Positions 1 through 64,000 of a stretch of DNA of 64,000 nucleotides are shown here, in pieces; position 1 is the first letter of the stretch, and each line of letters starts with the position of its first letter. The notes beneath the pieces were generated by a model, which did no database searches, was not told the DNA's origin, and saw only the letters and a program-made list of their open reading frames with translations. This stretch comes from Acidobacteriota bacterium (GTDB taxonomy: Bacteria; Acidobacteriota; Blastocatellia; UBA7656), in contig JBFMDH010000018.1 of NCBI GenBank assembly GCA_040754075.1, forward strand, positions 62,001-126,000, given 5' to 3'. Both the position numbers and the translations under genes were made by a program.

Positions 1-1884
1 ATGACTTTGCATTTAGGATTACCGCCCAACTGGTTTTCCGAATTGCTTCCCGAAGATGATGAATACCGAATTGAGTGGAGTAAATTTTATTACGGGTTGA
101 ACCTTGCGAATGCCTATGAAAAAACCGGCGACTCGAAATATTTAGACACCTGGAAAACCCTGATTGATTCATGGGTCGAGCAGGTTCCGGTGGGATTTGA
201 TTCAAGCGATGTGACGGCGCGGCGTATTCAAAACTGGATTTATACCTGGAACCGCTTTGCGGATGCCTCACGATTTCCGGGATTTTCTTATAAAACCGCC
301 GAAAAAATATACACCAGTCTTTATCACCAAATTGATTATCTAAAACAAAACCTGACAACCGAACGCAACCATCGAACCCTTGAACTCTATGCCTTGTTTA
401 TCGCGTCGCTGGCATTCCCAACGCTTGATCAGGATAGCGGTCTATTAAGATTCGCTGTTGAAAATCTGGAAGAAAATATTCAAACCGATATTCTCGCCGA
501 CGGTGTTCACCGTGAACAGTCCACCCATTACCACATGACGGTGTTGCGAAGTTTTATAGGAGCATTGGCAAATGGTCGCCGCTTGGGTATCGAATTTTCA
601 TCCGCCTACAAAGAGCGATTAGTCAGCGCCTGCGAATTTGCCCTGCATTGTCACCGCCCGGATGGATGGATTCCGGCGCTCTCCGATAGCGATACCGGAA
701 GTTATCTGGATTTGCTTGGCTTAGCTGGCCAGTTACTCAACCGTTCGGATTTTATTTATGTTGCGAGCAAGGGGCGGAAAGGCGTTGCGCCGGTTTCAAA
801 ATTTGCCAGCTTTCACAAAGGTGGCTATTTCTTTCAACGAAGCGGGTGGGGTGAAGAGGTTGAACATTTTGACGAGGAAAAATTTCTGGTATTCGATTGC
901 GGACCTCTCGGTGATGGGGGTCACGGGCATTATGATTCGCTCAACGTCGAAATTTTTGCGAACCGCAATCCGTTAATCATTGACCCCGGTCGTTTCACTT
1001 ACAATGAAGGAGAACCCAACCTGCGTCACTGGTTTAAAGGGACAAAAGCACATAATACAGTTTGTGTGGATGGACTCGACCAAACCGCTTATCGTCGCGG
1101 TAAAGCATTGAAGGGTTCGGTCGCACGCAGTCAGTTATCCGCAAGACTCACCGCACCCGATTTCGATGTGCTGATTGGCACGGTGGAAAGCAGGCAATAT
1201 GAAGTTGTTCATACCCGACGAATTTTTTTTGTCAACCGCGAATACTGGTTGATCAACGACCAGCTTATCGGGCAACAACCGCATCATTACGATTTGCGCT
1301 TTCATCTATCGCCGGATGCGCAGAATGATTTGCGCATGTTTACTCATCGCAATAATCAAATCCTGCAATCATCAAAATTCCAGCTCATTTCCGCGCCGAT
1401 TTATCAAACTGAAATCGCCCAGGGTTGGTACGCGCCGGAGTATGGCGTTAAATACCCTGCGCCGGTCGTCAGCATTTCCACACAGGGACAAACGGAGGCG
1501 CGTTTCTTTACATTAATTTACCCTTATCAGCAAAACCGGATTCCGAAAATAACCGTGTTGGAAAACGGGCAATCCTCATTATTTCGTATTCAAATTTCCG
1601 GTTTGGGGAAAGAAACCAATCTCATAGACCACTTGGTCATCAGCGCCGAGGCAATCGTTCAACCGCAAAAATTTCATCTTGGAAATTTCCAACTCACGGC
1701 TTCTGCCGGATGGCTGCGAACCACCGAAAGCGGTGAGGAGTTGATGTTACAAGCCTGTCAGGTTCAGGAAATCCACAACGAAATAAAATTCACGGAAAAA
1801 TTTAATTTTGCCGATAAGCCAATCCGTTGGCTGACGTGGGATATGAAAGTAGGCTTGCACATTGACGACGGGAGGGGGTTATGA
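1..1884 (+). CDS. Heparinase II/III family protein (possibly 5'-partial)
   Basis: Predicted polysaccharide lyase of the heparinase II/III type, which cleaves uronic-acid polymers or acts during export of an acidic exopolysaccharide. Residues about 1-240 are the mostly helical alpha/alpha-toroid half, and about 265-560 the beta-sandwich half. The hallmark stretch GPLGDGGHGHYDSLN starts at residue 301, with further conserved residues in KGTKAHNTVCVDG. The frame is open to the first base of the window, so the ATG at position 1 may not be the true start and the gene may extend upstream. No signal peptide is visible, consistent with a missing N-terminus or cytoplasmic action. The stop overlaps the next start (ATGA), which places it at the head of the visible glycan operon. 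The family call is firm, but the substrate is unknown. Confidence 0.85.
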   Translation: MTLHLGLPPNWFSELLPEDDEYRIEWSKFYYGLNLANAYEKTGDSKYLDTWKTLIDSWVEQVPVGFDSSDVTARRIQNWIYTWNRFADASRFPGFSYKTAEKIYTSLYHQIDYLKQNLTTERNHRTLELYALFIASLAFPTLDQDSGLLRFAVENLEENIQTDILADGVHREQSTHYHMTVLRSFIGALANGRRLGIEFSSAYKERLVSACEFALHCHRPDGWIPALSDSDTGSYLDLLGLAGQLLNRSDFIYVASKGRKGVAPVSKFASFHKGGYFFQRSGWGEEVEHFDEEKFLVFDCGPLGDGGHGHYDSLNVEIFANRNPLIIDPGRFTYNEGEPNLRHWFKGTKAHNTVCVDGLDQTAYRRGKALKGSVARSQLSARLTAPDFDVLIGTVESRQYEVVHTRRIFFVNREYWLINDQLIGQQPHHYDLRFHLSPDAQNDLRMFTHRNNQILQSSKFQLISAPIYQTEIAQGWYAPEYGVKYPAPVVSISTQGQTEARFFTLIYPYQQNRIPKITVLENGQSSLFRIQISGLGKETNLIDHLVISAEAIVQPQKFHLGNFQLTASAGWLRTTESGEELMLQACQVQEIHNEIKFTEKFNFADKPIRWLTWDMKVGLHIDDGRGL

Positions 1885-3146
1885 CAAATACCGCGAAAGC
1901 GGCTCTGATAGCCGATCCTGCGTTTCCACATAGAGATTTTCTGGTTTGTCCTGAAAAGCTTGGCAAACGGTTTTCATCACGATTCGGAAATTCAACCGGC
2001 GTCAGGCTCGAACAGGGTGAATGTTTGCGTGTGAAATATCGTCCGGGAGTCAGTCTCAGATTTTTACATCAATATCAAATCGGTGAGCGAACGGTTTATC
2101 TGGTAGGGCGAACCTATCCTCAACGTCTTTGGAAAACCGCCGGTCAACTTTCAACCATACAATCACCATCACCATCACAATTTATTGATGATGAACTCAA
2201 CACGATTTTTTACAGCTATCCGCATGACCGAAAAATTGCCAATCTGGATATCCTCGAATCGCCGCCAAAAACGCTCGCCAAGCAGTTGGATGGACGCTGG
2301 TGTAAAAGTCAAATCATCGCCTATGCTCCCGAAAAATGTGTGACAGTTCAATGTCTAAATGAAACCGATAAAGCCATCGCTTACGCCAAACTCTATGCAA
2401 AAATTGAGGAATGCCCGTTTGCGATTTTCAATCTCCTGACACAAAAAATCAAAACTTCCGGTTCGCCTTTACGCATCCCGAAGGTTTTAGATTATTCGCC
2501 TCTATACCAGCTCATTTTTCTTGAGACGGTTCGCGGACAAAGACTCGCCGATTTAACCGCTTGCGAGCAGCTAACCGGCTTTGCGCTTTTTGGTGAAGCG
2601 ATTGCCCGGTTGCATGCGTTACCCCAACCCGAAGGGCTTAGGGTTTTCGGTAGATTATCAGAGAAAAAAATTAACCATACGGCGCACATCATCTCGCAAG
2701 TTCGCCCGGAGGTTAGCGAACCGGTGAACCGGATTGCCCGATGTTTAGTTAAACAATCAGGAAAATTCAAAGAGATGATCTCCGTGTTACACGGCGATGT
2801 TCACCCCAAAAACGGATTAATGGATGACGGTAAACTGACACTGATTGATTTAGACCAGGTGAGCCTTGGCGATGCGAGTAATGACATTGGCAGTTTTCTC
2901 GCCTTGTTGCGCTATCGAAAAATCATCGGATTACTCAGTGAAAGCCAGGAGAAATCCCTGGCTAATGCCTTTGTTGATGGTTATCAATCCGTAAAGAAAC
3001 TTCCATCTCATCAGGCGCTCAACTGGCACACTGCCGCTGCGCTATTTGCCGAACGCGCGCAACGAGCAATTTGCCGCTACCGAAGTGAAGGCTTATTCCA
3101 TCTCGAAAAAATATTAGCTGAAACCGAAGCGATGCTCAGGAATTAA
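1881..3146 (+). CDS. APH-fold phosphotransferase (sugar/lipid kinase-like), first of two
   Basis: Protein of 421 residues with the aminoglycoside-phosphotransferase/choline-kinase catalytic core. HGDVHPKN (HGD at residues 304-306) is the Brenner motif with the metal-binding Asn, followed by the DFG-equivalent LIDLDQ. The first 240 residues are longer than a usual APH N-lobe. They contain two similar beta-rich segments separated by FYSYPHD; the kinase at 5151-6494 has the same plan. The start overlaps the upstream stop (ATGA) and is preceded by the strong Shine-Dalgarno GGAGGGGG. The genes around it encode glycan enzymes and an exporter, so a role in phosphorylating a sugar or lipid-linked intermediate is more likely than antibiotic resistance. 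That role is inference; the fold is clear. Confidence 0.8.
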   Translation: MTNTAKAALIADPAFPHRDFLVCPEKLGKRFSSRFGNSTGVRLEQGECLRVKYRPGVSLRFLHQYQIGERTVYLVGRTYPQRLWKTAGQLSTIQSPSPSQFIDDELNTIFYSYPHDRKIANLDILESPPKTLAKQLDGRWCKSQIIAYAPEKCVTVQCLNETDKAIAYAKLYAKIEECPFAIFNLLTQKIKTSGSPLRIPKVLDYSPLYQLIFLETVRGQRLADLTACEQLTGFALFGEAIARLHALPQPEGLRVFGRLSEKKINHTAHIISQVRPEVSEPVNRIARCLVKQSGKFKEMISVLHGDVHPKNGLMDDGKLTLIDLDQVSLGDASNDIGSFLALLRYRKIIGLLSESQEKSLANAFVDGYQSVKKLPSHQALNWHTAAALFAERAQRAICRYRSEGLFHLEKILAETEAMLRN

Positions 3147-3149
3147 AAT

Positions 3150-4955
3150 ATGGCGATAATCAAAAATGAACGATTGCGAAAAATCCTGCGCGGCTACATT
3201 GGTGAAGCCAGGTGGAGCCTGATCACTGCGCTACTGAGCACGCTTTGTGTCGCGGGGGCGGATTTACTGCGCCCCTGGCCCTTAAAAATCATTATTGATT
3301 ATGTCCTATTAGATAAACCGTCAACCTTTTTTTCAGGTCATATCGGCGATTCTTTACAAACCCACAAAACCCTTTCGGTTATCGTCATCGCCGCTTCGAT
3401 TATTCTGATAAGCGGCATCAAAAGTCTCGCGGGGTATCTACAGGCATTCATCGTTTCGCGTATCGGTTATAAATTAGCCCATGCGTTAAGGCGCGAGTTG
3501 TTCTCTCACATTCAGCGTCTGTCGATCACTTTTCATAAGCGAATAAAATCCGGCGAATTGATTACCAAGGTGACGAGCGACACCAACGGTATACGCGAGA
3601 TATTTACCGATTATGCGATGACCTTTTTTTCGGAATTATTAATAATTATCGGGATTTTTGCAGTAATGCTCACCTTGAGTTGGAAGTTGAGTCTGGTGGT
3701 ATTGATTACCTTCCCGATTCTCGTCTTTCTCTGTTTTTACCGTTACCTGCGAATCCGCGATTCCGTTCGGCGACAACGAAATGCCGAAGGGAAAGTCACC
3801 TCGCGCATCAATGAAATTCTTCAATCGATGAGCGTGGTTCAGGCATTCGGCAGAGAGAAGTACGAAGAAAAGCGATTTGAAAACCAAAGTATGGAAAACC
3901 TGGAAGAGAGCATTCGCACGGCGCGACTCGAAGCGGCAGCCGCACGCGCCGTTGAAATCGTAACTGCTTCGGGAACCGCGGTTGTCGTTTTGCTTGGCTC
4001 GCTACAGGTTTTAAACGGAGCCTTAACGCCCGGCGATGTGCTGGTCTTTTCTTCTTATCTGACGGCGCTCTACGGACCTGTGCGTAATCTCGCAAAATTC
4101 TCTTCAAAGTTCTCCAGAACCGTTGTCTGCGCGCAACGCATCAGCGAACTGTTGGAAACCGAACCCGGCGTTAAAGATTTGCCCACAGCAATAAAGGCGA
4201 CAACGATTCAGGGTGAAATCTGTTTTAAAAATGTGTCCTTCGATTATGGCGACGGGAACAATGTGTTGAATCAAATATCGCTCAAAATTCCCAGAGGCGA
4301 ACACCTCGCGCTGGTTGGAAATTCCGGCGCAGGCAAATCAACCATTGCAGCTTTATTGTTAAGATTTTTTGATGCCACATCCGGCGCAATTTTTATTGAC
4401 CAAACGGATATTCGTAATTTTCAGCGCGATTCCTTACGACAAAAAATCGGCATTATTTTGCAGGAATCCATCTTATTCAGCGGCACTATTCAGGAAAATA
4501 TCGCTTACGGTAAACTCGATGCCACGATAGAAGAAATCCAGGCTGCCGCCAAAGCCGCCAATGCTCACGAATTTATTATGAATCTCCCGCAAGGTTATCA
4601 AACGGTTGTCGGCGAACGCGGCGGCACCCTTTCAGGTGGACAAAGACAACGCATCGCGATTGCCCGAACCTTCATTCGTAATACCCCGATTTTAATCCTT
4701 GATGAACCCATGAGCGGGCTTGACGTTGAAAGCGAAGGCGCAGTTAAAGACGCATTGAAACGATTGATGGACGGAAGGACTTGTATCCTCATCACCCACG
4801 ATATTCAATCGGCAGCCGAAGCCGATAGAATTCTTCTGCTTGAAAACGGGGCAATCATCGAACAGGGTTCGCACCAGACGTTGATGAGATATGGGCATCG
4901 CTATCAAAAATTATTTTCAAACAAAACCCCTTTAAAATCGGCTGTAAACTATTAA
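3150..4955 (+). CDS. ABC exporter, fused TMD-NBD (MsbA/ABCB type)
   Basis: Half-transporter of 601 residues that should homodimerise in the inner membrane to flip or export a lipid, glycolipid or glycan precursor using ATP. Residues about 20-310 form the six-helix ABC transmembrane domain, and about 350-585 the nucleotide-binding domain. Visible motifs are Walker A GNSGAGKS (390-397), Q-loop ILQES, signature LSGGQRQR (about 494), Walker B ILILDEP and the switch His in LITHD. The ATG lies 3 bases after the preceding stop, so the genes are co-transcribed. Lying between two glycan-cluster kinases it probably moves the same product. An exporter of a peptide or drug cannot be excluded by sequence alone. 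Confidence 0.9.
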   Translation: MAIIKNERLRKILRGYIGEARWSLITALLSTLCVAGADLLRPWPLKIIIDYVLLDKPSTFFSGHIGDSLQTHKTLSVIVIAASIILISGIKSLAGYLQAFIVSRIGYKLAHALRRELFSHIQRLSITFHKRIKSGELITKVTSDTNGIREIFTDYAMTFFSELLIIIGIFAVMLTLSWKLSLVVLITFPILVFLCFYRYLRIRDSVRRQRNAEGKVTSRINEILQSMSVVQAFGREKYEEKRFENQSMENLEESIRTARLEAAAARAVEIVTASGTAVVVLLGSLQVLNGALTPGDVLVFSSYLTALYGPVRNLAKFSSKFSRTVVCAQRISELLETEPGVKDLPTAIKATTIQGEICFKNVSFDYGDGNNVLNQISLKIPRGEHLALVGNSGAGKSTIAALLLRFFDATSGAIFIDQTDIRNFQRDSLRQKIGIILQESILFSGTIQENIAYGKLDATIEEIQAAAKAANAHEFIMNLPQGYQTVVGERGGTLSGGQRQRIAIARTFIRNTPILILDEPMSGLDVESEGAVKDALKRLMDGRTCILITHDIQSAAEADRILLLENGAIIEQGSHQTLMRYGHRYQKLFSNKTPLKSAVNY

Positions 4956-5042
4956 CTATAAAAACTAGGTCTTGCCGGTTTACCCACCCATTGGAATTGC
5001 AATGTTCAAGCAACTCCAATACGCCATTTTTCGAGACCGCAT

Positions 5043-5080
5043 AAAAAACCCGATTTTATCGTATCAATCGAGTTTTTTTT
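5043..5080 (+). terminator. Rho-independent terminator-like hairpin
   Basis: Imperfect inverted repeat: A-rich arm with CCCGATT, a loop of about 9 bases, then AATCGAG running into eight T. One mismatch interrupts the stem. It lies in the 195-base gap after the ABC exporter and could end or attenuate the first half of the glycan operon before the second kinase gene. Confidence 0.55.
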
Positions 5081-5150
5081 GCCACTGTAAATAGAGGGTG
5101 AAAAGAGTCTTCAACTCACCCTTCGACTCAATCTTATCAGGAAGGCGAAC

Positions 5151-6494
5151 ATGCAAAATCTGGAAATTTTTACTAACCCTGATGCGGCGAGAACCGTTTT
5201 ACAAAATCATCTGCCGGGCTTTTCACACCATCAGTTGCAGATTGACCGTTGTCGCATTTTGAACTCCCGTTATAAAACTTTTTTAAAGGATCAATCGAAT
5301 GAAAAATCTTTTCTTTCGATTTGCTACCAACTGGGAATTAGCAGACGCGAAAATGGCGCAGTTGATGACCACATTTTATATGCCAAAATTTTTCCACCGC
5401 ATGCCAGCGACCGGGAATTTTCCAAGACGCTGAATTTACGATTGTCGCAACCAAAATTCGGCATGGCATTATCGCATCTGGCAGATTTTGATATGTTGGT
5501 CTGGTCATTTCCCAATGACCCCACGCTTACCAGTCTTCAAGACATCATGCGGTTGCAATCCGTTAAACGATACTTCCCCTATCAACACATCGCCTGCAAA
5601 TCCCCTGAGCATTTAACCGCCTTGCAAACGACGGTGGTAAATTATCGACCGGAGATTCGTTGTACGACACGTTTTGAAATATCTTTTAAACACCGGGATA
5701 AAATCGCCAATCTGGTGTTATACGGCAAAACCTTCGCAGATGATAGCGGCGCAGAAATCTATCAAAGAAACCAAAATCTTTGGCGTTTGCTCGGTCAATC
5801 AAAGCTCAACTTTAAAATTGCCAGACCTTTGGATTACGTTGCGGAAATCCGCACCATCTGGCAGCAAGCCTTGCCCGGCGTATCGCTTTTGTCACTCATC
5901 AACGCCCGCAGCAACCGGGCAATTTTCAAATCCATTGCGCAAGGACTCGCCAATTTTCATGAGCTTGATTGGCAGGTCGGAAACCGGATTACGGTTGATG
6001 AAATTCTCAGCGAATGCCGGAAAAAAGCCGGTAAATTGCTGAATGCCTTTCCAGAACAGCGTGAAACCATCACGGCAATTCACCATCAACTACAGGCGGT
6101 CAACTCAAAGCTTCCGCCGGTCAACGAAACCCTGATTCATGGCGATTTTCATATCAATCAGTTGCTTTATCATCGAAACCAAATTGCGCTTTTTGATTTC
6201 GATGAACTGGCAATCGGTGACCCGATGCAGGATTTAGCCAATTTTATTGTCGATTTACTCACCCAACCGATTGATGCAAACCTGGCAATATCGTTATCAA
6301 GGGTGTTTTTGAACAATTACTCGAAACTCAAACCGATTTGCGTCGAACGGCTCAGGTGGCACCTGACGGCGCAATTTTTAACCAAAGCCTATCGCCTCTA
6401 CTGGCAGCAGGCGGAATGCCTGCCAGACAAAATCAATAAACTTCTAAGCCTGGCTCGTCAGGGGGTTCCCGAACTTTTGAGGCAGCCGGTTTAG
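5151..6494 (+). CDS. APH-fold phosphotransferase (sugar/lipid kinase-like), second of two
   Basis: Protein of 447 residues with an APH/choline-kinase C-lobe: HGDFHINQ (HGD at 330-332) and the metal site in LFDFDELAIGD. The Asn at the last position of the Brenner motif is Gln here, as in several distant APH subfamilies. The N-terminal region of about 240 residues has two beta-rich units (around 30-85 and 160-205) joined by VWSFPND. This matches the layout of the kinase at 1881-3146, where the joint is FYSYPHD, so the two look like diverged paralogues. AAGGCG stands 4 bases before the ATG. The glycosyltransferase gene follows after 13 bases. The substrate is unknown. Confidence 0.78.
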   Translation: MQNLEIFTNPDAARTVLQNHLPGFSHHQLQIDRCRILNSRYKTFLKDQSNEKSFLSICYQLGISRRENGAVDDHILYAKIFPPHASDREFSKTLNLRLSQPKFGMALSHLADFDMLVWSFPNDPTLTSLQDIMRLQSVKRYFPYQHIACKSPEHLTALQTTVVNYRPEIRCTTRFEISFKHRDKIANLVLYGKTFADDSGAEIYQRNQNLWRLLGQSKLNFKIARPLDYVAEIRTIWQQALPGVSLLSLINARSNRAIFKSIAQGLANFHELDWQVGNRITVDEILSECRKKAGKLLNAFPEQRETITAIHHQLQAVNSKLPPVNETLIHGDFHINQLLYHRNQIALFDFDELAIGDPMQDLANFIVDLLTQPIDANLAISLSRVFLNNYSKLKPICVERLRWHLTAQFLTKAYRLYWQQAECLPDKINKLLSLARQGVPELLRQPV

Positions 6495-6507
6495 CGATGG
6501 GGGAGAA

Positions 6508-7731
6508 ATGAAAAAACCTGCAATCTTATTTTATTGTCAGCATGCGCTCGGAATGGGACATCTGATTCGTTCTCTGGCGCTGGCACAAGGGTTGACCGAA
6601 CGATTCGCCGTGACTTTTTTAAACGGCGGCAAAATGCCTGAAGGGGTTAAATTCTCTCCTGAAATAAATGTTGTTCATCTGCCACCTCTCGGTTTTGATC
6701 AAGCGAATCAATTAATCAGTTGCGACCGTCGCCGCAGCGTAGATCGCGCAAAACAATTGCGCCGACAAATGATTATTGAAACCTTTGCCGTCACCAAACC
6801 GGAAATGATTTTGATTGAACTGTTCCCTTTTGGACGGAAAAAATTTGCCGACGAACTTTTACCATTGCTTGAGATGGCTAAATCTCAAGCAATGAAACGC
6901 CCGTTAGTGGTTTGCAGTTTGCGCGACCTCCTGGTTGGGAAACGGCGTGACCAGCAACGCCACAATGAACGGGCGGTCGAAATTGCCAATCGATTTTTTG
7001 ATGCGATTTTAGTCCACACTGACCCTGCATTTGCTCGCCTCGAAGACTCTCTGCCGAACGCCATTCATTTGCAGCCGACCATTCATTACACAGGGTTTGT
7101 TCAAATCGAAAAAAATGTCCGGGTAAAGATGGCAAAGCAATCCGGTCGAAAAATCGTCGTCTCAGCAGGCGGCGGGATGGTGGGGTTCGGGCTTTTTAAC
7201 ACCGCGATAGAGTCCTATCAACGCTTACCCAAAAATCTCGGAATCGAATTGAAATTGATTGCCGGGCCATTTTTACCCGAAGCGGAATTTCGCAGTTTAA
7301 GTAACAAAATCCGTGGACGAAAAGGCATTCAACTCGTCCATGTCGTTAAGGATTTGACCGCCGAACTTGGCGCCGCCGACGCCTCAATCAGTCAATGTGG
7401 TTACAACACCGCGTTGGATATTTTGCGCAGTCGGGTTTCCGCTCTGGTCGTTCCGTTTGCCAATGGGCTTGAAGATGAGCAGATGAATCGCGCTCGTCGT
7501 TTGGAAAAAATGGGCGCGTTGCAGGTTCTCGACCAGAATGACCTGAGCGCCGAGCGCCTTGCCGAAGCGATGGTTGAATTATTGAACTTCAAACCTCACC
7601 CTTTGAACCTCAACCTGCAAGGGGTAAAAACTACTGCGCACCTACTCGACAGCTTAATCCGGCAAAGCTCAGATAAATGTCGCCAACTGCCTTTACCAAA
7701 AGCTCAATTCAATTCAGAGGTGAGATTATGA
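6508..7731 (+). CDS. Predicted glycosyltransferase, COG4671/MurG-like
   Basis: GT-B fold glycosyltransferase of 407 residues. It opens with FYCQHALGMGHLIRSLALA, the glycine/His loop typical of this family. The C-terminal half carries the GT28-like donor site (VSAGGGMVGFG, then ADASISQCGYNTALDIL and VPFANGLEDEQMNRA). It should transfer a sugar from a nucleotide donor at the cytoplasmic membrane face. A strong Shine-Dalgarno (GGGGGAGAA) precedes the ATG. The stop overlaps the next start by ATGA, so expression is coupled to the deacetylase-like gene. The specific sugar is unknown. Confidence 0.82.
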   Translation: MKKPAILFYCQHALGMGHLIRSLALAQGLTERFAVTFLNGGKMPEGVKFSPEINVVHLPPLGFDQANQLISCDRRRSVDRAKQLRRQMIIETFAVTKPEMILIELFPFGRKKFADELLPLLEMAKSQAMKRPLVVCSLRDLLVGKRRDQQRHNERAVEIANRFFDAILVHTDPAFARLEDSLPNAIHLQPTIHYTGFVQIEKNVRVKMAKQSGRKIVVSAGGGMVGFGLFNTAIESYQRLPKNLGIELKLIAGPFLPEAEFRSLSNKIRGRKGIQLVHVVKDLTAELGAADASISQCGYNTALDILRSRVSALVVPFANGLEDEQMNRARRLEKMGALQVLDQNDLSAERLAEAMVELLNFKPHPLNLNLQGVKTTAHLLDSLIRQSSDKCRQLPLPKAQFNSEVRL

Positions 7732-8483
7732 GCGACTGGCTTACCGAGGTAAAAAAATCTCTGAATCAAAGAGCCACGCCGGTCACATTTTTTTTTCGCG
7801 ATGACGATGCGGGCTGGAGCAATGACCGGCTGTTTGCCTTGCTCGATGTATTTGCGCGTTATGAATTGCCGATTGACCTTGCGGCAATCCCCCAGGCTAC
7901 GACCATCGCGCTCGCTGAACATCTGTTAAAGCGGTTGGCATCGACACCGGAATTGGTCGCGGTTCATCAACATGGTTTCGCACACCTGAACCATGAATTG
8001 CAGGGAAAGAAAACCGAATTCGGCGCAACCCGCTCTGCGCAATTACAGATGAAGGATATTTCATCAGGCAGGGAGAAACTATTCGAGTTATTCGGTGCTC
8101 ACTTGCAACCCATCTTTACGCCGCCCTGGAATCGTTGTTCACGGGTGACCGGTCATTGTTTGTCGGAATTAGGGTTTCGCATTTTATCGCGAGACCACAC
8201 AGCCGAAGCCTGTAACATCGTTGGTCTTTCAGAACTTCCGGTTTGTATTGACTGGTTTAAGCAACAGCGGGGCATTCGTTTGACCAATGAACAAATCGGT
8301 TCGCAGATTGCTACAGCAGTTCAACAAAAACCGGTTGTCGGCATCATGCTCCACCACGCGCTTATCGACGAAAAGGAAAGACATTCATTACAGGATTTGT
8401 TGAGGCTATTAACCCATCATCCGGCTGTTCAATGTCTGCCGATGATGCGCGTGATAAGCCCGCAATCATCTGTATCGAATTAA
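7728..8483 (+). CDS. Polysaccharide deacetylase-like protein
   Basis: Protein of 251 residues with the NodB/polysaccharide-deacetylase pattern: an early acidic motif FFFRDDDAGW, the metal-binding HQHGFAHLNHE, and TPPWNRCS as the substrate-loop motif. It lacks a signal peptide, so it probably works on a cytoplasmic sugar or lipid-linked substrate. I chose the ATG at 7728 because GAGGTGAG stands just upstream and the stop of the glycosyltransferase overlaps it. A longer frame from 7677 would begin inside that gene without a ribosome site. Together the two genes suggest addition of an N-acetylated sugar followed by deacetylation, which is inference. Confidence 0.75.
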   Translation: MSDWLTEVKKSLNQRATPVTFFFRDDDAGWSNDRLFALLDVFARYELPIDLAAIPQATTIALAEHLLKRLASTPELVAVHQHGFAHLNHELQGKKTEFGATRSAQLQMKDISSGREKLFELFGAHLQPIFTPPWNRCSRVTGHCLSELGFRILSRDHTAEACNIVGLSELPVCIDWFKQQRGIRLTNEQIGSQIATAVQQKPVVGIMLHHALIDEKERHSLQDLLRLLTHHPAVQCLPMMRVISPQSSVSN

Positions 8484-8522
8484 ATAGCAAACGGAATTAA
8501 ACCACACCGTAAGGAGAAAGCG

Positions 8523-9488
8523 ATGAAGAAAATATTTTTCACTATCTTATTTTTGTTGGCTTTTATATTTTCGTCACAGGGTCAAACGGCAGACAAAAAA
8601 CAGGCTCAGAGGAAATCCCTTTCCTTGACGTTGAAATCGCCGCAACCCTCGAAAGAAGCGAACACCCTTTTGCAAAAAATGAGTTTTTATGCGATTTTTT
8701 CGAGCCTTTATGACACCAATATCGAGCATGACGAAACCAACATACGCTCATTAGGTGCGGTTTTCGGATTGGGCACTAACTTTAAAAGCAGCGAAAAAAA
8801 GCCAGCCATTGAAATGAATTATGAAGTTGCCAAACATCTTTACACTCGTACGAATCGTTGGGACGTCTTCAGTCACAATTTTGAGATGAGGTATAACCGT
8901 TCGCTCAACCAAAACCTGAGTTTCAGTAGTGAAGGCGAAGTGGCAATCAGGGGAAATTCCGATGATCGAGAACTTTCCAATCAGTATATTTTCAAACAGG
9001 CGGCAAAATATCGTTTCAATAGCGCCAATCGTCTGGGGTTATTTGGCGGGTATCGTTTCAGACGTTACGATGAAATCGGTCGCAATGCGAACAACCCTTT
9101 CGTGGGTGCGGAATTTTCGCATCGATTGGGAGAAAACCAGACGATTAAAGGCGAATATCGTTATGAAAAAAACCGCGCAATCGAACCGCGCAATCGCTAT
9201 ATCCGTCGTACTTATAGTCTGGAATTTAATACGCGATTATTTGGCGCAGATAAATTGATCATTGAAGGTCGTTGGCGACCGCAAACCTATAAACGGATTA
9301 TTAAGGTGGATAAGGGGTTAAAAACCCGTAGGGATGAGCGTTGGGTATGCAATCTGGCTTATGAATTTATGGTCGGGCGAAACATCGAATTGATGCCCTT
9401 TTATAAATTTGAAAACCGCCAATCGAATGACCCTGATAAATTTTTTAACGCTCATCTTGCAGGGTTCAGCCTGAGGTTCAATTTTTAA
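8523..9488 (+). CDS. Outer-membrane beta-barrel-like protein
   Basis: Secreted protein of 321 residues. The N-terminus (MKKIFFTILFLLAFIFSSQG) is a classic signal peptide, and the rest alternates polar and aromatic residues in many short strands ending in FSLRFNF. The terminal Phe is a hallmark of BAM-inserted outer-membrane barrels. I do not recognise a named family. AAGGAG precedes the ATG, and the gene lies 39 bases after the deacetylase-like gene in the same direction. A plausible job is an outer-membrane pore or accessory protein for the glycan made by the upstream genes. Confidence 0.6.
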   Translation: MKKIFFTILFLLAFIFSSQGQTADKKQAQRKSLSLTLKSPQPSKEANTLLQKMSFYAIFSSLYDTNIEHDETNIRSLGAVFGLGTNFKSSEKKPAIEMNYEVAKHLYTRTNRWDVFSHNFEMRYNRSLNQNLSFSSEGEVAIRGNSDDRELSNQYIFKQAAKYRFNSANRLGLFGGYRFRRYDEIGRNANNPFVGAEFSHRLGENQTIKGEYRYEKNRAIEPRNRYIRRTYSLEFNTRLFGADKLIIEGRWRPQTYKRIIKVDKGLKTRRDERWVCNLAYEFMVGRNIELMPFYKFENRQSNDPDKFFNAHLAGFSLRFNF

Positions 9489-9583
9489 CCCGAACCTGTT
9501 TGCGGTTTTGAAAATCAACGCTTTCTTTCATCACTCAATAGTTTTTGCTATTTTGCTATGGCAATTTTACCAATGAGCTTTCT

Positions 9584-10540
9584 ATGAAACACATTTTGGT
9601 TACAGGCGGAGCAGGATTTATCGGCAGCAACTTGGTTGACCGTTTGTTGATGGATGTCAACCAGCGGGTAACCGTGATTGATAACTTCAATGATTTTTAT
9701 GACCGACGAATCAAACAACGGAATATCCAATCGCAAGTCAATCACCCGGGTTTTCAACTGGTCGAAGCGGACATCGCAGATAGTGAGCGGATGCAAAATC
9801 TGTTTACTGAAAATCAATTTGATGCAGTCATTCATCTGGCAGCGCGCGCCGGCGTCCGCCCTTCACTTGAAAATCCTTTGGCGTATCAGGAAACCAATGT
9901 ACGCGGCACTTATGTTTTGCTGGAAGCGGCGCGTCTGCACGAGGTTTCCCGGTTTATTTTTGGCTCGTCGAGTTCGGTTTATGGCATCAACGCCCGCATA
10001 CCGTTTTCCGAAGACGACCCGGTGGCGCAACCGATTTCACCTTATGCGGCAACCAAAATTGCCGGTGAAGCTGCCTGCCACACCTACAGCCATTTGTATG
10101 GTATGCAGGTGGTTTGTCTGCGTTTTTTCACAGTGTATGGCGCGCGACAACGACCCGATTTAGCGATTCACAAATTCACCAAAGCGATTAGTGAGGGTCG
10201 CCCGATTCCGGTTTTCGGAGATGGCACAAGCAGACGCGATTACACCTATATTGATGATATTTTGTCGGGAGTTTTAGCAGCGTTGGATTACCATCAGACT
10301 CAATTTGAGGTGATTAATCTGGGCGAATCGCAAACCGTTGAATTGCGTTATTTGATTGAAGTCATCGAAAAAACCCTGGGGAAACCGGCAAAGATTGACT
10401 GGCAACCGATGCAACAGGGTGATGTGCCGGTAACCTTTGCCAACATTGAAAAAGCCCGTCGATTACTCGGTTATAATCCGCAAACTAAAATCGATGCCGG
10501 CATCGAAAAATTCGTCGAGTGGTTTCGATTGCAAAAGTAA
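9584..10540 (+). CDS. NAD-dependent nucleotide-sugar epimerase/dehydratase
   Basis: Extended short-chain dehydrogenase of 318 residues acting on a UDP- or dTDP-sugar. It has the NAD-binding GGAGFIGSN at the N-terminus, the SSSSVYG segment, the catalytic pair in SPYAATK, and the substrate-binding VYGARQRPD and [15 protein letters not shown]. The closest functional pattern is UDP-glucuronate 4-epimerase or a GalE-like epimerase. The ATG at 9584 starts directly before the Rossmann strand. An in-frame ATG at 9545 would add a 13-residue tail with no homologous look. It stands about 95 bases after the barrel gene and probably supplies the sugar nucleotide for the cluster. Confidence 0.88.
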
Positions 10541-10607
10541 GCTACGAAAAATCTGCGCCTGCGATTTAGCTCCCCCTCACTTGGAGGCGCGAACTTGCTA
10601 CGCTTTC

Positions 10608-11747
10608 TCATTTCAGAATTGAGCGGGCAATAATCATTCGTTGAATTTCGCTCGTCCCTTCACCGATTTCGCAAAGCCGCGCATCGCGATACAAACGTTC
10701 AACGCGGTAATCGCGAAAATAGCCCGCGCCGCCATGAATTTGTACAGCCTGGTCTGCGGCGCGTTTGGCAACTTCTGAAGCGTACAACTTGGCTATCGAG
10801 GCTTCAGTAGTTACATCTTGTCCCTGGTCATGTAACCAGGCAGCGCGCAAAATCAATAACTCAGCCGTATCGATTTCGGCTTTCATCTCCGCGAGTTTGA
10901 AACTGATTTCCTGATGCTCAGCCAATGTCTTTCCGAATGCCTTGCGGGTGGTTGCATATTTCAACGCTTCATCGAGACTGGCTTTGGCAATCCCCAGGCA
11001 CCACGACGCCATGCCGACGCGGTCATATGCCAGACAGCGCATCAGTATCGGAAAGCCTTGATGTTCGACGCCTAAAATATTTTCTACAGAGACTTCGCAA
11101 TCTTCAAAAAACAGTTCACTCGTAGGTGAACCGCGCACCCCCATCTTTTCCAATTTGCGCCCGCGGGTTAAACCTTTGGCATTGCCTTCAACCAATATCA
11201 AACTGTAACCCGGCTTGCCGTCGTTTGTAGTGGTCGTGACAAACACCATAATCAAATCGGCAATCGTGCCATTGGTGATATAGGTTTTGGTGCCGTTAAT
11301 AATTAGCTTATCGCCGCGTCGTTGAGCACGGGTTTTTATTGCAGCAAGATCGGAGCCTGCGCCCGGTTCGGTAAGCGCCATCGCGCCAATCCACTCGCCG
11401 GAAATCAATTTCGGCAGATAGTTTTTTCGCTGGCTTTCGCTGCCATATTGCAAAATCGGATAGCCGCACAAAGCGACGCTTGCGCCTGCTGAAAGCGCCG
11501 TCGCGGCGCAGGCACGCGACAATTCGATTCCGGCAAGCGTCGCGGTTATAAAATCAGCGCCGCTGCCCCCATAGGCTTCCGGGAAGTTCAAACCGAGATA
11601 ACCGAATTCTGCGAGGGCTTTGAAGTTATCGCGACGGAATGATTCGCTTCTGTCCATTTCGGCGGCGTGTGGTTCGATTTCATTGGCGAGAAATTCTTTT
11701 AATGATTTCAGGAATTGCTGTTGTTCATCTGTTAGTGAAAAATCCAT
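10608..11747 (-). CDS. Acyl-CoA dehydrogenase
   Basis: FAD-dependent acyl-CoA dehydrogenase of 379 residues, the usual family length. It catalyses the first step of beta-oxidation or of branched-chain amino-acid catabolism. Visible are the FAD/substrate motifs [13 protein letters not shown] and TYITNG, and near the C-terminus the catalytic Glu within [18 protein letters not shown] lies upstream of the ATG. It is the last gene of a minus-strand group that also has a second dehydrogenase and a CoA transferase. The chain-length specificity cannot be read from sequence. Confidence 0.92.
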
Positions 11748-11792
11748 TCAATCGTTCTCCAATAATATACAGGCGTTTCGGTCTGACACGCG

Positions 11793-12506
11793 CTAATAAA
11801 GGTGCGGGATGAGCCGCGCTGTGCGCCTCGCGTAATCGTCGTATGCGGTTCCGAACAGTTCGTTGAGATGTGGCTCTTCCAACCGTATGCGACGATTGAC
11901 CACCCAAATCCAACCGATGACGATTAACCAACCCAGGACACTTGCAAAAGCTAATGCGAAAGCGATGCGGCTTAAAATCAATCCAACATAACGCGGATGG
12001 CGAACCCAAGAATAGGGTCCATCGGTTATGACCTGTCTGGCATTCTTGACACTCGCGAAATGGTTTGCAAGATAAGCATCGACCCAAACCAACCAGAAAA
12101 TATCTAATCCATAAAGTGCCAGACCAATGGTTTGCAAAATCCGGTTTTCCAAAGCCGGAACCAACTGCCAGTGCGCGTAATCAATAAACACAAATAGTTC
12201 GGCAAACGCCAGAAGCCCGACGAATTTTCCCATCTGCGGATCGAAGTTGATACCAAAAGCTTCGCGAATGACATCTTGAGCATCTGGAAGTTTGCTCGTC
12301 AGTCGCAATTGTTGAACGGCAAGTAAACAACTGAGCAGGAGTGCCGCCATCGCAAAAAAATTCAACCTCTCCCAGGGTGTCGAACTTCTCCATTGCCGCA
12401 AACACAACAGGACTATCAATAGGTAGCCTGTGATAAATAGCGCGATTTGCCAGAAGCCCTTCATTGCCAGATAAGCTTTTTTTGATGCCATATCTACCCA
12501 ACTCAT
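11793..12506 (-). CDS. Isoprenylcysteine carboxyl methyltransferase-like membrane protein
   Basis: Polytopic protein of 237 residues with about six hydrophobic segments. The C-terminal hallmark is GPYSWVRHPRYVG, then EEPHLNELFG and YARRTARLIP, the SAM-binding signature of the ICMT/PEMT-like family. The bacterial substrate is normally unknown; lipid or quinone-related methylation is a guess. It lies between two acyl-CoA dehydrogenase genes. No convincing ribosome site precedes the ATG at 12506; an internal ATG at 12491 is an alternative. Confidence 0.75.
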   Translation of the reverse strand: MSWVDMASKKAYLAMKGFWQIALFITGYLLIVLLCLRQWRSSTPWERLNFFAMAALLLSCLLAVQQLRLTSKLPDAQDVIREAFGINFDPQMGKFVGLLAFAELFVFIDYAHWQLVPALENRILQTIGLALYGLDIFWLVWVDAYLANHFASVKNARQVITDGPYSWVRHPRYVGLILSRIAFALAFASVLGWLIVIGWIWVVNRRIRLEEPHLNELFGTAYDDYARRTARLIPHLY

Positions 12507-12549
12507 TACACATTGAGTTTTTGAACTGACTGCTAATGATAAAGCGGAT

Positions 12550-12645
12550 TCACCACCAAATGTGATCTACAATTTTTTTTAATTGCCAGCCTACTACTCT
12601 GACGGTAAGTATGATGACTACTTCCGGCACGCCAAACGAACCCAT
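12550..12645 (-). CDS. 31-residue ORF with TatA-like N-terminus
   Basis: A short frame preceded by a near-perfect ribosome site (AAAGGAGA, then five bases to ATG). The product starts MGSFGVPEVVIIL, which matches the G-x-P-E plus hydrophobic-helix start of TatA/TatE proteins. After VRVVGWQLKK it ends in DHIWW without a TatA amphipathic helix. It could be a degenerate tatA remnant, a membrane microprotein or a leader peptide. It sits alone in the 204-base gap between two minus-strand genes, 66 bases past the stop-side end of neither reading frame. Translation is likely from the ribosome site; function is unknown. Confidence 0.5.
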   Translation of the reverse strand: MGSFGVPEVVIILTVRVVGWQLKKIVDHIWW

Positions 12646-12710
12646 ATTTATCTCCTTTAAAAAAGTCTCGGGGGTGATGGTTTAAGTGAAAAATTGCTTG
12701 CTCTTTACTT

Positions 12711-13853
12711 TTATTGTTTCAATTTTTTCAATAATTCGCGGGCAATAATCATTCTTTGAATTTGATTGGTGCCTTCGACGATTTGCCCGATTTTGGCTTC
12801 CCGCATGAGCATCTGCACCGGGTAATCTTCACTCGTCCCGTAACCACCGAAAATCTGCACTGCGTCGGTTGAAACTTTCATCGCCGCATCGGTCGCCAGT
12901 AATTTCGCCATCGACGCTTCGACATTAAACGGCAACCCCCTGTCGCGCAGATAAGCCGCCTTGCGCATCACACAACGCGCCGCTTCAATCGCCGCCGCCA
13001 TATCCGCCAGCATAAATTGTATGCCCTGAAATTCCGCGATGTGTTTGCCGAAGGCTTTACGTTCAACGGTGTATTTGAGGGCGTGGTCAAATGCTGCCTG
13101 CGCCAAACCTATCGAAGTTGCGGCAACCGTGATGCGCCCGGAATCAAGCGCCGTCATCGCCACTTTAAACCCGTCGCCTTCTTTGCCAATAATATTGGTT
13201 TTCGGAATGGCGCAATCTTCAAAGAAAACTTCGCGGGTGAAATGCGGCAAACCCATCGGGCGTTCGCGCTTGCCGAATGAAAGTCCGTCGGTGGCTTTTT
13301 CAACGATGAATGAACTGATGCCTTTCGAGCCGATGCCTTTGGTGGTCACCGCCATCACGACATAGACATCGGCTTCGCCGCCGTGGGTAATCCAGATTTT
13401 TTGCCCGTTCAAAATATACTGCTCGCCGACGAGTTCAGCGCGAGTATTAATTGATTGCGCATCGGAACCGGCGTGCGGTTCGGTGAGCGCGAAGGCTCCC
13501 AGCAGTTCAGCCCGCGCCATCGCCGGAAGGTATTTCTGTTTCTGTTCCAGGGTGCCGAATTTATTCAAGATGAGTTGCGGCAAGCCGTGTACTGATAGAA
13601 TCGAGCCGAGCGGCGTTTCCAGCCTTGAGAATTCTTCGAGCGCCAATGAATAGCTCATATAATCCATGCCGCCGCCACCGTATTCGGTTGAAAATGGAAT
13701 TGCCGCGAGTCCCAACTCTCCGGCTTTGCGAAACAGTTGCCAGGGAAACGCTTCCCTGCCATGTTTTTCGTCATAAGGTTTGGCTTCACGCCTAGCGAAA
13801 TCTTCAACCAGCTTTCGCAATTGTTCTTGGTCTTCGGTCAAAGTGTAATCCAT
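12711..13853 (-). CDS. Acyl-CoA dehydrogenase
   Basis: Second acyl-CoA dehydrogenase, 380 residues, with FALTEPHAGSDAQ, KIWITHG and the catalytic Glu in [14 protein letters not shown]. The start at 13853 is chosen because GGAG stands 6-7 bases upstream and the protein then begins MDYTLTEDQEQLRK, as family members do. An upstream frame to 13928 would add 25 unrelated residues. It is clearly distinct in sequence from the enzyme at 10608-11747, so the pair probably has different acyl-CoA substrates. Confidence 0.92.
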   Translation of the reverse strand: MDYTLTEDQEQLRKLVEDFARREAKPYDEKHGREAFPWQLFRKAGELGLAAIPFSTEYGGGGMDYMSYSLALEEFSRLETPLGSILSVHGLPQLILNKFGTLEQKQKYLPAMARAELLGAFALTEPHAGSDAQSINTRAELVGEQYILNGQKIWITHGGEADVYVVMAVTTKGIGSKGISSFIVEKATDGLSFGKRERPMGLPHFTREVFFEDCAIPKTNIIGKEGDGFKVAMTALDSGRITVAATSIGLAQAAFDHALKYTVERKAFGKHIAEFQGIQFMLADMAAAIEAARCVMRKAAYLRDRGLPFNVEASMAKLLATDAAMKVSTDAVQIFGGYGTSEDYPVQMLMREAKIGQIVEGTNQIQRMIIARELLKKLKQ

Positions 13854-13919
13854 TTTATTCTCCATTGTATTGATGCTTGCAATTTTGTTTTTGGTAATGT
13901 GCAAAGGCTCATCAAGAGT

Positions 13920-14035
13920 ACGGAACAAACGGAAAGAACAAAACGGACGGAAACCGCAAATGCGATTTTAAATTCTATGGTTATTTTTACACCTGTTTAT
14001 CGGTTATTCCGTTATTTCCGTTTGTTCCGTTCTTT
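13920..14035. repeat. Dispersed palindromic repeat, family A copy 1
   Basis: The arm at 13920-13936 (ACGGAACAAACGGAAAG) pairs with 14014-14030 (ATTTCCGTTTGTTCCGT) in 16 of 17 positions across about 77 bases. Extra TTCCGTT/ACGGA units flank both arms. The same core occurs at 56481-56590. It fills the gap between the CoA transferase and the second acyl-CoA dehydrogenase and may also form a transcript hairpin. Confidence 0.6.
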
Positions 14036-14087
14036 TCTTATAACATCGCTGACAATATTTTCACGTATAACAGAGCCTCAACATATA

Positions 14088-15269
14088 TTACCCGTGAATC
14101 ACGCCTTCGTTGACAAGTTCATCTCTCGCATCTTGCGAAATGCCGATCTGGGCAAGCAATTCCTGCGTGTGTTCGCCGAGTTCCGGCGAAAGCGAATTCA
14201 CCTGCAAGGGGGTGTCGCTCAGCCTGTAAGAAAAGCCCAGTTGGTTGATTAGTCCATCGGTTTCAGATGAACGCTCGATTATCAAATTACGCGCGATTGT
14301 CTGTTCGTGAGTGAAGGCTTCACCAACCGATAATACCGGTTCGCAACAACAATCGGCATCACGCATCACGGCTATCCATTCATCGCGGGTTTTCGATTTG
14401 AAAATCGCCCGGACTTCATCGAACAACGCGCGTTTATCCGTGCCTTCGGAAAATTGTTTGGCGATTAAATCTTCGCGCCCGACGGTGGTGCAAAAATTCG
14501 CCCAGAATTTCGGTTCGAGTGCGCCAAGCGTCATCCATCCGCCATCACTGGTTTCATAGACATTGTAAAAAGGATACGCCCCCGACAGCGCGAATTTATC
14601 GCCCACCTTGAAATTTTTACCCGCGAAATATTGCGCCCCGGCAATCGGCAACATGGAAACCATAACATCGAACATCGAAACATCAATGTATTGCCCGCGT
14701 CCGGTTTTCTCTCTCGCCAAGAGCGCCGCAAGCACCGCGAATCCGGCAATCATCCCGCCCGCAAGGTCTGCGACCTGTGTGCCCGACATTGCGGGTTTGC
14801 CGTTATCATCGGTCGAAAGACCAAGCACGCCCGATAGCGCCAGATAATTCAAATCATGACCGCTACGGTCGCGATGCGGCCCGTCCTGACCGAAACCGGT
14901 GAGCGAACAATAAACGAGGCGCGGATTGATTTCTTTAATTGTGTGGTAACCGATACCTAAACGGTCAACCACTCCGGGACGGAACTGCTCAAAGATGACA
15001 TCGGCGGTTTCCGAGAGTCGCAAAAACAGGTCGCGCCCCTGGGGATTTTTTAAATTAATCGCGAGGGATTTTTTATTGCGATTGACCTGTCGAAAAGCCG
15101 CGCCTTGCGAGCCGAGTTTCGGCAACGAATGGCGCGTCGGGTCGCCGCCTTTGACCTCTTCGATTTTGATGACCTCAGCGCCCAAATCGCCGAGCATCAT
15201 GGTGCAATAGGGTCCGGGCAAAAGTCTGGATAAGTCAAGAATGCGTATGCCTTCGAGAGCCTGTTTCAT
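14088..15269 (-). CDS. CaiB/BaiF family CoA transferase (class III)
   Basis: Class III CoA transferase of 393 residues. It swaps CoA between acids, or acts as an alpha-methylacyl-CoA racemase relative. Visible are ILDLSRLLPGPYC at the N-terminus, the VNRNKKSLAINLK segment and the catalytic Asp in GHDLNYLALSG. The start at 15269 has GGAG nearby; the frame upstream to 15347 adds unrelated residues. It leads the minus-strand group with the two acyl-CoA dehydrogenases, which suggests activation and degradation of a carboxylic acid. The acid is not identifiable. Confidence 0.87.
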   Translation of the reverse strand: MKQALEGIRILDLSRLLPGPYCTMMLGDLGAEVIKIEEVKGGDPTRHSLPKLGSQGAAFRQVNRNKKSLAINLKNPQGRDLFLRLSETADVIFEQFRPGVVDRLGIGYHTIKEINPRLVYCSLTGFGQDGPHRDRSGHDLNYLALSGVLGLSTDDNGKPAMSGTQVADLAGGMIAGFAVLAALLAREKTGRGQYIDVSMFDVMVSMLPIAGAQYFAGKNFKVGDKFALSGAYPFYNVYETSDGGWMTLGALEPKFWANFCTTVGREDLIAKQFSEGTDKRALFDEVRAIFKSKTRDEWIAVMRDADCCCEPVLSVGEAFTHEQTIARNLIIERSSETDGLINQLGFSYRLSDTPLQVNSLSPELGEHTQELLAQIGISQDARDELVNEGVIHG

Positions 15270-15282
15270 GTGGTCTCCGTGG

Positions 15283-15311
15283 TTATAAATTAGAGGATAT
15301 GACAGCGCCAA
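15283..15311 (-). promoter_or_regulatory. Sigma70-like promoter for the CoA transferase gene
   Basis: On the minus strand TTGGCG is followed after 17 bases by TTATAA, about 14 bases before the start codon at 15269. The spacing is ideal and both boxes are reasonable, but the short leader makes this a moderate call. Confidence 0.4.
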
Positions 15312-15414
15312 TCGTACACGCGCTGAAGATTTGCCGCAATCCGGCATCTGCCATCGTCCGTGAATTAATCAAGGCAATCTTTTGAATCCAAGCCCCGGAG
15401 GTGATTCCTAACTT

Positions 15415-15443
15415 TTGATTTCGCCTTGCAACCAAACTTTATA
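15415..15443 (+). promoter_or_regulatory. Sigma70-like promoter for the VWFA gene
   Basis: TTGATT, 17 bases, TTTATA, located 84 bases before the VWFA start. The gap is shared with the divergent CoA transferase promoter. Confidence 0.45.
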
Positions 15444-15526
15444 AAAGGCAACATAAACGGTGCAGGTCGGATGTTGTTCATTTCAAGCCCAGCCCCGGCG
15501 TTAATCTTACGCGATGAGGTGTCCCT

Positions 15527-16579
15527 ATGATTGGCTTTAAATCAACCCGCATTTGGTTCATCTGGACATTGATTTTTATTTTTTCTGCTTCATCTCTGCT
15601 CGCTCAACAACAGAAGAATCAGGGGTCATCAGATGACGAACCGGTAAAACTGCAAACCACATTGGTACAAGTCCCTGTGATTGTCAAAGACCGCACCGAG
15701 CGTTACCTCACTGACCTCAAAAAATCGGAATTTAAACTATTTGAAAACGGAATTGAACAGGAAGTCACCTTTTTCGGAACTGTTGAAGAACCCTTTAATG
15801 TCGCTTTGCTGATTGATTCAAGCGGTTCCACGGTCGAAAAACTGAACCAGATCAAAGCAGCAGCTTCGGCGTTTATCGAAACCCTCAGACCGCATGACCG
15901 GGTGATGGTCATGGAATTTAACGACAGTGTGACCATTCATGCTGAAATGACCGGCAACCGCGACGCCTTGCATCAAGCCATTTCGCGTATCCAACCCGGT
16001 GAATTCACTCAAGTTTACGAAGCGGTTTACACGGCGGTCTGGGAACGCTTAGCCAATATGAAAGGGCGAAAAGCGGTTATTCTGTTTTCCGATGGCATCG
16101 ATAATGCCAGCACCGAACTCGACGAAGAGGATACCTTTGCAGCCATCACCGAAAGCGAAGATGTCATCGTCTATCCGATTCGCTATAACACGCGTGAAGA
16201 TGTCGAACACAAACTCGAATTAAAATATGCCAATCAGGTCTTGCTGCCGGAACAGGCGCGCGCCACAACCGCGAATTTAACCGTAAAAAAACCACCGACG
16301 TTTGAAGAAGCGTTACGCGATTTAGATCGAACCTACCGTCAGGCGGATGAATATCTTTATGAATTAGCCAGACTCTCAGGCGGGGTTGTCGAACGCGCCG
16401 ATAGACTCACAGATTTACAGTCGGCGTTTGGGCGCATTGCCGATGAACTGCGAAAACAATATTTAATCGGCTATTACCCGAAGGACGAAAAAAGTGAGAT
16501 TGATAGACGAATCGTGGTTAAGGTGACCCGACCGGATGCCAGAGTTCGCGCCCGTCCGGGATATAAGGTTGGACAATAA
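15527..16579 (+). CDS. Secreted VWFA-related protein of the acidobacterial type
   Basis: Protein of 350 residues with an N-terminal signal segment (hydrophobic about 9-27, ending SSLLAQQ), a short beta domain (TTLVQVPVIVKDR) and a von Willebrand A domain from about 85. The metal-binding MIDAS is LLIDSSGS, with a later Asp in LFSDGIDNAS. This layout matches the VWFA-related domain family expanded in Acidobacteria. These proteins are exported and probably bind partners; the role is not established. GAGGTGTCC precedes the ATG. It forms its own transcription unit between the CoA transferase and tgt. Confidence 0.85.
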   Translation: MIGFKSTRIWFIWTLIFIFSASSLLAQQQKNQGSSDDEPVKLQTTLVQVPVIVKDRTERYLTDLKKSEFKLFENGIEQEVTFFGTVEEPFNVALLIDSSGSTVEKLNQIKAAASAFIETLRPHDRVMVMEFNDSVTIHAEMTGNRDALHQAISRIQPGEFTQVYEAVYTAVWERLANMKGRKAVILFSDGIDNASTELDEEDTFAAITESEDVIVYPIRYNTREDVEHKLELKYANQVLLPEQARATTANLTVKKPPTFEEALRDLDRTYRQADEYLYELARLSGGVVERADRLTDLQSAFGRIADELRKQYLIGYYPKDEKSEIDRRIVVKVTRPDARVRARPGYKVGQ

Positions 16580-16591
16580 AACGATTCTTCA

Positions 16592-16627
16592 ACAACGGGT
16601 TCAAAAATAAGTTTTAGAACCCGTTGT
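16592..16627 (+). terminator. Hairpin after the VWFA gene
   Basis: Perfect 11-base stem ACAACGGGTTC / GAACCCGTTGT with a 14-base loop, 12 bases after the stop. No T-run follows, so it may be a weak terminator or an mRNA-protecting hairpin. Confidence 0.45.
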
Positions 16628-16748
16628 GCCATTCCAGCAAAACCCTCCTCTTATTTTCTAAAGACAATCAAGGGTTGATTGAAACCTTGCGCATTGTCCT
16701 GTTAAACGGGCAAGATGGGTGTTTTTATAAACCCTAATTTGTGAAGCT

Positions 16749-17924
16749 ATGACGACACCATTTTCATTTGAGGTCATTCAAAAAGATAAAACGACGCGGG
16801 CGCGATTAGGAAAATTAACCACCGCGCACGGGGTCATTGAAACGCCGGTTTTTATGCCCGTGGGTACTCAGGGCACCGTGAAAGCTTTGACCCAGGAGAT
16901 GCTTGAAACGCTTGGAGCGAGGATAATTTTAGGCAATACCTATCATCTGTTTTTAAGACCGACGCATACCCTGGTCAATGAACTCGGCGGACTCCACAAA
17001 TTCATTTCCTGGGAACGCGCCATTTTAACCGATAGCGGCGGGTTTCAGGTTTTCAGTCTCAGTCCGCTTCGTAAACTCACCGAAGAAGGCGTACAGTTTC
17101 AATCGCACATCGATGGGCTTCGCCATTTTTTATCGCCGGAAAAATCTATGGAGATTCAAGCGGCTCTCGGCTCGGACATCGTGATGTGTCTGGATGAATG
17201 CACCCCTTACCCGGCGACTCGTGAACAGGCGAAGGAATCTTTGGAACTGACGACTCGTTGGGCGCGTCGGTCAAAGGATTATTTGAAGAAACTTCATGAA
17301 GACCGTAAGGAAAGCGCGAGCCTCGGCATCAAAATCGTCAATCCAACCCAGGCGCTTTTTGGCATCATTCAAGGCAGCATGTTTTTTGATTTACGCGAAC
17401 AGAGTTTGAATGAACTACTGGAAGTTGATTTTGATGGCATGGCGATTGGCGGACTGTCAGTTGGCGAAGATAAACAAATCATGTACTCGGTCATCGAACA
17501 CCTTACGCCTAAGATACCCGAAACCAAGCCGCGTTATTTGATGGGCGTTGGCACACCCGAAGATATTGTCGAAGCGGTCGCTCAGGGCATTGATATGTTC
17601 GATTGCGTCATGCCCACGCGCAATGCCCGCAATGGCAATCTGTTTACCAGCCGGGGGCGCATCAATATTAAAAATGCGCGTTATAAAACCGATGACCGTC
17701 CTCTGGATGAAACTTGTTCGTGTCCAACTTGCGGGCGGTATTCAAGAGCTTACATCAGACATTTGTATATGAGTGGCGAGATCTTGGCGGCGATTTTATG
17801 TTCGGCGCATAACATCAGCTTCTACCTTGACACTATGCGAAGGATAAGGCAAGCTATCTCGCTTGGTGCTTTCAACGAGTTCCACTCTACATTCATAGAA
17901 GAACTTTCTCGCGGAATGGAATAA
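16749..17924 (+). CDS. tgt: Queuine tRNA-ribosyltransferase
   Basis: Enzyme of 391 residues that exchanges guanine-34 for preQ1 in tRNAs with GUN anticodons. The active-site LTDSGGFQVFSL and the nucleophile region MFDCVMPTRNARNG are intact. The zinc site is present as C-x-C-x2-C (CSCPTC) followed by the His in LCSAHN. It is followed after 79 bases by yajC-secD-secF, the same tgt-yajC-secDF order found in many bacteria, which strengthens all four calls. Confidence 0.96.
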   Translation: MTTPFSFEVIQKDKTTRARLGKLTTAHGVIETPVFMPVGTQGTVKALTQEMLETLGARIILGNTYHLFLRPTHTLVNELGGLHKFISWERAILTDSGGFQVFSLSPLRKLTEEGVQFQSHIDGLRHFLSPEKSMEIQAALGSDIVMCLDECTPYPATREQAKESLELTTRWARRSKDYLKKLHEDRKESASLGIKIVNPTQALFGIIQGSMFFDLREQSLNELLEVDFDGMAIGGLSVGEDKQIMYSVIEHLTPKIPETKPRYLMGVGTPEDIVEAVAQGIDMFDCVMPTRNARNGNLFTSRGRINIKNARYKTDDRPLDETCSCPTCGRYSRAYIRHLYMSGEILAAILCSAHNISFYLDTMRRIRQAISLGAFNEFHSTFIEELSRGME

Positions 17925-18003
17925 CCAAAACACCATTGAAAGTTAAAAAAATAACCATCGCGAGTTGACCTCTCAGGCGGAAAGTGCTGAAAATTTCAAC
18001 ATA

Positions 18004-18372
18004 ATGAACACAGACACCATCTCAAGTATTCTATTGCTCATTCAACAAGGGGGCGGAGGATTTGGGTCATTACTCGTCAGCCTCTGGCCGATGTTATTGA
18101 TTTTCGGTATCTTCTATTTCCTGCTCATTCGTCCACAACAGAAACGGCAACGACAAATGCAAGCTGACCGTGATCAAATGCTCTCGTCATTGAAAGCCGG
18201 GGACAAGGTCATCACCAGTGGTGGCATTTACGGGACGATTGTTACGGTTCGCGAAAAAGAGGATGTGATTTTACTGAGAATCGCCCAATCGGTTTCTATT
18301 GAAATTCAACGCGGCTCAATCGCCGGTCTGCAAGGCAGCGAAACCAAAGAAACTGAGACCGCAAAGCAATAA
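18004..18372 (+). CDS. yajC: Preprotein translocase subunit YajC
   Basis: Single-pass membrane protein of 122 residues that associates with SecDF. It has a hydrophobic helix around residues 20-38 followed by the family signature LIRPQQKRQRQ and a small domain with GDKVITSGGIYG. I take the ATG at 18004. A TTG at 17965 would lengthen the tail by 13 residues and neither start has a strong ribosome site. The secD start follows after 16 bases. Confidence 0.9.
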   Translation: MNTDTISSILLLIQQGGGGFGSLLVSLWPMLLIFGIFYFLLIRPQQKRQRQMQADRDQMLSSLKAGDKVITSGGIYGTIVTVREKEDVILLRIAQSVSIEIQRGSIAGLQGSETKETETAKQ

Positions 18373-18388
18373 GTAAGGTATTGTTGTT

Positions 18389-20038
18389 ATGGCACAAAAA
18401 ATTCGCACAAGATTGATCGTCATTGTTTTAGTAACATTAGCCAGTCTATACATGGTTTTCCTACCCCATAATCGTCGTCCGGGGGTAAAAGATTTCACCA
18501 GTTGGGCGCAGGTAAAAGAAAACCTGCAAAACAATATTCGCTTGGGACTGGACCTCAGAGGCGGTAGCCATCTGGTCATGCAGGTTCAAACCGATGATGT
18601 TATCAAGGGCATCACCAATAAAAATGCTGATGTCGCCAAAGCCAAATTGACTGAAAAAGGCTGGCCCTTTAATAGCTTAGAGGCAACCGCGGTAGATACT
18701 ATCACGGTCACCGTGCCCGATACCGCCAAGAATGCTGACATCATTAATGAACTTGAGCAGGATTTCAATAACAACACACCCGAAGGAAGGGGTTGGTCAG
18801 CCAGTGAAAAAGGCAATGCCATCGCTTTTTCATTGGATGGTTCGGTGCAAAATCTCGAACGTGACCGCGCCACCGAACTCGCCAAACAGATTATCGAAAA
18901 TCGCGTCAACGCCTTTGGCGTGACCGAACCGACCATTCAACGACATGGCGGAGAAGGCAGTTATCAAATCCTGATTCAGATGCCGGGTATCGATGACCCG
19001 GAGCGCGTCAAAAATACCTTGAATGCCGATTCCAATCTTGAATTGCGACTGGTCGTCAAAGGCTCGCAGATTCCCTATCCAACCAAAGAGGCTGCTGAGG
19101 CGGCAGCCAAGAGCTTAAATGGCGAAGTTTTCCAATACCGTGAACGCAACGAAGGCGGAACCTCGCAGGAAGGTTGGGTGGTTCTGGACAAATCGCCCGT
19201 GGTCACAGGTCTGGATATGCGCGATGCCCGCGCCATTCAAAGCCAGTATAATAGTTCAAATTATGAGATTGATTTTTCCCTGACGCCGGGCGGCGCGACT
19301 CGTTTCGGTAAAGCCACCGGTGAACACGTCGGCGACCAACTGGCGATTGTTTTGAATAACGAAGTCAAATCTGCGCCGCGCATCAATTCTCAAATTAATG
19401 ACCGTGGACAAATCACCGGCAGTTTCACCAAACGCTCGGCAGAAGATTTGGCTCTGGTTTTAAAATCCGGGGCGCTTCCCGCAAAAGCGGTGTACGTTGA
19501 AGAGCGAACCGTTGGTCCGTCACTTGGCGCAGACTCGATTAAACAGGGCGTGACCGCATCCGTTGTCGGTCTCTTGATGGTTATCGTGTTCATGCTGTTT
19601 TACTATCGCGGTTCGGGCATCAATGCGGTATTGGCATTGGCGCTCAACCTGATTCTTTTGCTTGGAGCATTGGTAATTTTCGGGGCGACCCTGACCCTGC
19701 CCGGCATTGCCGGAATCATCTTGTTGATTGGTATGGCAGTAGACTCCAACGTCCTTATTTTTGAGCGCATTCGCGAAGAGTTGCGTAACGGCAAGATTGT
19801 CAGTTCGGCTGTAGATGTGGGCTTTAATAAAGCCTTTTTAACCATTATTGACACACACGTCACGACCATCGTTTCCTGTGTATTTCTTTTCGTATTCGGA
19901 ACCGGACCGATTCGCGGATTTGCGGTAACTCTGGTTGCCGGGTTGCTGGCTAACCTGTTTACGGCGGTGTTTGTTTCCCGAACCATTTATATGTGGATAC
20001 TCAGCCGCAAAGCGCGGGTTGAATCGCTCAGCATATAA
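18389..20038 (+). CDS. secD: Protein translocase subunit SecD
   Basis: Inner-membrane protein of 549 residues that, with SecF, uses the proton gradient to help complete Sec export. N-terminal TM at about 9-27, then LGLDLRGGSHLVMQV, a large periplasmic P1 region (about 40-390) and five C-terminal TM helices with GMAVDSNVLIFERIREE, the conserved helix-4 motif. The size is normal for SecD. It sits between yajC and secF. Confidence 0.95.
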   Translation: MAQKIRTRLIVIVLVTLASLYMVFLPHNRRPGVKDFTSWAQVKENLQNNIRLGLDLRGGSHLVMQVQTDDVIKGITNKNADVAKAKLTEKGWPFNSLEATAVDTITVTVPDTAKNADIINELEQDFNNNTPEGRGWSASEKGNAIAFSLDGSVQNLERDRATELAKQIIENRVNAFGVTEPTIQRHGGEGSYQILIQMPGIDDPERVKNTLNADSNLELRLVVKGSQIPYPTKEAAEAAAKSLNGEVFQYRERNEGGTSQEGWVVLDKSPVVTGLDMRDARAIQSQYNSSNYEIDFSLTPGGATRFGKATGEHVGDQLAIVLNNEVKSAPRINSQINDRGQITGSFTKRSAEDLALVLKSGALPAKAVYVEERTVGPSLGADSIKQGVTASVVGLLMVIVFMLFYYRGSGINAVLALALNLILLLGALVIFGATLTLPGIAGIILLIGMAVDSNVLIFERIREELRNGKIVSSAVDVGFNKAFLTIIDTHVTTIVSCVFLFVFGTGPIRGFAVTLVAGLLANLFTAVFVSRTIYMWILSRKARVESLSI

Positions 20039-20110
20039 TTGCGCGCCACGTCCGCCGGTTGGGCGATTTGGTTGGCACCATCAATAAATTTATAAGCTTG
20101 GATTTATACT

Positions 20111-21580
20111 ATGGTAGAACTATTTAGAGAACCTCAGATTGATTGGATTAAATCGAAAAAAGCATTTATCAGCGTCACCATTTTGCTGATGATTATTGGC
20201 GCGCTTTCCGTGCAATTTCGCGGCTTCAAACTCGGCGTTGATTTTTCCGGCGGCACATTGATGACCGTGCGCTTTAAAGAAGTGCCCTCGCTTAATCAAA
20301 TTCGCTCGGTTCTTGGTGAAGCCGGTATTAATACAACAAGCGTGGTTTTACAACCGATTACCAACCGCCCTAACGAATTGATTATTCGCACCCCGCAATC
20401 CGAAAAGGGTGAAGCAGAACGGCGAGTGGATGAGGACAAACGAACCATCATTCGCGCGTTGCAAAAACTCAACCCCGCCGGTGGTGATATTGCGCTTGGC
20501 AAAGCCAACATCAATACGATTGACGCAGAGGGTATCGAACAGGAACTCAGACAAAACGACCCGCTCGGGATTAAAAACCAGTTTTTTGGCAGCACACATC
20601 CCTATCGCCAGGTCGGCGATCAGATTGTCGGGGCTCGCGATAGCCAACTCAAAGGATTCGCGCCGGACATGAACTTTGTTCAGGCGCTCACCTTAACGGC
20701 TCAGAATTATCCTGAATTTGACCAGAACAAAGTAAAAGCCGAAATTAACAATCGTTTCTTTGCAGGAAAAATCGATTTAAATCTCATCAGCACCGGCGAA
20801 ATTGAAAGCGCCTTGATTCGCATTAATCCGCTAAACAATAATGATGTCAACGCCTACAGCGCGGCGGCAAAAGCCATTACCAAATACCGCACAGACCGCA
20901 GCGGGGTAATCAACAGCCTCGAAGAAATTCAAACTCAGGATGTGTCAGCCGATTTACTGGCGAAGATGGCACCATACTTCACCACCGGCGGTTGGTCAGT
21001 GGTATCGGCAGACATCGTTGGGCCACAGGTTGGCGCGGATTTACAAAGTCGCGCGATTTATGTCACGCTTGCGGCGCTTGCCGGAATGTTGATTTACATC
21101 GCGTTTCGCTTTGAATGGATTTATGGTGTGGCAGCGGTGCTGGCGGTTTTTCACGATGTGATGATCACCCTCGGACTTTTCAGTCTCTTTGGCTGGGATA
21201 TTGACCTCACAGTCGTAGCCGCCTTGCTCACCCTGGTTGGTTACTCAATGAATGATACGATTGTTATCTTTGACCGTATTCGTGAAAACCTGAGAGTAAG
21301 AAGGCGTGAGAGCCTCGCTCAAATTACCAACGATGCGATTAACCAGACGCTTTCACGAACGATCATCACTTCCGGCTTAACCTTTCTCTCGGTGGTTGCC
21401 ATCGTGATTTTTGGTGGTGATGTGCTGCGAGGATTTGGCTTGGCGCTAACCATCGGCATTATCATCGGCACCTATTCATCAATCGCCGTTGCCAGCCCGA
21501 TTATGCTCTGGTGGGAATACTATACCAACCGAAGCAAACAAGCAGCGGCGGCGAGTTCGCGAGCTGCACGGGCGATTTAA
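20111..21580 (+). CDS. secF: Protein translocase subunit SecF, with enlarged periplasmic domain
   Basis: SecF of 489 residues; most family members have about 300. TM1 (about 17-36) and GVDFSGGT are normal, as are VGPQVGADL at about 303, five C-terminal TM helices and MNDTIVIFDRIREN. Between about residues 105 and 290 there is extra sequence with two similar units: one around 131-152 (NINTIDAEGIEQEL...NDPL) and one around 219-241 (KIDLNLISTGEIESAL...NPL). The first resembles a helix-hairpin-helix unit of the ComEA type. The frame is continuous with no sign of frameshift. The extra part probably faces the periplasm. Confidence 0.93.
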   Translation: MVELFREPQIDWIKSKKAFISVTILLMIIGALSVQFRGFKLGVDFSGGTLMTVRFKEVPSLNQIRSVLGEAGINTTSVVLQPITNRPNELIIRTPQSEKGEAERRVDEDKRTIIRALQKLNPAGGDIALGKANINTIDAEGIEQELRQNDPLGIKNQFFGSTHPYRQVGDQIVGARDSQLKGFAPDMNFVQALTLTAQNYPEFDQNKVKAEINNRFFAGKIDLNLISTGEIESALIRINPLNNNDVNAYSAAAKAITKYRTDRSGVINSLEEIQTQDVSADLLAKMAPYFTTGGWSVVSADIVGPQVGADLQSRAIYVTLAALAGMLIYIAFRFEWIYGVAAVLAVFHDVMITLGLFSLFGWDIDLTVVAALLTLVGYSMNDTIVIFDRIRENLRVRRRESLAQITNDAINQTLSRTIITSGLTFLSVVAIVIFGGDVLRGFGLALTIGIIIGTYSSIAVASPIMLWWEYYTNRSKQAAAASSRAARAI

Positions 21581-22399
21581 GGGTTGAAAAGATTTTGTGT
21601 TGTGAGGAATCGGTAATCCTGACCGACACCCGGTGTGAGAATGAATTAGTTGTAAAATTCCTTCCTGCACTTTAACGACGATAAAAATCAGGATAGTATT
21701 GAACGGTGTATTTGTTGTAGTGGTTGAATAGGCATATAAGCTTATTAGCCCCTTGACCACAGAGGAAAGCTTTCTCAAAGGCAGGTGTCTATAAGCGCAT
21801 GGATGTCACATCCATTGAGCCGCATCATTCTCCATCTACAAACCTGAATGAAGTTTTCGCCTTGACGGAGCAAATTTCTTTTTCAGATGCACTTTTTCTG
21901 AATTTGCGACCTCAGAACAGGCGGTTTTCATCAGTGGAATCAAACTGGTTAAGCAAAAATTCAAGCTCGATATTCCGTTGTCTTTAATTAGAACGAAGAA
22001 AATTTTTGAGCCATTTTTTAGCCCGGACGAAAATAAAAAAACGAGATTCAATTGATTAATTTTTAATCGTTGGAACAAACCGCGCAAACGCGGTGTCTAA
22101 AGGCTTGGAAGCTCAAAATCATCTTGACTTGATGGGAAGGCGAGTAGTAGACTCTGCCCGTTTTTTCAACCAGACTTTAGGCAAAAAGCTTCTCAGCAAA
22201 ATTGAAACAGGAAAAGCTAAAGTTTTTTTGCTTTACAGCCGCCTTTGTCTCTTAGGCGGTGGAGAGTCTTGGCAGGTTTTAATCAGATCGTGACCGCTCA
22301 GCCCCTAAGTTAATTCGCCCGAATTGACTTGGCAGACTGACCCGTCCATCTAAAAAGCTGCTGTTCATCCCATCGCCAATTATTCGGAGGTAATATCCA
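21581..22399. other. 819-base intergenic region upstream of tonB
   Basis: No convincing gene. It holds a perfect palindrome ATGGATG-TCA-CATCCAT at 21799-21815, and a promoter candidate at 22124-22153. The transcribed part then has several hairpins: AAAGC/GCTTT at 22213-22234, CCGCCT/AGGCGG at 22239-22259 and the 10-base stem AAGTTAATTC/GAATTGACTT at 22307-22330. A 62-codon frame at 21799-21987 has no ribosome site or family signature. Confidence 0.5.
22124..22153 (+). promoter_or_regulatory. Sigma70-like promoter of the TonB operon
   Basis: TTGACT, 18 bases, TAGACT. It would leave a leader of about 240 bases carrying the hairpins listed for the gap. No iron-box palindrome was recognised nearby. 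Confidence 0.45.
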
Positions 22400-23185
22400 A
22401 TGTTCGATAACTTAGTCGAATCGTCAACTGTCAAAAAGAAATCCAATCGCGGGAGTTTCTTTATGATTACTGCGGTACTTTGGGTTGTCTTATTTACCAG
22501 CGCCATTGTTTATGGTGTCTGGAAGTTCGACGCAAGACTCAATGAGCAGTTCGAGCAGTTGACCTTACTTGCGCCACCACCGCCACCACCGCCGCCACCA
22601 CCGCCACCGCCACCGTCAGCCGCACCGGTAAAGGTAACCAAGGTTGAAGCGCCGGTCGGTTTCGTTGCGGCGAAAGAACCGCCTAAAGAAATTAAACCGC
22701 CATCAAAAACCCCGCCCAGCATTCCCCGCACCGGTGGAGTCGTTGGAGGTGTTGAAGGCGGCGTTCCGGGCGGCGTTCCGGGCGGCGTTCCGGGCGGCGT
22801 TCCCGGTGGAGTAGTAGGCGGCGTTCCCGGTGGAAGGGGTGCCGATGAACCACCGCCACCGCCACCGCCACCAAAAGAGGAGCCAAAACCTGAACCCCCG
22901 AAAATTGTTCGTAAATCGGGTGGTGTTTTAACCGGTTCGGCAACTCGTCGCGTGGAACCGACCTATCCACCGCTTGCCAAAGCGGCCCGCGTCAGCGGTG
23001 CTGTCGTGGTTGAAGTAACCATCGATGAAGCCGGTAATGTGATCGCCGCAAGAGCCTTGTCGGGACACCCGTTGCTTAAAGATGCGGCAACCGCCGCCGC
23101 GCGTGGTTGGAAGTTCACCCCGACCCAACTGAGCGGTCAGCCCGTGAAGGTCATCGGTACGATTACTTTCAACTTTAACCTTTAA
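22400..23185 (+). CDS. tonB: TonB family energy-transducing protein
   Basis: Inner-membrane-anchored protein of 261 residues that carries ExbBD energy to outer-membrane receptors. TM helix at about 20-42 (ITAVLWVVLFTSAIVYG), a run of 14 prolines, two further Pro-rich blocks, a Gly-rich GGVPGGVP repeat at about 110-148, and a TonB C-terminal domain at about 180-261 with RRVEPTYPPLAKAARVSG and GWKFTP. GGAGG precedes the ATG. It leads tonB-exbB-exbD-exbD-TPR, ended by the terminator at 26043. Low-complexity DNA in the repeats could vary in length. Confidence 0.9.
   Translation: MFDNLVESSTVKKKSNRGSFFMITAVLWVVLFTSAIVYGVWKFDARLNEQFEQLTLLAPPPPPPPPPPPPPPSAAPVKVTKVEAPVGFVAAKEPPKEIKPPSKTPPSIPRTGGVVGGVEGGVPGGVPGGVPGGVPGGVVGGVPGGRGADEPPPPPPPPKEEPKPEPPKIVRKSGGVLTGSATRRVEPTYPPLAKAARVSGAVVVEVTIDEAGNVIAARALSGHPLLKDAATAAARGWKFTPTQLSGQPVKVIGTITFNFNL
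22757..22804 (+). repeat. Tandem 12-base repeat in tonB
   Basis: Four consecutive units of GGCGGCGTTCCG, the last ending in C, encode GGVP each. Adjacent related units extend the Gly-rich spacer. In-frame copy changes would alter spacer length without frameshift. Confidence 0.85.
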
Positions 23186-23270
23186 TTTTAATTTCGAGCC
23201 GCCACTGACCAACTGGCGGCTCACGAACTAACATTTTAAGTTACTAAACTGATTTGGAGGGTTTCAACCA

Positions 23271-24032
23271 ATGTTACTATCGAATTTATGGCTTGCAGCA
23301 AACAAGCTCGCGTTCTTTGCTTTGTTACAAGAAAAAGGTGGTGAGGCTTCAGGAACAGAAGACTTTTCACTCTTAGGTATGATCCGCAAGATGGAATGGC
23401 CGGCGATTCTGGTCGCTATCGTCTTGATGATTATGAGTATCTACTCAATCGCCATCATGGTTGAGCGTTGGCTCACCTACAATGCTGCGAAAAATCAATC
23501 CCGTCAATTCGCTCCGAAAGTCGCTCAAGCGCTTCGCGAAAATCGTATTGATGAAGCGATTGCGATTTCTGACCGTCACAAAAAATCGCATCTGGCGATG
23601 GTGGTCAATGCCGGATTACAGGAATTCCAGGCGCATCAAGGCGGTTCGGATATCTCCGGTTCGACAATGGAAGCCGCGCGCCGCGCTTTGCAACGTTCGA
23701 CCGCTTTAAAATCGGCTGAATTGAAACGCGGCCTTTCAGGTCTTGCAACCATCGGTTCTACGGCTCCGTTCGTCGGTTTGCTCGGCACGGTTATCGGCAT
23801 CATCTCGGCGTTTCAGGGTATGAAATCCGCAGAAGGAACCGGTATCTCGGCAGTCGCCGGTGGTATTTCGGAAGCCCTGGTTGAAACCGCATTCGGTTTG
23901 CTCGTGGCAATTCCTGCGGTGTGGGCGTTTAACTATTTCCAGAACAAGGTTGAATCCTTCAATATCGAAATGGACAACTCCTCTTCGGAATTGATCGACT
24001 ATTTCATCAAACGCAGCAGCGATAAGAAGTAG
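23271..24032 (+). CDS. exbB: MotA/TolQ/ExbB proton channel protein
   Basis: Protein of 253 residues with a first TM near 40-62, a cytoplasmic loop and the two-helix channel core near 155-230. Signature residues are FVGLLGTVIGIISAF and GGISEALVETAFGLLVAIPA. It forms the pentameric channel for the two ExbD proteins encoded next. TTGGAGG precedes the start. It could instead act as TolQ, but the adjacent tonB favours ExbB. Confidence 0.93.
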   Translation: MLLSNLWLAANKLAFFALLQEKGGEASGTEDFSLLGMIRKMEWPAILVAIVLMIMSIYSIAIMVERWLTYNAAKNQSRQFAPKVAQALRENRIDEAIAISDRHKKSHLAMVVNAGLQEFQAHQGGSDISGSTMEAARRALQRSTALKSAELKRGLSGLATIGSTAPFVGLLGTVIGIISAFQGMKSAEGTGISAVAGGISEALVETAFGLLVAIPAVWAFNYFQNKVESFNIEMDNSSSELIDYFIKRSSDKK

Positions 24033-24135
24033 TCTGGCGATTGCTTAATCGTTTCTCGATATTTTCTATTGGCTTAGCGGGAATGCCGCGCTTTGAATTG
24101 CGCGGCGCGGCAATTCTCAAAACGGAGGAATTAGT

Positions 24136-24588
24136 ATGGGCATGGCAGTAGGCAGCGGAGACAGTGGTCTGGTTGCCGATATTAATGTCACACCACTGGT
24201 AGACGTGATGCTCGTGTTGCTGATTATCTTTATGGTCGTCGCACCGTTGTTGCAATCCGGCGTCAGCGTCGCCTTACCGAAATCGAAAAACCCCGAACCT
24301 GACCCGAATATCATCAAAGAGACTTCGGCGGTCGTGGCGCTTCCGGGGGAAAATCAATTTTATATCGGCAAAGACCCGGTTCGTCAGGAAGATATTCCGA
24401 CAAAAATTAAGAATATCCTGAAAGACAAGCCTGCAAACGAACAGATTGTTTATGTCAAGAGCGGCAAAAATGTTAAATATGGAACGGTTGTCGAAGTCAT
24501 CGACAAAATTCGTGAAGCAGGATTTGACCGCATCGGACTGGTCGCCGAAAAAGAGAAAGACAAAGGTGCAGGAGGCGGCACTCAATAA
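24136..24588 (+). CDS. exbD: ExbD/TolR biopolymer transport protein, first copy
   Basis: Protein of 150 residues with one TM near 18-40. The motif DINVTPLVDVMLVLLIIFMV contains the Asp that carries protons in the ExbBD channel. The periplasmic domain follows, with VYVKSGKNVKYGTVVEVID. AACGGAGG precedes the ATG. Differs in sequence from the copy at 24712-25164, so this is an old duplication. Confidence 0.93.
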   Translation: MGMAVGSGDSGLVADINVTPLVDVMLVLLIIFMVVAPLLQSGVSVALPKSKNPEPDPNIIKETSAVVALPGENQFYIGKDPVRQEDIPTKIKNILKDKPANEQIVYVKSGKNVKYGTVVEVIDKIREAGFDRIGLVAEKEKDKGAGGGTQ

Positions 24589-24711
24589 TTTGAGGGTTCG
24601 TTCTTTACCTGAAAGCGTTTCCTCGCGGACGCCCACCAAGCGTCCGCCATTGACAAAAATTTAGGAGGCTGTTGCGAATTACTCAGGTAATTTAGCGACG
24701 AGAAATTAAAG

Positions 24712-25164
24712 ATGGCACACGGAGAACAAGAAGACGTCATTGCTAGTAAGAAAGTTGGATTAGCACCACCAAACATTAACGTAACACCGCTGATCGACGT
24801 GTTGCTCGTGCTGATTATCATCTTCATGGTCATTCAACCCCGCAAAGAAGCGCAGTTTGAATCGAACATTCCGCAAAAACCGGATACCACAGAAAATTCG
24901 CCAGTTCCACCATCCGATTTGTTGATGGTCGAGGTTGATTTATCGGGAAGCGGATTAGACCAGAACGTTAAGCTTAATTCCAAGCCGATGACCTTGATTG
25001 AACTGGGCACGACCTTACAATCACTGCTTGAGCAACGCCCTGATAAGACGGTATTCATCAAGGGTCCCAAAGATAAACAATATGGTGATGTGGTCAATGT
25101 CATTGACACCATCAAAGGAGCCGGTGCCGAACGTATCGGACTCCAGATTGACTTTTTACAATAA
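24712..25164 (+). CDS. exbD: ExbD/TolR biopolymer transport protein, second copy
   Basis: Protein of 150 residues with the channel motif NINVTPLIDVLLVLIIIFMV and a periplasmic domain with VFIKGPKDKQYGDVVNVID. Two ExbD-type proteins per ExbB are common in Acidobacteria, Bacteroidetes and Myxococcota and may form mixed dimers in the channel. The TPR lipoprotein gene follows after 19 bases. Confidence 0.93.
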   Translation: MAHGEQEDVIASKKVGLAPPNINVTPLIDVLLVLIIIFMVIQPRKEAQFESNIPQKPDTTENSPVPPSDLLMVEVDLSGSGLDQNVKLNSKPMTLIELGTTLQSLLEQRPDKTVFIKGPKDKQYGDVVNVIDTIKGAGAERIGLQIDFLQ

Positions 25165-25183
25165 CGCATAGGAGGAAACTGTC

Positions 25184-26017
25184 GTGGAGAGGAAACGTAA
25201 TCTCAAACTCCTACCTCTATTTATCGGTATACTCGCACTGATGATGACGACCCAAGGGTGTGGCGTCATCAATAAACTGCGAGCCAAAGATAAACTCAAT
25301 CAAGGGGTTCGTGAATTTAATAAAGGCAAGTACGATACCGCCCAGCAATTTTTTGCTCAGGCTTTAGAGTTGTCGCCTGAGATGGCAAATGCGCAACTGT
25401 TTTTTGCCAGAGCATTGAATGCCCAGTTTGATCAAAATCTAACCGAAAAATTGGGTGAAGAGACCATTCAAGCTTACGAAAACATTCTCAAGAACCCGGA
25501 AATCGAACCCAAATCCATCGATACGGCGCTCGCCCTGCAAGCCAACGTCTACAAACAACTTTCGCAGATTAGCGATGCCAAATCTGAAGAGTATAAAAAC
25601 TTGCAGCACAAAACGTTGATAAAACGCGCCGAATTGCCCAGCGCGTCTACGCAATCAAAGGCGGATGTGTATTACACGCTCGGAGTTGATATGTGGAAAG
25701 CTTCCTATGATATCGGCTATCCCTATGTCAGCAAAAAACAACCGATTCCGCCCGATGTGCAAAATAAAATGAAGCCGGTTATTCAACAGGCTCACGAGTA
25801 TTTGCAAAAAGCCATCTCGGTTGACCCCAATTACGCCAACGCCTATTTCTATGAAAAATTGGTCTATATCGAAGACACCAAAGTCAACGATGCATCAAAA
25901 CTACCTGATTTCCTGAAAAAGCAGGAAGATAGTCAGAAGATGTATATGAAGATTCAGGAACAGCAGAAAGCCAAGGCGGCGAGCGAAGGAACCGCCGAAG
26001 CCGGTCAACCAAAATAA
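25184..26017 (+). CDS. TPR-containing lipoprotein
   Basis: Exported protein of 277 residues beginning at GTG with GGAGG 8 bases upstream. The N-terminus is a lipoprotein signal with the lipobox-like MTTQGC (Cys near residue 26). TPR-like helical pairs follow (NKGKYDTAQQFFAQALELSP and AHEYLQKAISVDPNYANAY). As the last gene of the TonB operon it is probably a membrane-bound partner of the energy-transduction complex. That role is inference; the domain call is solid. Confidence 0.8.
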   Translation: MERKRNLKLLPLFIGILALMMTTQGCGVINKLRAKDKLNQGVREFNKGKYDTAQQFFAQALELSPEMANAQLFFARALNAQFDQNLTEKLGEETIQAYENILKNPEIEPKSIDTALALQANVYKQLSQISDAKSEEYKNLQHKTLIKRAELPSASTQSKADVYYTLGVDMWKASYDIGYPYVSKKQPIPPDVQNKMKPVIQQAHEYLQKAISVDPNYANAYFYEKLVYIEDTKVNDASKLPDFLKKQEDSQKMYMKIQEQQKAKAASEGTAEAGQPK

Positions 26018-26042
26018 GGAATTTTCACTCCTATGCATTTTC

Positions 26043-26079
26043 AAGGTGACTCCTAAACGAGTCACCTTTTTCTTTTTTT
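26043..26079 (+). terminator. Rho-independent terminator of the TonB operon
   Basis: Perfect 10-base stem AAGGTGACTC / GAGTCACCTT with a 6-base loop and a T-rich tail. It is 25 bases after the lipoprotein stop. Confidence 0.92.
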
Positions 26080-26120
26080 CCAATAAAATGGAATAAATTT
26101 TTCCGGGTAAATGCGTTGGC

Positions 26121-26148
26121 TTGCTTCTTAAAAATTTTCCCTTAAACT
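26121..26148 (+). promoter_or_regulatory. Possible promoter of rel/spoT
   Basis: TTGCTT, 16 bases, TAAACT, ending 25 bases before the start. Spacing is slightly short. Confidence 0.3.
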
Positions 26149-26173
26149 AAAAAGATATACTTAACAGGCAATT

Positions 26174-28363
26174 ATGATTCGCTTTGAGAGCATCATCGAA
26201 AAGGTTAAGAAAAACCACCCGAATGCCGACGAGGATTTACTGCGCCGCGCCTACCTCTTCTCTGCCCGACAACATCGCGGGCAAATCCGCAAATCGGGCG
26301 AACCCTATTTAATTCATCCTCTCGAAGTCGCAAACATCATCGCCGACCTGAAACTTGATCCGATATGTGTGGTGACCGGATTGCTCCATGACGTGGTCGA
26401 AGATACCGGAACCCCGATTGAAGAAATCGAAGCTTATTTCGGGAAAGAGGTGTCGCATCTGGTTGATGGGCTAACGAAAATTTCCAAATTAAAACAGGCT
26501 TCGCCGGAAGAGCGACAGGCGCAAAGCATCCGTAAAATGCTGCTTGCAATGGTCGATGATGTCCGGGTGATTCTGGTTAAACTGGCAGACCGTTTGCACA
26601 ATATGCGAACCCTTGAACACCTTCGCAGTGATAAACAAAAACGGGTCGCTCAGGAAACCCTCGATGTCTACGCCCCCATTGCTCACCGCCTGGGAATGAG
26701 TAAGGTGAGAGGCGAACTCGAAGACCTGGCTTTTAAATATCTCGAACCTGAAGAGTATAGAAAACTCAAAGAATCGGTAGAAAATCGCCGAACCCGACTG
26801 GAAGCTTACCTTGATAGTGTGAAAAGTCGGATGACCAAGATGCTCAAGGATGCCGATATTCAAAATGTGCATATCGAAGGGCGATTGAAGCGACTCTATT
26901 CGATTTATCTGAAACTCAAACGTCAACACATCGATATTGATCAGGTTTATGATTTGGTCGCGATTCGGATTATCACGGAATCAATCAAAGATTGTTATGC
27001 AGCATTAGGCGTGATTCATACAGCCTGGAAACCGATTCCAAGCCGGTTTAAAGATTGGATTGCCATCCCTCGCGAAAACTTTTATCAATCCCTCCACACT
27101 TCTGTCGTCGGCGATAGCGGACAACCCTTTGAAGTGCAAATTCGCACCCAGGAAATGCATCTGATTGCCGAAGAAGGAATCGCTGCCCACTGGAAATATA
27201 AAGAAGGTCGGCGCGGCACCCATACAGATGAAGACGAGGCATTTATCTGGCTCAAGCGATTGGTTGAATGGCAACAGGAGGTCAAGGAATCCGATTCTCG
27301 TGAATTTATGGATTCTTTAAAGCTCGACCTTTATCCGAAAGAGGTTTATTGCTTTACTCCGCGTGGTAAAGTTATCGAATTGCCACGCGGGGCGACTCCG
27401 ATTGATTTCGCTTTCAACATCCATACGGAAGTCGGGATGGCATGTCAGGGAGCCAAGGTAAACGGGCGCATCGTGCCCTTAAAATACAATTTAAGAAACG
27501 GCGATGTGGTTGAAATCATCACTTCGCCAACCGCGCATCCGACCCGTGACTGGGTAAACTTCGTCAAAACCACTCGCGCCCGAAATAAAATTCGTCATTA
27601 TCTGGCGGAAAACGAACGCCAGACAGCGATTGACGTTGGCAGAAAAATATTTGAAAAAGAGGCGGAAAAATACAAACTCAGCCTCAAAAAACTTCTGACA
27701 AACGGCGAATTGGAACGCATCGTTCCCGAATACGGCGTGGCGCGAATCGATGATTTGCTGGCATCAATCGGTTATGGCAAAACCCTGCCCCGCAGCGTCA
27801 TCGCCAAATTGTTACCACCGGAACGCGCCAAAGAGCTAGAAGAACCCAAAGGTCCAACCTTCAAACAGGTTATTAAAAGCGCCCTCGGTTTGCAGGATCG
27901 CATTACCGTAAAAGGGACAGATGACATCATGGTTTACCGTGCGCGTTGCTGTAATCCGATTCGCGGCGAACAAATCATTGGCTACATCACCAGAGGCAAA
28001 GGCGTCGCGGTTCATTCCTCACGCTGTCCCAATATGCCCAGTTTGAATGTCAATCCTGAACGGTTGATTGAAGTGGAATGGATGAAAGCCGACGGGGAAA
28101 AATCTGCGGCATATCCGGTCACCGTGAAGTTGGTAACTGAAGACCGTCCCGGTATGCTTGCCGATGTCACCCAGGCGATTGCCGGAATCGGCACCAACAT
28201 TCGCGATATTCACGCCGGAGTTGATAGCGAAGGGCGTGGACAACTGGTAGTGACTTCAGAAATTTTTGATGTCAAACACCTCGAACGATTAACCGCCGTG
28301 CTCAAATCCGTTAAAGGCGTCATCAATGTTGAACGCCTGGATAGCGAAGAATCCGCTGCCTAA
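26174..28363 (+). CDS. rel: Bifunctional (p)ppGpp synthetase/hydrolase
   Basis: Stringent-response enzyme of 729 residues. Domains in order: HD hydrolase (about 20-180; GLLHDVVEDT intact), synthetase (about 230-350; FYQSLHTSVVG, FEVQIRT), TGS (about 390-450; YCFTPRGKVIELPRGATPIDFA), a helical/zinc-type region with CCNPIRGE, and a C-terminal ACT domain (TEDRPGMLADVTQAI). The synthetase loop reads RFKD, the form usual in bifunctional Rel/SpoT enzymes and not in monofunctional RelA (ExDD). The upstream terminator and downstream gap make it a single-gene unit. Confidence 0.95.
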   Translation: MIRFESIIEKVKKNHPNADEDLLRRAYLFSARQHRGQIRKSGEPYLIHPLEVANIIADLKLDPICVVTGLLHDVVEDTGTPIEEIEAYFGKEVSHLVDGLTKISKLKQASPEERQAQSIRKMLLAMVDDVRVILVKLADRLHNMRTLEHLRSDKQKRVAQETLDVYAPIAHRLGMSKVRGELEDLAFKYLEPEEYRKLKESVENRRTRLEAYLDSVKSRMTKMLKDADIQNVHIEGRLKRLYSIYLKLKRQHIDIDQVYDLVAIRIITESIKDCYAALGVIHTAWKPIPSRFKDWIAIPRENFYQSLHTSVVGDSGQPFEVQIRTQEMHLIAEEGIAAHWKYKEGRRGTHTDEDEAFIWLKRLVEWQQEVKESDSREFMDSLKLDLYPKEVYCFTPRGKVIELPRGATPIDFAFNIHTEVGMACQGAKVNGRIVPLKYNLRNGDVVEIITSPTAHPTRDWVNFVKTTRARNKIRHYLAENERQTAIDVGRKIFEKEAEKYKLSLKKLLTNGELERIVPEYGVARIDDLLASIGYGKTLPRSVIAKLLPPERAKELEEPKGPTFKQVIKSALGLQDRITVKGTDDIMVYRARCCNPIRGEQIIGYITRGKGVAVHSSRCPNMPSLNVNPERLIEVEWMKADGEKSAAYPVTVKLVTEDRPGMLADVTQAIAGIGTNIRDIHAGVDSEGRGQLVVTSEIFDVKHLERLTAVLKSVKGVINVERLDSEESAA

Positions 28364-28570
28364 TTCCCTCTGGTCAAATCCCCTCAGTTCATACCTTCGT
28401 TGAATGCGCCATCATTTAATAGATAAACGACAAATCTGAAAAGTCCGGATTGCAATCTATTCGATGAAGACGATTTCCCTGCCCCAACAAGTTGGACAAG
28501 CGCATATTCATCTGAGATAATTTGCAATTTCGATAATGCAAATGATTCATATCTGTGGAGTCTCAAGACA

Positions 28571-28948
28571 ATGAAAGAACCTGTGCAAACGGATAATGCC
28601 CCGAAAGCGATTGGTCCCTACTCCCAAGCCATTAAAGCCAATGGCATGGTTTTCGCCTCAGGACAAGTTCCTCTGGACCCGGCAACCGGTCAATTGATCA
28701 TCGGCACCATTGCGGAACAAACCGAGCGGATTTTTCATAACCTGAGTGCGGTGCTGGAAGCGGCAGGGACATCACTGGACAAGGTGGTTAAAACCACGGT
28801 TTTTCTTGCCGATATGAATGATTTTGGTGAAATGAATGAAGCCTATGCGCAGTTTTTCAACGACGTGCCACCGGCTAGGTCAACCGTAGAGGTTTCACGA
28901 TTACCTAAAGATGCGCGAGTCGAAATTGATGTGATTGCGCTTTTATAG
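28571..28948 (+). CDS. ridA: RidA family enamine/imine deaminase
   Basis: Protein of 125 residues, the standard YjgF/YER057c/UK114 length. It hydrolyses reactive enamines made by PLP enzymes. Seen are GPYSQAIKANGMVFASGQ, the substrate-binding Arg in PARSTVEV and the conserved Glu in VEIDVIAL. It lies alone after a 207-base gap in which I see no other gene. Confidence 0.95.
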   Translation: MKEPVQTDNAPKAIGPYSQAIKANGMVFASGQVPLDPATGQLIIGTIAEQTERIFHNLSAVLEAAGTSLDKVVKTTVFLADMNDFGEMNEAYAQFFNDVPPARSTVEVSRLPKDARVEIDVIALL

Positions 28949-28955
28949 GTGAGAA

Positions 28956-29009
28956 TTTCAAATCTCAAATTCTATTCAGATGTTGGTAAATGGAATTTGA
29001 GATTTGAAA
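28956..29009. terminator. Inverted repeat between convergent ridA and rpmB
   Basis: Perfect 17-base arms TTTCAAATCTCAAATTC and GAATTTGAGATTTGAAA with a 20-base loop. It sits in the gap between convergent genes and could act as a bidirectional terminator. It is AT-rich and palindromic, so a repeat origin is also possible. Confidence 0.6.
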
Positions 29010-29022
29010 ATTGAAGGTTTTA

Positions 29023-29214
29023 TCAGGCAGCTTTGACAACTTTACCGGCCTTTAAACAACGTGTACAAACTTTCAGGCGTTGCACACTGCCTGCAACATT
29101 GGCACGAACGGCTTGAAGGTTCGGTTCAAAGCGACGACGGGTGCGATTGTTCGCGTGGGAGACGCGATTTCCAAATTGCGGGCCTTTGCCGCAGACATCA
29201 CAACGTTTAGACAT
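29023..29214 (-). CDS. rpmB: 50S ribosomal protein L28
   Basis: Small basic protein of 63 residues. It has [19 protein letters not shown] at the start and [13 protein letters not shown] at the end, giving two CxxC pairs that form the zinc-binding C+ form of L28. AGGAG precedes the ATG. It is divergent from the lipoprotein gene at 29317 with 102 bases between. Confidence 0.95.
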
Positions 29215-29316
29215 GATCGTACTCCTCGGTTAAGAATTATTGCATTTAAGCAAAGCGACAATGTAACACGGACGGGCTATGTGCCGTCAAACCATTTTTT
29301 GCGAAGGAGCGGATTC

Positions 29317-30528
29317 GTGTTTGACTCTAATCGAAAATTATTCTCTATTTTAATTCTCCTCACCGGTCTCTTTATTGCAGCATGTAATGATAATGGCGGC
29401 GGCGCTGGCGGTGATGTGGTTGCCAAAGTCGGTTCTAAAGAGATCAAGTTGAATGAGGTTGACCGGCTTATCAAACAACAACTTGATCAAAGCCCCGGTG
29501 CGACTTTTAACTCGGCTCAACTTGCCAACGCGCGAATGGCAATCCTCGACCGAATGATCGAAGAAGAAGCGCTTTTCCAGAAAGCTCAAAAAGACAATCT
29601 GGTTCCCGATGCCAATAAAGTAAACCAGGAGCTTCAGAACCGTAAACAGTCAGCTAAAATCACCGATGATCAGTATAAAGAGCAATTGAAACAACTCGGC
29701 ATAACCGAAGACGAAGCCAAAGAACAGATAAAGCGTTCTCTGGCGATTGAAGCTTTACGCGACAAAGAAAAAACCCGCGTCGCGCAACCGACCGATGATG
29801 AAGTAAAAAAATATTTTGAAGAAAATAAGGACCAATTCCGCGCGGTTCGCGGGGTGGACTTCTCAATCATCGCAACTTCACCGGCAAACAACGGCGGCGA
29901 TGCCGGCGCTGAAACCAAAATTAAAGCCATATATGAACAACTGAAAAGCGGCACCGATTTTGCCACACTGGCTTCCCAACGCTCCGAAGATCAAAACACT
30001 GCCATTCGCGGTGGCGCGGTCGGATTCATGTCCGAAGCAGAACTCAAACAGGCATTTCCCGGTCGTCAGGATGTCATTGACAAATTGATGAAGGAACTCA
30101 CCCCCGGTCAATATACCCAGCCGCTACGCGATAATGTTGCAGGGGTTTGGGCGATTTTTAAACTCAATGCGCGGCGCGAAAAGGAAGAAGCGCTTACCTT
30201 GGAAATGGAAGAAGTTCGGAAAAGTATCGTTGACACTTTGACGCAGCAACGCCAGCAGGTTTTGTTCAATGCCTTGATTGCGACGGCGATTGCCGAAGCC
30301 AGCGTTAAAAATTATTTTGCTGAACAGTTGGTGCAAGACCCGAAACGCATTTCGGATATGAAGCCTTCTGCGTTGTTGCAACAAACCGGTCAACAACCCC
30401 AACAACAACCGCAGCCCAGAGTTGAAAATCAGAATGCCCAACCTGCAAACAGCAACGCAACACCGGCAGGCAACTCGAACGCGGCTCCGGCAACGAGCAA
30501 GCCCGCTTCAGCAAATTCCAATAAATAG
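29317..30528 (+). CDS. SurA/PrsA-like peptidyl-prolyl isomerase lipoprotein
   Basis: Periplasmic lipoprotein of 403 residues. The start is the GTG at 29317 with GAAGGAG 8 bases upstream; an in-frame ATG at 29080 would overlap rpmB antisense and is rejected. The lipobox is LFIAAC. A SurA-type N-terminal helical domain comes first, then a parvulin-like domain (about 185-285) with SGTDFATLASQRSEDQNTA and GGAVGFM, and an Asn/Gln/Pro-rich tail. The usual parvulin histidines look replaced: RGVDFSIIA stands where RHILV is expected, and the terminal GYHII segment is GVWAIFKL. It may be mainly a chaperone for outer-membrane proteins. Confidence 0.8.
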   Translation: MFDSNRKLFSILILLTGLFIAACNDNGGGAGGDVVAKVGSKEIKLNEVDRLIKQQLDQSPGATFNSAQLANARMAILDRMIEEEALFQKAQKDNLVPDANKVNQELQNRKQSAKITDDQYKEQLKQLGITEDEAKEQIKRSLAIEALRDKEKTRVAQPTDDEVKKYFEENKDQFRAVRGVDFSIIATSPANNGGDAGAETKIKAIYEQLKSGTDFATLASQRSEDQNTAIRGGAVGFMSEAELKQAFPGRQDVIDKLMKELTPGQYTQPLRDNVAGVWAIFKLNARREKEEALTLEMEEVRKSIVDTLTQQRQQVLFNALIATAIAEASVKNYFAEQLVQDPKRISDMKPSALLQQTGQQPQQQPQPRVENQNAQPANSNATPAGNSNAAPATSKPASANSNK

Positions 30529-30600
30529 TGGTCGGTAGTCGGTAGTCAGTTGCCGGTTAATCATTTCACCGACTACCGACTGCCGATTACCAACTACTGA
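30527..30600. repeat. Dispersed palindromic repeat, family B copy 1
   Basis: Built from repeated GTCGGTAGTC / GACTACCGAC units that fold into one long hairpin filling the gap between two genes. A diverged copy in the opposite orientation lies at 42058-42126. Confidence 0.7.
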
Positions 30601-30602
30601 AA

Positions 30603-32492
30603 ATGCTTTTCCGTTTAGACGAAGTTGTAAAATTTTATGGCGCGCATTCCGTATTGCGCGGCGTTACCTTTCAAATAAATCCCGCAGAACGTGTTGGGCT
30701 GGTTGGTCGAAATGGCGCAGGCAAAACCACCATATTCCGTTTAATCACTCACATTGAAGAACCTGACGAAGGCGAGGTATCCCTTCTAAAAGGTCTGCGT
30801 GTCGGATTGCTGGAGCAACGTCCGACATTTGATAGTGATACCTCTGTCCGTGACCAGGCGCTTTCGGTCTTCAACCAATTTCAGTCAATGGAATCGGAGA
30901 TGACCCGCCTTGAACACTTAATGGGCGAAAAAGAGGGCGATGAACTCCACGAAATTATGCAGACCTATAGCGACCTCCGCCACGCTTACGAAATGGAAGG
31001 CGGCTTCTCGTATCACGCGCGGGCTGAATCGGTTCTGGTCGGGTTGGGGTTCAGGCAGGAGGATTTTTCTCAACCTGCCCGCGTATTAAGCGGAGGGCAA
31101 AAATCCCGTCTGGCGTTAGCTAAGTTATTATTAACGGAACCCGACATACTATTGCTGGATGAGCCGACCAATCACCTTGACGTAAACGCCGTTGAGTGGC
31201 TGGAAGATTTTCTCAGCGAATACAAAAAGGCTTTCGTCATCATCTCGCACGACCGGTTTTTACTGGATAAACTCGCTACGAAAATCATTGAAATCGATGG
31301 CGGACGCGCAAACATTTATACGGGTAATTATTCCGCCTACGTTCGCCAACGCGAAGAACAACGCCTTGTGCAAATGCGCGAATATGAAAAACAGCAGGAG
31401 TTGATTGAACAAACCGAAGAATTCATTCGTCGCAATCTCGCAGGGCAAAAAACCAAACAGGCGAAATCCCGGCGTAATATGCTTGAACGAATGGAGCGCG
31501 TCGAATCGGTCAGTGAACAACAATCCACCAATTTTAAAATGCAAACCGTCGCCCGGACTGGTGATAACGTTCTCGCAGTCTCCGATCTCGCCGTGGGATA
31601 TGGAACTCATAAACTCGCCTCAAATATCAATTTTCTTTTGCATCGAGGCGAACGCCTCGGCGTCATCGGCGCAAATGGAACCGGAAAGACCACTTTTTTA
31701 AAAACTATCATAGGGGATTTAGAGCCGCTTGAAGGCGGAACCACCTGGGGCGCAAATGTCAATCTCGAATTTTTCGACCAGGAATTATCCGGTCTCAATG
31801 ACACGGCTATCGTCATTGATGAGATGGCGACTATCGCGCCACGCGCATCCGTTGGTGATTTGCGCGGTTATCTGGCGAGATTTTTATTTACCGGCGATGA
31901 CATTTATAAACCGGTCAGCGCACTTTCGGGCGGCGAGCGCAGTCGACTGGCGCTGGCGAAATTGATTTACAGCAGAGCCAATGTTTTGGTTTTGGACGAA
32001 CCAACCAATCATCTGGATATTCCCTCACGCGAGGCGCTGGAAAATTCGCTGGCAGAATATCAGGGGACGATTATCACGGTCTCGCACGACCGCTATTTTC
32101 TCGATAAAATCGCCACCGAAATTCTATTTTTTGAAAAAACCGGGGTGACTCATTTTAATGGGAGCTATTCGGAATTTTATGAGTATCGTCATCGCCAACT
32201 AAAAATTGCTCAGGATGAGACGCGAAAAACTCAGAAGATTAAATCCAATGCATCTCCCTCAACGATTAAGCAAAAAACCAAAAAAACCAGCCGCCCAGTA
32301 GAACAGATTGAATCGGATATCCATGAGGTTGAAAAAAAATTAGCGGGATTAGCTGACCAATTGGCTAACCCCGCATCGGGATGGGGAGTGCAGGAATACG
32401 CTCAGATAAATGAGCAACAAGAAAATCTCTCTTCCCGCCTGGAAGACCTTTACCGGGAATGGGAAACTGCCGCGCTTGATTCAACTCCATAA
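30603..32492 (+). CDS. ABC-F family ATPase (Uup/EttA-like)
   Basis: Soluble tandem ATPase of 629 residues, with no TM segment. First NBD: Walker A GRNGAGKT, signature LSGGQKSRLALAKLL, LLLDEPTNHLD. Second NBD: GANGTGKT, LSGGERSRLALAKL, VLDEPTNHLD. The P-site linker between them (about 245-310) is rich in Lys, Arg and Glu. A C-terminal coiled coil at about 550-625 resembles that of Uup. ABC-F proteins act on ribosomes or in DNA-related repair; which role applies is not clear here. Confidence 0.92.
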   Translation: MLFRLDEVVKFYGAHSVLRGVTFQINPAERVGLVGRNGAGKTTIFRLITHIEEPDEGEVSLLKGLRVGLLEQRPTFDSDTSVRDQALSVFNQFQSMESEMTRLEHLMGEKEGDELHEIMQTYSDLRHAYEMEGGFSYHARAESVLVGLGFRQEDFSQPARVLSGGQKSRLALAKLLLTEPDILLLDEPTNHLDVNAVEWLEDFLSEYKKAFVIISHDRFLLDKLATKIIEIDGGRANIYTGNYSAYVRQREEQRLVQMREYEKQQELIEQTEEFIRRNLAGQKTKQAKSRRNMLERMERVESVSEQQSTNFKMQTVARTGDNVLAVSDLAVGYGTHKLASNINFLLHRGERLGVIGANGTGKTTFLKTIIGDLEPLEGGTTWGANVNLEFFDQELSGLNDTAIVIDEMATIAPRASVGDLRGYLARFLFTGDDIYKPVSALSGGERSRLALAKLIYSRANVLVLDEPTNHLDIPSREALENSLAEYQGTIITVSHDRYFLDKIATEILFFEKTGVTHFNGSYSEFYEYRHRQLKIAQDETRKTQKIKSNASPSTIKQKTKKTSRPVEQIESDIHEVEKKLAGLADQLANPASGWGVQEYAQINEQQENLSSRLEDLYREWETAALDSTP

Positions 32493-32521
32493 AGGTTTCA
32501 ACCGAAACCCCTCAATCATTA

Positions 32522-33199
32522 CTAAAAATATTTCTTCAACTCGTTATTGAGCAATTCCTGAAATCGTTTTAAAGCCGGGTTTGAGGCATCGCTAACCTGG
32601 GGCGACCAATAAACCAGACATTGATTCCATTGATTCAAAGTCAAGCCATTTTCCTTTAAGACAATTTCGCGGTCTATCTGCTTTGCAGGGTCGTTCGGGT
32701 CTTTGCGATAGTTCATCGCCGCAAAAATTCTGGTGTAATCTTCAAGGCTGACCGGTTCAACCCCGCCGCGTTTTTTATCCATCGCTGGCGAGTAGTATTT
32801 TAAAAATCCGAGTGAGACACGATTTTGCAGACTGGGGTCAGCCATGCGTTCCGTCCAACCGGTCTTTGCCGCTTCCCAGGCATCACGAGACACCCCTTGT
32901 GAATTGGCAATCGCCAGACACCGGGCTTCGTCTTCTCCGCAGTCACTCATATCGGCAAGCAGATTCGCATAAAGTTCCAATGAAACCCCTTGAATCGGCG
33001 CAAATTCAGGTCCCGACATCTCCAAGCCCGGTTGCTGTGGCATTTGCGCAGGCGCAGGTTTCGGAGTCGCCACCTGTTGAACAAAATTGCTTGCGACACT
33101 GTGGGCACTACTTTCTAACGATTTCCCAGAATCAAAAACGCTTTTCGCCGCATCGACTAAATTAAAGTTATCTCCGGTTAATTTCTTCCAAAAACTCAT
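32522..33199 (-). CDS. Hypothetical protein with an apparent internal duplication
   Basis: Protein of 225 residues that I do not recognise. An amphipathic N-terminus (MSFWKKLTGDNFNLVDAA) and a Pro/Gln-rich linker (about 48-65) precede two similar helical units. The first, about 70-145, starts GVSLELYANLLADM and has DAWEAAKTGWTERMAD; the second, about 150-225, starts PVSLEDYTRIFAAM and has NQWNQCLVYWSPQVSD. No signal peptide or metal motif. Convergent with the ABC-F gene, 29 bases apart. Probably a soluble protein; function unknown. Confidence 0.65.
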   Translation of the reverse strand: MSFWKKLTGDNFNLVDAAKSVFDSGKSLESSAHSVASNFVQQVATPKPAPAQMPQQPGLEMSGPEFAPIQGVSLELYANLLADMSDCGEDEARCLAIANSQGVSRDAWEAAKTGWTERMADPSLQNRVSLGFLKYYSPAMDKKRGGVEPVSLEDYTRIFAAMNYRKDPNDPAKQIDREIVLKENGLTLNQWNQCLVYWSPQVSDASNPALKRFQELLNNELKKYF

Positions 33200-33896
33200 G
33201 GCTATTCCTCTTGGTGATTTCCAATATTAATTAGACTGCAAATTTCCAATCCGGTTTTATCGGGCTAATGAAAATGTTGGGGGCATCGGTTGTTATTATT
33301 TAATGGTTACCGGTCGTTTAATCCATTCCATATTGCAAAACCTTTTCTAATAATCGGTGATGAAGTGATTCCCGGGTTGCGCCACCTCCGATAGAATAAA
33401 TAACCGCCCGAAAAGCGTCACCACATAAACAAGTAGTTGAATCGGTTTCGTCAAATAAACTCTCAACCTGGCGGGTGAGGTGAATTTTATAAAACCTGAA
33501 ACTTTTCAAAGACGACCTTAATGATGACCGGGTAAGTGGATGGTCAAAAAATTCTAAATTTGATGGGTATCTGCTAAAGCCTGTTTTGCCTTAGCTGGGG
33601 TTTGCAATTCTCTGAAAGCGATTTTCCGTAAATAGTCTGGCACTCAGTTTACGATTTAGCCTCGCGGAATCGAAACCGCCTCACCCAAAGCCAAAGCAGA
33701 TACCTCCGCTATCGAAGCTAATAGTTATTAAAGAAAATGTCACCGCATATTTATGTAGGAGAGATTTGCTTCCTTTTTTTCAGCAGCAGGAAATTATGAC
33801 CAACGTGTGATGCTGCCTTCAGTCTAATAGCTTTAATTAAAATTCGTCGCGATAGCCTTGATAAAACCCATAAAATCGTCGAAGTTTAATCGGGAA
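33200..33896. other. Gap of about 700 bases, no convincing gene
   Basis: A 10-base inverted repeat GGTATCTGCT (33566-33575) / AGCAGATACC (33695-33704) encloses about 120 bases, with further partial symmetry inside. A second weak pair, GCAGCA/TGCTGC, lies near 33782-33815. A TTG-initiated 63-codon frame on the minus strand (33318-33509) has no ribosome site. The region may be decayed DNA or the remains of a small mobile element. Confidence 0.4.
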
Positions 33897-34466
33897 ATGA
33901 ACTTGATAAACCAGAACTTTTTTTCACGAGATACCTTAACCGTTGCAGAAAATTTGATTGGCACGACCTTGGTGGTCGGTGAATGCGAAGGGCGAATTGT
34001 CGAAACCGAAGCCTACAAAACCGACGCTGCCTCGCACGCTGCGAAAAAAACCAATCGTAGCGCGTTGATGTACGAGACCTTTGGGCACATTTATGTTTAT
34101 CTGAATTATGGGATGTATTTCTGCCTGAATTTCACCTGTGAACAAACCGGAGTCGGGGCTGTGCTAATCCGTGCCATCGAACCAATCAAAGGAATCGAGT
34201 TGATGAAAAAACGACGTGAGATTGATGACCTAAACAAGCTCACCAATGGCCCCGGAAAATTGAGTATGGCTCTTGGTATTGATTTACGCTTCAACGGACA
34301 ATTGATCGGGCAATCCATTAAATTGCGCGAACGTGCTGACTCCCCTCAAATTGCCATCAGCCCACGCATTGGCATAACCAAAGCGACGGAACTGGACTGG
34401 CGTTTTTTTGAAAAAGGCAATCGGTTTGTCAGCCATTTCAAGGCAACGAAATCCACACTTCCTTGA
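33897..34466 (+). CDS. 3-methyladenine DNA glycosylase (AAG/MPG type)
   Basis: Repair enzyme of 189 residues that removes alkylated purines. Key segments are GRIVETEAYKT, with the catalytic Glu, the NYGMYFCLNF strand and LTNGPGKLSMALGI. I use the ATG at 33897; a TTG at 33858 in the same frame would add 13 residues. Neither has a strong ribosome site. It is encoded alone before hemE. Confidence 0.9.
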   Translation: MNLINQNFFSRDTLTVAENLIGTTLVVGECEGRIVETEAYKTDAASHAAKKTNRSALMYETFGHIYVYLNYGMYFCLNFTCEQTGVGAVLIRAIEPIKGIELMKKRREIDDLNKLTNGPGKLSMALGIDLRFNGQLIGQSIKLRERADSPQIAISPRIGITKATELDWRFFEKGNRFVSHFKATKSTLP

Positions 34467-34554
34467 GCCACGTATTTCCGGTTGTTACAATTTCCTATCG
34501 TTTCCAAAGAAAATTTGAAATAAACGCAAAGCAGTCTTTATTCTGAATAAACTT

Positions 34555-35586
34555 ATGAAAAATGATTTATTGATTCGCGCCGCCAAAGGTGAACCGGTTG
34601 AACGCACGCCGGTTTGGATGATGCGTCAAGCCGGGCGGTATTTGCCGGAATATCGCGCCGTTCGCAAAGATATTGATTTTCTAACCCTCTGCAAAACCGT
34701 TGAGCTTGCTGTCGAAGTATCGCTGCAACCGCTGCACATCGTCGGCGTTGATGCGGTGATATTGTTCAGCGATATTCTGATTCCGGTCGAAGCGATGGGG
34801 CAGGAAGTCCGTTTGACCGAGAAAAAAGGGCCGGAACTTCCAGACCCGATTCGCACCCGTGAGCAAATTGATAAGCTCATCGTTCCAGACCCCGTGGAAA
34901 AAACTGGTTTCGTTATGGAAATTGTGCGAACGTTAAGGAAAGAGATTGATGGCGCGGTTCCGCTCATCGGGTTTGCCGGTGCGCCCTGGACGCTTGCCGC
35001 CTATATGATTGAAGGCGGCGGTTCAAAAAATTATGGCTATGTGAAACAGATGATGTTTAAAGAGCCGAAAACCTTTCACGCGCTGCTGGATAAAATTTCC
35101 GACACCATCATTTTATATTTAAATGCTCAAATCGAAGCCGGGGTGCAGGTTGTTCAACTCTTCGACTCCTGGGCAGGTGAATTAGCTGCGCCGGATTACC
35201 GGGAATTCGCCCTTCCCTATCAACAAAAAATTTTTGCGGCGCTCAATCGTGAATCCGCTCCAGCGATTATGTACATCAACAACAGCGACCATTTTCTTGA
35301 AGATATGGCAACCTGTGGCGCGGATGTTTTGAGTCTGGATTGGCGCACCGACTTGACCGAGGCGCGCAGTCGTGTGGGCGATAAATTCACCCTGCAAGGA
35401 AACCTCGACCCCTGTGTGTTGCTCTCAACCCCGGAAATCATTCAGGAAAAAACTCAGGCTATCTTAAAAGCGGGCGGCGGGCACAAACACATCTTAAATC
35501 TTGGTCATGGCATATTGCCGATGACGCCAGTTGAAAACGCCCGCGCGTTTATCGAAACCGCAAAAGCCTTTGTGCCGAATCGTTAA
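34555..35586 (+). CDS. hemE: Uroporphyrinogen decarboxylase
   Basis: Enzyme of 343 residues converting uroporphyrinogen III to coproporphyrinogen III. It begins with the signature PVWMMRQAGRYLPEYR and contains LFSDILIPVEAMG with the key Asp, FAGAPWTLAAYMIEGGGS and FDSWAGEL. Normal length. First of three tightly spaced haem genes. Confidence 0.96.
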   Translation: MKNDLLIRAAKGEPVERTPVWMMRQAGRYLPEYRAVRKDIDFLTLCKTVELAVEVSLQPLHIVGVDAVILFSDILIPVEAMGQEVRLTEKKGPELPDPIRTREQIDKLIVPDPVEKTGFVMEIVRTLRKEIDGAVPLIGFAGAPWTLAAYMIEGGGSKNYGYVKQMMFKEPKTFHALLDKISDTIILYLNAQIEAGVQVVQLFDSWAGELAAPDYREFALPYQQKIFAALNRESAPAIMYINNSDHFLEDMATCGADVLSLDWRTDLTEARSRVGDKFTLQGNLDPCVLLSTPEIIQEKTQAILKAGGGHKHILNLGHGILPMTPVENARAFIETAKAFVPNR

Positions 35587-35591
35587 TCAAG

Positions 35592-36674
35592 ATGAGTGAC
35601 CAAATCAATAATGAAGAAAAGCTCGGCGTCCTGTTATTAAATCTTGGAGGTCCCGAAACCTTAGCCGATGTTCGCCCGTTCCTGTACAACCTGTTTGCTG
35701 ACCCGGATATTATTCGATTGCCGTTTAAATTCTTGCAAAAACCCTTAGCCTGGTTGATTTCGTCGCGCAGACACAAAAAATCTTCCGGTTATTATGCGCA
35801 GATTGGCGGCGGTTCTCCACTCAGAAAAATCACTGATGAACAGGCAAACGAACTTCGCGAAGAACTCAAGCGAAGAAATCTCAAGGCAGAGGTTTATGTC
35901 GCCATGCGTTACTGGCATCCGTTCACCGAAAAAGCCCTTGAGCAAATCGAAAAAGATGGCATCACCCGGTTAATCATCTTGCCGCTCTATCCGCAATTTT
36001 CGATTTCAACCACCGGTTCGAGTCTCAATCGCATCAATGAAATCACCAATAAAACCGGGCAAAAATTAGCGAATCAATCGGTTATCTGTAGCTGGCAGGA
36101 TGATGAAAATTATATTCGCGCATTGGCTTCGATGATTAGTGAAGAGTTAAAAGGTTTCGTAAATCAAAACCCTTCTGATATTCATCTGATTTTCAGTGCT
36201 CACAGCGTTCCGGTAAGTTATGTTGAAAAGGATGGCGACCCTTATCTCGCGCACACCCAGGAAACCGTCAAACTGGTAATGGAACAACTCGACAATGCTT
36301 ATCCCCATACGCTTGCCTTTCAAAGCAAAGTAGGACCCGTCAAATGGCTGGAGCCGTCAACCGAACAGACCATTCGCCAACTGGCTAATGAAGGCGTATC
36401 GCAAATGTTGCTCATCCCCATCAGTTTTGTTTCCGAGCATATTGAAACGCTTTACGAGTTGGATATTCTTTATAAGGGAGTTGCCGATGAGGTTGGTGTA
36501 AAAGATTACCGCCGGGTTTCAGCTTTAAATTGCCGCCCGGAATTTATCTCGACCCTTGCTGACCTGGTTGAAAAAGAATTAACCGATTCCGCGAGGCAAC
36601 AATTAAACATTTGCCCATATTACGAAGTGAGCTGTCAAAAAAACACCTTATGCAAAACACCCACAAACAAGTAA
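35592..36674 (+). CDS. hemH: Ferrochelatase
   Basis: Enzyme of 360 residues that inserts Fe2+ into the porphyrin ring. It has LLNLGGPETLADV, PQFSISTTGSS and the metal-site His in FSAHSVPVSYVEKDGDPY. The C-terminus carries a cysteine group (ICPYYEVSCQKNTLC) plus NCRPEF; some bacterial ferrochelatases bind a [2Fe-2S] cluster by C-terminal cysteines, so this is possible but unproved. The start lies 5 bases after the hemE stop, and the end overlaps hemG by 25 bases. Confidence 0.95.
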   Translation: MSDQINNEEKLGVLLLNLGGPETLADVRPFLYNLFADPDIIRLPFKFLQKPLAWLISSRRHKKSSGYYAQIGGGSPLRKITDEQANELREELKRRNLKAEVYVAMRYWHPFTEKALEQIEKDGITRLIILPLYPQFSISTTGSSLNRINEITNKTGQKLANQSVICSWQDDENYIRALASMISEELKGFVNQNPSDIHLIFSAHSVPVSYVEKDGDPYLAHTQETVKLVMEQLDNAYPHTLAFQSKVGPVKWLEPSTEQTIRQLANEGVSQMLLIPISFVSEHIETLYELDILYKGVADEVGVKDYRRVSALNCRPEFISTLADLVEKELTDSARQQLNICPYYEVSCQKNTLCKTPTNK

Positions 36675-38056
36675 TCGTCCTGGGCGCGGGAATTTCCGGT
36701 TTAGTTTGCGCTTATCGTTTAAAAACGCTCGGCGTGAATGTCGCGCTGATAGAAAAATCAAATCGCGCCGGTGGAGTCATCCAAAGCCAAATGATTGATA
36801 ATTACTTAATTGAACGCGGACCCAACAGTACGCGGGGCACAGCCGAATTTTTATCACTCGTTGATGAGTTAGGATTAACCGACGACCTCATCGAAGGAAA
36901 CCCCAAAGCTCCGGCGTTCGTTTTCTATAAAAATAAAATGCGCGAAGTGCCGATGGGTCCACCCGCGTTAATTAAAACCAATTTGTTGAGTTTCGCAGGT
37001 AAATTAAGACTCTTTAAAGAACCTTTCGTCAGCAAGCGGGAAGCCACCAACGAAGAGAGCGTCTATAGTTTTTTTTCGCGCCGCCTGGGCATTCAGGTAG
37101 CGGAACGATTGGTTGCGCCGTTTGTCTCCGGGATTTATGCGGGAGATGAAAAACGCTTGAGCGTGCAAGCCGCCTTTCCAATGCTTGCGGAACTTGAAAG
37201 TGGCTCCGGTAGCCTGTTTCGTGGCGGGATAGCAAAAGCCAAGGCGGCAAAAAAAGCGAAATCTGCGACTACTGAAAAACCCAAAACCAAACGTTCGGTT
37301 TCATTCCGTCAGGGTTTATCTCAACTCACTCAAAGGCTGGCAGAAAAACTTGGCGAAGATTTCATTCAAAATGCGGAATACGAAATCCAGTTTCATACCG
37401 AGGTATCTGAAAAACAGGTAGACAGGTTTACCATACACCTGAACCATTCCGATAAATCGACAACCGTTTCCTGCGAGCATCTGATTTTTGCAACCCCTGC
37501 CTATGTTGCGGCGGAACTTCTTGAACCTCATGCAAAAGAATTGAGGCAATTGCTCACGGAAATCGAATATCCCCCGGTTGCGACGTTGCATCTGGCGTAT
37601 GAGAAATCCGATTTCCCCAATCCGGCTGACGGGTTCGGAGTTTTAGCTGCGCCGGTTGAAAACCTAAAGATTCTCGGTTGTCTATTCAGTTCGAGTTTAT
37701 TTTCAGGTCGCGCCCCTGAAAATAAAAATTTATTCACCGTTTTTATGGGGGGCGCTCGAACGCCGGAGTTGGTGGGCTTGAGTGATGATGAGTTGGTTGA
37801 AAAAGCGCACCGTGATTTACAAACCATTTTGGGCGTTAACAACCCGCCCCAGGTTTTATCAATCACCCGTTGGTCGCGAGCCATTCCGCAGTACAACATC
37901 GGTCATGCAGCGAGAATGCATAAAATCAAAAAGTTATTCAATGACATCAAGGGATTGCACTTGATCGGAAATTATCTGGATGGGGTTTCAATCAGCGATT
38001 GCGCTAAAAATGCCGAAATTGCTGCAAATGCAATTGCCCAATCAATCCGACCGTAA
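36650..38056 (+). CDS. hemG: Protoporphyrinogen/coproporphyrinogen oxidase (HemY type)
   Basis: FAD enzyme of 468 residues. FAD site VLGAGISGLVCAYRL, then IEKSNRAGGVIQS and FVSGIYAGD, with a C-terminal FAD segment LHLIGNYLDGVSISDCA. A Lys/Ala-rich insert (AKAAKKAKSATTEKPKTKR) near residue 195 looks like a disordered loop. I start at the ATG at 36650, inside the end of hemH; a TTG at 36611 is possible. Gene order hemE-hemH-hemG suggests one operon. Protoporphyrin- and coproporphyrin-dependent routes cannot be told apart from this alone. The symbol hemY is also used for this type. Confidence 0.93.
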   Translation: MQNTHKQVIVLGAGISGLVCAYRLKTLGVNVALIEKSNRAGGVIQSQMIDNYLIERGPNSTRGTAEFLSLVDELGLTDDLIEGNPKAPAFVFYKNKMREVPMGPPALIKTNLLSFAGKLRLFKEPFVSKREATNEESVYSFFSRRLGIQVAERLVAPFVSGIYAGDEKRLSVQAAFPMLAELESGSGSLFRGGIAKAKAAKKAKSATTEKPKTKRSVSFRQGLSQLTQRLAEKLGEDFIQNAEYEIQFHTEVSEKQVDRFTIHLNHSDKSTTVSCEHLIFATPAYVAAELLEPHAKELRQLLTEIEYPPVATLHLAYEKSDFPNPADGFGVLAAPVENLKILGCLFSSSLFSGRAPENKNLFTVFMGGARTPELVGLSDDELVEKAHRDLQTILGVNNPPQVLSITRWSRAIPQYNIGHAARMHKIKKLFNDIKGLHLIGNYLDGVSISDCAKNAEIAANAIAQSIRP

Positions 38057-38131
38057 GCTGTCAAATTAATCTTCAATAACTCCACCTATGGCTTGCGAAT
38101 TCGTAAACGCAACCGTAGGATTTGCGCGACC

Positions 38132-39694
38132 ATGAGTTTCTGGCAAATTGTAAAAGACACTTCAGGTATTGGCGACTTCCTGCTTTGGGGCGTGATTGGA
38201 TTTATTCTAATCGCCTTTTTGCTGTTTAATATCGCCACCTCTGAACGAAAACGCATTCGCGCTTCGATGTTTATTTTTGCGCTCTCCTTCATCGGATTGT
38301 TAGCCGCGAGTGCCATCAGCTATTTCGGTTCAGGATCAGAGAATTTTTCTTATCGCTCGATTCGCTTTGTCTCGCTTTTCTTTGCGAGCATCGCCATTAT
38401 CAATCTCGCAGGGGTTTTCTTTTTCGGAGTATTTTTAAAATCCCTGCGTATACACATTCCCCTAATTTTACGCGATTTAATTCTGGCAATCGCTTACATC
38501 ATCACCATCATCACACTGCTGTCTCGCAATGGCGTAGACCTTGCCGGAATTGTCGCGACTTCGGCAGTCATCACCGCAGTCATTGCGTTTTCTTTACAGG
38601 ATACATTGGGCAATATCCTTGGCGGTCTCGCCCTGCAAATGGAAAATACCATCAATGTCGGCGATTGGATTCGCATCAATGAACTGGAAGGTCGCGTACA
38701 GGAAATTCGCTGGCGTCAGACCTCGATTGAAACGCGCAACTGGGACACCATTATTATCCCGAACAGCACCTTGATGAAGGGCCAGTTCACCGTACTTGGG
38801 CGTCGTCAAGGAATGCCGCTGCAACATCGCCAATGGATTTATTTCAATGTCGATTTTCGTTATGCGCCTTCTGAAGTTATTCAAACCGTCGAGGATGCAT
38901 TACAGGAAGAACCGATTCAACATGTCGCGCTGGTTCCGCCACCTCATTGTATCGCGGTGGATTTCAAGGAAAGTTATACACATTATGCCGTGCGTTACTG
39001 GCTCACCGATTTAGCCATTCCCGAACCAACGGATTCGGTTGTCCGGTCGAGAATTTTCACCGCGCTACGTCGCGCGGAAATTCCACTTTCCATCCCGGCA
39101 CAGGCGCTGTTTATCACTGATGATGATGAATCGCGTCGGGTACGTAAACAGAAAGAAGAAATCGAACGTCGCAGCAAGGCATTAAAGCAGATTGAATTAT
39201 TTAATTCTTTAACCACCGATGAATGTCAGGAACTGGCGATGCGAATGAAATACGCCCCTTTTGTTCGCGGTGAAGTAATGACCCGGCAAGGCGCACAGGC
39301 GGATTGGCTCTATTTGATTCTGGAAGGTGAAGCCCAGGTCGACGTCAATGTCGAAGGAAAAACCGAAAAGGTTGCAACCCTCAGAAGCGGTGATTATTTC
39401 GGAGAGATGGCGTTGATGACCGGGCAACGGCGACACGCCAACGTCATCGCGATTACTGATGTCATCTGTTACCAACTGGATAAAGAAGCTTTTGAAAATA
39501 TTTTGCGCAACCGACCGGAAATTGCCGAATACATTTCCCGGACGCTTGCCAAACGTAGCGTCGAACTGGAATCCATCAAGGAAGAATTGAAAGAAGAGGT
39601 GATGAATCGCCGGGTGCAGTCCAAGCAGAATGAATTATTGCACCTGATTCGTGATTTTTTCGGTTTGGAAGATACGTCGCAATTTCAAAATTAA
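38132..39694 (+). CDS. MscS-type channel with cyclic nucleotide-binding domain
   Basis: Membrane protein of 520 residues. Four hydrophobic helices lie in the first 175 residues, then the MscS beta domain (DTLGNILGGLALQMENTINVGDWI) and mixed alpha/beta region to about 335. A cNMP-binding domain follows (about 365-480; GDYFGEMALMTGQRRHANV). The pore-helix pattern GNILGGLA matches MscS. Such fusions, as in the MscS/cNMP family, may gate by a second messenger instead of or besides tension. The final 30 residues form a coiled-coil-like tail. I start at ATG 38132 because a TTG at 38093 would add a basic tail. Confidence 0.9.
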   Translation: MSFWQIVKDTSGIGDFLLWGVIGFILIAFLLFNIATSERKRIRASMFIFALSFIGLLAASAISYFGSGSENFSYRSIRFVSLFFASIAIINLAGVFFFGVFLKSLRIHIPLILRDLILAIAYIITIITLLSRNGVDLAGIVATSAVITAVIAFSLQDTLGNILGGLALQMENTINVGDWIRINELEGRVQEIRWRQTSIETRNWDTIIIPNSTLMKGQFTVLGRRQGMPLQHRQWIYFNVDFRYAPSEVIQTVEDALQEEPIQHVALVPPPHCIAVDFKESYTHYAVRYWLTDLAIPEPTDSVVRSRIFTALRRAEIPLSIPAQALFITDDDESRRVRKQKEEIERRSKALKQIELFNSLTTDECQELAMRMKYAPFVRGEVMTRQGAQADWLYLILEGEAQVDVNVEGKTEKVATLRSGDYFGEMALMTGQRRHANVIAITDVICYQLDKEAFENILRNRPEIAEYISRTLAKRSVELESIKEELKEEVMNRRVQSKQNELLHLIRDFFGLEDTSQFQN

Positions 39695-39741
39695 AATTAC
39701 CCCGATAGACGGTGAATTCATTGAACCCGAAAAGATAAATA

Positions 39742-41019
39742 TTAATCGGTTTGAAAGACTTGTCTGCCGGAAACCCAGGTGGCGTGAACTTTTCCCTTAA
39801 CCTCCCAATTTGCAAACGGCGTGTTGCGGCTTTTCGATTTGAATTTAGCCGGTTCGATTTTCCACTCCCTTTCCGGGTCAATGAGGGTTATATCCGCCTG
39901 ACTTCCAACTTTAAGCGTTCCTTTTGGCAATGAAAACACCCGGGCTGCGCCAATCGTCAGCATTTCGATGATGCGCCTGAGCGGCACTTTCCCTGAATGG
40001 TATAAAACCTGCAAAACCACTCCCAGAGCCGTTTCCACGCCAATCACCCCAAATGGCGCGTGATCATATTCGAGCATTTTTTCATCAAGGTGATGGGGCG
40101 CATGGTCTGTGGCAATGGCGTCTATGGTTCCATCAATGATTGCTTCGATTAACGCTTCGCGATCACTTTCGGTGCGAAGCGGCGGATTCATTTTGGTATT
40201 GGTATCAAATCCGACAACCGCGCTATCCGTCAAAGCCAGATGATGCGGTGTCACTTCGCAGGTAACCGGCAATCCTTTCTGTTTGGCATCGCGAACCATC
40301 CGAATGGCTTTTGCCGTTGAAATATGCATGATGTGAACCCGCGCCCCGGTGATTTCCGCAAGCATTATATCGCGGGCAACGTGACTGTCTTCGGCAGCGC
40401 CGCTCATACCTTTCAGTCCAAGCTGAGTTGAATATTTGCCTTCGTGCATCACGCCGCAAGCCGACAAACAGGTATCCTGGCAATGGTCTGCGACCACTAA
40501 ATCAAGGTCTCTGGCGTATTCCATCGCGTGGCGCATTACCTGTGAATTCATCACCGGCTTGCCATCATCTGTAACCGCAACTGCGCCTGCGGTTTTCATC
40601 TCTGCCATCTCCGCGAGTTCTTCACCTTTTGAACCGCGAGTGATTGCGCCAACCGGATAGACATTAGCGAGATTCGCTTCACGAGCTTTATCTATGATAT
40701 ATCGGGTAATCGAAGCGTTATCATTCACAGGCTTGGTATTGGGCATCGCACATATCGAAGTAAAGCCCCCGGCGACCGCAGCAGCACTGCCTGATGCGAT
40801 GGTCTCTTTATACTCTTCGCCGGGTTCGCGCAAATGCACGTGAAGGTCAATAAAACCGGGCGAGACAATCAAGCCAGTGGCATCAAAAATTTCCAGATTA
40901 TCTTCGGAAATCGCGTGACCGATTTGCGTGATTACGCCATTTTCAATTCGTAAATCGGCAATCTCGTCCAACCCTTGCGAAGGGTCAATGATTTTTCCGC
41001 CTTTGATTAATAAATTCAT
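39742..41019 (-). CDS. pyrC: Dihydroorotase
   Basis: Class I dihydroorotase of 425 residues for the third step of de novo pyrimidine synthesis. Metal ligands look intact: HVHLREPG, the bridging Asp in TDDGKPV, His in VADHCQD, His in IMHIST and Asp in ATDHAPHH. It therefore should be active, unlike degenerate pyrC' partners of some ATCases. Third gene of the pyrR-pyrB-pyrC unit. Confidence 0.95.
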
Positions 41020-41092
41020 ACTGGTTATTGGTTCAATAATTCGTTCATCAATGCGTTAGTGTCGGTCTCGAAAGAAAACCAATGACAAAAAG

Positions 41093-42052
41093 TTACGGGT
41101 TTATTTCGCCGACGCCACCGCTTTGTAACAGCAGATAGAGTATCGCCATGCGCACAGCGACGCCATTGGTCACCTGTTCTAAAATCAGTGAATTTGAATT
41201 ATCGGCAACTTCCGAACTGATTTCGATGCCGCGATTGATTGGTCCCGGGTGCATCACTATCGCATCAGGTCGCGCGAGTTTCAACCGCTCCATGGTTAAG
41301 CCAAAACGAATGGCATATTCTTTCAGTGAGGGGAAATAGGCATCGGTCATGCGTTCGCGTTGTATGCGCAACATCATCACCACATCCGCATCGGTTATCG
41401 CTTCATCAATACTATTGCAAACCCGAAGCGAGCCTTCAGCCGGTTCAATGATTTCTTCAAAATGCGGTGGAATGAGCGTCCGTGGTCCCGCGATACGCAG
41501 GTGCGCGCCAAGTTTGGTCAACAGATGGGCGTTGGAACGCGCCACGCGGCTGTGGGTAATGTCGCCGATGATGGCAACCTGCAATCCGTTAATACGCCCT
41601 TTGCTTTCGCGAATCGTGTAGGCATCAAGCAATGCCTGCGACGGGTGTTCGTGTGCGCCATCGCCAGCGTTGACAATCGACGCATCAACCAATTGCGACA
41701 GTTGATGGGGTGCGCCTGATGACGAATGGCGAATGACAATCACATCGGGATTCATCGCCTGAATGTTGCGCGCCGTATCAATCAAGGTTTCGCCTTTGGT
41801 CACCGAAGAGGTCGAAACCGAAATGTTAATCGCATCCGCCGACAGACGTTTTGCCGCCAGTTCAAACGAGGTGCGGGTGCGGGTGGATGATTCAAAAAAG
41901 AGATTGATAACGGTTTTGCCGCGCAAGGTGGGAACTTTTTTAATCGACCGCGCGGAAACTTCTTTGAATGAATCGGTGGTGTCGAGAATGGTGTTGATTT
42001 CCTCGACGGTGAGTTCTCTGATGCCTAATAAATCTTTTTTATTGAATGCCAT
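41093..42052 (-). CDS. pyrB: Aspartate carbamoyltransferase, catalytic subunit
   Basis: Enzyme of 319 residues that condenses carbamoyl phosphate and aspartate. Carbamoyl-phosphate loop [10 protein letters not shown], then [12 protein letters not shown] and [11 protein letters not shown]. Normal length for PyrB. No regulatory subunit gene (pyrI) is nearby, so control may be by PyrR or by operon-level means. Confidence 0.96.
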
Positions 42053-42057
42053 CTATC

Positions 42058-42126
42058 AGTGGTCGGTAATCGGTAATCGGTGGTCGGTGAATTTTTCCGA
42101 CAACTGGCTACCGACTACCGGCTACA
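42058..42126. repeat. Dispersed palindromic repeat, family B copy 2
   Basis: Inverted relative to copy 1 (30527-30600) with repeated GGTCGGTAATCGG-type units that fold into a hairpin. It fills the 77-base gap between pyrR and pyrB. Confidence 0.7.
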
Positions 42127-42129
42127 GCG

Positions 42130-42675
42130 TTATTCTTTTTCTACAACAACAACCTGCTCTTCTTCGTCGTATTCGGGCAACATCACTTTGATAATTTCCG
42201 CGTCAGTGGTTTGCACATACTTGCCGACATAATCGGCTTGAATCGGGAGTTCCCGATGCCCGCGGTCAATCAACACGCAGAGTTCGACTTTTGATGGTCT
42301 GCCGAAATCGACCAACTCATCCAGGGCGGCGCGAATCGTGCGCCCGGTGTATAGAACGTCGTCAACTAAAACGATGGTTCTGCCGGTGATGTCATTGGGA
42401 ATTTCGGTTTTATTGACCACCGGACGCGGGCCGACGGTTGAGAGGTCATCGCGGTAAAGCGTGATGTCGAGTTGTCCGGTCGCCGGTCTGGTGCCTTCGA
42501 GTTGCGCGATTTTATCCGCGAGTCGTTCGGCAAGCGGAACCCCGCGACGACGAATGCCAACCAGCAGAACACTTTTGGTTCCGCCGTTGCGTTCGACGAT
42601 TTGCAAGGCGAGGCGCGACATGGTGCGACTCATATCCGCCGCATCCATCACTTGAGATTTTTGTTTGAAATCCAT
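42130..42675 (-). CDS. pyrR: Bifunctional pyr operon regulator / uracil phosphoribosyltransferase
   Basis: PyrR of 181 residues that senses UMP/UTP and can also make UMP. PRPP-binding motif [20 protein letters not shown] is intact. I begin at ATG 42675 because AGAGG stands 8 bases upstream; the frame to 42738 would run through the promoter. In other bacteria PyrR binds pyr mRNA leaders; a suitable leader is not obvious here (see findings). Confidence 0.94.
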
Positions 42676-42708
42676 ATTGAGCCTCTGGGTCTCTTTGAAA
42701 TCGGGCAG

Positions 42709-42738
42709 ACTATAGCATGACTGAAATGGAACTACCAA
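42709..42738 (-). promoter_or_regulatory. Sigma70-like promoter of the pyr operon
   Basis: Minus-strand TTGGTA, 18 bases, TATAGT, leaving a leader of only about 27 bases before pyrR. Confidence 0.5.
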
Positions 42739-42747
42739 GCACTGACG

Positions 42748-43362
42748 TTAATAGTCATCTGAGTCAGGATTTATTGAATGCACCCTTGTTAGAAAGTATA
42801 GAACTCCAATTATAATTCCAGCGGAAATACTTATGAATAAATTAAACAATGAAGATGAGTAAAAAAATTCCAAATTCCAGATAATAAAGCCTGTACCACC
42901 TCCCCAGGCTATCCCTTTAATAAAATCTCTAAGAATATGGTGGTTATATTTCCCTCCTTCTACCCAAATGAAAAAAAGAAATAGTATTGCCCCAATCAAA
43001 ACAGACAACAAATTTTTCAAAGAGAGAAACGGCTCTGATGAATCACCTAGGCGTAAACGAATATAAATTGCCAGCAACCCTCCCCCAATCGCCCCGATTA
43101 TAATTTCAAATAAAATATTTTCGCGTTTATAAAGACACCCATCACATTTTGTTTCTTTGGGTTGATGTAGCGGGAGCCGACGAATTCGCCGAATCTTTCC
43201 ACAACCTGAACAAACCTTGCCTCGGATTTTTTTCTGTTTGTCTTGTTTCAAACAATCAAAACAAAACACAAGATTATTGGGTCGAGTCAGGTAAAGTAAG
43301 TCTCTTTTTTTGCAACTTACACATATCAAATTTCGACTTCTTATTTTTCTTATTGAAGCCAT
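42748..43362 (-). CDS. Zinc-ribbon-like membrane protein
   Basis: Unrecognised protein of 204 residues. The basic N-terminal 80 residues contain CVSCKK, CFDCLK, CSGCGK and CDGCLY: four CxxC knuckles that could bind two zinc ions. Four hydrophobic helices follow (about 85-195). The gene is visibly richer in A and T than its neighbours, which hints at a different origin. No partner gene is obvious: pyrR and the synthetase gene flank it. A regulatory or nucleic-acid-binding membrane protein is possible, but this is a guess. Confidence 0.6.
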   Translation of the reverse strand: MASIRKIRSRNLICVSCKKRDLLYLTRPNNLVFCFDCLKQDKQKKIRGKVCSGCGKIRRIRRLPLHQPKETKCDGCLYKRENILFEIIIGAIGGGLLAIYIRLRLGDSSEPFLSLKNLLSVLIGAILFLFFIWVEGGKYNHHILRDFIKGIAWGGGTGFIIWNLEFFYSSSLFNLFISISAGIIIGVLYFLTRVHSINPDSDDY

Positions 43363-43487
43363 AAATTATTGGGTGATTTGAAATGTTAATAATTTTTTGG
43401 CAAAAGCCAATAATTGGATCAAATCGCAATGTGGGGTCAGCTATCACCAACTCAGCTATTCGTTAATGGATTTGGATTACCTGCTTC

Positions 43488-46193
43488 TTATTCTGACAAA
43501 CGAATGCGCGCATCAATTAACGATATGCCTTCGCCTTCGGGGTGAACCAATACGGGATTTAAATCGATTTCGGCGATGCGCGGCACAGCTTCAGCGAGTG
43601 CGCCCAATGACAATAACAACTGCTTGACCGCCTCGATGTCAGCCGGTGGTGCGCCGCGAAAGCCTTTCAATAATTTTGCCGCGCGTGAACTGTCAATCAT
43701 CGCTTCGGCATCTTTATCGGTTAAAGGCAAGACGCGAAAAACGATGTCCTTCACCAATTCAACCAACACGCCACCCGACCCGAAAGCCACCAGCGGCCCA
43801 AACGTCGGGTCCTGGGTGACACCGGCAATTACTTCAACGCCGACTTTTGCCATCGGCATCATCAATGCTGCTTCGAGGTCGATTTCATGCTTTGCTAATT
43901 GGCTCTTCAGTTGCTCATAAGCAATTCCTGCTTCTGCGGGTCGGATATTTAACAGCACGCCACCGACATCAGATTTATGCAGCACCGCAGGTTTATTGAC
44001 TTTCAAAACCACTGCCCCGCCCATTGCTTTCGCTGCCGTTTCCGCCTCTTCGGCTGAATGTACGATTGCTGAAGTAATCGTTTGAATTCTCGCCGCGCTT
44101 AATAATTTGGTTACTTCTGCGCTTTCCAGCCACCCTGATTTATGGTTATTCAAAACTTCATCCACCAGTTGTTGATTCACTGCAATCGAAGCAAATTTGC
44201 CAGCAGGGGTGGCACGCCAGACGCCATATTTGGTTGCCGCGCCGAGCGCCTCAACTGCGCCTTCAGGAAACTGATAAACCGGAATGAGGTTTTTTCCGGC
44301 GGGAATATTCATGATTTTGCCTTCGGGGTCTAAGAAAACCGCAACGATGGTTTTTCTCAAATTCGGTCTCGCGGCAACCACTTCACGAATAACCTTTTCA
44401 ACCGCAGCCAGCGGGGTAACCAGAGGCGGAATGAAAATCACCATGATGGCGTCGAGTTGCTCATCATCGCAGAGAATTTCCAGACAGGCGCGGTATTCTT
44501 TCGCGCCGGCTCCGGCAATCATGTCAACGGGATTTACCACCGATGCGGCATTTGAAAGACTCGCGCGTAATTTCGCCTGAGTTGCTTCACTCAGTTTGGG
44601 AACTTCCAACCCTTTGGATTCGGCAGCATCGACAGCGAGAATCGCCGGACCTCCGGCATTAGTTAAAATCCCCAGACGGTTTCCAGCGGGAATCGGTTGG
44701 GTGGCAAGCAACCGGGCTACCGAAAAAAAGTCGTGCAAAGTATCAACGCGAATGATGCCGGTTTGCGCAAACAGAGCGTTTACCGCCGATTCGGAATTCG
44801 CCAGTGCTGCGGTGTGACTTGATGCCGCGCGAGCGCCCGCCACTGTGCGTCCCGATTTAACCGCGACAATGGGTTTTCGTCGCGCTACCCGTCTGGCGAT
44901 TCGCGCAAAACGGCGCGGATTGCCGAAGCTTTCCAGATAAAGCAGGATGACATTGGTCGCATCATCCGATTCCCAGAATTGCAACAGGTCGTTTCCCGAA
45001 ACATCCGCTTTATTGCCGGTGCTGACAAACGACGAGATTCCCAAGCCGTATTGAATGGCGTTGATGATGAGCGCCAACCCGAGTGCGCCGGATTGCGAAC
45101 TGATGGCGATGTTGCCAACTTGCGGATTCGCCGGGGCAAAGGTTCCAAGCATGCGCACCTGATTTGAAGAATTGATAACCCCCATGCAATTGGGTCCGAC
45201 CATGCGCATTCCCGATGCCCGGCAAATGCTTAACAATTCAGCTTGAGCCAGGCGACCGGCGTCGCCGATTTCCGCAAAGCCTGCCGAAATCACACAAATC
45301 GCCCGAACTCCTGCATTCGCGCATTGCCTGGCAACTTCTAAAACGCAAATCGCGGGAACGACAATGAAAACCAGTTCGGGAACTTCCGGCAATTCATCAA
45401 TCGTCGAATAGGCATGCACACCTGAGACTGAGTGAGCCTTGGGATTGACCGGATAGATCGCTCCGGTGAATCCCCAACGAATGAGATTTTGAAAAAGCGC
45501 CCCACCCACGGAAAGCGGGTCGCGGCTGGCACCAACTACCGCAATCGATTTCGGAGCGAGAATATATTGCAGCGAAACCCGCTCGGCTTCAGCCTCTTGT
45601 GCTTCAGCACGCGCCTGCACCACTTCATTTAAGGTAATGGAAAATTCCAGATGAGTGATGCCGTAACTCGCCGTGCTTGCCAAGGCGTAACCGGCTTTGC
45701 GAAACACATTGAGCATGGTCTGGTTATCGATTAACACATCGGCGCTGAAATGGGTGATGTTATGTTGCCGGGCGATTTCGGCAAGTGTATCCAGTAACAA
45801 AGTGCCGATGCCGCGTTTTTGCATAGCGTCTTCGACTAAAAACGCCACCTCGGCAACCTGTGGTCTGTCTTTATCAACATTGTACCGGCCGACTGCGATG
45901 ATTTGTTCATTTGCGCCTTCGCCGTGAACCACTACCAGAGCGACGTGATTCGCGCCGTCAACATTCAACAGGCGATTTAACAATTCATCGGGAAGCGATT
46001 TGATAGAACTGAGAAACCGGTAACGAATAGATTCCGGTGAGCACCGATTAAAAAGCGTTTTCAACCCTTCGCGGTCACTTTGACGCAACGCGCGTAATTT
46101 CAGAATCGCCCCGTCACGCAGTAACAGGTCTTTTGAAAAACTGGCTAATGGGTAATCGGGTGAATCGGCAATTGAAGTTTGGTCATTAGCCAC
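43488..46193 (-). CDS. GNAT acetyltransferase / ADP-forming acyl-CoA synthetase fusion
   Basis: Protein of 901 residues from a GTG at 46193 with GAGGA upstream. It has an N-terminal GNAT domain (about 25-185; VEDAMQKRGIGTLLLD), a CoA-binding domain (SIAVVGASRDPLSVG), a ligase domain and a C-terminal ATP-grasp domain (KVNKPAVLHKSDVGGVLLN). This is the Pat/protein-acetyltransferase architecture with GNAT first. The phosphorylated His of ADP-forming synthetases is kept in SSHTAAL (residue 460), so real acyl-CoA ligase activity is plausible. The UbiD gene lies only 17 bases upstream, suggesting co-transcription. Confidence 0.9.
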   Translation of the reverse strand: MANDQTSIADSPDYPLASFSKDLLLRDGAILKLRALRQSDREGLKTLFNRCSPESIRYRFLSSIKSLPDELLNRLLNVDGANHVALVVVHGEGANEQIIAVGRYNVDKDRPQVAEVAFLVEDAMQKRGIGTLLLDTLAEIARQHNITHFSADVLIDNQTMLNVFRKAGYALASTASYGITHLEFSITLNEVVQARAEAQEAEAERVSLQYILAPKSIAVVGASRDPLSVGGALFQNLIRWGFTGAIYPVNPKAHSVSGVHAYSTIDELPEVPELVFIVVPAICVLEVARQCANAGVRAICVISAGFAEIGDAGRLAQAELLSICRASGMRMVGPNCMGVINSSNQVRMLGTFAPANPQVGNIAISSQSGALGLALIINAIQYGLGISSFVSTGNKADVSGNDLLQFWESDDATNVILLYLESFGNPRRFARIARRVARRKPIVAVKSGRTVAGARAASSHTAALANSESAVNALFAQTGIIRVDTLHDFFSVARLLATQPIPAGNRLGILTNAGGPAILAVDAAESKGLEVPKLSEATQAKLRASLSNAASVVNPVDMIAGAGAKEYRACLEILCDDEQLDAIMVIFIPPLVTPLAAVEKVIREVVAARPNLRKTIVAVFLDPEGKIMNIPAGKNLIPVYQFPEGAVEALGAATKYGVWRATPAGKFASIAVNQQLVDEVLNNHKSGWLESAEVTKLLSAARIQTITSAIVHSAEEAETAAKAMGGAVVLKVNKPAVLHKSDVGGVLLNIRPAEAGIAYEQLKSQLAKHEIDLEAALMMPMAKVGVEVIAGVTQDPTFGPLVAFGSGGVLVELVKDIVFRVLPLTDKDAEAMIDSSRAAKLLKGFRGAPPADIEAVKQLLLSLGALAEAVPRIAEIDLNPVLVHPEGEGISLIDARIRLSE

Positions 46194-46210
46194 TACTTTA
46201 TCCTCACATT

Positions 46211-47659
46211 TCAAAGTCCAAGTTTTGACCAAATGGCATCGACTCGCTGTTTTACATCTTTGGTCATTTGCAATTCTTTAGGCCAGTTTCTGGTAAAGCC
46301 TTCGGATTTCCATTTGCGTGTGCCATCTATTCCCATCTTTGAACCATAGCTTGGCAATCGCGCCGCGTGGTCTAGCTGGTCAACCGGGCCGAACATAAAT
46401 TGAATATCGCGTTCCGGGTCGATGTTATTTAAAACGCGCCAGCTCACTTGATTCAAATCGCGAACATCGGTGTCATCGTCAACCACGATAATACATTTGG
46501 TGAACTGCGCCTGCGGCAATGACCAGACGGAATTCATCACTTTGCGGGCGTGCCCCGGATAATTCTTCCGAATCGCTACCACCATTAAATTGTGAAAGAC
46601 CCCGGCAAAGGGCATGTGATAATCGACGATTTCAGGAAATTGCCTTTGCATCAGTGGCAGGAAAATCCGTTCAATCGCTTCACCCATCCAACAATCTTCC
46701 ATCGGCGGTTTACCGACAATGGTGGTTTGATAAATCGGCTTTTTGCGATGCGTGATGCAGGTAATATGAAAAACCGGGAATTCGTCTTCAAGGGTATAAA
46801 AACCTGTGTGGTCGCCAAACGGGCCTTCGATTCTTTTTTCGTCGCTGTCGACATAGCCTTCAAGAACGATTTCAGCATTGGCGGGCACTTCGATATTAAC
46901 CGTTTCGCATTTCACCATTTCAACAGGTTTTTCGCGCAAAAATCCGGCAATCATCATTTCGTCCAAATCGTCCGGCAACGGCATAATGGCTGCGAACGTG
47001 GTAATCGGGTCAGTGCCAATTGCTACGGCTACTTCCAGTCTGCCGCCTCCCTGACGTTTCAACATCCGCAAATGATTGGCTCCTTGTTTATGCACCTGCC
47101 AGTGCATTCCTGTGGTGGTTTCATCATAAACCTGCATCCGGTACATTCCGCAATTGCGCTTACCGGTTTCAGGATTTTTGGTAAACACCAAAGGCAGGGT
47201 GATGAAGCGCCCGCCATCTTCGGGCCAGCATTTGATGATAGGAAAATCCCAGAGCGAGAATTCGCCTTCTTTTAAAATCACATCCTTGCACTCGCCATCT
47301 TTAACAATCTTGGGAAACATTTTTCCAAGGTCAGCGAGTCGCGGAACCATTTTGATTTTATCAATCAACCCTTGCGGCGATTTGACATCGGTGAGTTCGG
47401 AAATTCGTTCGGTAATATCCGAATAATCTTTAATCCCAAGCGCGAGTTTCATGCGTTCGCGACTGCCCATCGCATTAATCAGCACAGGGATGGTGTATCC
47501 ACGAATATTCTCAAAAAGTAGCGCCGGACCAACCTGTTTGGATACCCGGTCGGTGATCTCGGTAATCTCAAGTTCGGCGTCTACTTCTGCGCGAATACGT
47601 TTCAATTCCCCGTGTTTTTCGAGAGTTTTAATGAATTCTCGTAAATCAGCTATTGGCAT
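46211..47659 (-). CDS. UbiD family decarboxylase
   Basis: Protein of 482 residues, typical of prenylated-FMN-dependent UbiD decarboxylases. Family segments are LLFENIRGYTIPVLINAMG, NCGMYRMQV, HWQVHKQGANHLRMLK and EGPFGDHTGFY. It decarboxylates aromatic or unsaturated acids, for example in quinone synthesis. No ubiX is in the window. Tightly coupled to the acyl-CoA synthetase fusion downstream, so an acid-to-CoA-ester pathway is also possible. Confidence 0.9.
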   Translation of the reverse strand: MPIADLREFIKTLEKHGELKRIRAEVDAELEITEITDRVSKQVGPALLFENIRGYTIPVLINAMGSRERMKLALGIKDYSDITERISELTDVKSPQGLIDKIKMVPRLADLGKMFPKIVKDGECKDVILKEGEFSLWDFPIIKCWPEDGGRFITLPLVFTKNPETGKRNCGMYRMQVYDETTTGMHWQVHKQGANHLRMLKRQGGGRLEVAVAIGTDPITTFAAIMPLPDDLDEMMIAGFLREKPVEMVKCETVNIEVPANAEIVLEGYVDSDEKRIEGPFGDHTGFYTLEDEFPVFHITCITHRKKPIYQTTIVGKPPMEDCWMGEAIERIFLPLMQRQFPEIVDYHMPFAGVFHNLMVVAIRKNYPGHARKVMNSVWSLPQAQFTKCIIVVDDDTDVRDLNQVSWRVLNNIDPERDIQFMFGPVDQLDHAARLPSYGSKMGIDGTRKWKSEGFTRNWPKELQMTKDVKQRVDAIWSKLGL

Positions 47660-48073
47660 AAATTCACCCGTTAAAATTCAAAACCTCGAAGGCTTTGAAT
47701 GCAAATATAAAATGTGGGTTCCGTCTATTCGGATGCAATCAATAAAAGGGGAGCGTAACACGCAGATTTGTTGAAGACAAATATTGCCCGAATAGATTTT
47801 TTGCGCGCTGAAAAAAATTTGAAAAAAGTATTGAATAATCGCAAGTCTTGCCTTTAACTGAGCAAGACCTTCCCTTTAAAGAATTTGTGTACTTTAAAGA
47901 GCGACCTGATGCCCAAACAGGTTAGCGTCAGTTTTGAATTTTGCGTTCAACTGCCACACCTAAAACTGACTTTCAAATTTCAATAGGGGTTTTCCATCTA
48001 TTGAAAATCACTGCAGGTGAACTTGCCGAGTAATCACCCCCGAGCGAGCAAGTAAAACAGGAGAATATTTATT
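47660..48073. other. Structured divergent region and leader of the C25 protease gene
   Basis: No gene seen. From 47845 on there are six successive pairings: GTCTTGC/GCAAGAC (47845-47868), CTTTAAAG twice (47874-47899), ACCTG/CAGGT (47904-47922), GTCAGTTTT/AAAACTGAC (47927-47970), TTTCAATAG/CTATTGAAA (47978-48006) and ACTTGC/GCAAGT (48021-48053). AGGAG then precedes the protease ATG. This density in 210 bases suggests a structured 5' leader. Confidence 0.5.
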
Positions 48074-51000
48074 ATGAGAATCGTGGGAAAATTGTGTCTG
48101 AACCGTTTTGTGAAAAGAATAACGAATAGCGAATCTACCAACCTGCCCTTTTCATTCCCTCGTTTAATAATCAAGTCAATTCCAATTGCCTTATTTCTTT
48201 TATTGACAATTCACACGGCTGAGGCAGTTACGGTTGGAACAGTCGGCTCAACTGACACGGGAAATGCAACTGCTACGAGTTTGAGCATCACGCCATTTAG
48301 CGTTACCGGGAGCGCGACCTATTTAGTTGTCGGTGTCTCAATTGAAACCTCTACAATAACCGTGAGTGGCGTCACCGTTGGCTCCAGTTCATTGAGTTTT
48401 GTGGGAAGACAAATCAAGTTAGGAACCTCAAATAAGCCACCGGTAACCATCGAAATCTGGGCATTGGTCAATCCGCCCACAGGTTCACAGACGATTACCG
48501 CAACTTTAAGCTCCGCTGCAAAATTCGTAGTCGGTGCGGTGTTGTTTACGGGTGTTGATCAAACCAATCCAACGACTGGATTTGTCTCAACTTCAGGTCA
48601 CGCGACTCCTATTAGTTTGACCGTACCAAGTTCAACCGGCGATTTAGTTGTTGATGTTTATGGAAGAAACGATCCGAGCAACACCGACCCGCAAGATACA
48701 GTTGCTCAAATCGAGCATCTGGATACCAAGACGAATTCGGTTTCGCTTTCAATGAGTACCAAAAGCGGAGCAGCACCTACTATCACAATGGACTGGGCTG
48801 TCACGGGTGGCGGTAACGATTGGGCATTGGGAGCCATTTCCATCAAATCGTTGGGACCGACGCTTGCCACGGTTAATTCGTTTTCTGCCTTTCCATCTAA
48901 AAACGGCAAAGTCACGCTCAAATGGGATACCCGTTATGAAGTTGATAATCTGGGGTTCAATATTTACCGTGAACAGGATGGCAAACTTACATTAATAACC
49001 CCCAATATCTTAGCGGGTTCTGCGCTTGAAGCCGGAAAAGGCATCGCTTTGACTTCAGGCAAATCATACGTTTGGACAGACAAAACGGCGAGTAAGATAA
49101 CTTCCGCCCGTTACTGGATCGAAGATATAGATCTCAGAGGCGAAAAGACTTTACATGGTCCCGTGTATGTCGATTCCTCTAAATCTTCGGAAAGGGTTTT
49201 TAGTGAAGGCGCCAACGAATTACTTTCGCTTAGAGAAATCCATAGCCAGGCTGAAAATCTTCAAACCGAAGTTGACACCAAGCCAGTTGAAGATGCGATG
49301 GAGTTAGCGAAATTCAGTCAGGCAAAACAGGCATACAACCTCAACGCCACCAGTCAGGCATCAGCGAAAATCAACATTAAATCAACCGGGTGGTATAAAG
49401 TCGGACAACCTGATTTGATTGCTGCCGGTTTTCCCTCCAACGTTGATCCTCGAAAATTGCAACTCTATGTTGATGGTCGTCAGGTAGCGATGCGGGTAAA
49501 TGGTCAGGCGGACGGAAAATTCGATGCTACCGATAGCCTTGAATTTTATGGCGTGGCGTTGAATTCGATAGAAACCGATAAACACGCTTACTGGTTGGTT
49601 GCCGGTAACGAAGCCGGATTACGTATCAATCAAGTTAAAGCTGCCGCTGATAATCCTTCGCAAACCAGTTTCGATTATTCGGTTGAAATCAAAGATCGAT
49701 TTATCTATTTCTCCGGTTTGTTAAACGGCGATGAAGAAAATTTCTTTGGCAGCCTGATTACCGCTTATCCCACCAACAAAATATTAACGGCAACAAATCT
49801 CGACTCCGGTTTTGAAGGCAATGCCAAGCTTGAAATCGCTTTACAAGGGGTCACGGATTTACCCGGAAACGAAGACCATCGGGTTAAAGTTATAGTAAAT
49901 GGAAATCCGGTAGGGACACTGGTATTTGATGGCACTAACCGAAGTTCTCAGGTTTTCTCGATACCGCAATCCCTGTTGACCGCAAGAAACACCGTCACCT
50001 TAAACAGTTTGTCGGGTGGAATGGATTATACGCTTGTGGATTTCATTCGCCTCACCTATCGCCGCACCTATACAGCGGATGCTGACAAGCTGAGAATGAC
50101 TGTAGAGGCTAACCAGACCCGGCAAGTGGTGACGGGATTTTCCACTGATAAAGTTCGCGTTATTGACATCACCAATCCTGAATTACCGACTGAATTTGCC
50201 ACGACGGCTCATCGGGAAGGTGACGGCTACGGTGTAACTTTCGGCCTGGCTGATGCAGACACCCATACAGTGCTTGCACTCGCAGAAAATCGTTTTCTCT
50301 CCCCTTCTTCAATTAAATTGGTGAACAAAACCAATTTACGCGGGAAAGCGAATCAGGCCGATTTATTAATTATTACGAATGGCAATTTCAGCAATGCACT
50401 GAATCCGCTGGTTGCGCTGCGTCGCAGCCAGGGGTTACGCCCGGTCGTTGTTGATGTCGAAGACATCTATAACGAATTTGCCTTCGGACAGAAATCGACT
50501 CAGGCAATTAAAAACTTTCTTTCATATGCCTATAGCTTGTGGAGCACTCCCCCGCGTTATGTGCTTTTTGTGGGCGATGCTTCATACGATATGAAGAATT
50601 ATTTAGGATTTGGCGAAGTCGATTTCGTTCCCAGCAAATTAATTGATACGGCGGTTTTCCAAACTGCAAGTGATGATTGGTTTGCCGATTTTAATAATGA
50701 GGGGGTTCCCGTAATGTATGTCGGACGTTTGCCCGGACGTACCGCTTCGGAAGTTTCACAAATGGTTGCCAAGCTCGAAAACTATGAAAAGGCATCTGGT
50801 TTAAGCAAGAGCGCATTAATGATTGCGGATACAAATGATGGTTTTAATTTCGAGGCTGGGTCGATGACTGTGCAATCCCTGTTGCCCGCCGGAACCAATG
50901 CCGACCTGGTTTTCCGTTCACGAAACAGTGACGATAAAAATCGAACTGATGTCTTATCGTTCATTAACAATGGTCAACAGGTGGTCAATTACCTCGGTCA

Positions 51001-51382
51001 CGGAGCAATCAGTTTTACCAGAGGCAATCTATTATCAAGCGACGCCGTTTCGCATATGGAAAATACCGGGCAGTTTCCGCTCTTTGTAATGATGACCTGT
51101 TTAACCGGGTACTTTGAAGATGCGTTGAATGAATCGCTCGCTGAAACTCTTGTTAAGGCAGATCAAAGCGGCGCCATAGCTGTCTGGGCTTCATCGGCAA
51201 TTTGTCCGCCGGATGCACAGGCGGAAATGAACCTTGAGTTGATGAAAGCGTTATTCGGTTCATCCCAAAGTAAACCGCTGACGCTCGGTGAAGCGGCAGC
51301 CAAAGCCAAAGCCGCTACCGCAAACGTCGATGTTCGTAGAACCTGGATTTTATTCGGCGATCCATCAATGAAGCTGAAATAA
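48074..51382 (+). CDS. Secreted C25 (gingipain-like) cysteine peptidase
   Basis: Protein of 1102 residues. A long basic n-region precedes a hydrophobic core (about 34-48), with likely cleavage after HTAEA. Beta-rich domains at about 52-260 and an FnIII-like unit near 275-370 come next, then a gingipain-type propeptide region. The C25 peptidase domain (about 760-1102) has the catalytic His in YLGHGAIS (H976) and Cys in MMTCLTG (C1009). The chain ends at GDPSMKLK, right after the peptidase domain, without a type IX secretion C-terminal domain. It probably cleaves proteins at the cell surface or outside. The structured leader and a downstream terminator frame it as a single unit. Confidence 0.82.
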   Translation: MRIVGKLCLNRFVKRITNSESTNLPFSFPRLIIKSIPIALFLLLTIHTAEAVTVGTVGSTDTGNATATSLSITPFSVTGSATYLVVGVSIETSTITVSGVTVGSSSLSFVGRQIKLGTSNKPPVTIEIWALVNPPTGSQTITATLSSAAKFVVGAVLFTGVDQTNPTTGFVSTSGHATPISLTVPSSTGDLVVDVYGRNDPSNTDPQDTVAQIEHLDTKTNSVSLSMSTKSGAAPTITMDWAVTGGGNDWALGAISIKSLGPTLATVNSFSAFPSKNGKVTLKWDTRYEVDNLGFNIYREQDGKLTLITPNILAGSALEAGKGIALTSGKSYVWTDKTASKITSARYWIEDIDLRGEKTLHGPVYVDSSKSSERVFSEGANELLSLREIHSQAENLQTEVDTKPVEDAMELAKFSQAKQAYNLNATSQASAKINIKSTGWYKVGQPDLIAAGFPSNVDPRKLQLYVDGRQVAMRVNGQADGKFDATDSLEFYGVALNSIETDKHAYWLVAGNEAGLRINQVKAAADNPSQTSFDYSVEIKDRFIYFSGLLNGDEENFFGSLITAYPTNKILTATNLDSGFEGNAKLEIALQGVTDLPGNEDHRVKVIVNGNPVGTLVFDGTNRSSQVFSIPQSLLTARNTVTLNSLSGGMDYTLVDFIRLTYRRTYTADADKLRMTVEANQTRQVVTGFSTDKVRVIDITNPELPTEFATTAHREGDGYGVTFGLADADTHTVLALAENRFLSPSSIKLVNKTNLRGKANQADLLIITNGNFSNALNPLVALRRSQGLRPVVVDVEDIYNEFAFGQKSTQAIKNFLSYAYSLWSTPPRYVLFVGDASYDMKNYLGFGEVDFVPSKLIDTAVFQTASDDWFADFNNEGVPVMYVGRLPGRTASEVSQMVAKLENYEKASGLSKSALMIADTNDGFNFEAGSMTVQSLLPAGTNADLVFRSRNSDDKNRTDVLSFINNGQQVVNYLGHGAISFTRGNLLSSDAVSHMENTGQFPLFVMMTCLTGYFEDALNESLAETLVKADQSGAIAVWASSAICPPDAQAEMNLELMKALFGSSQSKPLTLGEAAAKAKAATANVDVRRTWILFGDPSMKLK

Positions 51383-51402
51383 AATCATTCTTCTAAATTA
51401 GC

Positions 51403-51452
51403 AGGGCGGATTAGACGAGCAGATTTTTCGTTTGATCCGCCCTTTTCATTTT
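51403..51452 (+). terminator. Rho-independent terminator of the C25 gene
   Basis: 16-base stem AGGGCGGATTAGACGA / TCGTTTGATCCGCCCT with two G-U wobbles, a 9-base loop and a T-rich tail, 20 bases after the stop. Confidence 0.85.
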
Positions 51453-51516
51453 ATGAAATCCATTCTCATCCTCTACTTTTGATTAACGGGTGAAGAGATT
51501 TGTTGAAACTTGGCGC

Positions 51517-51546
51517 TTTCGCAATCCGTTATGCAAATTCTATAAT
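51517..51546 (+). promoter_or_regulatory. Promoter candidate of the TPR gene
   Basis: Perfect -10 box TATAAT with a weak -35 TTTCGC 18 bases upstream, 52 bases before the ATG. Confidence 0.4.
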
Positions 51547-51597
51547 CCGGTTAGTCTTGGGCATTCGTATATTAGACTTGAATACGAGGTAAAGTAG

Positions 51598-53238
51598 ATG
51601 AAAAGACTAACTCTGATTTTGATTCTGATATTACCACTATCGACATTTTCACAACATCAACAGCATCAACATTCAACCAAAGATAAATCTGCGATGGTCT
51701 TCTCAGGGTTGAGTGATTTGCATCACCCGGTTTCGACGAAAAATCCCGAAGCCCAAAAATTTTTCAATCAAGGTTTTGCCTTGCTCTATGGGTTCAATCA
51801 CGATGAAGCCGCGCGGTCATTTAAACACGCGGCTGAACTTGACCCGAATTTAGCTATGGCATACTGGGGCATTGCGCTCGTCAATGGCGCAAATTACAAT
51901 CTCGGACCTCTGCCCGAACGCGAAAAACTTGCTTATGAAGCCGTTCAAAAAGCCCTCAACCTGATTTCCAAAGCCTCCGAAAACGAGCGCGATTACATCA
52001 ACGCTTTGGCTAAACGCTATTCGCCCGACCCGAAAGCCGATTATCAAAAATTGGGTTTAGATTACAAAAATGCGATGGCAGAGTTGATGAAAAAATACCC
52101 CGATGATTTGGACGCCGCGACGCTTTATGCCGAAAGCCTGATGAATTTGCGTCCCTGGAAACTTTACACCAAAGATGGCAAACCCGAAGAAGGCACCGAA
52201 GAGATTGTTGCTGTATTGGAATCGGTTCTCAAACGCAATCCCAATCACATCGGCGCGAATCATTACTACATTCACGCCGTTGAAGCCTCGCGCACACCTG
52301 AACGCGGACTGGCAAGCGCCTTCCGATTAAAAACTCTCGCTCCCGATGCGGGACACCTGGTACATATGCCTGCACATATTTATCAACGCATCGGCGATTA
52401 TGAAAACTCCGCCGCCGCCAATGCACAGGGCGCAGACGCCGACCGCGCTTATATCAAAGCCCGTGGCGCAGAAGGCATCTATCCGTTGATGTATTACAAC
52501 CACAACGTCCATTTTTTTGCCATTGCCAGCGCCTTCCAGGGTCGTTATGCCGATGCGACAAAAGCCGCCGGTGAATTGGTCGCTTTCGCTTCACCACTCG
52601 TGAAAGAGATGGCGATGCTTGATGCCTTTACACCCACTGCGTTATTTGTTGCGGTGCGTTTTCAAAAATGGGATGAGATTTTGAGGTATCCCGAACCCGA
52701 TAAATCGGTCATGCCTTACACCAACGCGATCTGGCATTTCGCGCAAGGCAGGGCGCAATTAGCAAAAGGCAATACCGCTAAAGCCGAAAGCGAATTAATG
52801 ACGATTCAACAAATCATCAATGGATTACCCGATGGAGCATCACTGGGTTTGAACAACACCAAAGATGTTTTGCGTGTGGCTGAAAACTATCTGGCGGGAA
52901 AAATTGCACTGGCGAAAAAAGATAAAACCGCCGCCTATGCATTTTTCAGAAAAGGCATCGAAGCGGAAGATGGATTGAACTATAACGAGCCTGCCGATTG
53001 GTATATCCCTGTGCGCGAGGCTTTAGGTAGCGCGATGTTTGCAAGCGGCGAATATGCCGATGCCGAAAAAGTTTTTCGCGCCGATTTGGAAAAGAATCCG
53101 CGCAGCGGACGTTCGCTATTCGGTTTAATGGAAAGCTTGAAAGCCCAAGGCAAAACCACCGCCGCACAGTTTGTGCAAAAAGAGTTTGAAATGGCATGGA
53201 AACAGGCAGACATCAAACTCACGATTGATACCCTTTAA
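51598..53238 (+). CDS. Secreted TPR-repeat protein
   Basis: Protein of 546 residues with a signal peptide (MKRLTLILILILPLSTFS). A His-rich stretch follows at the mature N-terminus (QHQQHQHSTK). Many TPR-type helix pairs extend through the rest (NHDEAARSFKHAAELDPNLA, GEYADAEKVFRADLEKNPRS). It is probably a periplasmic scaffold; the His-rich segment could bind metal. Function unknown. Own promoter and terminator. Confidence 0.75.
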   Translation: MKRLTLILILILPLSTFSQHQQHQHSTKDKSAMVFSGLSDLHHPVSTKNPEAQKFFNQGFALLYGFNHDEAARSFKHAAELDPNLAMAYWGIALVNGANYNLGPLPEREKLAYEAVQKALNLISKASENERDYINALAKRYSPDPKADYQKLGLDYKNAMAELMKKYPDDLDAATLYAESLMNLRPWKLYTKDGKPEEGTEEIVAVLESVLKRNPNHIGANHYYIHAVEASRTPERGLASAFRLKTLAPDAGHLVHMPAHIYQRIGDYENSAAANAQGADADRAYIKARGAEGIYPLMYYNHNVHFFAIASAFQGRYADATKAAGELVAFASPLVKEMAMLDAFTPTALFVAVRFQKWDEILRYPEPDKSVMPYTNAIWHFAQGRAQLAKGNTAKAESELMTIQQIINGLPDGASLGLNNTKDVLRVAENYLAGKIALAKKDKTAAYAFFRKGIEAEDGLNYNEPADWYIPVREALGSAMFASGEYADAEKVFRADLEKNPRSGRSLFGLMESLKAQGKTTAAQFVQKEFEMAWKQADIKLTIDTL

Positions 53239-53241
53239 AAT

Positions 53242-53277
53242 GAAAAGCCTCTGTACATAAAAATACAGAGGCTTTTC
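53242..53277. terminator. Bidirectional terminator between convergent genes
   Basis: Perfect 14-base stem GAAAAGCCTCTGTA / TACAGAGGCTTTTC with an 8-base loop. T-runs on both strands serve the TPR gene and the VPS10-like gene. Confidence 0.9.
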
Positions 53278-53298
53278 AGCTACCTGCTTTTCGTAAAA

Positions 53299-56200
53299 TT
53301 AAAAATTAATCGTTGGTAAATTCGCGCCGCGTAATTGGTCATTCATCGCCTTCACATCCTTTTCTTTCACCTCCCGCCAACGCGCTAATAAATCTTTCAA
53401 AGCTTTTTGCGAATCTGTAAAAGCAGATTGCGCCTGTGCAGTTGGCGTGACATCTGCGCCTTCCACCAGATTCATTAGCGAAAGAAACTGCCCATTCAAA
53501 CGATTGAATGTCGGTTCCCCGGCAGCAGGCGCACCGAATCCGCCACCGCCGCCTTGTCCTTCAATTGATGCCGCTTTTTTATCCAATGCTGTCAATCCAT
53601 CAATGAGCGTGACTGCGCCTGTGCGTTTTTTCAAATCGTCAATCTGTTTTCGCATATTGCGGATTTGCATAATGGCTTGGCGCGACTCACGCATCGCTTC
53701 ATAACTGCCATAAGAAATCTCAAACATTTTTTGAATGCCTGCGGGTGGCGTCGTTACTCGCGGATCCATTTTTATCGTGAGGGGTTGCAAGTAACTTTTG
53801 CCATTCACCGTCAACTTCACGGTGTATTCACCGGGCAACACGGTTGGCCCCGAAGGTTCCGGTGGGGTGTCCTGATAAATCGCGGTCATCGGGTATGAAC
53901 GACGCACCTCATCAGGCGGCGCGTAATTCAAATCCCAAATCCAGCGTTGCATTCCGGCTTTTGCCGAAAGCACTCGCGGCGGTCGAAACCAGTAGGTCGG
54001 ATAGGGCAATTGTCTTTCATCAATCTGTTCTGCTTTATCATCACTTCTAAATCGCCTCAGCAATTTTCCTGACTTGTCAAAAATTTCAAGCACCACGGGT
54101 TCGCGAGCATCAGTTTTTAAATAATAATTCAAAATCGCGCCATCCGGTGGATTCTGCCCCATCGGTTCTTCCGGTGGAATCGGCGTATCGGTGTTTAAAC
54201 TTCGACGAATGCGGTAAGTGAGTTGCGGTTTGAATAAGGTTGCATCTGCGCTTGCAACCTGATCATTCATTTGTCTGAGTGGCGTCACATCATCCAGTAT
54301 CCAGAACGACCGCCCGTGTGTTCCCACAACCAAATCATCATCTTTAATCACTAAATCGCGAATCGAGGTTGCGGGCATATTAAGTCTCAGCGATTGCCAA
54401 TGTTCGCCATCGTCGAACGAAACATAAACCGCTTGTTCGGTTCCGGCATAAAGCAACCCTTTGCGCTCAGGGTCTTCACGCACGACATTGACAATGCCAC
54501 CCCCCGGAATGCCACTGGTAATTTCTTTCCAGGTCTTGCCACCATCATGGGTTTTATAAATGTGCGGACGCAAATCATCCAATCGGAATGTATTGATCGC
54601 CGCATATGCCGTGTTGTTATCGAAATGCGACGCATCCATCAATGATACTTTAGCCCACGATTTCAAAGCGGGCGGTGTGACATTCGTCCAATTTTTTCCA
54701 CCATCGCGCGTGATGTGAATCAGCCCATCGTCTGTGCCGACCCAAATCGTGTTGATGTCCTGACGTGAAGGCGCAATTGTATAAATCACCCCACGACGCG
54801 GCATGGTTTCCATGTCTTTGGTTCGATAGACGCCAATGTTTTCAGGAACCTCCCACTTTTCCCGTGAAAGGTCTGGGCTGATGGCTTCCCAACTCTGCCC
54901 GCCATTCATGGTTTTAAACAGCACATTCCCCGCATAATAAAGTGTTCGCTTATCTACCGGTGAAAAAATTACCGGAGCGGTTCTCAGAAAACGATACTTG
55001 CCGCTTCGGATTGCCTCAGGCGCGATGTTTTGCGTCTGTCCGGTCTTCCAATCATAGCGTGTGATTTTGCCGCCATAAGTTATATCAGGATTCAACGGGT
55101 CGGGCGCGACGTAACCGTATTCTTCGACGCCGACGGTTCGCCAATCGCGCCAAGTGATTGCGCCATAATCGCCGCGACTCGCAACCGCCGCAGAACCGCT
55201 CTCCTGTTGTCCGCTATAGACCCAGTAAGGAAAGCGATTGTCGGTAATCACATGATAAAACTGCGCCGTCGGTTGGTTGTACCAACTGCTCCAGGTTTCT
55301 CCGCCATTCACCGTAATGGTTGCGCCCTGGTCTGTAGCAAAAAGCATGATGTCGGGATTATCCGGGTTTATCCAAATCCGATGATAGTCGTCACCGCCCG
55401 GCGCGCCTTTAAACCCCGTCCAGTTTTTTCCACCATCAGTGGATTTATATGAAGCGGTATTGCCGACAAAAACAATTTCAGGATTTTTCGGATGCGGACG
55501 AATTTCGGCAAAATCCGAACCGCGCCCCCAGGTTCGCGCATCACTACTGACTTTGCGCCAATTCGCGCCGCCATCATCGCTGCGATAGATGCCGCCCTGT
55601 TGCGGATTGGCATCAACCGTCGCATAAATGATTTGTGAATTGCTTCGTGATATGCCAAAACCGATGCGCCCTAACCCTTGTGCAAAAGTCGGCAAGCCTT
55701 TGGTCAATTTATTCCAGGTGTTGCCGCCATCTGTGGATTTGAAGAGTCCGCTTTCCTGCCCTTGCCACGCGCCATTTTCCCAGGGTCCCTGGCGTCCCGC
55801 CCATAAATCCGCATAAAGGATTTGTGAATTATTGGGGTCAAATTCTACTTGTATCGCGCCGGTGTTTTCATCTTTGTATAAAACTCGCGTCCAGGTTTCG
55901 CCGCCATCGGTTGAACGATAAACGCCGCGCTCGGTATTTGGTCCATAAGGATGACCGAGTGCCGCTACGAAAACCCGGTTGGGGTCTTTCGGGTCGATAC
56001 AAACGCCGCCAATCTGTTGGGCATCCTTGAGACCCACATTGCGCCAGCTCTTGCCGCCATCGGTCGATTTATAAACTCCGTCGCCGGTTGCAAGGTCAGG
56101 GCGTTGCAAGCCTTCACCACACCCAACGTAGATGATATTCGGATTTGAAGGGGCAACGGCGAGGTCACCAATTGAACCTGTCGGCTGCTCATCGAAGATG

Positions 56201-56451
56201 GGTTTCCAGGTGCGCCCAAAATCATTGGTCTTCCACACGCCGCCATTGTTCACGCCGATATAAAAGACATTGGGTTGCCCCGGCACTCCGCACGCGCCAA
56301 CCGTGCGACCGGCGCGAAACGGGCCAATACACCGCCAGCGCAGGTTCTGGTAATACTTCTGATCAAACTGTTGAGCCGATATATTAGGAAACATACTGAA
56401 AAGTAATGACAGACCAAACATGAATGAAAAGATGCGGCGTAGTGAAATCAC
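53299..56451 (-). CDS. Secreted sortilin/VPS10-like BNR-repeat propeller protein
   Basis: Protein of 1050 residues. It starts at GTG with GGAGG 7 bases upstream and has a signal peptide ending NISAQQ. Repeated Asp-box/BNR motifs (KSTDGGKSWRN, RSTDGGETWTR, KSTDGGNTWNK, RSDDGGANWRK) form one or two beta-propellers over about 30-750. The rest holds a beta domain and a helical C-terminus with RRFRSDDKAEQ and MRKQIDDLKKR. Such proteins are abundant in Acidobacteria and resemble glycosidase or sortilin propellers; activity is unknown. It is transcribed with, or just after, the M24 peptidase gene. Confidence 0.85.
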   Translation of the reverse strand: MISLRRIFSFMFGLSLLFSMFPNISAQQFDQKYYQNLRWRCIGPFRAGRTVGACGVPGQPNVFYIGVNNGGVWKTNDFGRTWKPIFDEQPTGSIGDLAVAPSNPNIIYVGCGEGLQRPDLATGDGVYKSTDGGKSWRNVGLKDAQQIGGVCIDPKDPNRVFVAALGHPYGPNTERGVYRSTDGGETWTRVLYKDENTGAIQVEFDPNNSQILYADLWAGRQGPWENGAWQGQESGLFKSTDGGNTWNKLTKGLPTFAQGLGRIGFGISRSNSQIIYATVDANPQQGGIYRSDDGGANWRKVSSDARTWGRGSDFAEIRPHPKNPEIVFVGNTASYKSTDGGKNWTGFKGAPGGDDYHRIWINPDNPDIMLFATDQGATITVNGGETWSSWYNQPTAQFYHVITDNRFPYWVYSGQQESGSAAVASRGDYGAITWRDWRTVGVEEYGYVAPDPLNPDITYGGKITRYDWKTGQTQNIAPEAIRSGKYRFLRTAPVIFSPVDKRTLYYAGNVLFKTMNGGQSWEAISPDLSREKWEVPENIGVYRTKDMETMPRRGVIYTIAPSRQDINTIWVGTDDGLIHITRDGGKNWTNVTPPALKSWAKVSLMDASHFDNNTAYAAINTFRLDDLRPHIYKTHDGGKTWKEITSGIPGGGIVNVVREDPERKGLLYAGTEQAVYVSFDDGEHWQSLRLNMPATSIRDLVIKDDDLVVGTHGRSFWILDDVTPLRQMNDQVASADATLFKPQLTYRIRRSLNTDTPIPPEEPMGQNPPDGAILNYYLKTDAREPVVLEIFDKSGKLLRRFRSDDKAEQIDERQLPYPTYWFRPPRVLSAKAGMQRWIWDLNYAPPDEVRRSYPMTAIYQDTPPEPSGPTVLPGEYTVKLTVNGKSYLQPLTIKMDPRVTTPPAGIQKMFEISYGSYEAMRESRQAIMQIRNMRKQIDDLKKRTGAVTLIDGLTALDKKAASIEGQGGGGGFGAPAAGEPTFNRLNGQFLSLMNLVEGADVTPTAQAQSAFTDSQKALKDLLARWREVKEKDVKAMNDQLRGANLPTINF

Positions 56452-56480
56452 AATTTACCTCCGGGAGAATTTTTTGAACG

Positions 56481-56590
56481 ACCGAACAAATGCAATCATC
56501 GGAACAAACGGCATTTGATTTTTAATCGTGGCTTAGCATATTTACAGCAATTGCGCTTTTCGTCAGTTCGGTTATTTCCGTTTGTTCGGT
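56481..56590. repeat. Dispersed palindromic repeat, family A copy 2
   Basis: ACCGAACAAA (56481-56490) pairs with TTTGTTCGGT (56581-56590). The right arm ATTTCCGTTTGTTCGGT at 56574-56590 matches the right arm of copy 1 at 14014-14030 in all but one position. It lies between the M24 and VPS10-like genes. Confidence 0.6.
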
Positions 56591-56617
56591 AATCTTTTTC
56601 AAGTTTTTGTTAAAAAT

Positions 56618-57868
56618 TTAAGCCGAAGCACAAGGCTCCGTAAGCGATGCGGCTTGACCCGTAAATAACTCTGCGCCGGTCTCTGTAATCACCATGATGT
56701 CTTCAAGCCGCACACCGAATTCGCCAGGTATGTAAATTCCCGGCTCGTTACTAAAGGTCATTCCCGGTTCAAGTTTGGTTTTATTGCCGCGCACCAGATA
56801 AGTCCACTCGTGCCCGTCGAGTCCGATGCCATGTCCGACACGATGCGTGAAGAATTTATAATCAGGACCGAAGCCTGCATCAACGATGACTTTTCTGGCT
56901 GCGGCATCAATATCTTCACAGGCAGCACCGGGTCGCGCAGTCTTTAATGCCGCTTTTTGAGCGCGATGTTCAATCTCCCAAACTTTTAATTGTCGCTCGG
57001 TTGGTTTACCAAAAACCGTTGTCCGGGTGATGTCTGATTTATAACCTTCAACGCTGCAACCGCCATCAACCAAAACGATTTCACCTTCACGAAGTTTTTG
57101 TGGAACCACGGTTCCGTGTGGAGATGCCGACCATTCTCCGAATAAAACCAAGGCTCCACCTGATGAACCGAGTTTTTGATGCGCGGCTGCGATATTGGCT
57201 CCGAGTTCGACGTGGGTCATTCCCTCTCGAAGCGTTGAAAGCGCCGCATCATAGGCTTTCAGAGTGATTTGATTGGCGAGTTTCATCAGCGCCAGTTCAT
57301 TTGCTGATTTGACTCGTCGACAACGCGCTGTTACCGGGTCGGCGCTCACGATTTTCAATTGCGGCGCGGCTTTTGCCACGCCATTTGCAAATCGGAAATC
57401 GACGGTTTCTTCAATACCGAGAGAACCGGTAGTGATGCCTCTGTCCTTTAAAATCGTCGCCGCAATCTGATAAGGACTTTCATGCTCTTCCCATACCCGC
57501 ACATCGTTACCGAATTTGATTTGTTCAAGTGCGCGCCCCTTTTCAAATGCCGGGGTGATGTACGCCGGTTCTCCTTTGGCGGGAAAAATCATGCCAAAAA
57601 GCCTTTCACTGATTCCCCACTGCGCGCCTGTGAAGTAATAAAGACTTGAACCACCGGTTAGAAAAATGGCATTGAGTTTAGCTTCGCGCATAAACTGCCG
57701 CGCCTTTTCCTGCCGCTCTAAATATTCTTCACGCGGAATCGGTTTGACGTTTCCGGTCATTGATTTTAGGGAAGCAATCGGTTGGGGTAACTCTCTTTGC
57801 TGGTTAAATGCAACGGTCAATGCGGAAAATGCGCTTAATTTCATGAAATCCCGGCGATCCAGACTCAT
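56618..57868 (-). CDS. Tat-exported M24 family metallopeptidase (Xaa-Pro peptidase-like)
   Basis: Protein of 416 residues with a twin-arginine signal (SLDRRDFMKLSAFSALTVAF), so export folded. The M24 domain has all five metal ligands: Asp and Asp in LVDGGCSVEGYKSDITRT, His in VGHGIGLDGHEW, Glu in SNEPGIYIP and Glu in VRLEDIMVIT. It cleaves N-terminal residues before proline, or creatinase-like substrates. GGAGG precedes the chosen ATG; a TTG one codon earlier is possible. It pairs with the VPS10-like gene downstream, suggesting shared peptide handling. Confidence 0.9.
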   Translation of the reverse strand: MSLDRRDFMKLSAFSALTVAFNQQRELPQPIASLKSMTGNVKPIPREEYLERQEKARQFMREAKLNAIFLTGGSSLYYFTGAQWGISERLFGMIFPAKGEPAYITPAFEKGRALEQIKFGNDVRVWEEHESPYQIAATILKDRGITTGSLGIEETVDFRFANGVAKAAPQLKIVSADPVTARCRRVKSANELALMKLANQITLKAYDAALSTLREGMTHVELGANIAAAHQKLGSSGGALVLFGEWSASPHGTVVPQKLREGEIVLVDGGCSVEGYKSDITRTTVFGKPTERQLKVWEIEHRAQKAALKTARPGAACEDIDAAARKVIVDAGFGPDYKFFTHRVGHGIGLDGHEWTYLVRGNKTKLEPGMTFSNEPGIYIPGEFGVRLEDIMVITETGAELFTGQAASLTEPCASA

Positions 57869-57975
57869 CAATTTATCCTCCCTGATTGGTAATTCTGCTG
57901 ATTATGAAATTGAAAATAGCAGCGCAATCATGCAAGAGCAGATAAACAATGTCAATTTCGTTATTTGTTTCATGC

Positions 57976-58890
57976 TTATCGGCAATGCTCTATTAAAAGA
58001 TTGCGCATCCATTGATGGGCAGGGTCGTTATGGAAGCGTTCATGCCAAAGCAAAGTTAAACGAAATGGCGGAATCGCTATCGGTAAAGGCAGCACTTGAA
58101 GTTTCAATTGTTTGGAAAATTTTTTTGCCAGCGATTCAGGAATCGTCGCAATTAAATCGGTTTCTGATACCGCAAAAGGCACAGTGGTGAAATGCGGAAC
58201 GTGAACCACCGTGCGCCGCGAGAGACCTTTTTGCGCCAGTAACGTATCAATCACCCCTTGTCCCTGTTGCTTATAAAACACCGCGATATGGTCGGCTTCT
58301 GCATATTGTTTGATCGAGAGTTTATTCTGAATCAGCGGATGCGTTTTGCGTGCAATGCAAACGTTACCTTCTTCCCACAACAACTCCGAACGCGCGCTGG
58401 AATCGAGAACCAGCGGGTTTGGTGAAAGACTGATTGCCAGATCAAATGATTCGGTCAACTCCGATGCGGTCGGCGGTTCAAATAAATTTCGTGGGCGATG
58501 CAGCCGCAGCTTAATCCCCCTGGCTCGCGCGCGCAGCGTCTGGAGTAACCTCATCAATAAGGTGATTTCAATATAATCATTGGCGAGGATATGAAAGGTT
58601 CGTCTGGATTCCGTATGATTAAAGGCGCGTTTGGAATCCAATGCTTCACGTAACTTTGACAGCGCGAGATGCACCGGTTCGCTCAGGGTTTGGGCGGTCG
58701 GTGTGGGAATCATCCCGGTTGAAGTTTTAATGAACAACTGATCATTGAAGGTGCGACGCAATCGGGTTAAGGCGTTACTCATTGCCGGTTGACTGAGTCC
58801 GATGCGCTTTGCGGCGCGCGTCACCTGACGTTCATCCATCAAGGCTTCAAAAACCAGTAATAGATTCAAATCAATAGCTTCTAAATTCAT
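57976..58890 (-). CDS. LysR family transcriptional regulator
   Basis: Protein of 304 residues. N-terminal helix-turn-helix (QVTRAAKRIGLSQPAMSNALTRLR), then an effector-binding domain with a NodD/SyrM-like sequence. ATG 58890 gives the typical start MNLEAIDLNLLLVFEAL; longer frames run into the intergenic region. It is divergent from the serine hydrolase gene and probably controls it and itself. Confidence 0.9.
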   Translation of the reverse strand: MNLEAIDLNLLLVFEALMDERQVTRAAKRIGLSQPAMSNALTRLRRTFNDQLFIKTSTGMIPTPTAQTLSEPVHLALSKLREALDSKRAFNHTESRRTFHILANDYIEITLLMRLLQTLRARARGIKLRLHRPRNLFEPPTASELTESFDLAISLSPNPLVLDSSARSELLWEEGNVCIARKTHPLIQNKLSIKQYAEADHIAVFYKQQGQGVIDTLLAQKGLSRRTVVHVPHFTTVPFAVSETDLIATIPESLAKKFSKQLKLQVLPLPIAIPPFRLTLLWHERFHNDPAHQWMRNLLIEHCR

Positions 58891-58899
58891 AATGTGAAT
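58885..58899. promoter_or_regulatory. Palindrome overlapping the LysR start codon
   Basis: ATTCA-TAATG-TGAAT, the T-N11-A pattern favoured by LysR regulators. It covers the start codon, so it may serve autoregulation. Confidence 0.3.
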
Positions 58900-59004
58900 A
58901 CCAAACATCATAATAATCCATAAAACAAATGTTAAGGACAACCGTTTAATCAGAGGCAAACCGTTATATAAATAATTTCAGAGAATCAAAAAGGAGTTCT
59001 TAAA

Positions 59005-60483
59005 ATGAAAAGATTACATTCAACTATCCTTTCATTAGTGATGGTTGTTTCAGTATTTTCACCATCAATTATTGCCCAACAAACAACCGATGCGGGTAAC
59101 GATACCCCGGCGGTTCGTCGCGCTATCGAACTTGGAAAAGTTATCAGCATGGGAAATCGCGCCGAAGCGAAAAAGTATGTTGCGGAAAATTATGCGCCTT
59201 CGTTTTTGAAAGTGCCGGTTGCAACGCATCTCGATTTTATTGCCAAGCTTTATGACTGGTCACGCGGATTGGAATTCCACAGCGTCAAAGTATCCAAGCC
59301 CAACGAAACCGGGGTATTTTTTAAAAATAAATTAGCCGGTTGGACAATCATCTATGTTCGTGTCGAACCCGACGCGCCTAATCGCATCACCGGCATCGGA
59401 CTTGATGAACCACAGGCTCCGGCAACTGCGCGTTTGACTAAAAAACTATCCGATGAAGAAATCGCCAAAGAACTTGATAGCTATCTGCAAAAATTAGTTG
59501 CCGCAGATTTATTTTCCGGCACCGTACTGATTGCCAAAGACGGAAAGCCGATTTATCGAAAAGCTTTTGGTATAGCGAACAAAGATTTCAACGTTGCCAA
59601 TCGCATCGATACCAAATTCAACCTCGGTTCAATGAACAAGATGTTTACCTCGGTAGCCATCGCGCAATTGGTCGAACGCGGGAAACTTTCTTTTGATGAC
59701 CCACTGTCTAAATTTTTACCGGAATTTCCTGATAAAGAGTCGGCGCAAAAAATTAAAATCAAACACCTGCTCAGCCACACGTCGGGGTTGGGAAGCTATT
59801 TCAACAAAAAATTCTTTGAGTCATCACGCGAAAATTTCCGTACCGTTGATGAGATGATGAAGTTAGCCGAAGGTGAAAAGTTACAATTTGAACCTGGGAC
59901 GAAATGGAGCTACAGCAACACGGGAATGCTGGTGCTTGGAAAGGTCATCGAAGTTGCTTCCGGTCAAAGTTATTTTGATTACATTCGCGAAAATATTTAC
60001 AAACCCGCCGGAATGGTCAATTCGGATTGTTATGAACTCGACAAGGTTAATACGAATCTGGCGGTTGGCTACGAAAAGCAATACACCGAAGCGGGTATTC
60101 AATTCACCAATAATATTTTCAAACATGTGATGCGCGGCGGACCTGCCGGTGGGGGTTACTCGACGGTTGATGATTTGTTGAATTTCGCGGTTGCGTTGCG
60201 GGCGGGTAAATTGGTCGGACAAGAGTACGTGAAAACTTTACTGACCGCCAAACCTGAATTGAATTCAAAAGATTATGGTTACGGATTTGATATAGAGCAT
60301 GAGCCTTCTATCGTTGGACACGGTGGCGGCTTTCCGGGCATCAGTTCAAATCTGGATATGTTTTTGAGTAGTGGTTACAACGCCGCCGTGATGTCAAATT
60401 ATGGCTTGGCAGCTATTCACGTTAAAAATAAGATTCGCGAATTAATCACCGTCGGGCAAACACCACAAAGCGCCAGTCGCTAG
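59005..60483 (+). CDS. Secreted serine hydrolase, beta-lactamase class C family
   Basis: Protein of 492 residues with a signal peptide (LHSTILSLVMVVSVFSPSIIAQQ) and about 115 residues of unknown N-terminal domain. The penicillin-binding/AmpC-like domain (about 155-480) has the nucleophile motif SMNK, the Tyr motif YSN and HGG as KTG equivalent. Enzymes of this group include esterases and D-aminopeptidases, so antibiotic resistance is not implied. AAAGGAG precedes the ATG. A direct repeat AACCGTT occurs twice upstream (58941 and 58960 area). Confidence 0.88.
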   Translation: MKRLHSTILSLVMVVSVFSPSIIAQQTTDAGNDTPAVRRAIELGKVISMGNRAEAKKYVAENYAPSFLKVPVATHLDFIAKLYDWSRGLEFHSVKVSKPNETGVFFKNKLAGWTIIYVRVEPDAPNRITGIGLDEPQAPATARLTKKLSDEEIAKELDSYLQKLVAADLFSGTVLIAKDGKPIYRKAFGIANKDFNVANRIDTKFNLGSMNKMFTSVAIAQLVERGKLSFDDPLSKFLPEFPDKESAQKIKIKHLLSHTSGLGSYFNKKFFESSRENFRTVDEMMKLAEGEKLQFEPGTKWSYSNTGMLVLGKVIEVASGQSYFDYIRENIYKPAGMVNSDCYELDKVNTNLAVGYEKQYTEAGIQFTNNIFKHVMRGGPAGGGYSTVDDLLNFAVALRAGKLVGQEYVKTLLTAKPELNSKDYGYGFDIEHEPSIVGHGGGFPGISSNLDMFLSSGYNAAVMSNYGLAAIHVKNKIRELITVGQTPQSASR

Positions 60484-60527
60484 GGCTTTTTTAAACGCAG
60501 GCGAAAGTGCTTTTTTCAACTTCTTTT

Positions 60528-60585
60528 AAGGTAACGATTGAGAGTAGCGACAATTTAAGTAAGCCTCTCAGTCGTTACCTTTTTC
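60528..60585 (+). terminator. Rho-independent terminator of the serine hydrolase gene
   Basis: AAGGTAACGATTGAGAG pairs with CTCTCAGTCGTTACCTTT with one internal mismatch and a 20-base loop, followed by T-rich sequence. Confidence 0.75.
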
Positions 60586-60718
60586 ATTTTTCGATTAACC
60601 ATTCTTTAAAATCCCTTTTCGCTGAATAGTCATCTGCTTTTTCAATCGTCGATCAACAAATATTTAGAGTTGACTACCGACAACGGAATTTCGTGTTGTA
60701 GAATGCTTCTCATCAATT

Positions 60719-62032
60719 ATGGCAAGATTTTTACACATTGCTGACGTTCATCTGGGAATCAAGCGATACAATTTACCCGACCGAACCGGGGATTTTTTTC
60801 GCGCCTGGAGCGAAGTCATCGAACGCTTTGCAATTACCCGTCGGGTTGATTTTGTTCTCATTGCCGGTGATTTATTCGACCGTCGCGTCGTCGAACCGCA
60901 AGCCGCCAATCACGCGATGGCGATGCTTATGAAACTTAAAGAAGCGCAGATTCCGGTGGTCGTCATCGAAGGAAATCACGACCAGCACGAAGCCACCTCG
61001 CGGTTCAGTTGGCTTCGCAGTTTTTCGCAATGGGGATTCATTCATCTGCTCGAACCCGGCTGGTCGGATGGGTCGCCCTATTTATCGGCGTGGAACGAAG
61101 AGACCAGGAAAGGCGCATACATAGACATTGCCGATGCGCGAATCTTCGGTTCAACCTGGTATGGGTCGACGGTTGGCAATGTCTTGCCGCTTCTTGCACA
61201 AGCAACGCTGGATAACCGTCGCGAAAATGCCACCAACATCATGCTTTTGCATTCGGATATCGAAGGGCAACTCAACCACAAAGTTCAACACGCCATCTCG
61301 ATTTCAAAGTTAATTACCATGCGCGATGCCGTCGATTATCTGGCGCTCGGTCATACACACAAAAAGTTCGATATTGAAGGCTGGGCTTACAATCCGGGTT
61401 CACTTGAAGCCTGTAGCATTGATGAAATCGACAATCCGCGAGGCGCTTTCATCACCGAAACCGAAGGCAAAAAAATCACCACCGAATTTATCACCGCCGG
61501 ACAAGATTATTTCCAGCGTCCATTCAAACGCATCACACATGAAATCAGCGGGCACGAAGAACCCGAAGCGGTTCGTGAAGAGGTTTTTGAAACCTTGAAA
61601 AAACATTGCGCGGGTTATGACGACATCGAAGACAATCAAAAACCGATTATCGAACTTTCTTTGCGCGGACAACTCGGATTTAAAAATTCACTGCTGCGGT
61701 TGAATGAAATCAAAGAACGCGCCAATGATGAATTCAACCTGCTGGGCTTGATTGTCAACAACAAAACCATTCCCAAACAACTGGCGGTTGCCGTTGGCTT
61801 GTCGCGCGATATTTCCAGAAGCGAACGGGAATTGCGCGTCATCGAAGATTTGATTCGCCAGGACGCGCGTTTTGCGCCGCAGGCAGCCGAAATTGCGCCG
61901 GTCGTCGCCACCGTCAAGAAGATGCTACTGGAAGGCGAAACGGTCGAAAAAATTTTACATTTGATTGAAGCCAGACTTTTTCAACCGGCGCTCTACTCTC
62001 CCGAATCAGCTTTTGCGGAAGGAGCGGATTGA
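60719..62032 (+). CDS. SbcD/Mre11-like DNA exonuclease
   Basis: Metallophosphoesterase nuclease of 437 residues. It has the di-metal motifs LHIADVHLG, IAGDLFDRR, EGNHD, LLHSD and LGHTHKKF, and YNPGSLE, in the order typical of SbcD/Mre11. It probably processes DNA ends or hairpins. The usual ATPase partner SbcC is not encoded in the window. The next gene overlaps by ATGA. Confidence 0.9.
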   Translation: MARFLHIADVHLGIKRYNLPDRTGDFFRAWSEVIERFAITRRVDFVLIAGDLFDRRVVEPQAANHAMAMLMKLKEAQIPVVVIEGNHDQHEATSRFSWLRSFSQWGFIHLLEPGWSDGSPYLSAWNEETRKGAYIDIADARIFGSTWYGSTVGNVLPLLAQATLDNRRENATNIMLLHSDIEGQLNHKVQHAISISKLITMRDAVDYLALGHTHKKFDIEGWAYNPGSLEACSIDEIDNPRGAFITETEGKKITTEFITAGQDYFQRPFKRITHEISGHEEPEAVREEVFETLKKHCAGYDDIEDNQKPIIELSLRGQLGFKNSLLRLNEIKERANDEFNLLGLIVNNKTIPKQLAVAVGLSRDISRSERELRVIEDLIRQDARFAPQAAEIAPVVATVKKMLLEGETVEKILHLIEARLFQPALYSPESAFAEGAD

Positions 62033-62664
62033 TGGCGAAACCTGCGGAAGAAGGCGAAGTTTGGGAATGGCGAGCATTCGGCAAAGCCGGGAAAAAACTG
62101 CTGAAAAAAATCGAAAGCTATCCAATCCGCTTAGACCCGAATGGCAAACCGCTCAATAACCTGATTGGGCAAGACCTCTATCTCATCTCTTCAACCAGCA
62201 AACATAACATCAAGCTGAGAAAATCCATCGGCAGCGCCTGGGTTTTGAAATTTAAATTACTGCTGAAATCGTCTGCCGCGAAAATCGAACTTTACAGCGA
62301 AAGCAATAAAAAAACCTTCCGCTTTCCGCTAAAACCCCGGACGCTGAAAGATACTTGCAATCTGTTGAATGTTTCGATTCCCAAAATTAAAACTACCAAA
62401 ATAAAAGCCGAAAAATTTATTAAACTATTCGCTCAAGCATCACCGGAAATTCAACTGTTGCTGGTTGGCAAAGTGCGTTCACAATACCAGACGCCATTTG
62501 GCTGGATTGAGATTGCCGAAGTGACGTTTCCTTCGCGCCGCATTCAATCAATCTCTTTACATGCGTTTGATCGCAAAGATATTAACAAGATGCTCAAAGA
62601 TTTACCGGTCAATAAAAAATTAAAGGTCATGAATTATCTGGAGGCTTGTCGAAAGTGGGCTTGA
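62029..62664 (+). CDS. Unknown protein, possibly CYTH-like
   Basis: Protein of 211 residues encoded in overlap with the SbcD-like gene. Its order of motifs (EVWEWRAFG, then DLYLISSTSKHNIKLRKS, LKFKLLL, KIELYSES, FRFPL) resembles the strand pattern of CYTH triphosphatase/adenylyl cyclase tunnels, where charged residues bind triphosphate. The acidic metal pair is not obvious, so this is a weak fold guess. If correct, a triphosphate-binding protein is tied to the nuclease. No signal peptide or TM. Confidence 0.5.
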   Translation: MMAKPAEEGEVWEWRAFGKAGKKLLKKIESYPIRLDPNGKPLNNLIGQDLYLISSTSKHNIKLRKSIGSAWVLKFKLLLKSSAAKIELYSESNKKTFRFPLKPRTLKDTCNLLNVSIPKIKTTKIKAEKFIKLFAQASPEIQLLLVGKVRSQYQTPFGWIEIAEVTFPSRRIQSISLHAFDRKDINKMLKDLPVNKKLKVMNYLEACRKWA

Positions 62665-63773
62665 ATTATATGCCGCGTCGTGGACTCAGCATTCCAAGCG
62701 TCACCATTCTGGACGCGCAAAATCGTGTCATTGAAGATGAACAACGCGCGGTGTTTCGCTATAACGCTCAGCAAGGTTATGGGGCAGATATTATTTTCGG
62801 CGTCGGCACCACAGGCGAATGGAACCGCATCACCAACCACGAACGCCAACGATTGATGCGCATCGAAGTCGAAGAAGTCGAAAACCTCAATCGCGAGCAG
62901 GCAAACTTGGGAAAAGCGACCGTCGAGGCGTGGGTCGGCGTTACTGCCGAAACCCGAAAAGAAACCCTGGCAAATCTCGAATATTCTTTAGAGCTTGGCG
63001 CTGATGCGGTGGTCATCGCGCCGCTTTCAATACAAGACCTCACCGATTTAATCGATTTTTTTCAACGCGAAGTCAGCGATTTATTTGACCACAAGGAAAA
63101 AGCCCTGCCGATTTTTCTCTATGATAACGCTGACATCGCGGTTGACCCGAAACGCTCGCACATCCGCACCCGCGATGTCAAAAAACTGAGCCGGTTGCCA
63201 TTTGTCTGCGGCATTAAAGTTTCGGCTTCGCGCAGAGTGCTGGGCAATTACACACGCGGCGCGTTGCATTATAAAAACAAAGGCGAGTTTGGAATTTATA
63301 TCGGCAATGCCCTGTTGATGTTTCAGGTATTTCAACTTGAGGATAGTTTCATCGGGCGAGTTCGCGAGTCATGGAATCGGTATTTGCTTCACGACGAATT
63401 ACCCGTCGGCGTGGTTTCGGGTCCTGCCAATGTTTTGCCGCGCGAATGGCAACGCGCCTGGCGAGCCTGTTACGTCGGTGATGAACGATTGATGCAAATT
63501 TATCAACCGGCTTTTGAAGCGTTCAATGCGGCGTGCAGATTCGGCAACACCGAAAAGATGCTTGCCTGTTTAAAGCTGGCATTAAAACTTGATGGAGTGA
63601 TTGAGAGCGCGCGGGTTGCTGATGGCACACCAGCCTTGACCGATAGCGAACAACAACAATTTGCGCAAAATTATCAACGCCTGAAAGAAACGTTATACAG
63701 TCAAACCGATGAGCTTTGGCGTTCACGCGCCGAGCCTGTCATCACCCAAACCATCAACGTGTCCTCGCATTGA
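62655..63773 (+). CDS. DapA-like class I aldolase (dihydrodipicolinate synthase family)
   Basis: Protein of about 372 residues, longer than the about 290 of DapA. Present are FGVGTTGEWNR (GTTGE motif), the Tyr in IFLYDNAD and the Schiff-base Lys in VCGIKVSA. It should cleave or form a 2-oxo acid; DapA function proper is unlikely given the length. GGAGG stands 10 bases before the GTG at 62655; an ATG at 62670 is an alternative. Overlaps the upstream gene by 10 bases and the next gene's 3' end by 20 bases. Confidence 0.8.
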   Translation: MGLNYMPRRGLSIPSVTILDAQNRVIEDEQRAVFRYNAQQGYGADIIFGVGTTGEWNRITNHERQRLMRIEVEEVENLNREQANLGKATVEAWVGVTAETRKETLANLEYSLELGADAVVIAPLSIQDLTDLIDFFQREVSDLFDHKEKALPIFLYDNADIAVDPKRSHIRTRDVKKLSRLPFVCGIKVSASRRVLGNYTRGALHYKNKGEFGIYIGNALLMFQVFQLEDSFIGRVRESWNRYLLHDELPVGVVSGPANVLPREWQRAWRACYVGDERLMQIYQPAFEAFNAACRFGNTEKMLACLKLALKLDGVIESARVADGTPALTDSEQQQFAQNYQRLKETLYSQTDELWRSRAEPVITQTINVSSH

Positions 63774-64000
63774 ATAATTCGGTGATGAATGGCGGTTCGC
63801 CTGGTTCAGGTTTCATTGCCAGCCCTTTCGCAAGCATCCAACGATGAATCCACGACAGTCCGCGACGATGCTGCGCCTCTGGTAATTGATAGGCTTTATC
63901 TTTCAACGCTTCATCAAGCGAAATAAACCGGTAACCCCGACGTTTCAACATCGCCGCGAGTTCATTAAGATAATCGGCATTTAAATCATTGGCGTGGAGT
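63754..64000 (-). CDS. Polysaccharide deacetylase, C-terminal part (cut by window edge)
   Basis: The visible C-terminal 81 residues read LHANDLNADYLNEL, MLKRRGYRFISLDEALKD and HRRGLSWIHRWMLAKG, typical of the C-terminus of NodB-type polysaccharide deacetylases. The frame continues past base 64000. It converges with the DapA-like gene and overlaps it by 20 bases. Confidence 0.75.
   Translation of the reverse strand, partial: LHANDLNADYLNELAAMLKRRGYRFISLDEALKDKAYQLPEAQHRRGLSWIHRWMLAKGLAMKPEPGEPPFITELFNARTR

Follow-up and report, generated by a model that had tools for sequence, protein, structure and literature searches.

A row of predicted hairpins ahead of a C25 peptidase gene in an Acidobacteriota genome, tentatively read as a lineage-specific 5′ leader

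The intergenic region upstream of a C25 peptidase gene in an Acidobacteriota bacterium (assembly GCA_040754075.1) carries a row of perfect inverted repeats whose tandem arrangement exceeds that of shuffled sequence and of the other leaders sampled from the same genome. The initial annotation of the window (the whole stretch of DNA analysed, 64 kb) had counted six successive perfect pairings in about 210 bases, two of them with 9 bp, that end just before a ribosome site. All six are present, and the last one extends to 48053, ahead of an AGGAG sequence at 48059-48063. We tentatively read the row as a structured leader at the 5′ end of the C25 mRNA, specific to this lineage, that may act on transcript stability or on the start of translation, a reading that we regard as possible rather than probable. 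The structured RNA leader proposed in the annotation finds support, as a prediction, in tandem stems that surpass both shuffles and the other leaders of the genome, but none of the relatives examined was found to have it.

The gap is 414 nt long (47660..48073) and separates two divergent genes. The gene on the − strand (46211-47659) encodes a UbiD-type decarboxylase whose score for NCBIfam TIGR03701 (menaquinone biosynthesis decarboxylase) exceeds the cut-off. The gene on the + strand (48074-51382) encodes a C25 peptidase of 1102 aa (Pfam PF01364, E 6.2e-84) whose N-terminal part contains a hydrophobic segment, by visual judgement a signal peptide; the product of the gene downstream of the hairpins is probably a secreted protease. 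This protein also matches models of the type IX sortase PorU, at scores well below their cut-offs. The open frame of the C25 gene starts at 48056, and the sole start codon ahead of its matched part is the ATG at 48074, an assignment supported by the paralogues, which likewise have 20-35 residues before the hydrophobic segment (judged by eye). The AGGAG on the + strand, ten bases before this ATG, is the probable ribosome-binding site of the gene. In the predicted folds the ribosome site (48060-48064) is unpaired with a probability of 0.26-0.39, and the start codon, engaged in A/T-rich pairs in folds that include the start of the ORF, with a probability of 0.03-0.07. Since the upstream gene is divergent, a C25 promoter, should the gene have one of its own, must sit within these 414 nt. 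A simple scan of the + strand between 46500 and 49000 detected no promoter-like site, and no terminator-like site was found in 47660-48073.

The stems are named hp1 to hp6 in their order on the + strand. hp1 pairs GTCTTGC (47845-47851) with GCAAGAC (47862-47868) in 7 bp around a 10-nt loop; its folding energy corresponds to a z of −3.6 when taken alone and its predicted pair probability is 0.97-0.98. In hp2, CTTTAAAG (47874-47881) faces CTTTAAAG (47892-47899), with 8 bp and a 10-nt loop (z −3.0; pair probability 0.99). hp3 is a perfect stem of 5 bp, ACCTG (47904-47908) with CAGGT (47918-47922), that gains further pairs in the predicted fold (z −1.75; pair probability 0.99-1.00). The two 9-bp stems are hp4, formed by GTCAGTTTT (47927-47935) and AAAACTGAC (47962-47970) with a 26-nt loop (z −3.1; pair probability 0.99), and hp5, formed by TTTCAATAG (47978-47986) and CTATTGAAA (47998-48006) with an 11-nt loop (z −3.9; pair probability 0.85-0.96). 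hp1 to hp5 are predicted at 0.85-1.00, that is in nearly all states of the ensemble, in four contexts of different length. The 6-bp stem hp6, ACTTGC (48021-48026) with GCAAGT (48048-48053), is not robust in the predicted folds: its pair probability varies with the flanks from 0.80 down to 0.03, the latter in the longest context, and its region has a z of −1.3. It competes with a pairing of GGTGA (48016-48020) and TCACC (48034-48038), whose probability is 0.03-0.87. A possible closing helix around hp1-hp4, AAATTTGAAA (47815-47824) with TTTCAAATTT (47971-47980) on the + strand, reaches a probability of 0.45-0.67; it is A/T-rich and weak, and its 3′ arm shares three bases with hp5. The six stems differ from one another in arm sequence and spacing, and only hp1 and hp6 have a motif in common (CTTGCC...GAGCAAG). 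Switching between hp1 and hp6 by means of this motif was considered and rejected, the cross-pairings having a probability of 0.00. Ahead of the hairpin row, at 47724-47796, TCTATTCGG and CCGAATAGA, 55 nt apart, can pair over 9 bp and enclose two small hairpins; the longer fold predicts this pairing at a probability of 1.00.

Four of the stems in 47840-48073 (hp1, hp2, hp4 and hp5) are non-overlapping, perfect and at least 7 bp long, with a summed length of 33, and neither their count nor this length was matched in any of 400 dinucleotide shuffles. When stems of at least 5 bp are admitted, six in a row occur in 12 of the 400 shuffles, so that hp3 and hp6 add little, while a summed length of 44 occurs in none. 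The background for comparison comprised 141 leaders, namely gaps of at least 150 nt in the window and in 20 sampled stretches (400 kb) of the same genome. The hairpin row ranks first among them for tandem stems of at least 7 bp; its own opposite strand has three such stems and every other leader at most two. A scan of 986,457 of the 7,579,192 bases of the genome (13%; a non-random sample, 11 stretches of which were chosen for their C25 genes) located one cluster of five stems of at least 7 bp within 234 nt. It is the one studied here, its fifth stem being an A/T-only inverted repeat at 47796-47818. Three other clusters of four such stems were found in the sample, all within ORFs, and one shuffle of the sample gave a single four-stem cluster and no five-stem cluster.

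By folding energy the leader is ordinary for its genome. The segment 47840-48073 folds with a z of −3.89 on the + strand (200 shuffles) and of −3.3 on the opposite strand; the corresponding values for the whole 414-nt gap are −3.59 (+) and −4.07 (−). The leader ranks 17th of the 141 (z −3.65; the top 45 re-run with 150 shuffles), or 23rd with 30 shuffles, and 23 of the 141 have a z of −3 or lower. The density had been described as far above that of other gaps, which holds for tandem perfect stems but not for folding energy. Other gaps of the window have z values of −4.4 (28784-29017, partly within a RidA-type ORF), −3.9 (4956-5150), −3.4 (16580-16748) and −3.1 (51383-51597), and large intergenic palindromes account for part of this energy background in the genome. 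The RidA-type ORF (28571-28948; Pfam PF01042, E 4.8e-46) falls in a gap of the 130-aa ORF list; a long inverted repeat comes after it, at about 28953-29011.

Searches for relatives of the leader returned the leader itself. No Rfam family reached its gathering score anywhere in the window, and a relaxed search, extended to E 5, gave two matches that fall far short of that score, the better of which (E 1.1) is to a microRNA model on the other strand. DNA comparison with 58 genomes matched one of them, the genome of origin. In the family of seven genomes, comparison at E up to 1 gave matches of 18-34 bases only, the best being an exact one of 18 bases in the genome of origin (E 0.13) without hairpin context. 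No DNA relative was found among plasmids and phages, and neither DNA comparison nor a covariance model detected a second copy in the genome. This model covers 47843-48007 and, being built from a single sequence entered twice, is of limited reach. It matched only itself in the 58 relatives (the genome of origin counted), with stricter filters that lose weak matches. The same filters were applied to 396 genomes drawn evenly from the phylum (the genome of origin included, and overlapping with the 58), where it matched only itself among the candidates scored, of which there were at most seven per listed genome. Over 826 kb the model gave itself and three single-hairpin chance matches (E 0.27, 2.1 and 2.3). 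As far as these sequences show, the hairpin row appears private to its lineage. The annotation had named the lack of a conserved leader in relatives as a result that would count against it, and this is the result obtained. The genomes searched include no second member of the genus and their nearest C25 protein is 43% identical, so that this test of conservation has little power. The literature searched on leaders of C25 and gingipain genes gave no report of such a leader.

In the loci compared, neither of the two flanking genes carries the structure elsewhere. The genome has 13 C25 peptidase matches (48074-51382 and 12 further places), and the C25 leaders compared, 29 of 70 listed places, are that of the window, those of the 12 paralogues and 16 in relatives; the start codon of each gene was set at the earliest ATG of its frame, a choice that may be mistaken in places. 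Apart from that of the window, each of these leaders has at most two perfect stems of at least 7 bp, and two of the 28 reach a z of −3 or lower (L032, −3.5; L046, −4.0). A common control of C25 genes is therefore not indicated. Words of 8-10 bases are about as common between the window leader and the paralogue leaders as between it and the other leaders (for 8-mers, 78 in the 4,800 bases of the 12 paralogue leaders vs 373 in 26,279 bases of the others). A UbiD match was obtained in 19 of the 19 genomes searched. In the 11 relatives whose UbiD is 66-85% identical, the last 234 nt upstream of the gene hold at most two perfect stems of at least 7 bp. The upstream neighbours of the UbiD orthologues differ among relatives, and a C25 gene stands beside UbiD only in the locus studied here, tblastn having detected no such gene in the corresponding loci of relatives, which include about 1.5 kb upstream. 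The absence of the stems at these 11 genes and of the C25 neighbour outside this locus indicates that the structure is not attached to UbiD.

The row could also be explained at the level of DNA, as palindromes in a divergent promoter region that serve as binding sites, or that are decaying sequence, and have no role as RNA. The stems are perfect Watson-Crick pairings, the gap must hold two divergent promoters, and other inverted repeats abound in the gaps of this genome. The two strands hardly differ in how well they fold, so that the data do not prefer an RNA on the + strand to DNA palindromes or to the opposite strand, which speaks against a confident claim for such an RNA. The differences in arm sequence and spacing are, however, unlike repeated operators, with only the hp1/hp6 motif being common to two stems, and fit better with a role for shape; we hold the DNA explanation to be unlikely. 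To attribute the row to chance, as the densest of many places noticed because stems were being sought, appears rather unlikely to us. The place was indeed chosen after the fact, its energy z is ordinary and other four-stem clusters exist, but the shuffles, the rank among 141 leaders and the uniqueness of the five-stem cluster in 986 kb, not reproduced by the one shuffle of that sample, argue against it.

Two further readings ascribe a regulatory function to the RNA. In one of them a small ORF of 25 codons on the + strand (47909-47986, ATG to TAG) would be translated, and its ribosomes would melt hp3-hp5 and so alter how the RNA folds before the C25 ribosome site. This candidate is preceded by AAAGAG (47896-47901), seven bases before its ATG, its stop falls exactly where the 5′ arm of hp5 ends, and its start is predicted to be unpaired at 0.80. 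An ATG ORF of this length is equalled in 25% of shuffles when length alone is considered, and in 3.3% when a loose ribosome site is also demanded. The ORF was picked after the fact among many possible features, though, and its AAAGAG is largely paired in hp2 (0.18 unpaired). There is a precedent for control of bacterial genes by small ORFs over alternative stem-loops, namely mgtQ, which acts in this way on mgtB of Salmonella (PMC8092293). In both cases stems upstream of a gene are overlapped by a small ORF. They differ in that the predicted folds gave no alternative pairing of hp5 with the C25 ribosome site that would free or hide this site, and the peptides are unrelated by eye. Neither is an attenuator indicated, as no terminator-like site was found in the gap and the sole alternatives scored, the hp1/hp6 cross-pairings, have a probability of 0.00. 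We consider such control by a leader peptide decidedly unlikely. The other reading, an unrecognised riboswitch or another conserved regulatory RNA with relatives outside the collections, had been raised in the initial annotation and is very unlikely. The leader shares with riboswitches and Rfam cis-regulatory RNAs a multi-stem organization ahead of a ribosome site, and the possible closing helix around four hairpins and the competing pairings at hp6 would suit it. It differs from them in matching no family at gathering score. No terminator-like site was found in the gap, no second copy in the genome, and no counterpart by the covariance model in the 58 relatives and 396 phylum genomes; the proposal finds no support.

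According to the reading that we prefer, a structured leader specific to this lineage, transcription would start in the A/T-rich stretch near 47795-47840, which would place the hairpins within the C25 mRNA leader. This leader would then consist of five robust hairpins in a row and, after them, a short single-stranded stretch that holds the ribosome site. The hairpin near the 5′ end and the packed stems might shield the long transcript from nucleases, and the fold of the leader might set how open the C25 ribosome site is; ligand sensing would not be needed. That the row is a new multi-hairpin regulatory leader of one of the 13 C25 genes, and belongs to an RNA class known so far from one genome, to which a closing helix enclosing four hairpins and a ribosome-governed small ORF might belong as well, is very doubtful. 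The ompA leader likewise arranges its hairpins in series and leaves the part that carries the ribosome site open after them, and its hairpin near the 5′ end is protective. The predicted C25 leader resembles it in this layout but packs five to six hairpins into about 210 nt and comes from a different phylum; no sequence relation is claimed. Stabilization of an mRNA by elements of its 5′ UTR is an established mechanism, described for ompA (PMC2777011). If the hairpins act, they would form a structured leader on a peptidase gene in a little-studied phylum, and a reminder that such leaders may be of too recent origin for covariation; if they do not, the locus shows, in a calibrated way, how a conspicuous series of stem-loops can stand alone with no comparative support. 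The interest is modest in either case.

The intergenic gaps of this genome also contain tandem 7-base units (examples are L079:1270-1419, L083:19241-19408, L088:5910-6081 and L089:18319-18564), with 38 runs of at least 21 bases in 986 kb; runs with periods of 5, 6, 8, 9, 10 and 11 number 0-5 each (with slightly longer limits for 10 and 11). We take these 7-base runs to resemble the heptamer repeats of cyanobacteria. For three of them an inverted partner lies no more than 300 bases away, and some fold into long hairpins with z down to about −9.
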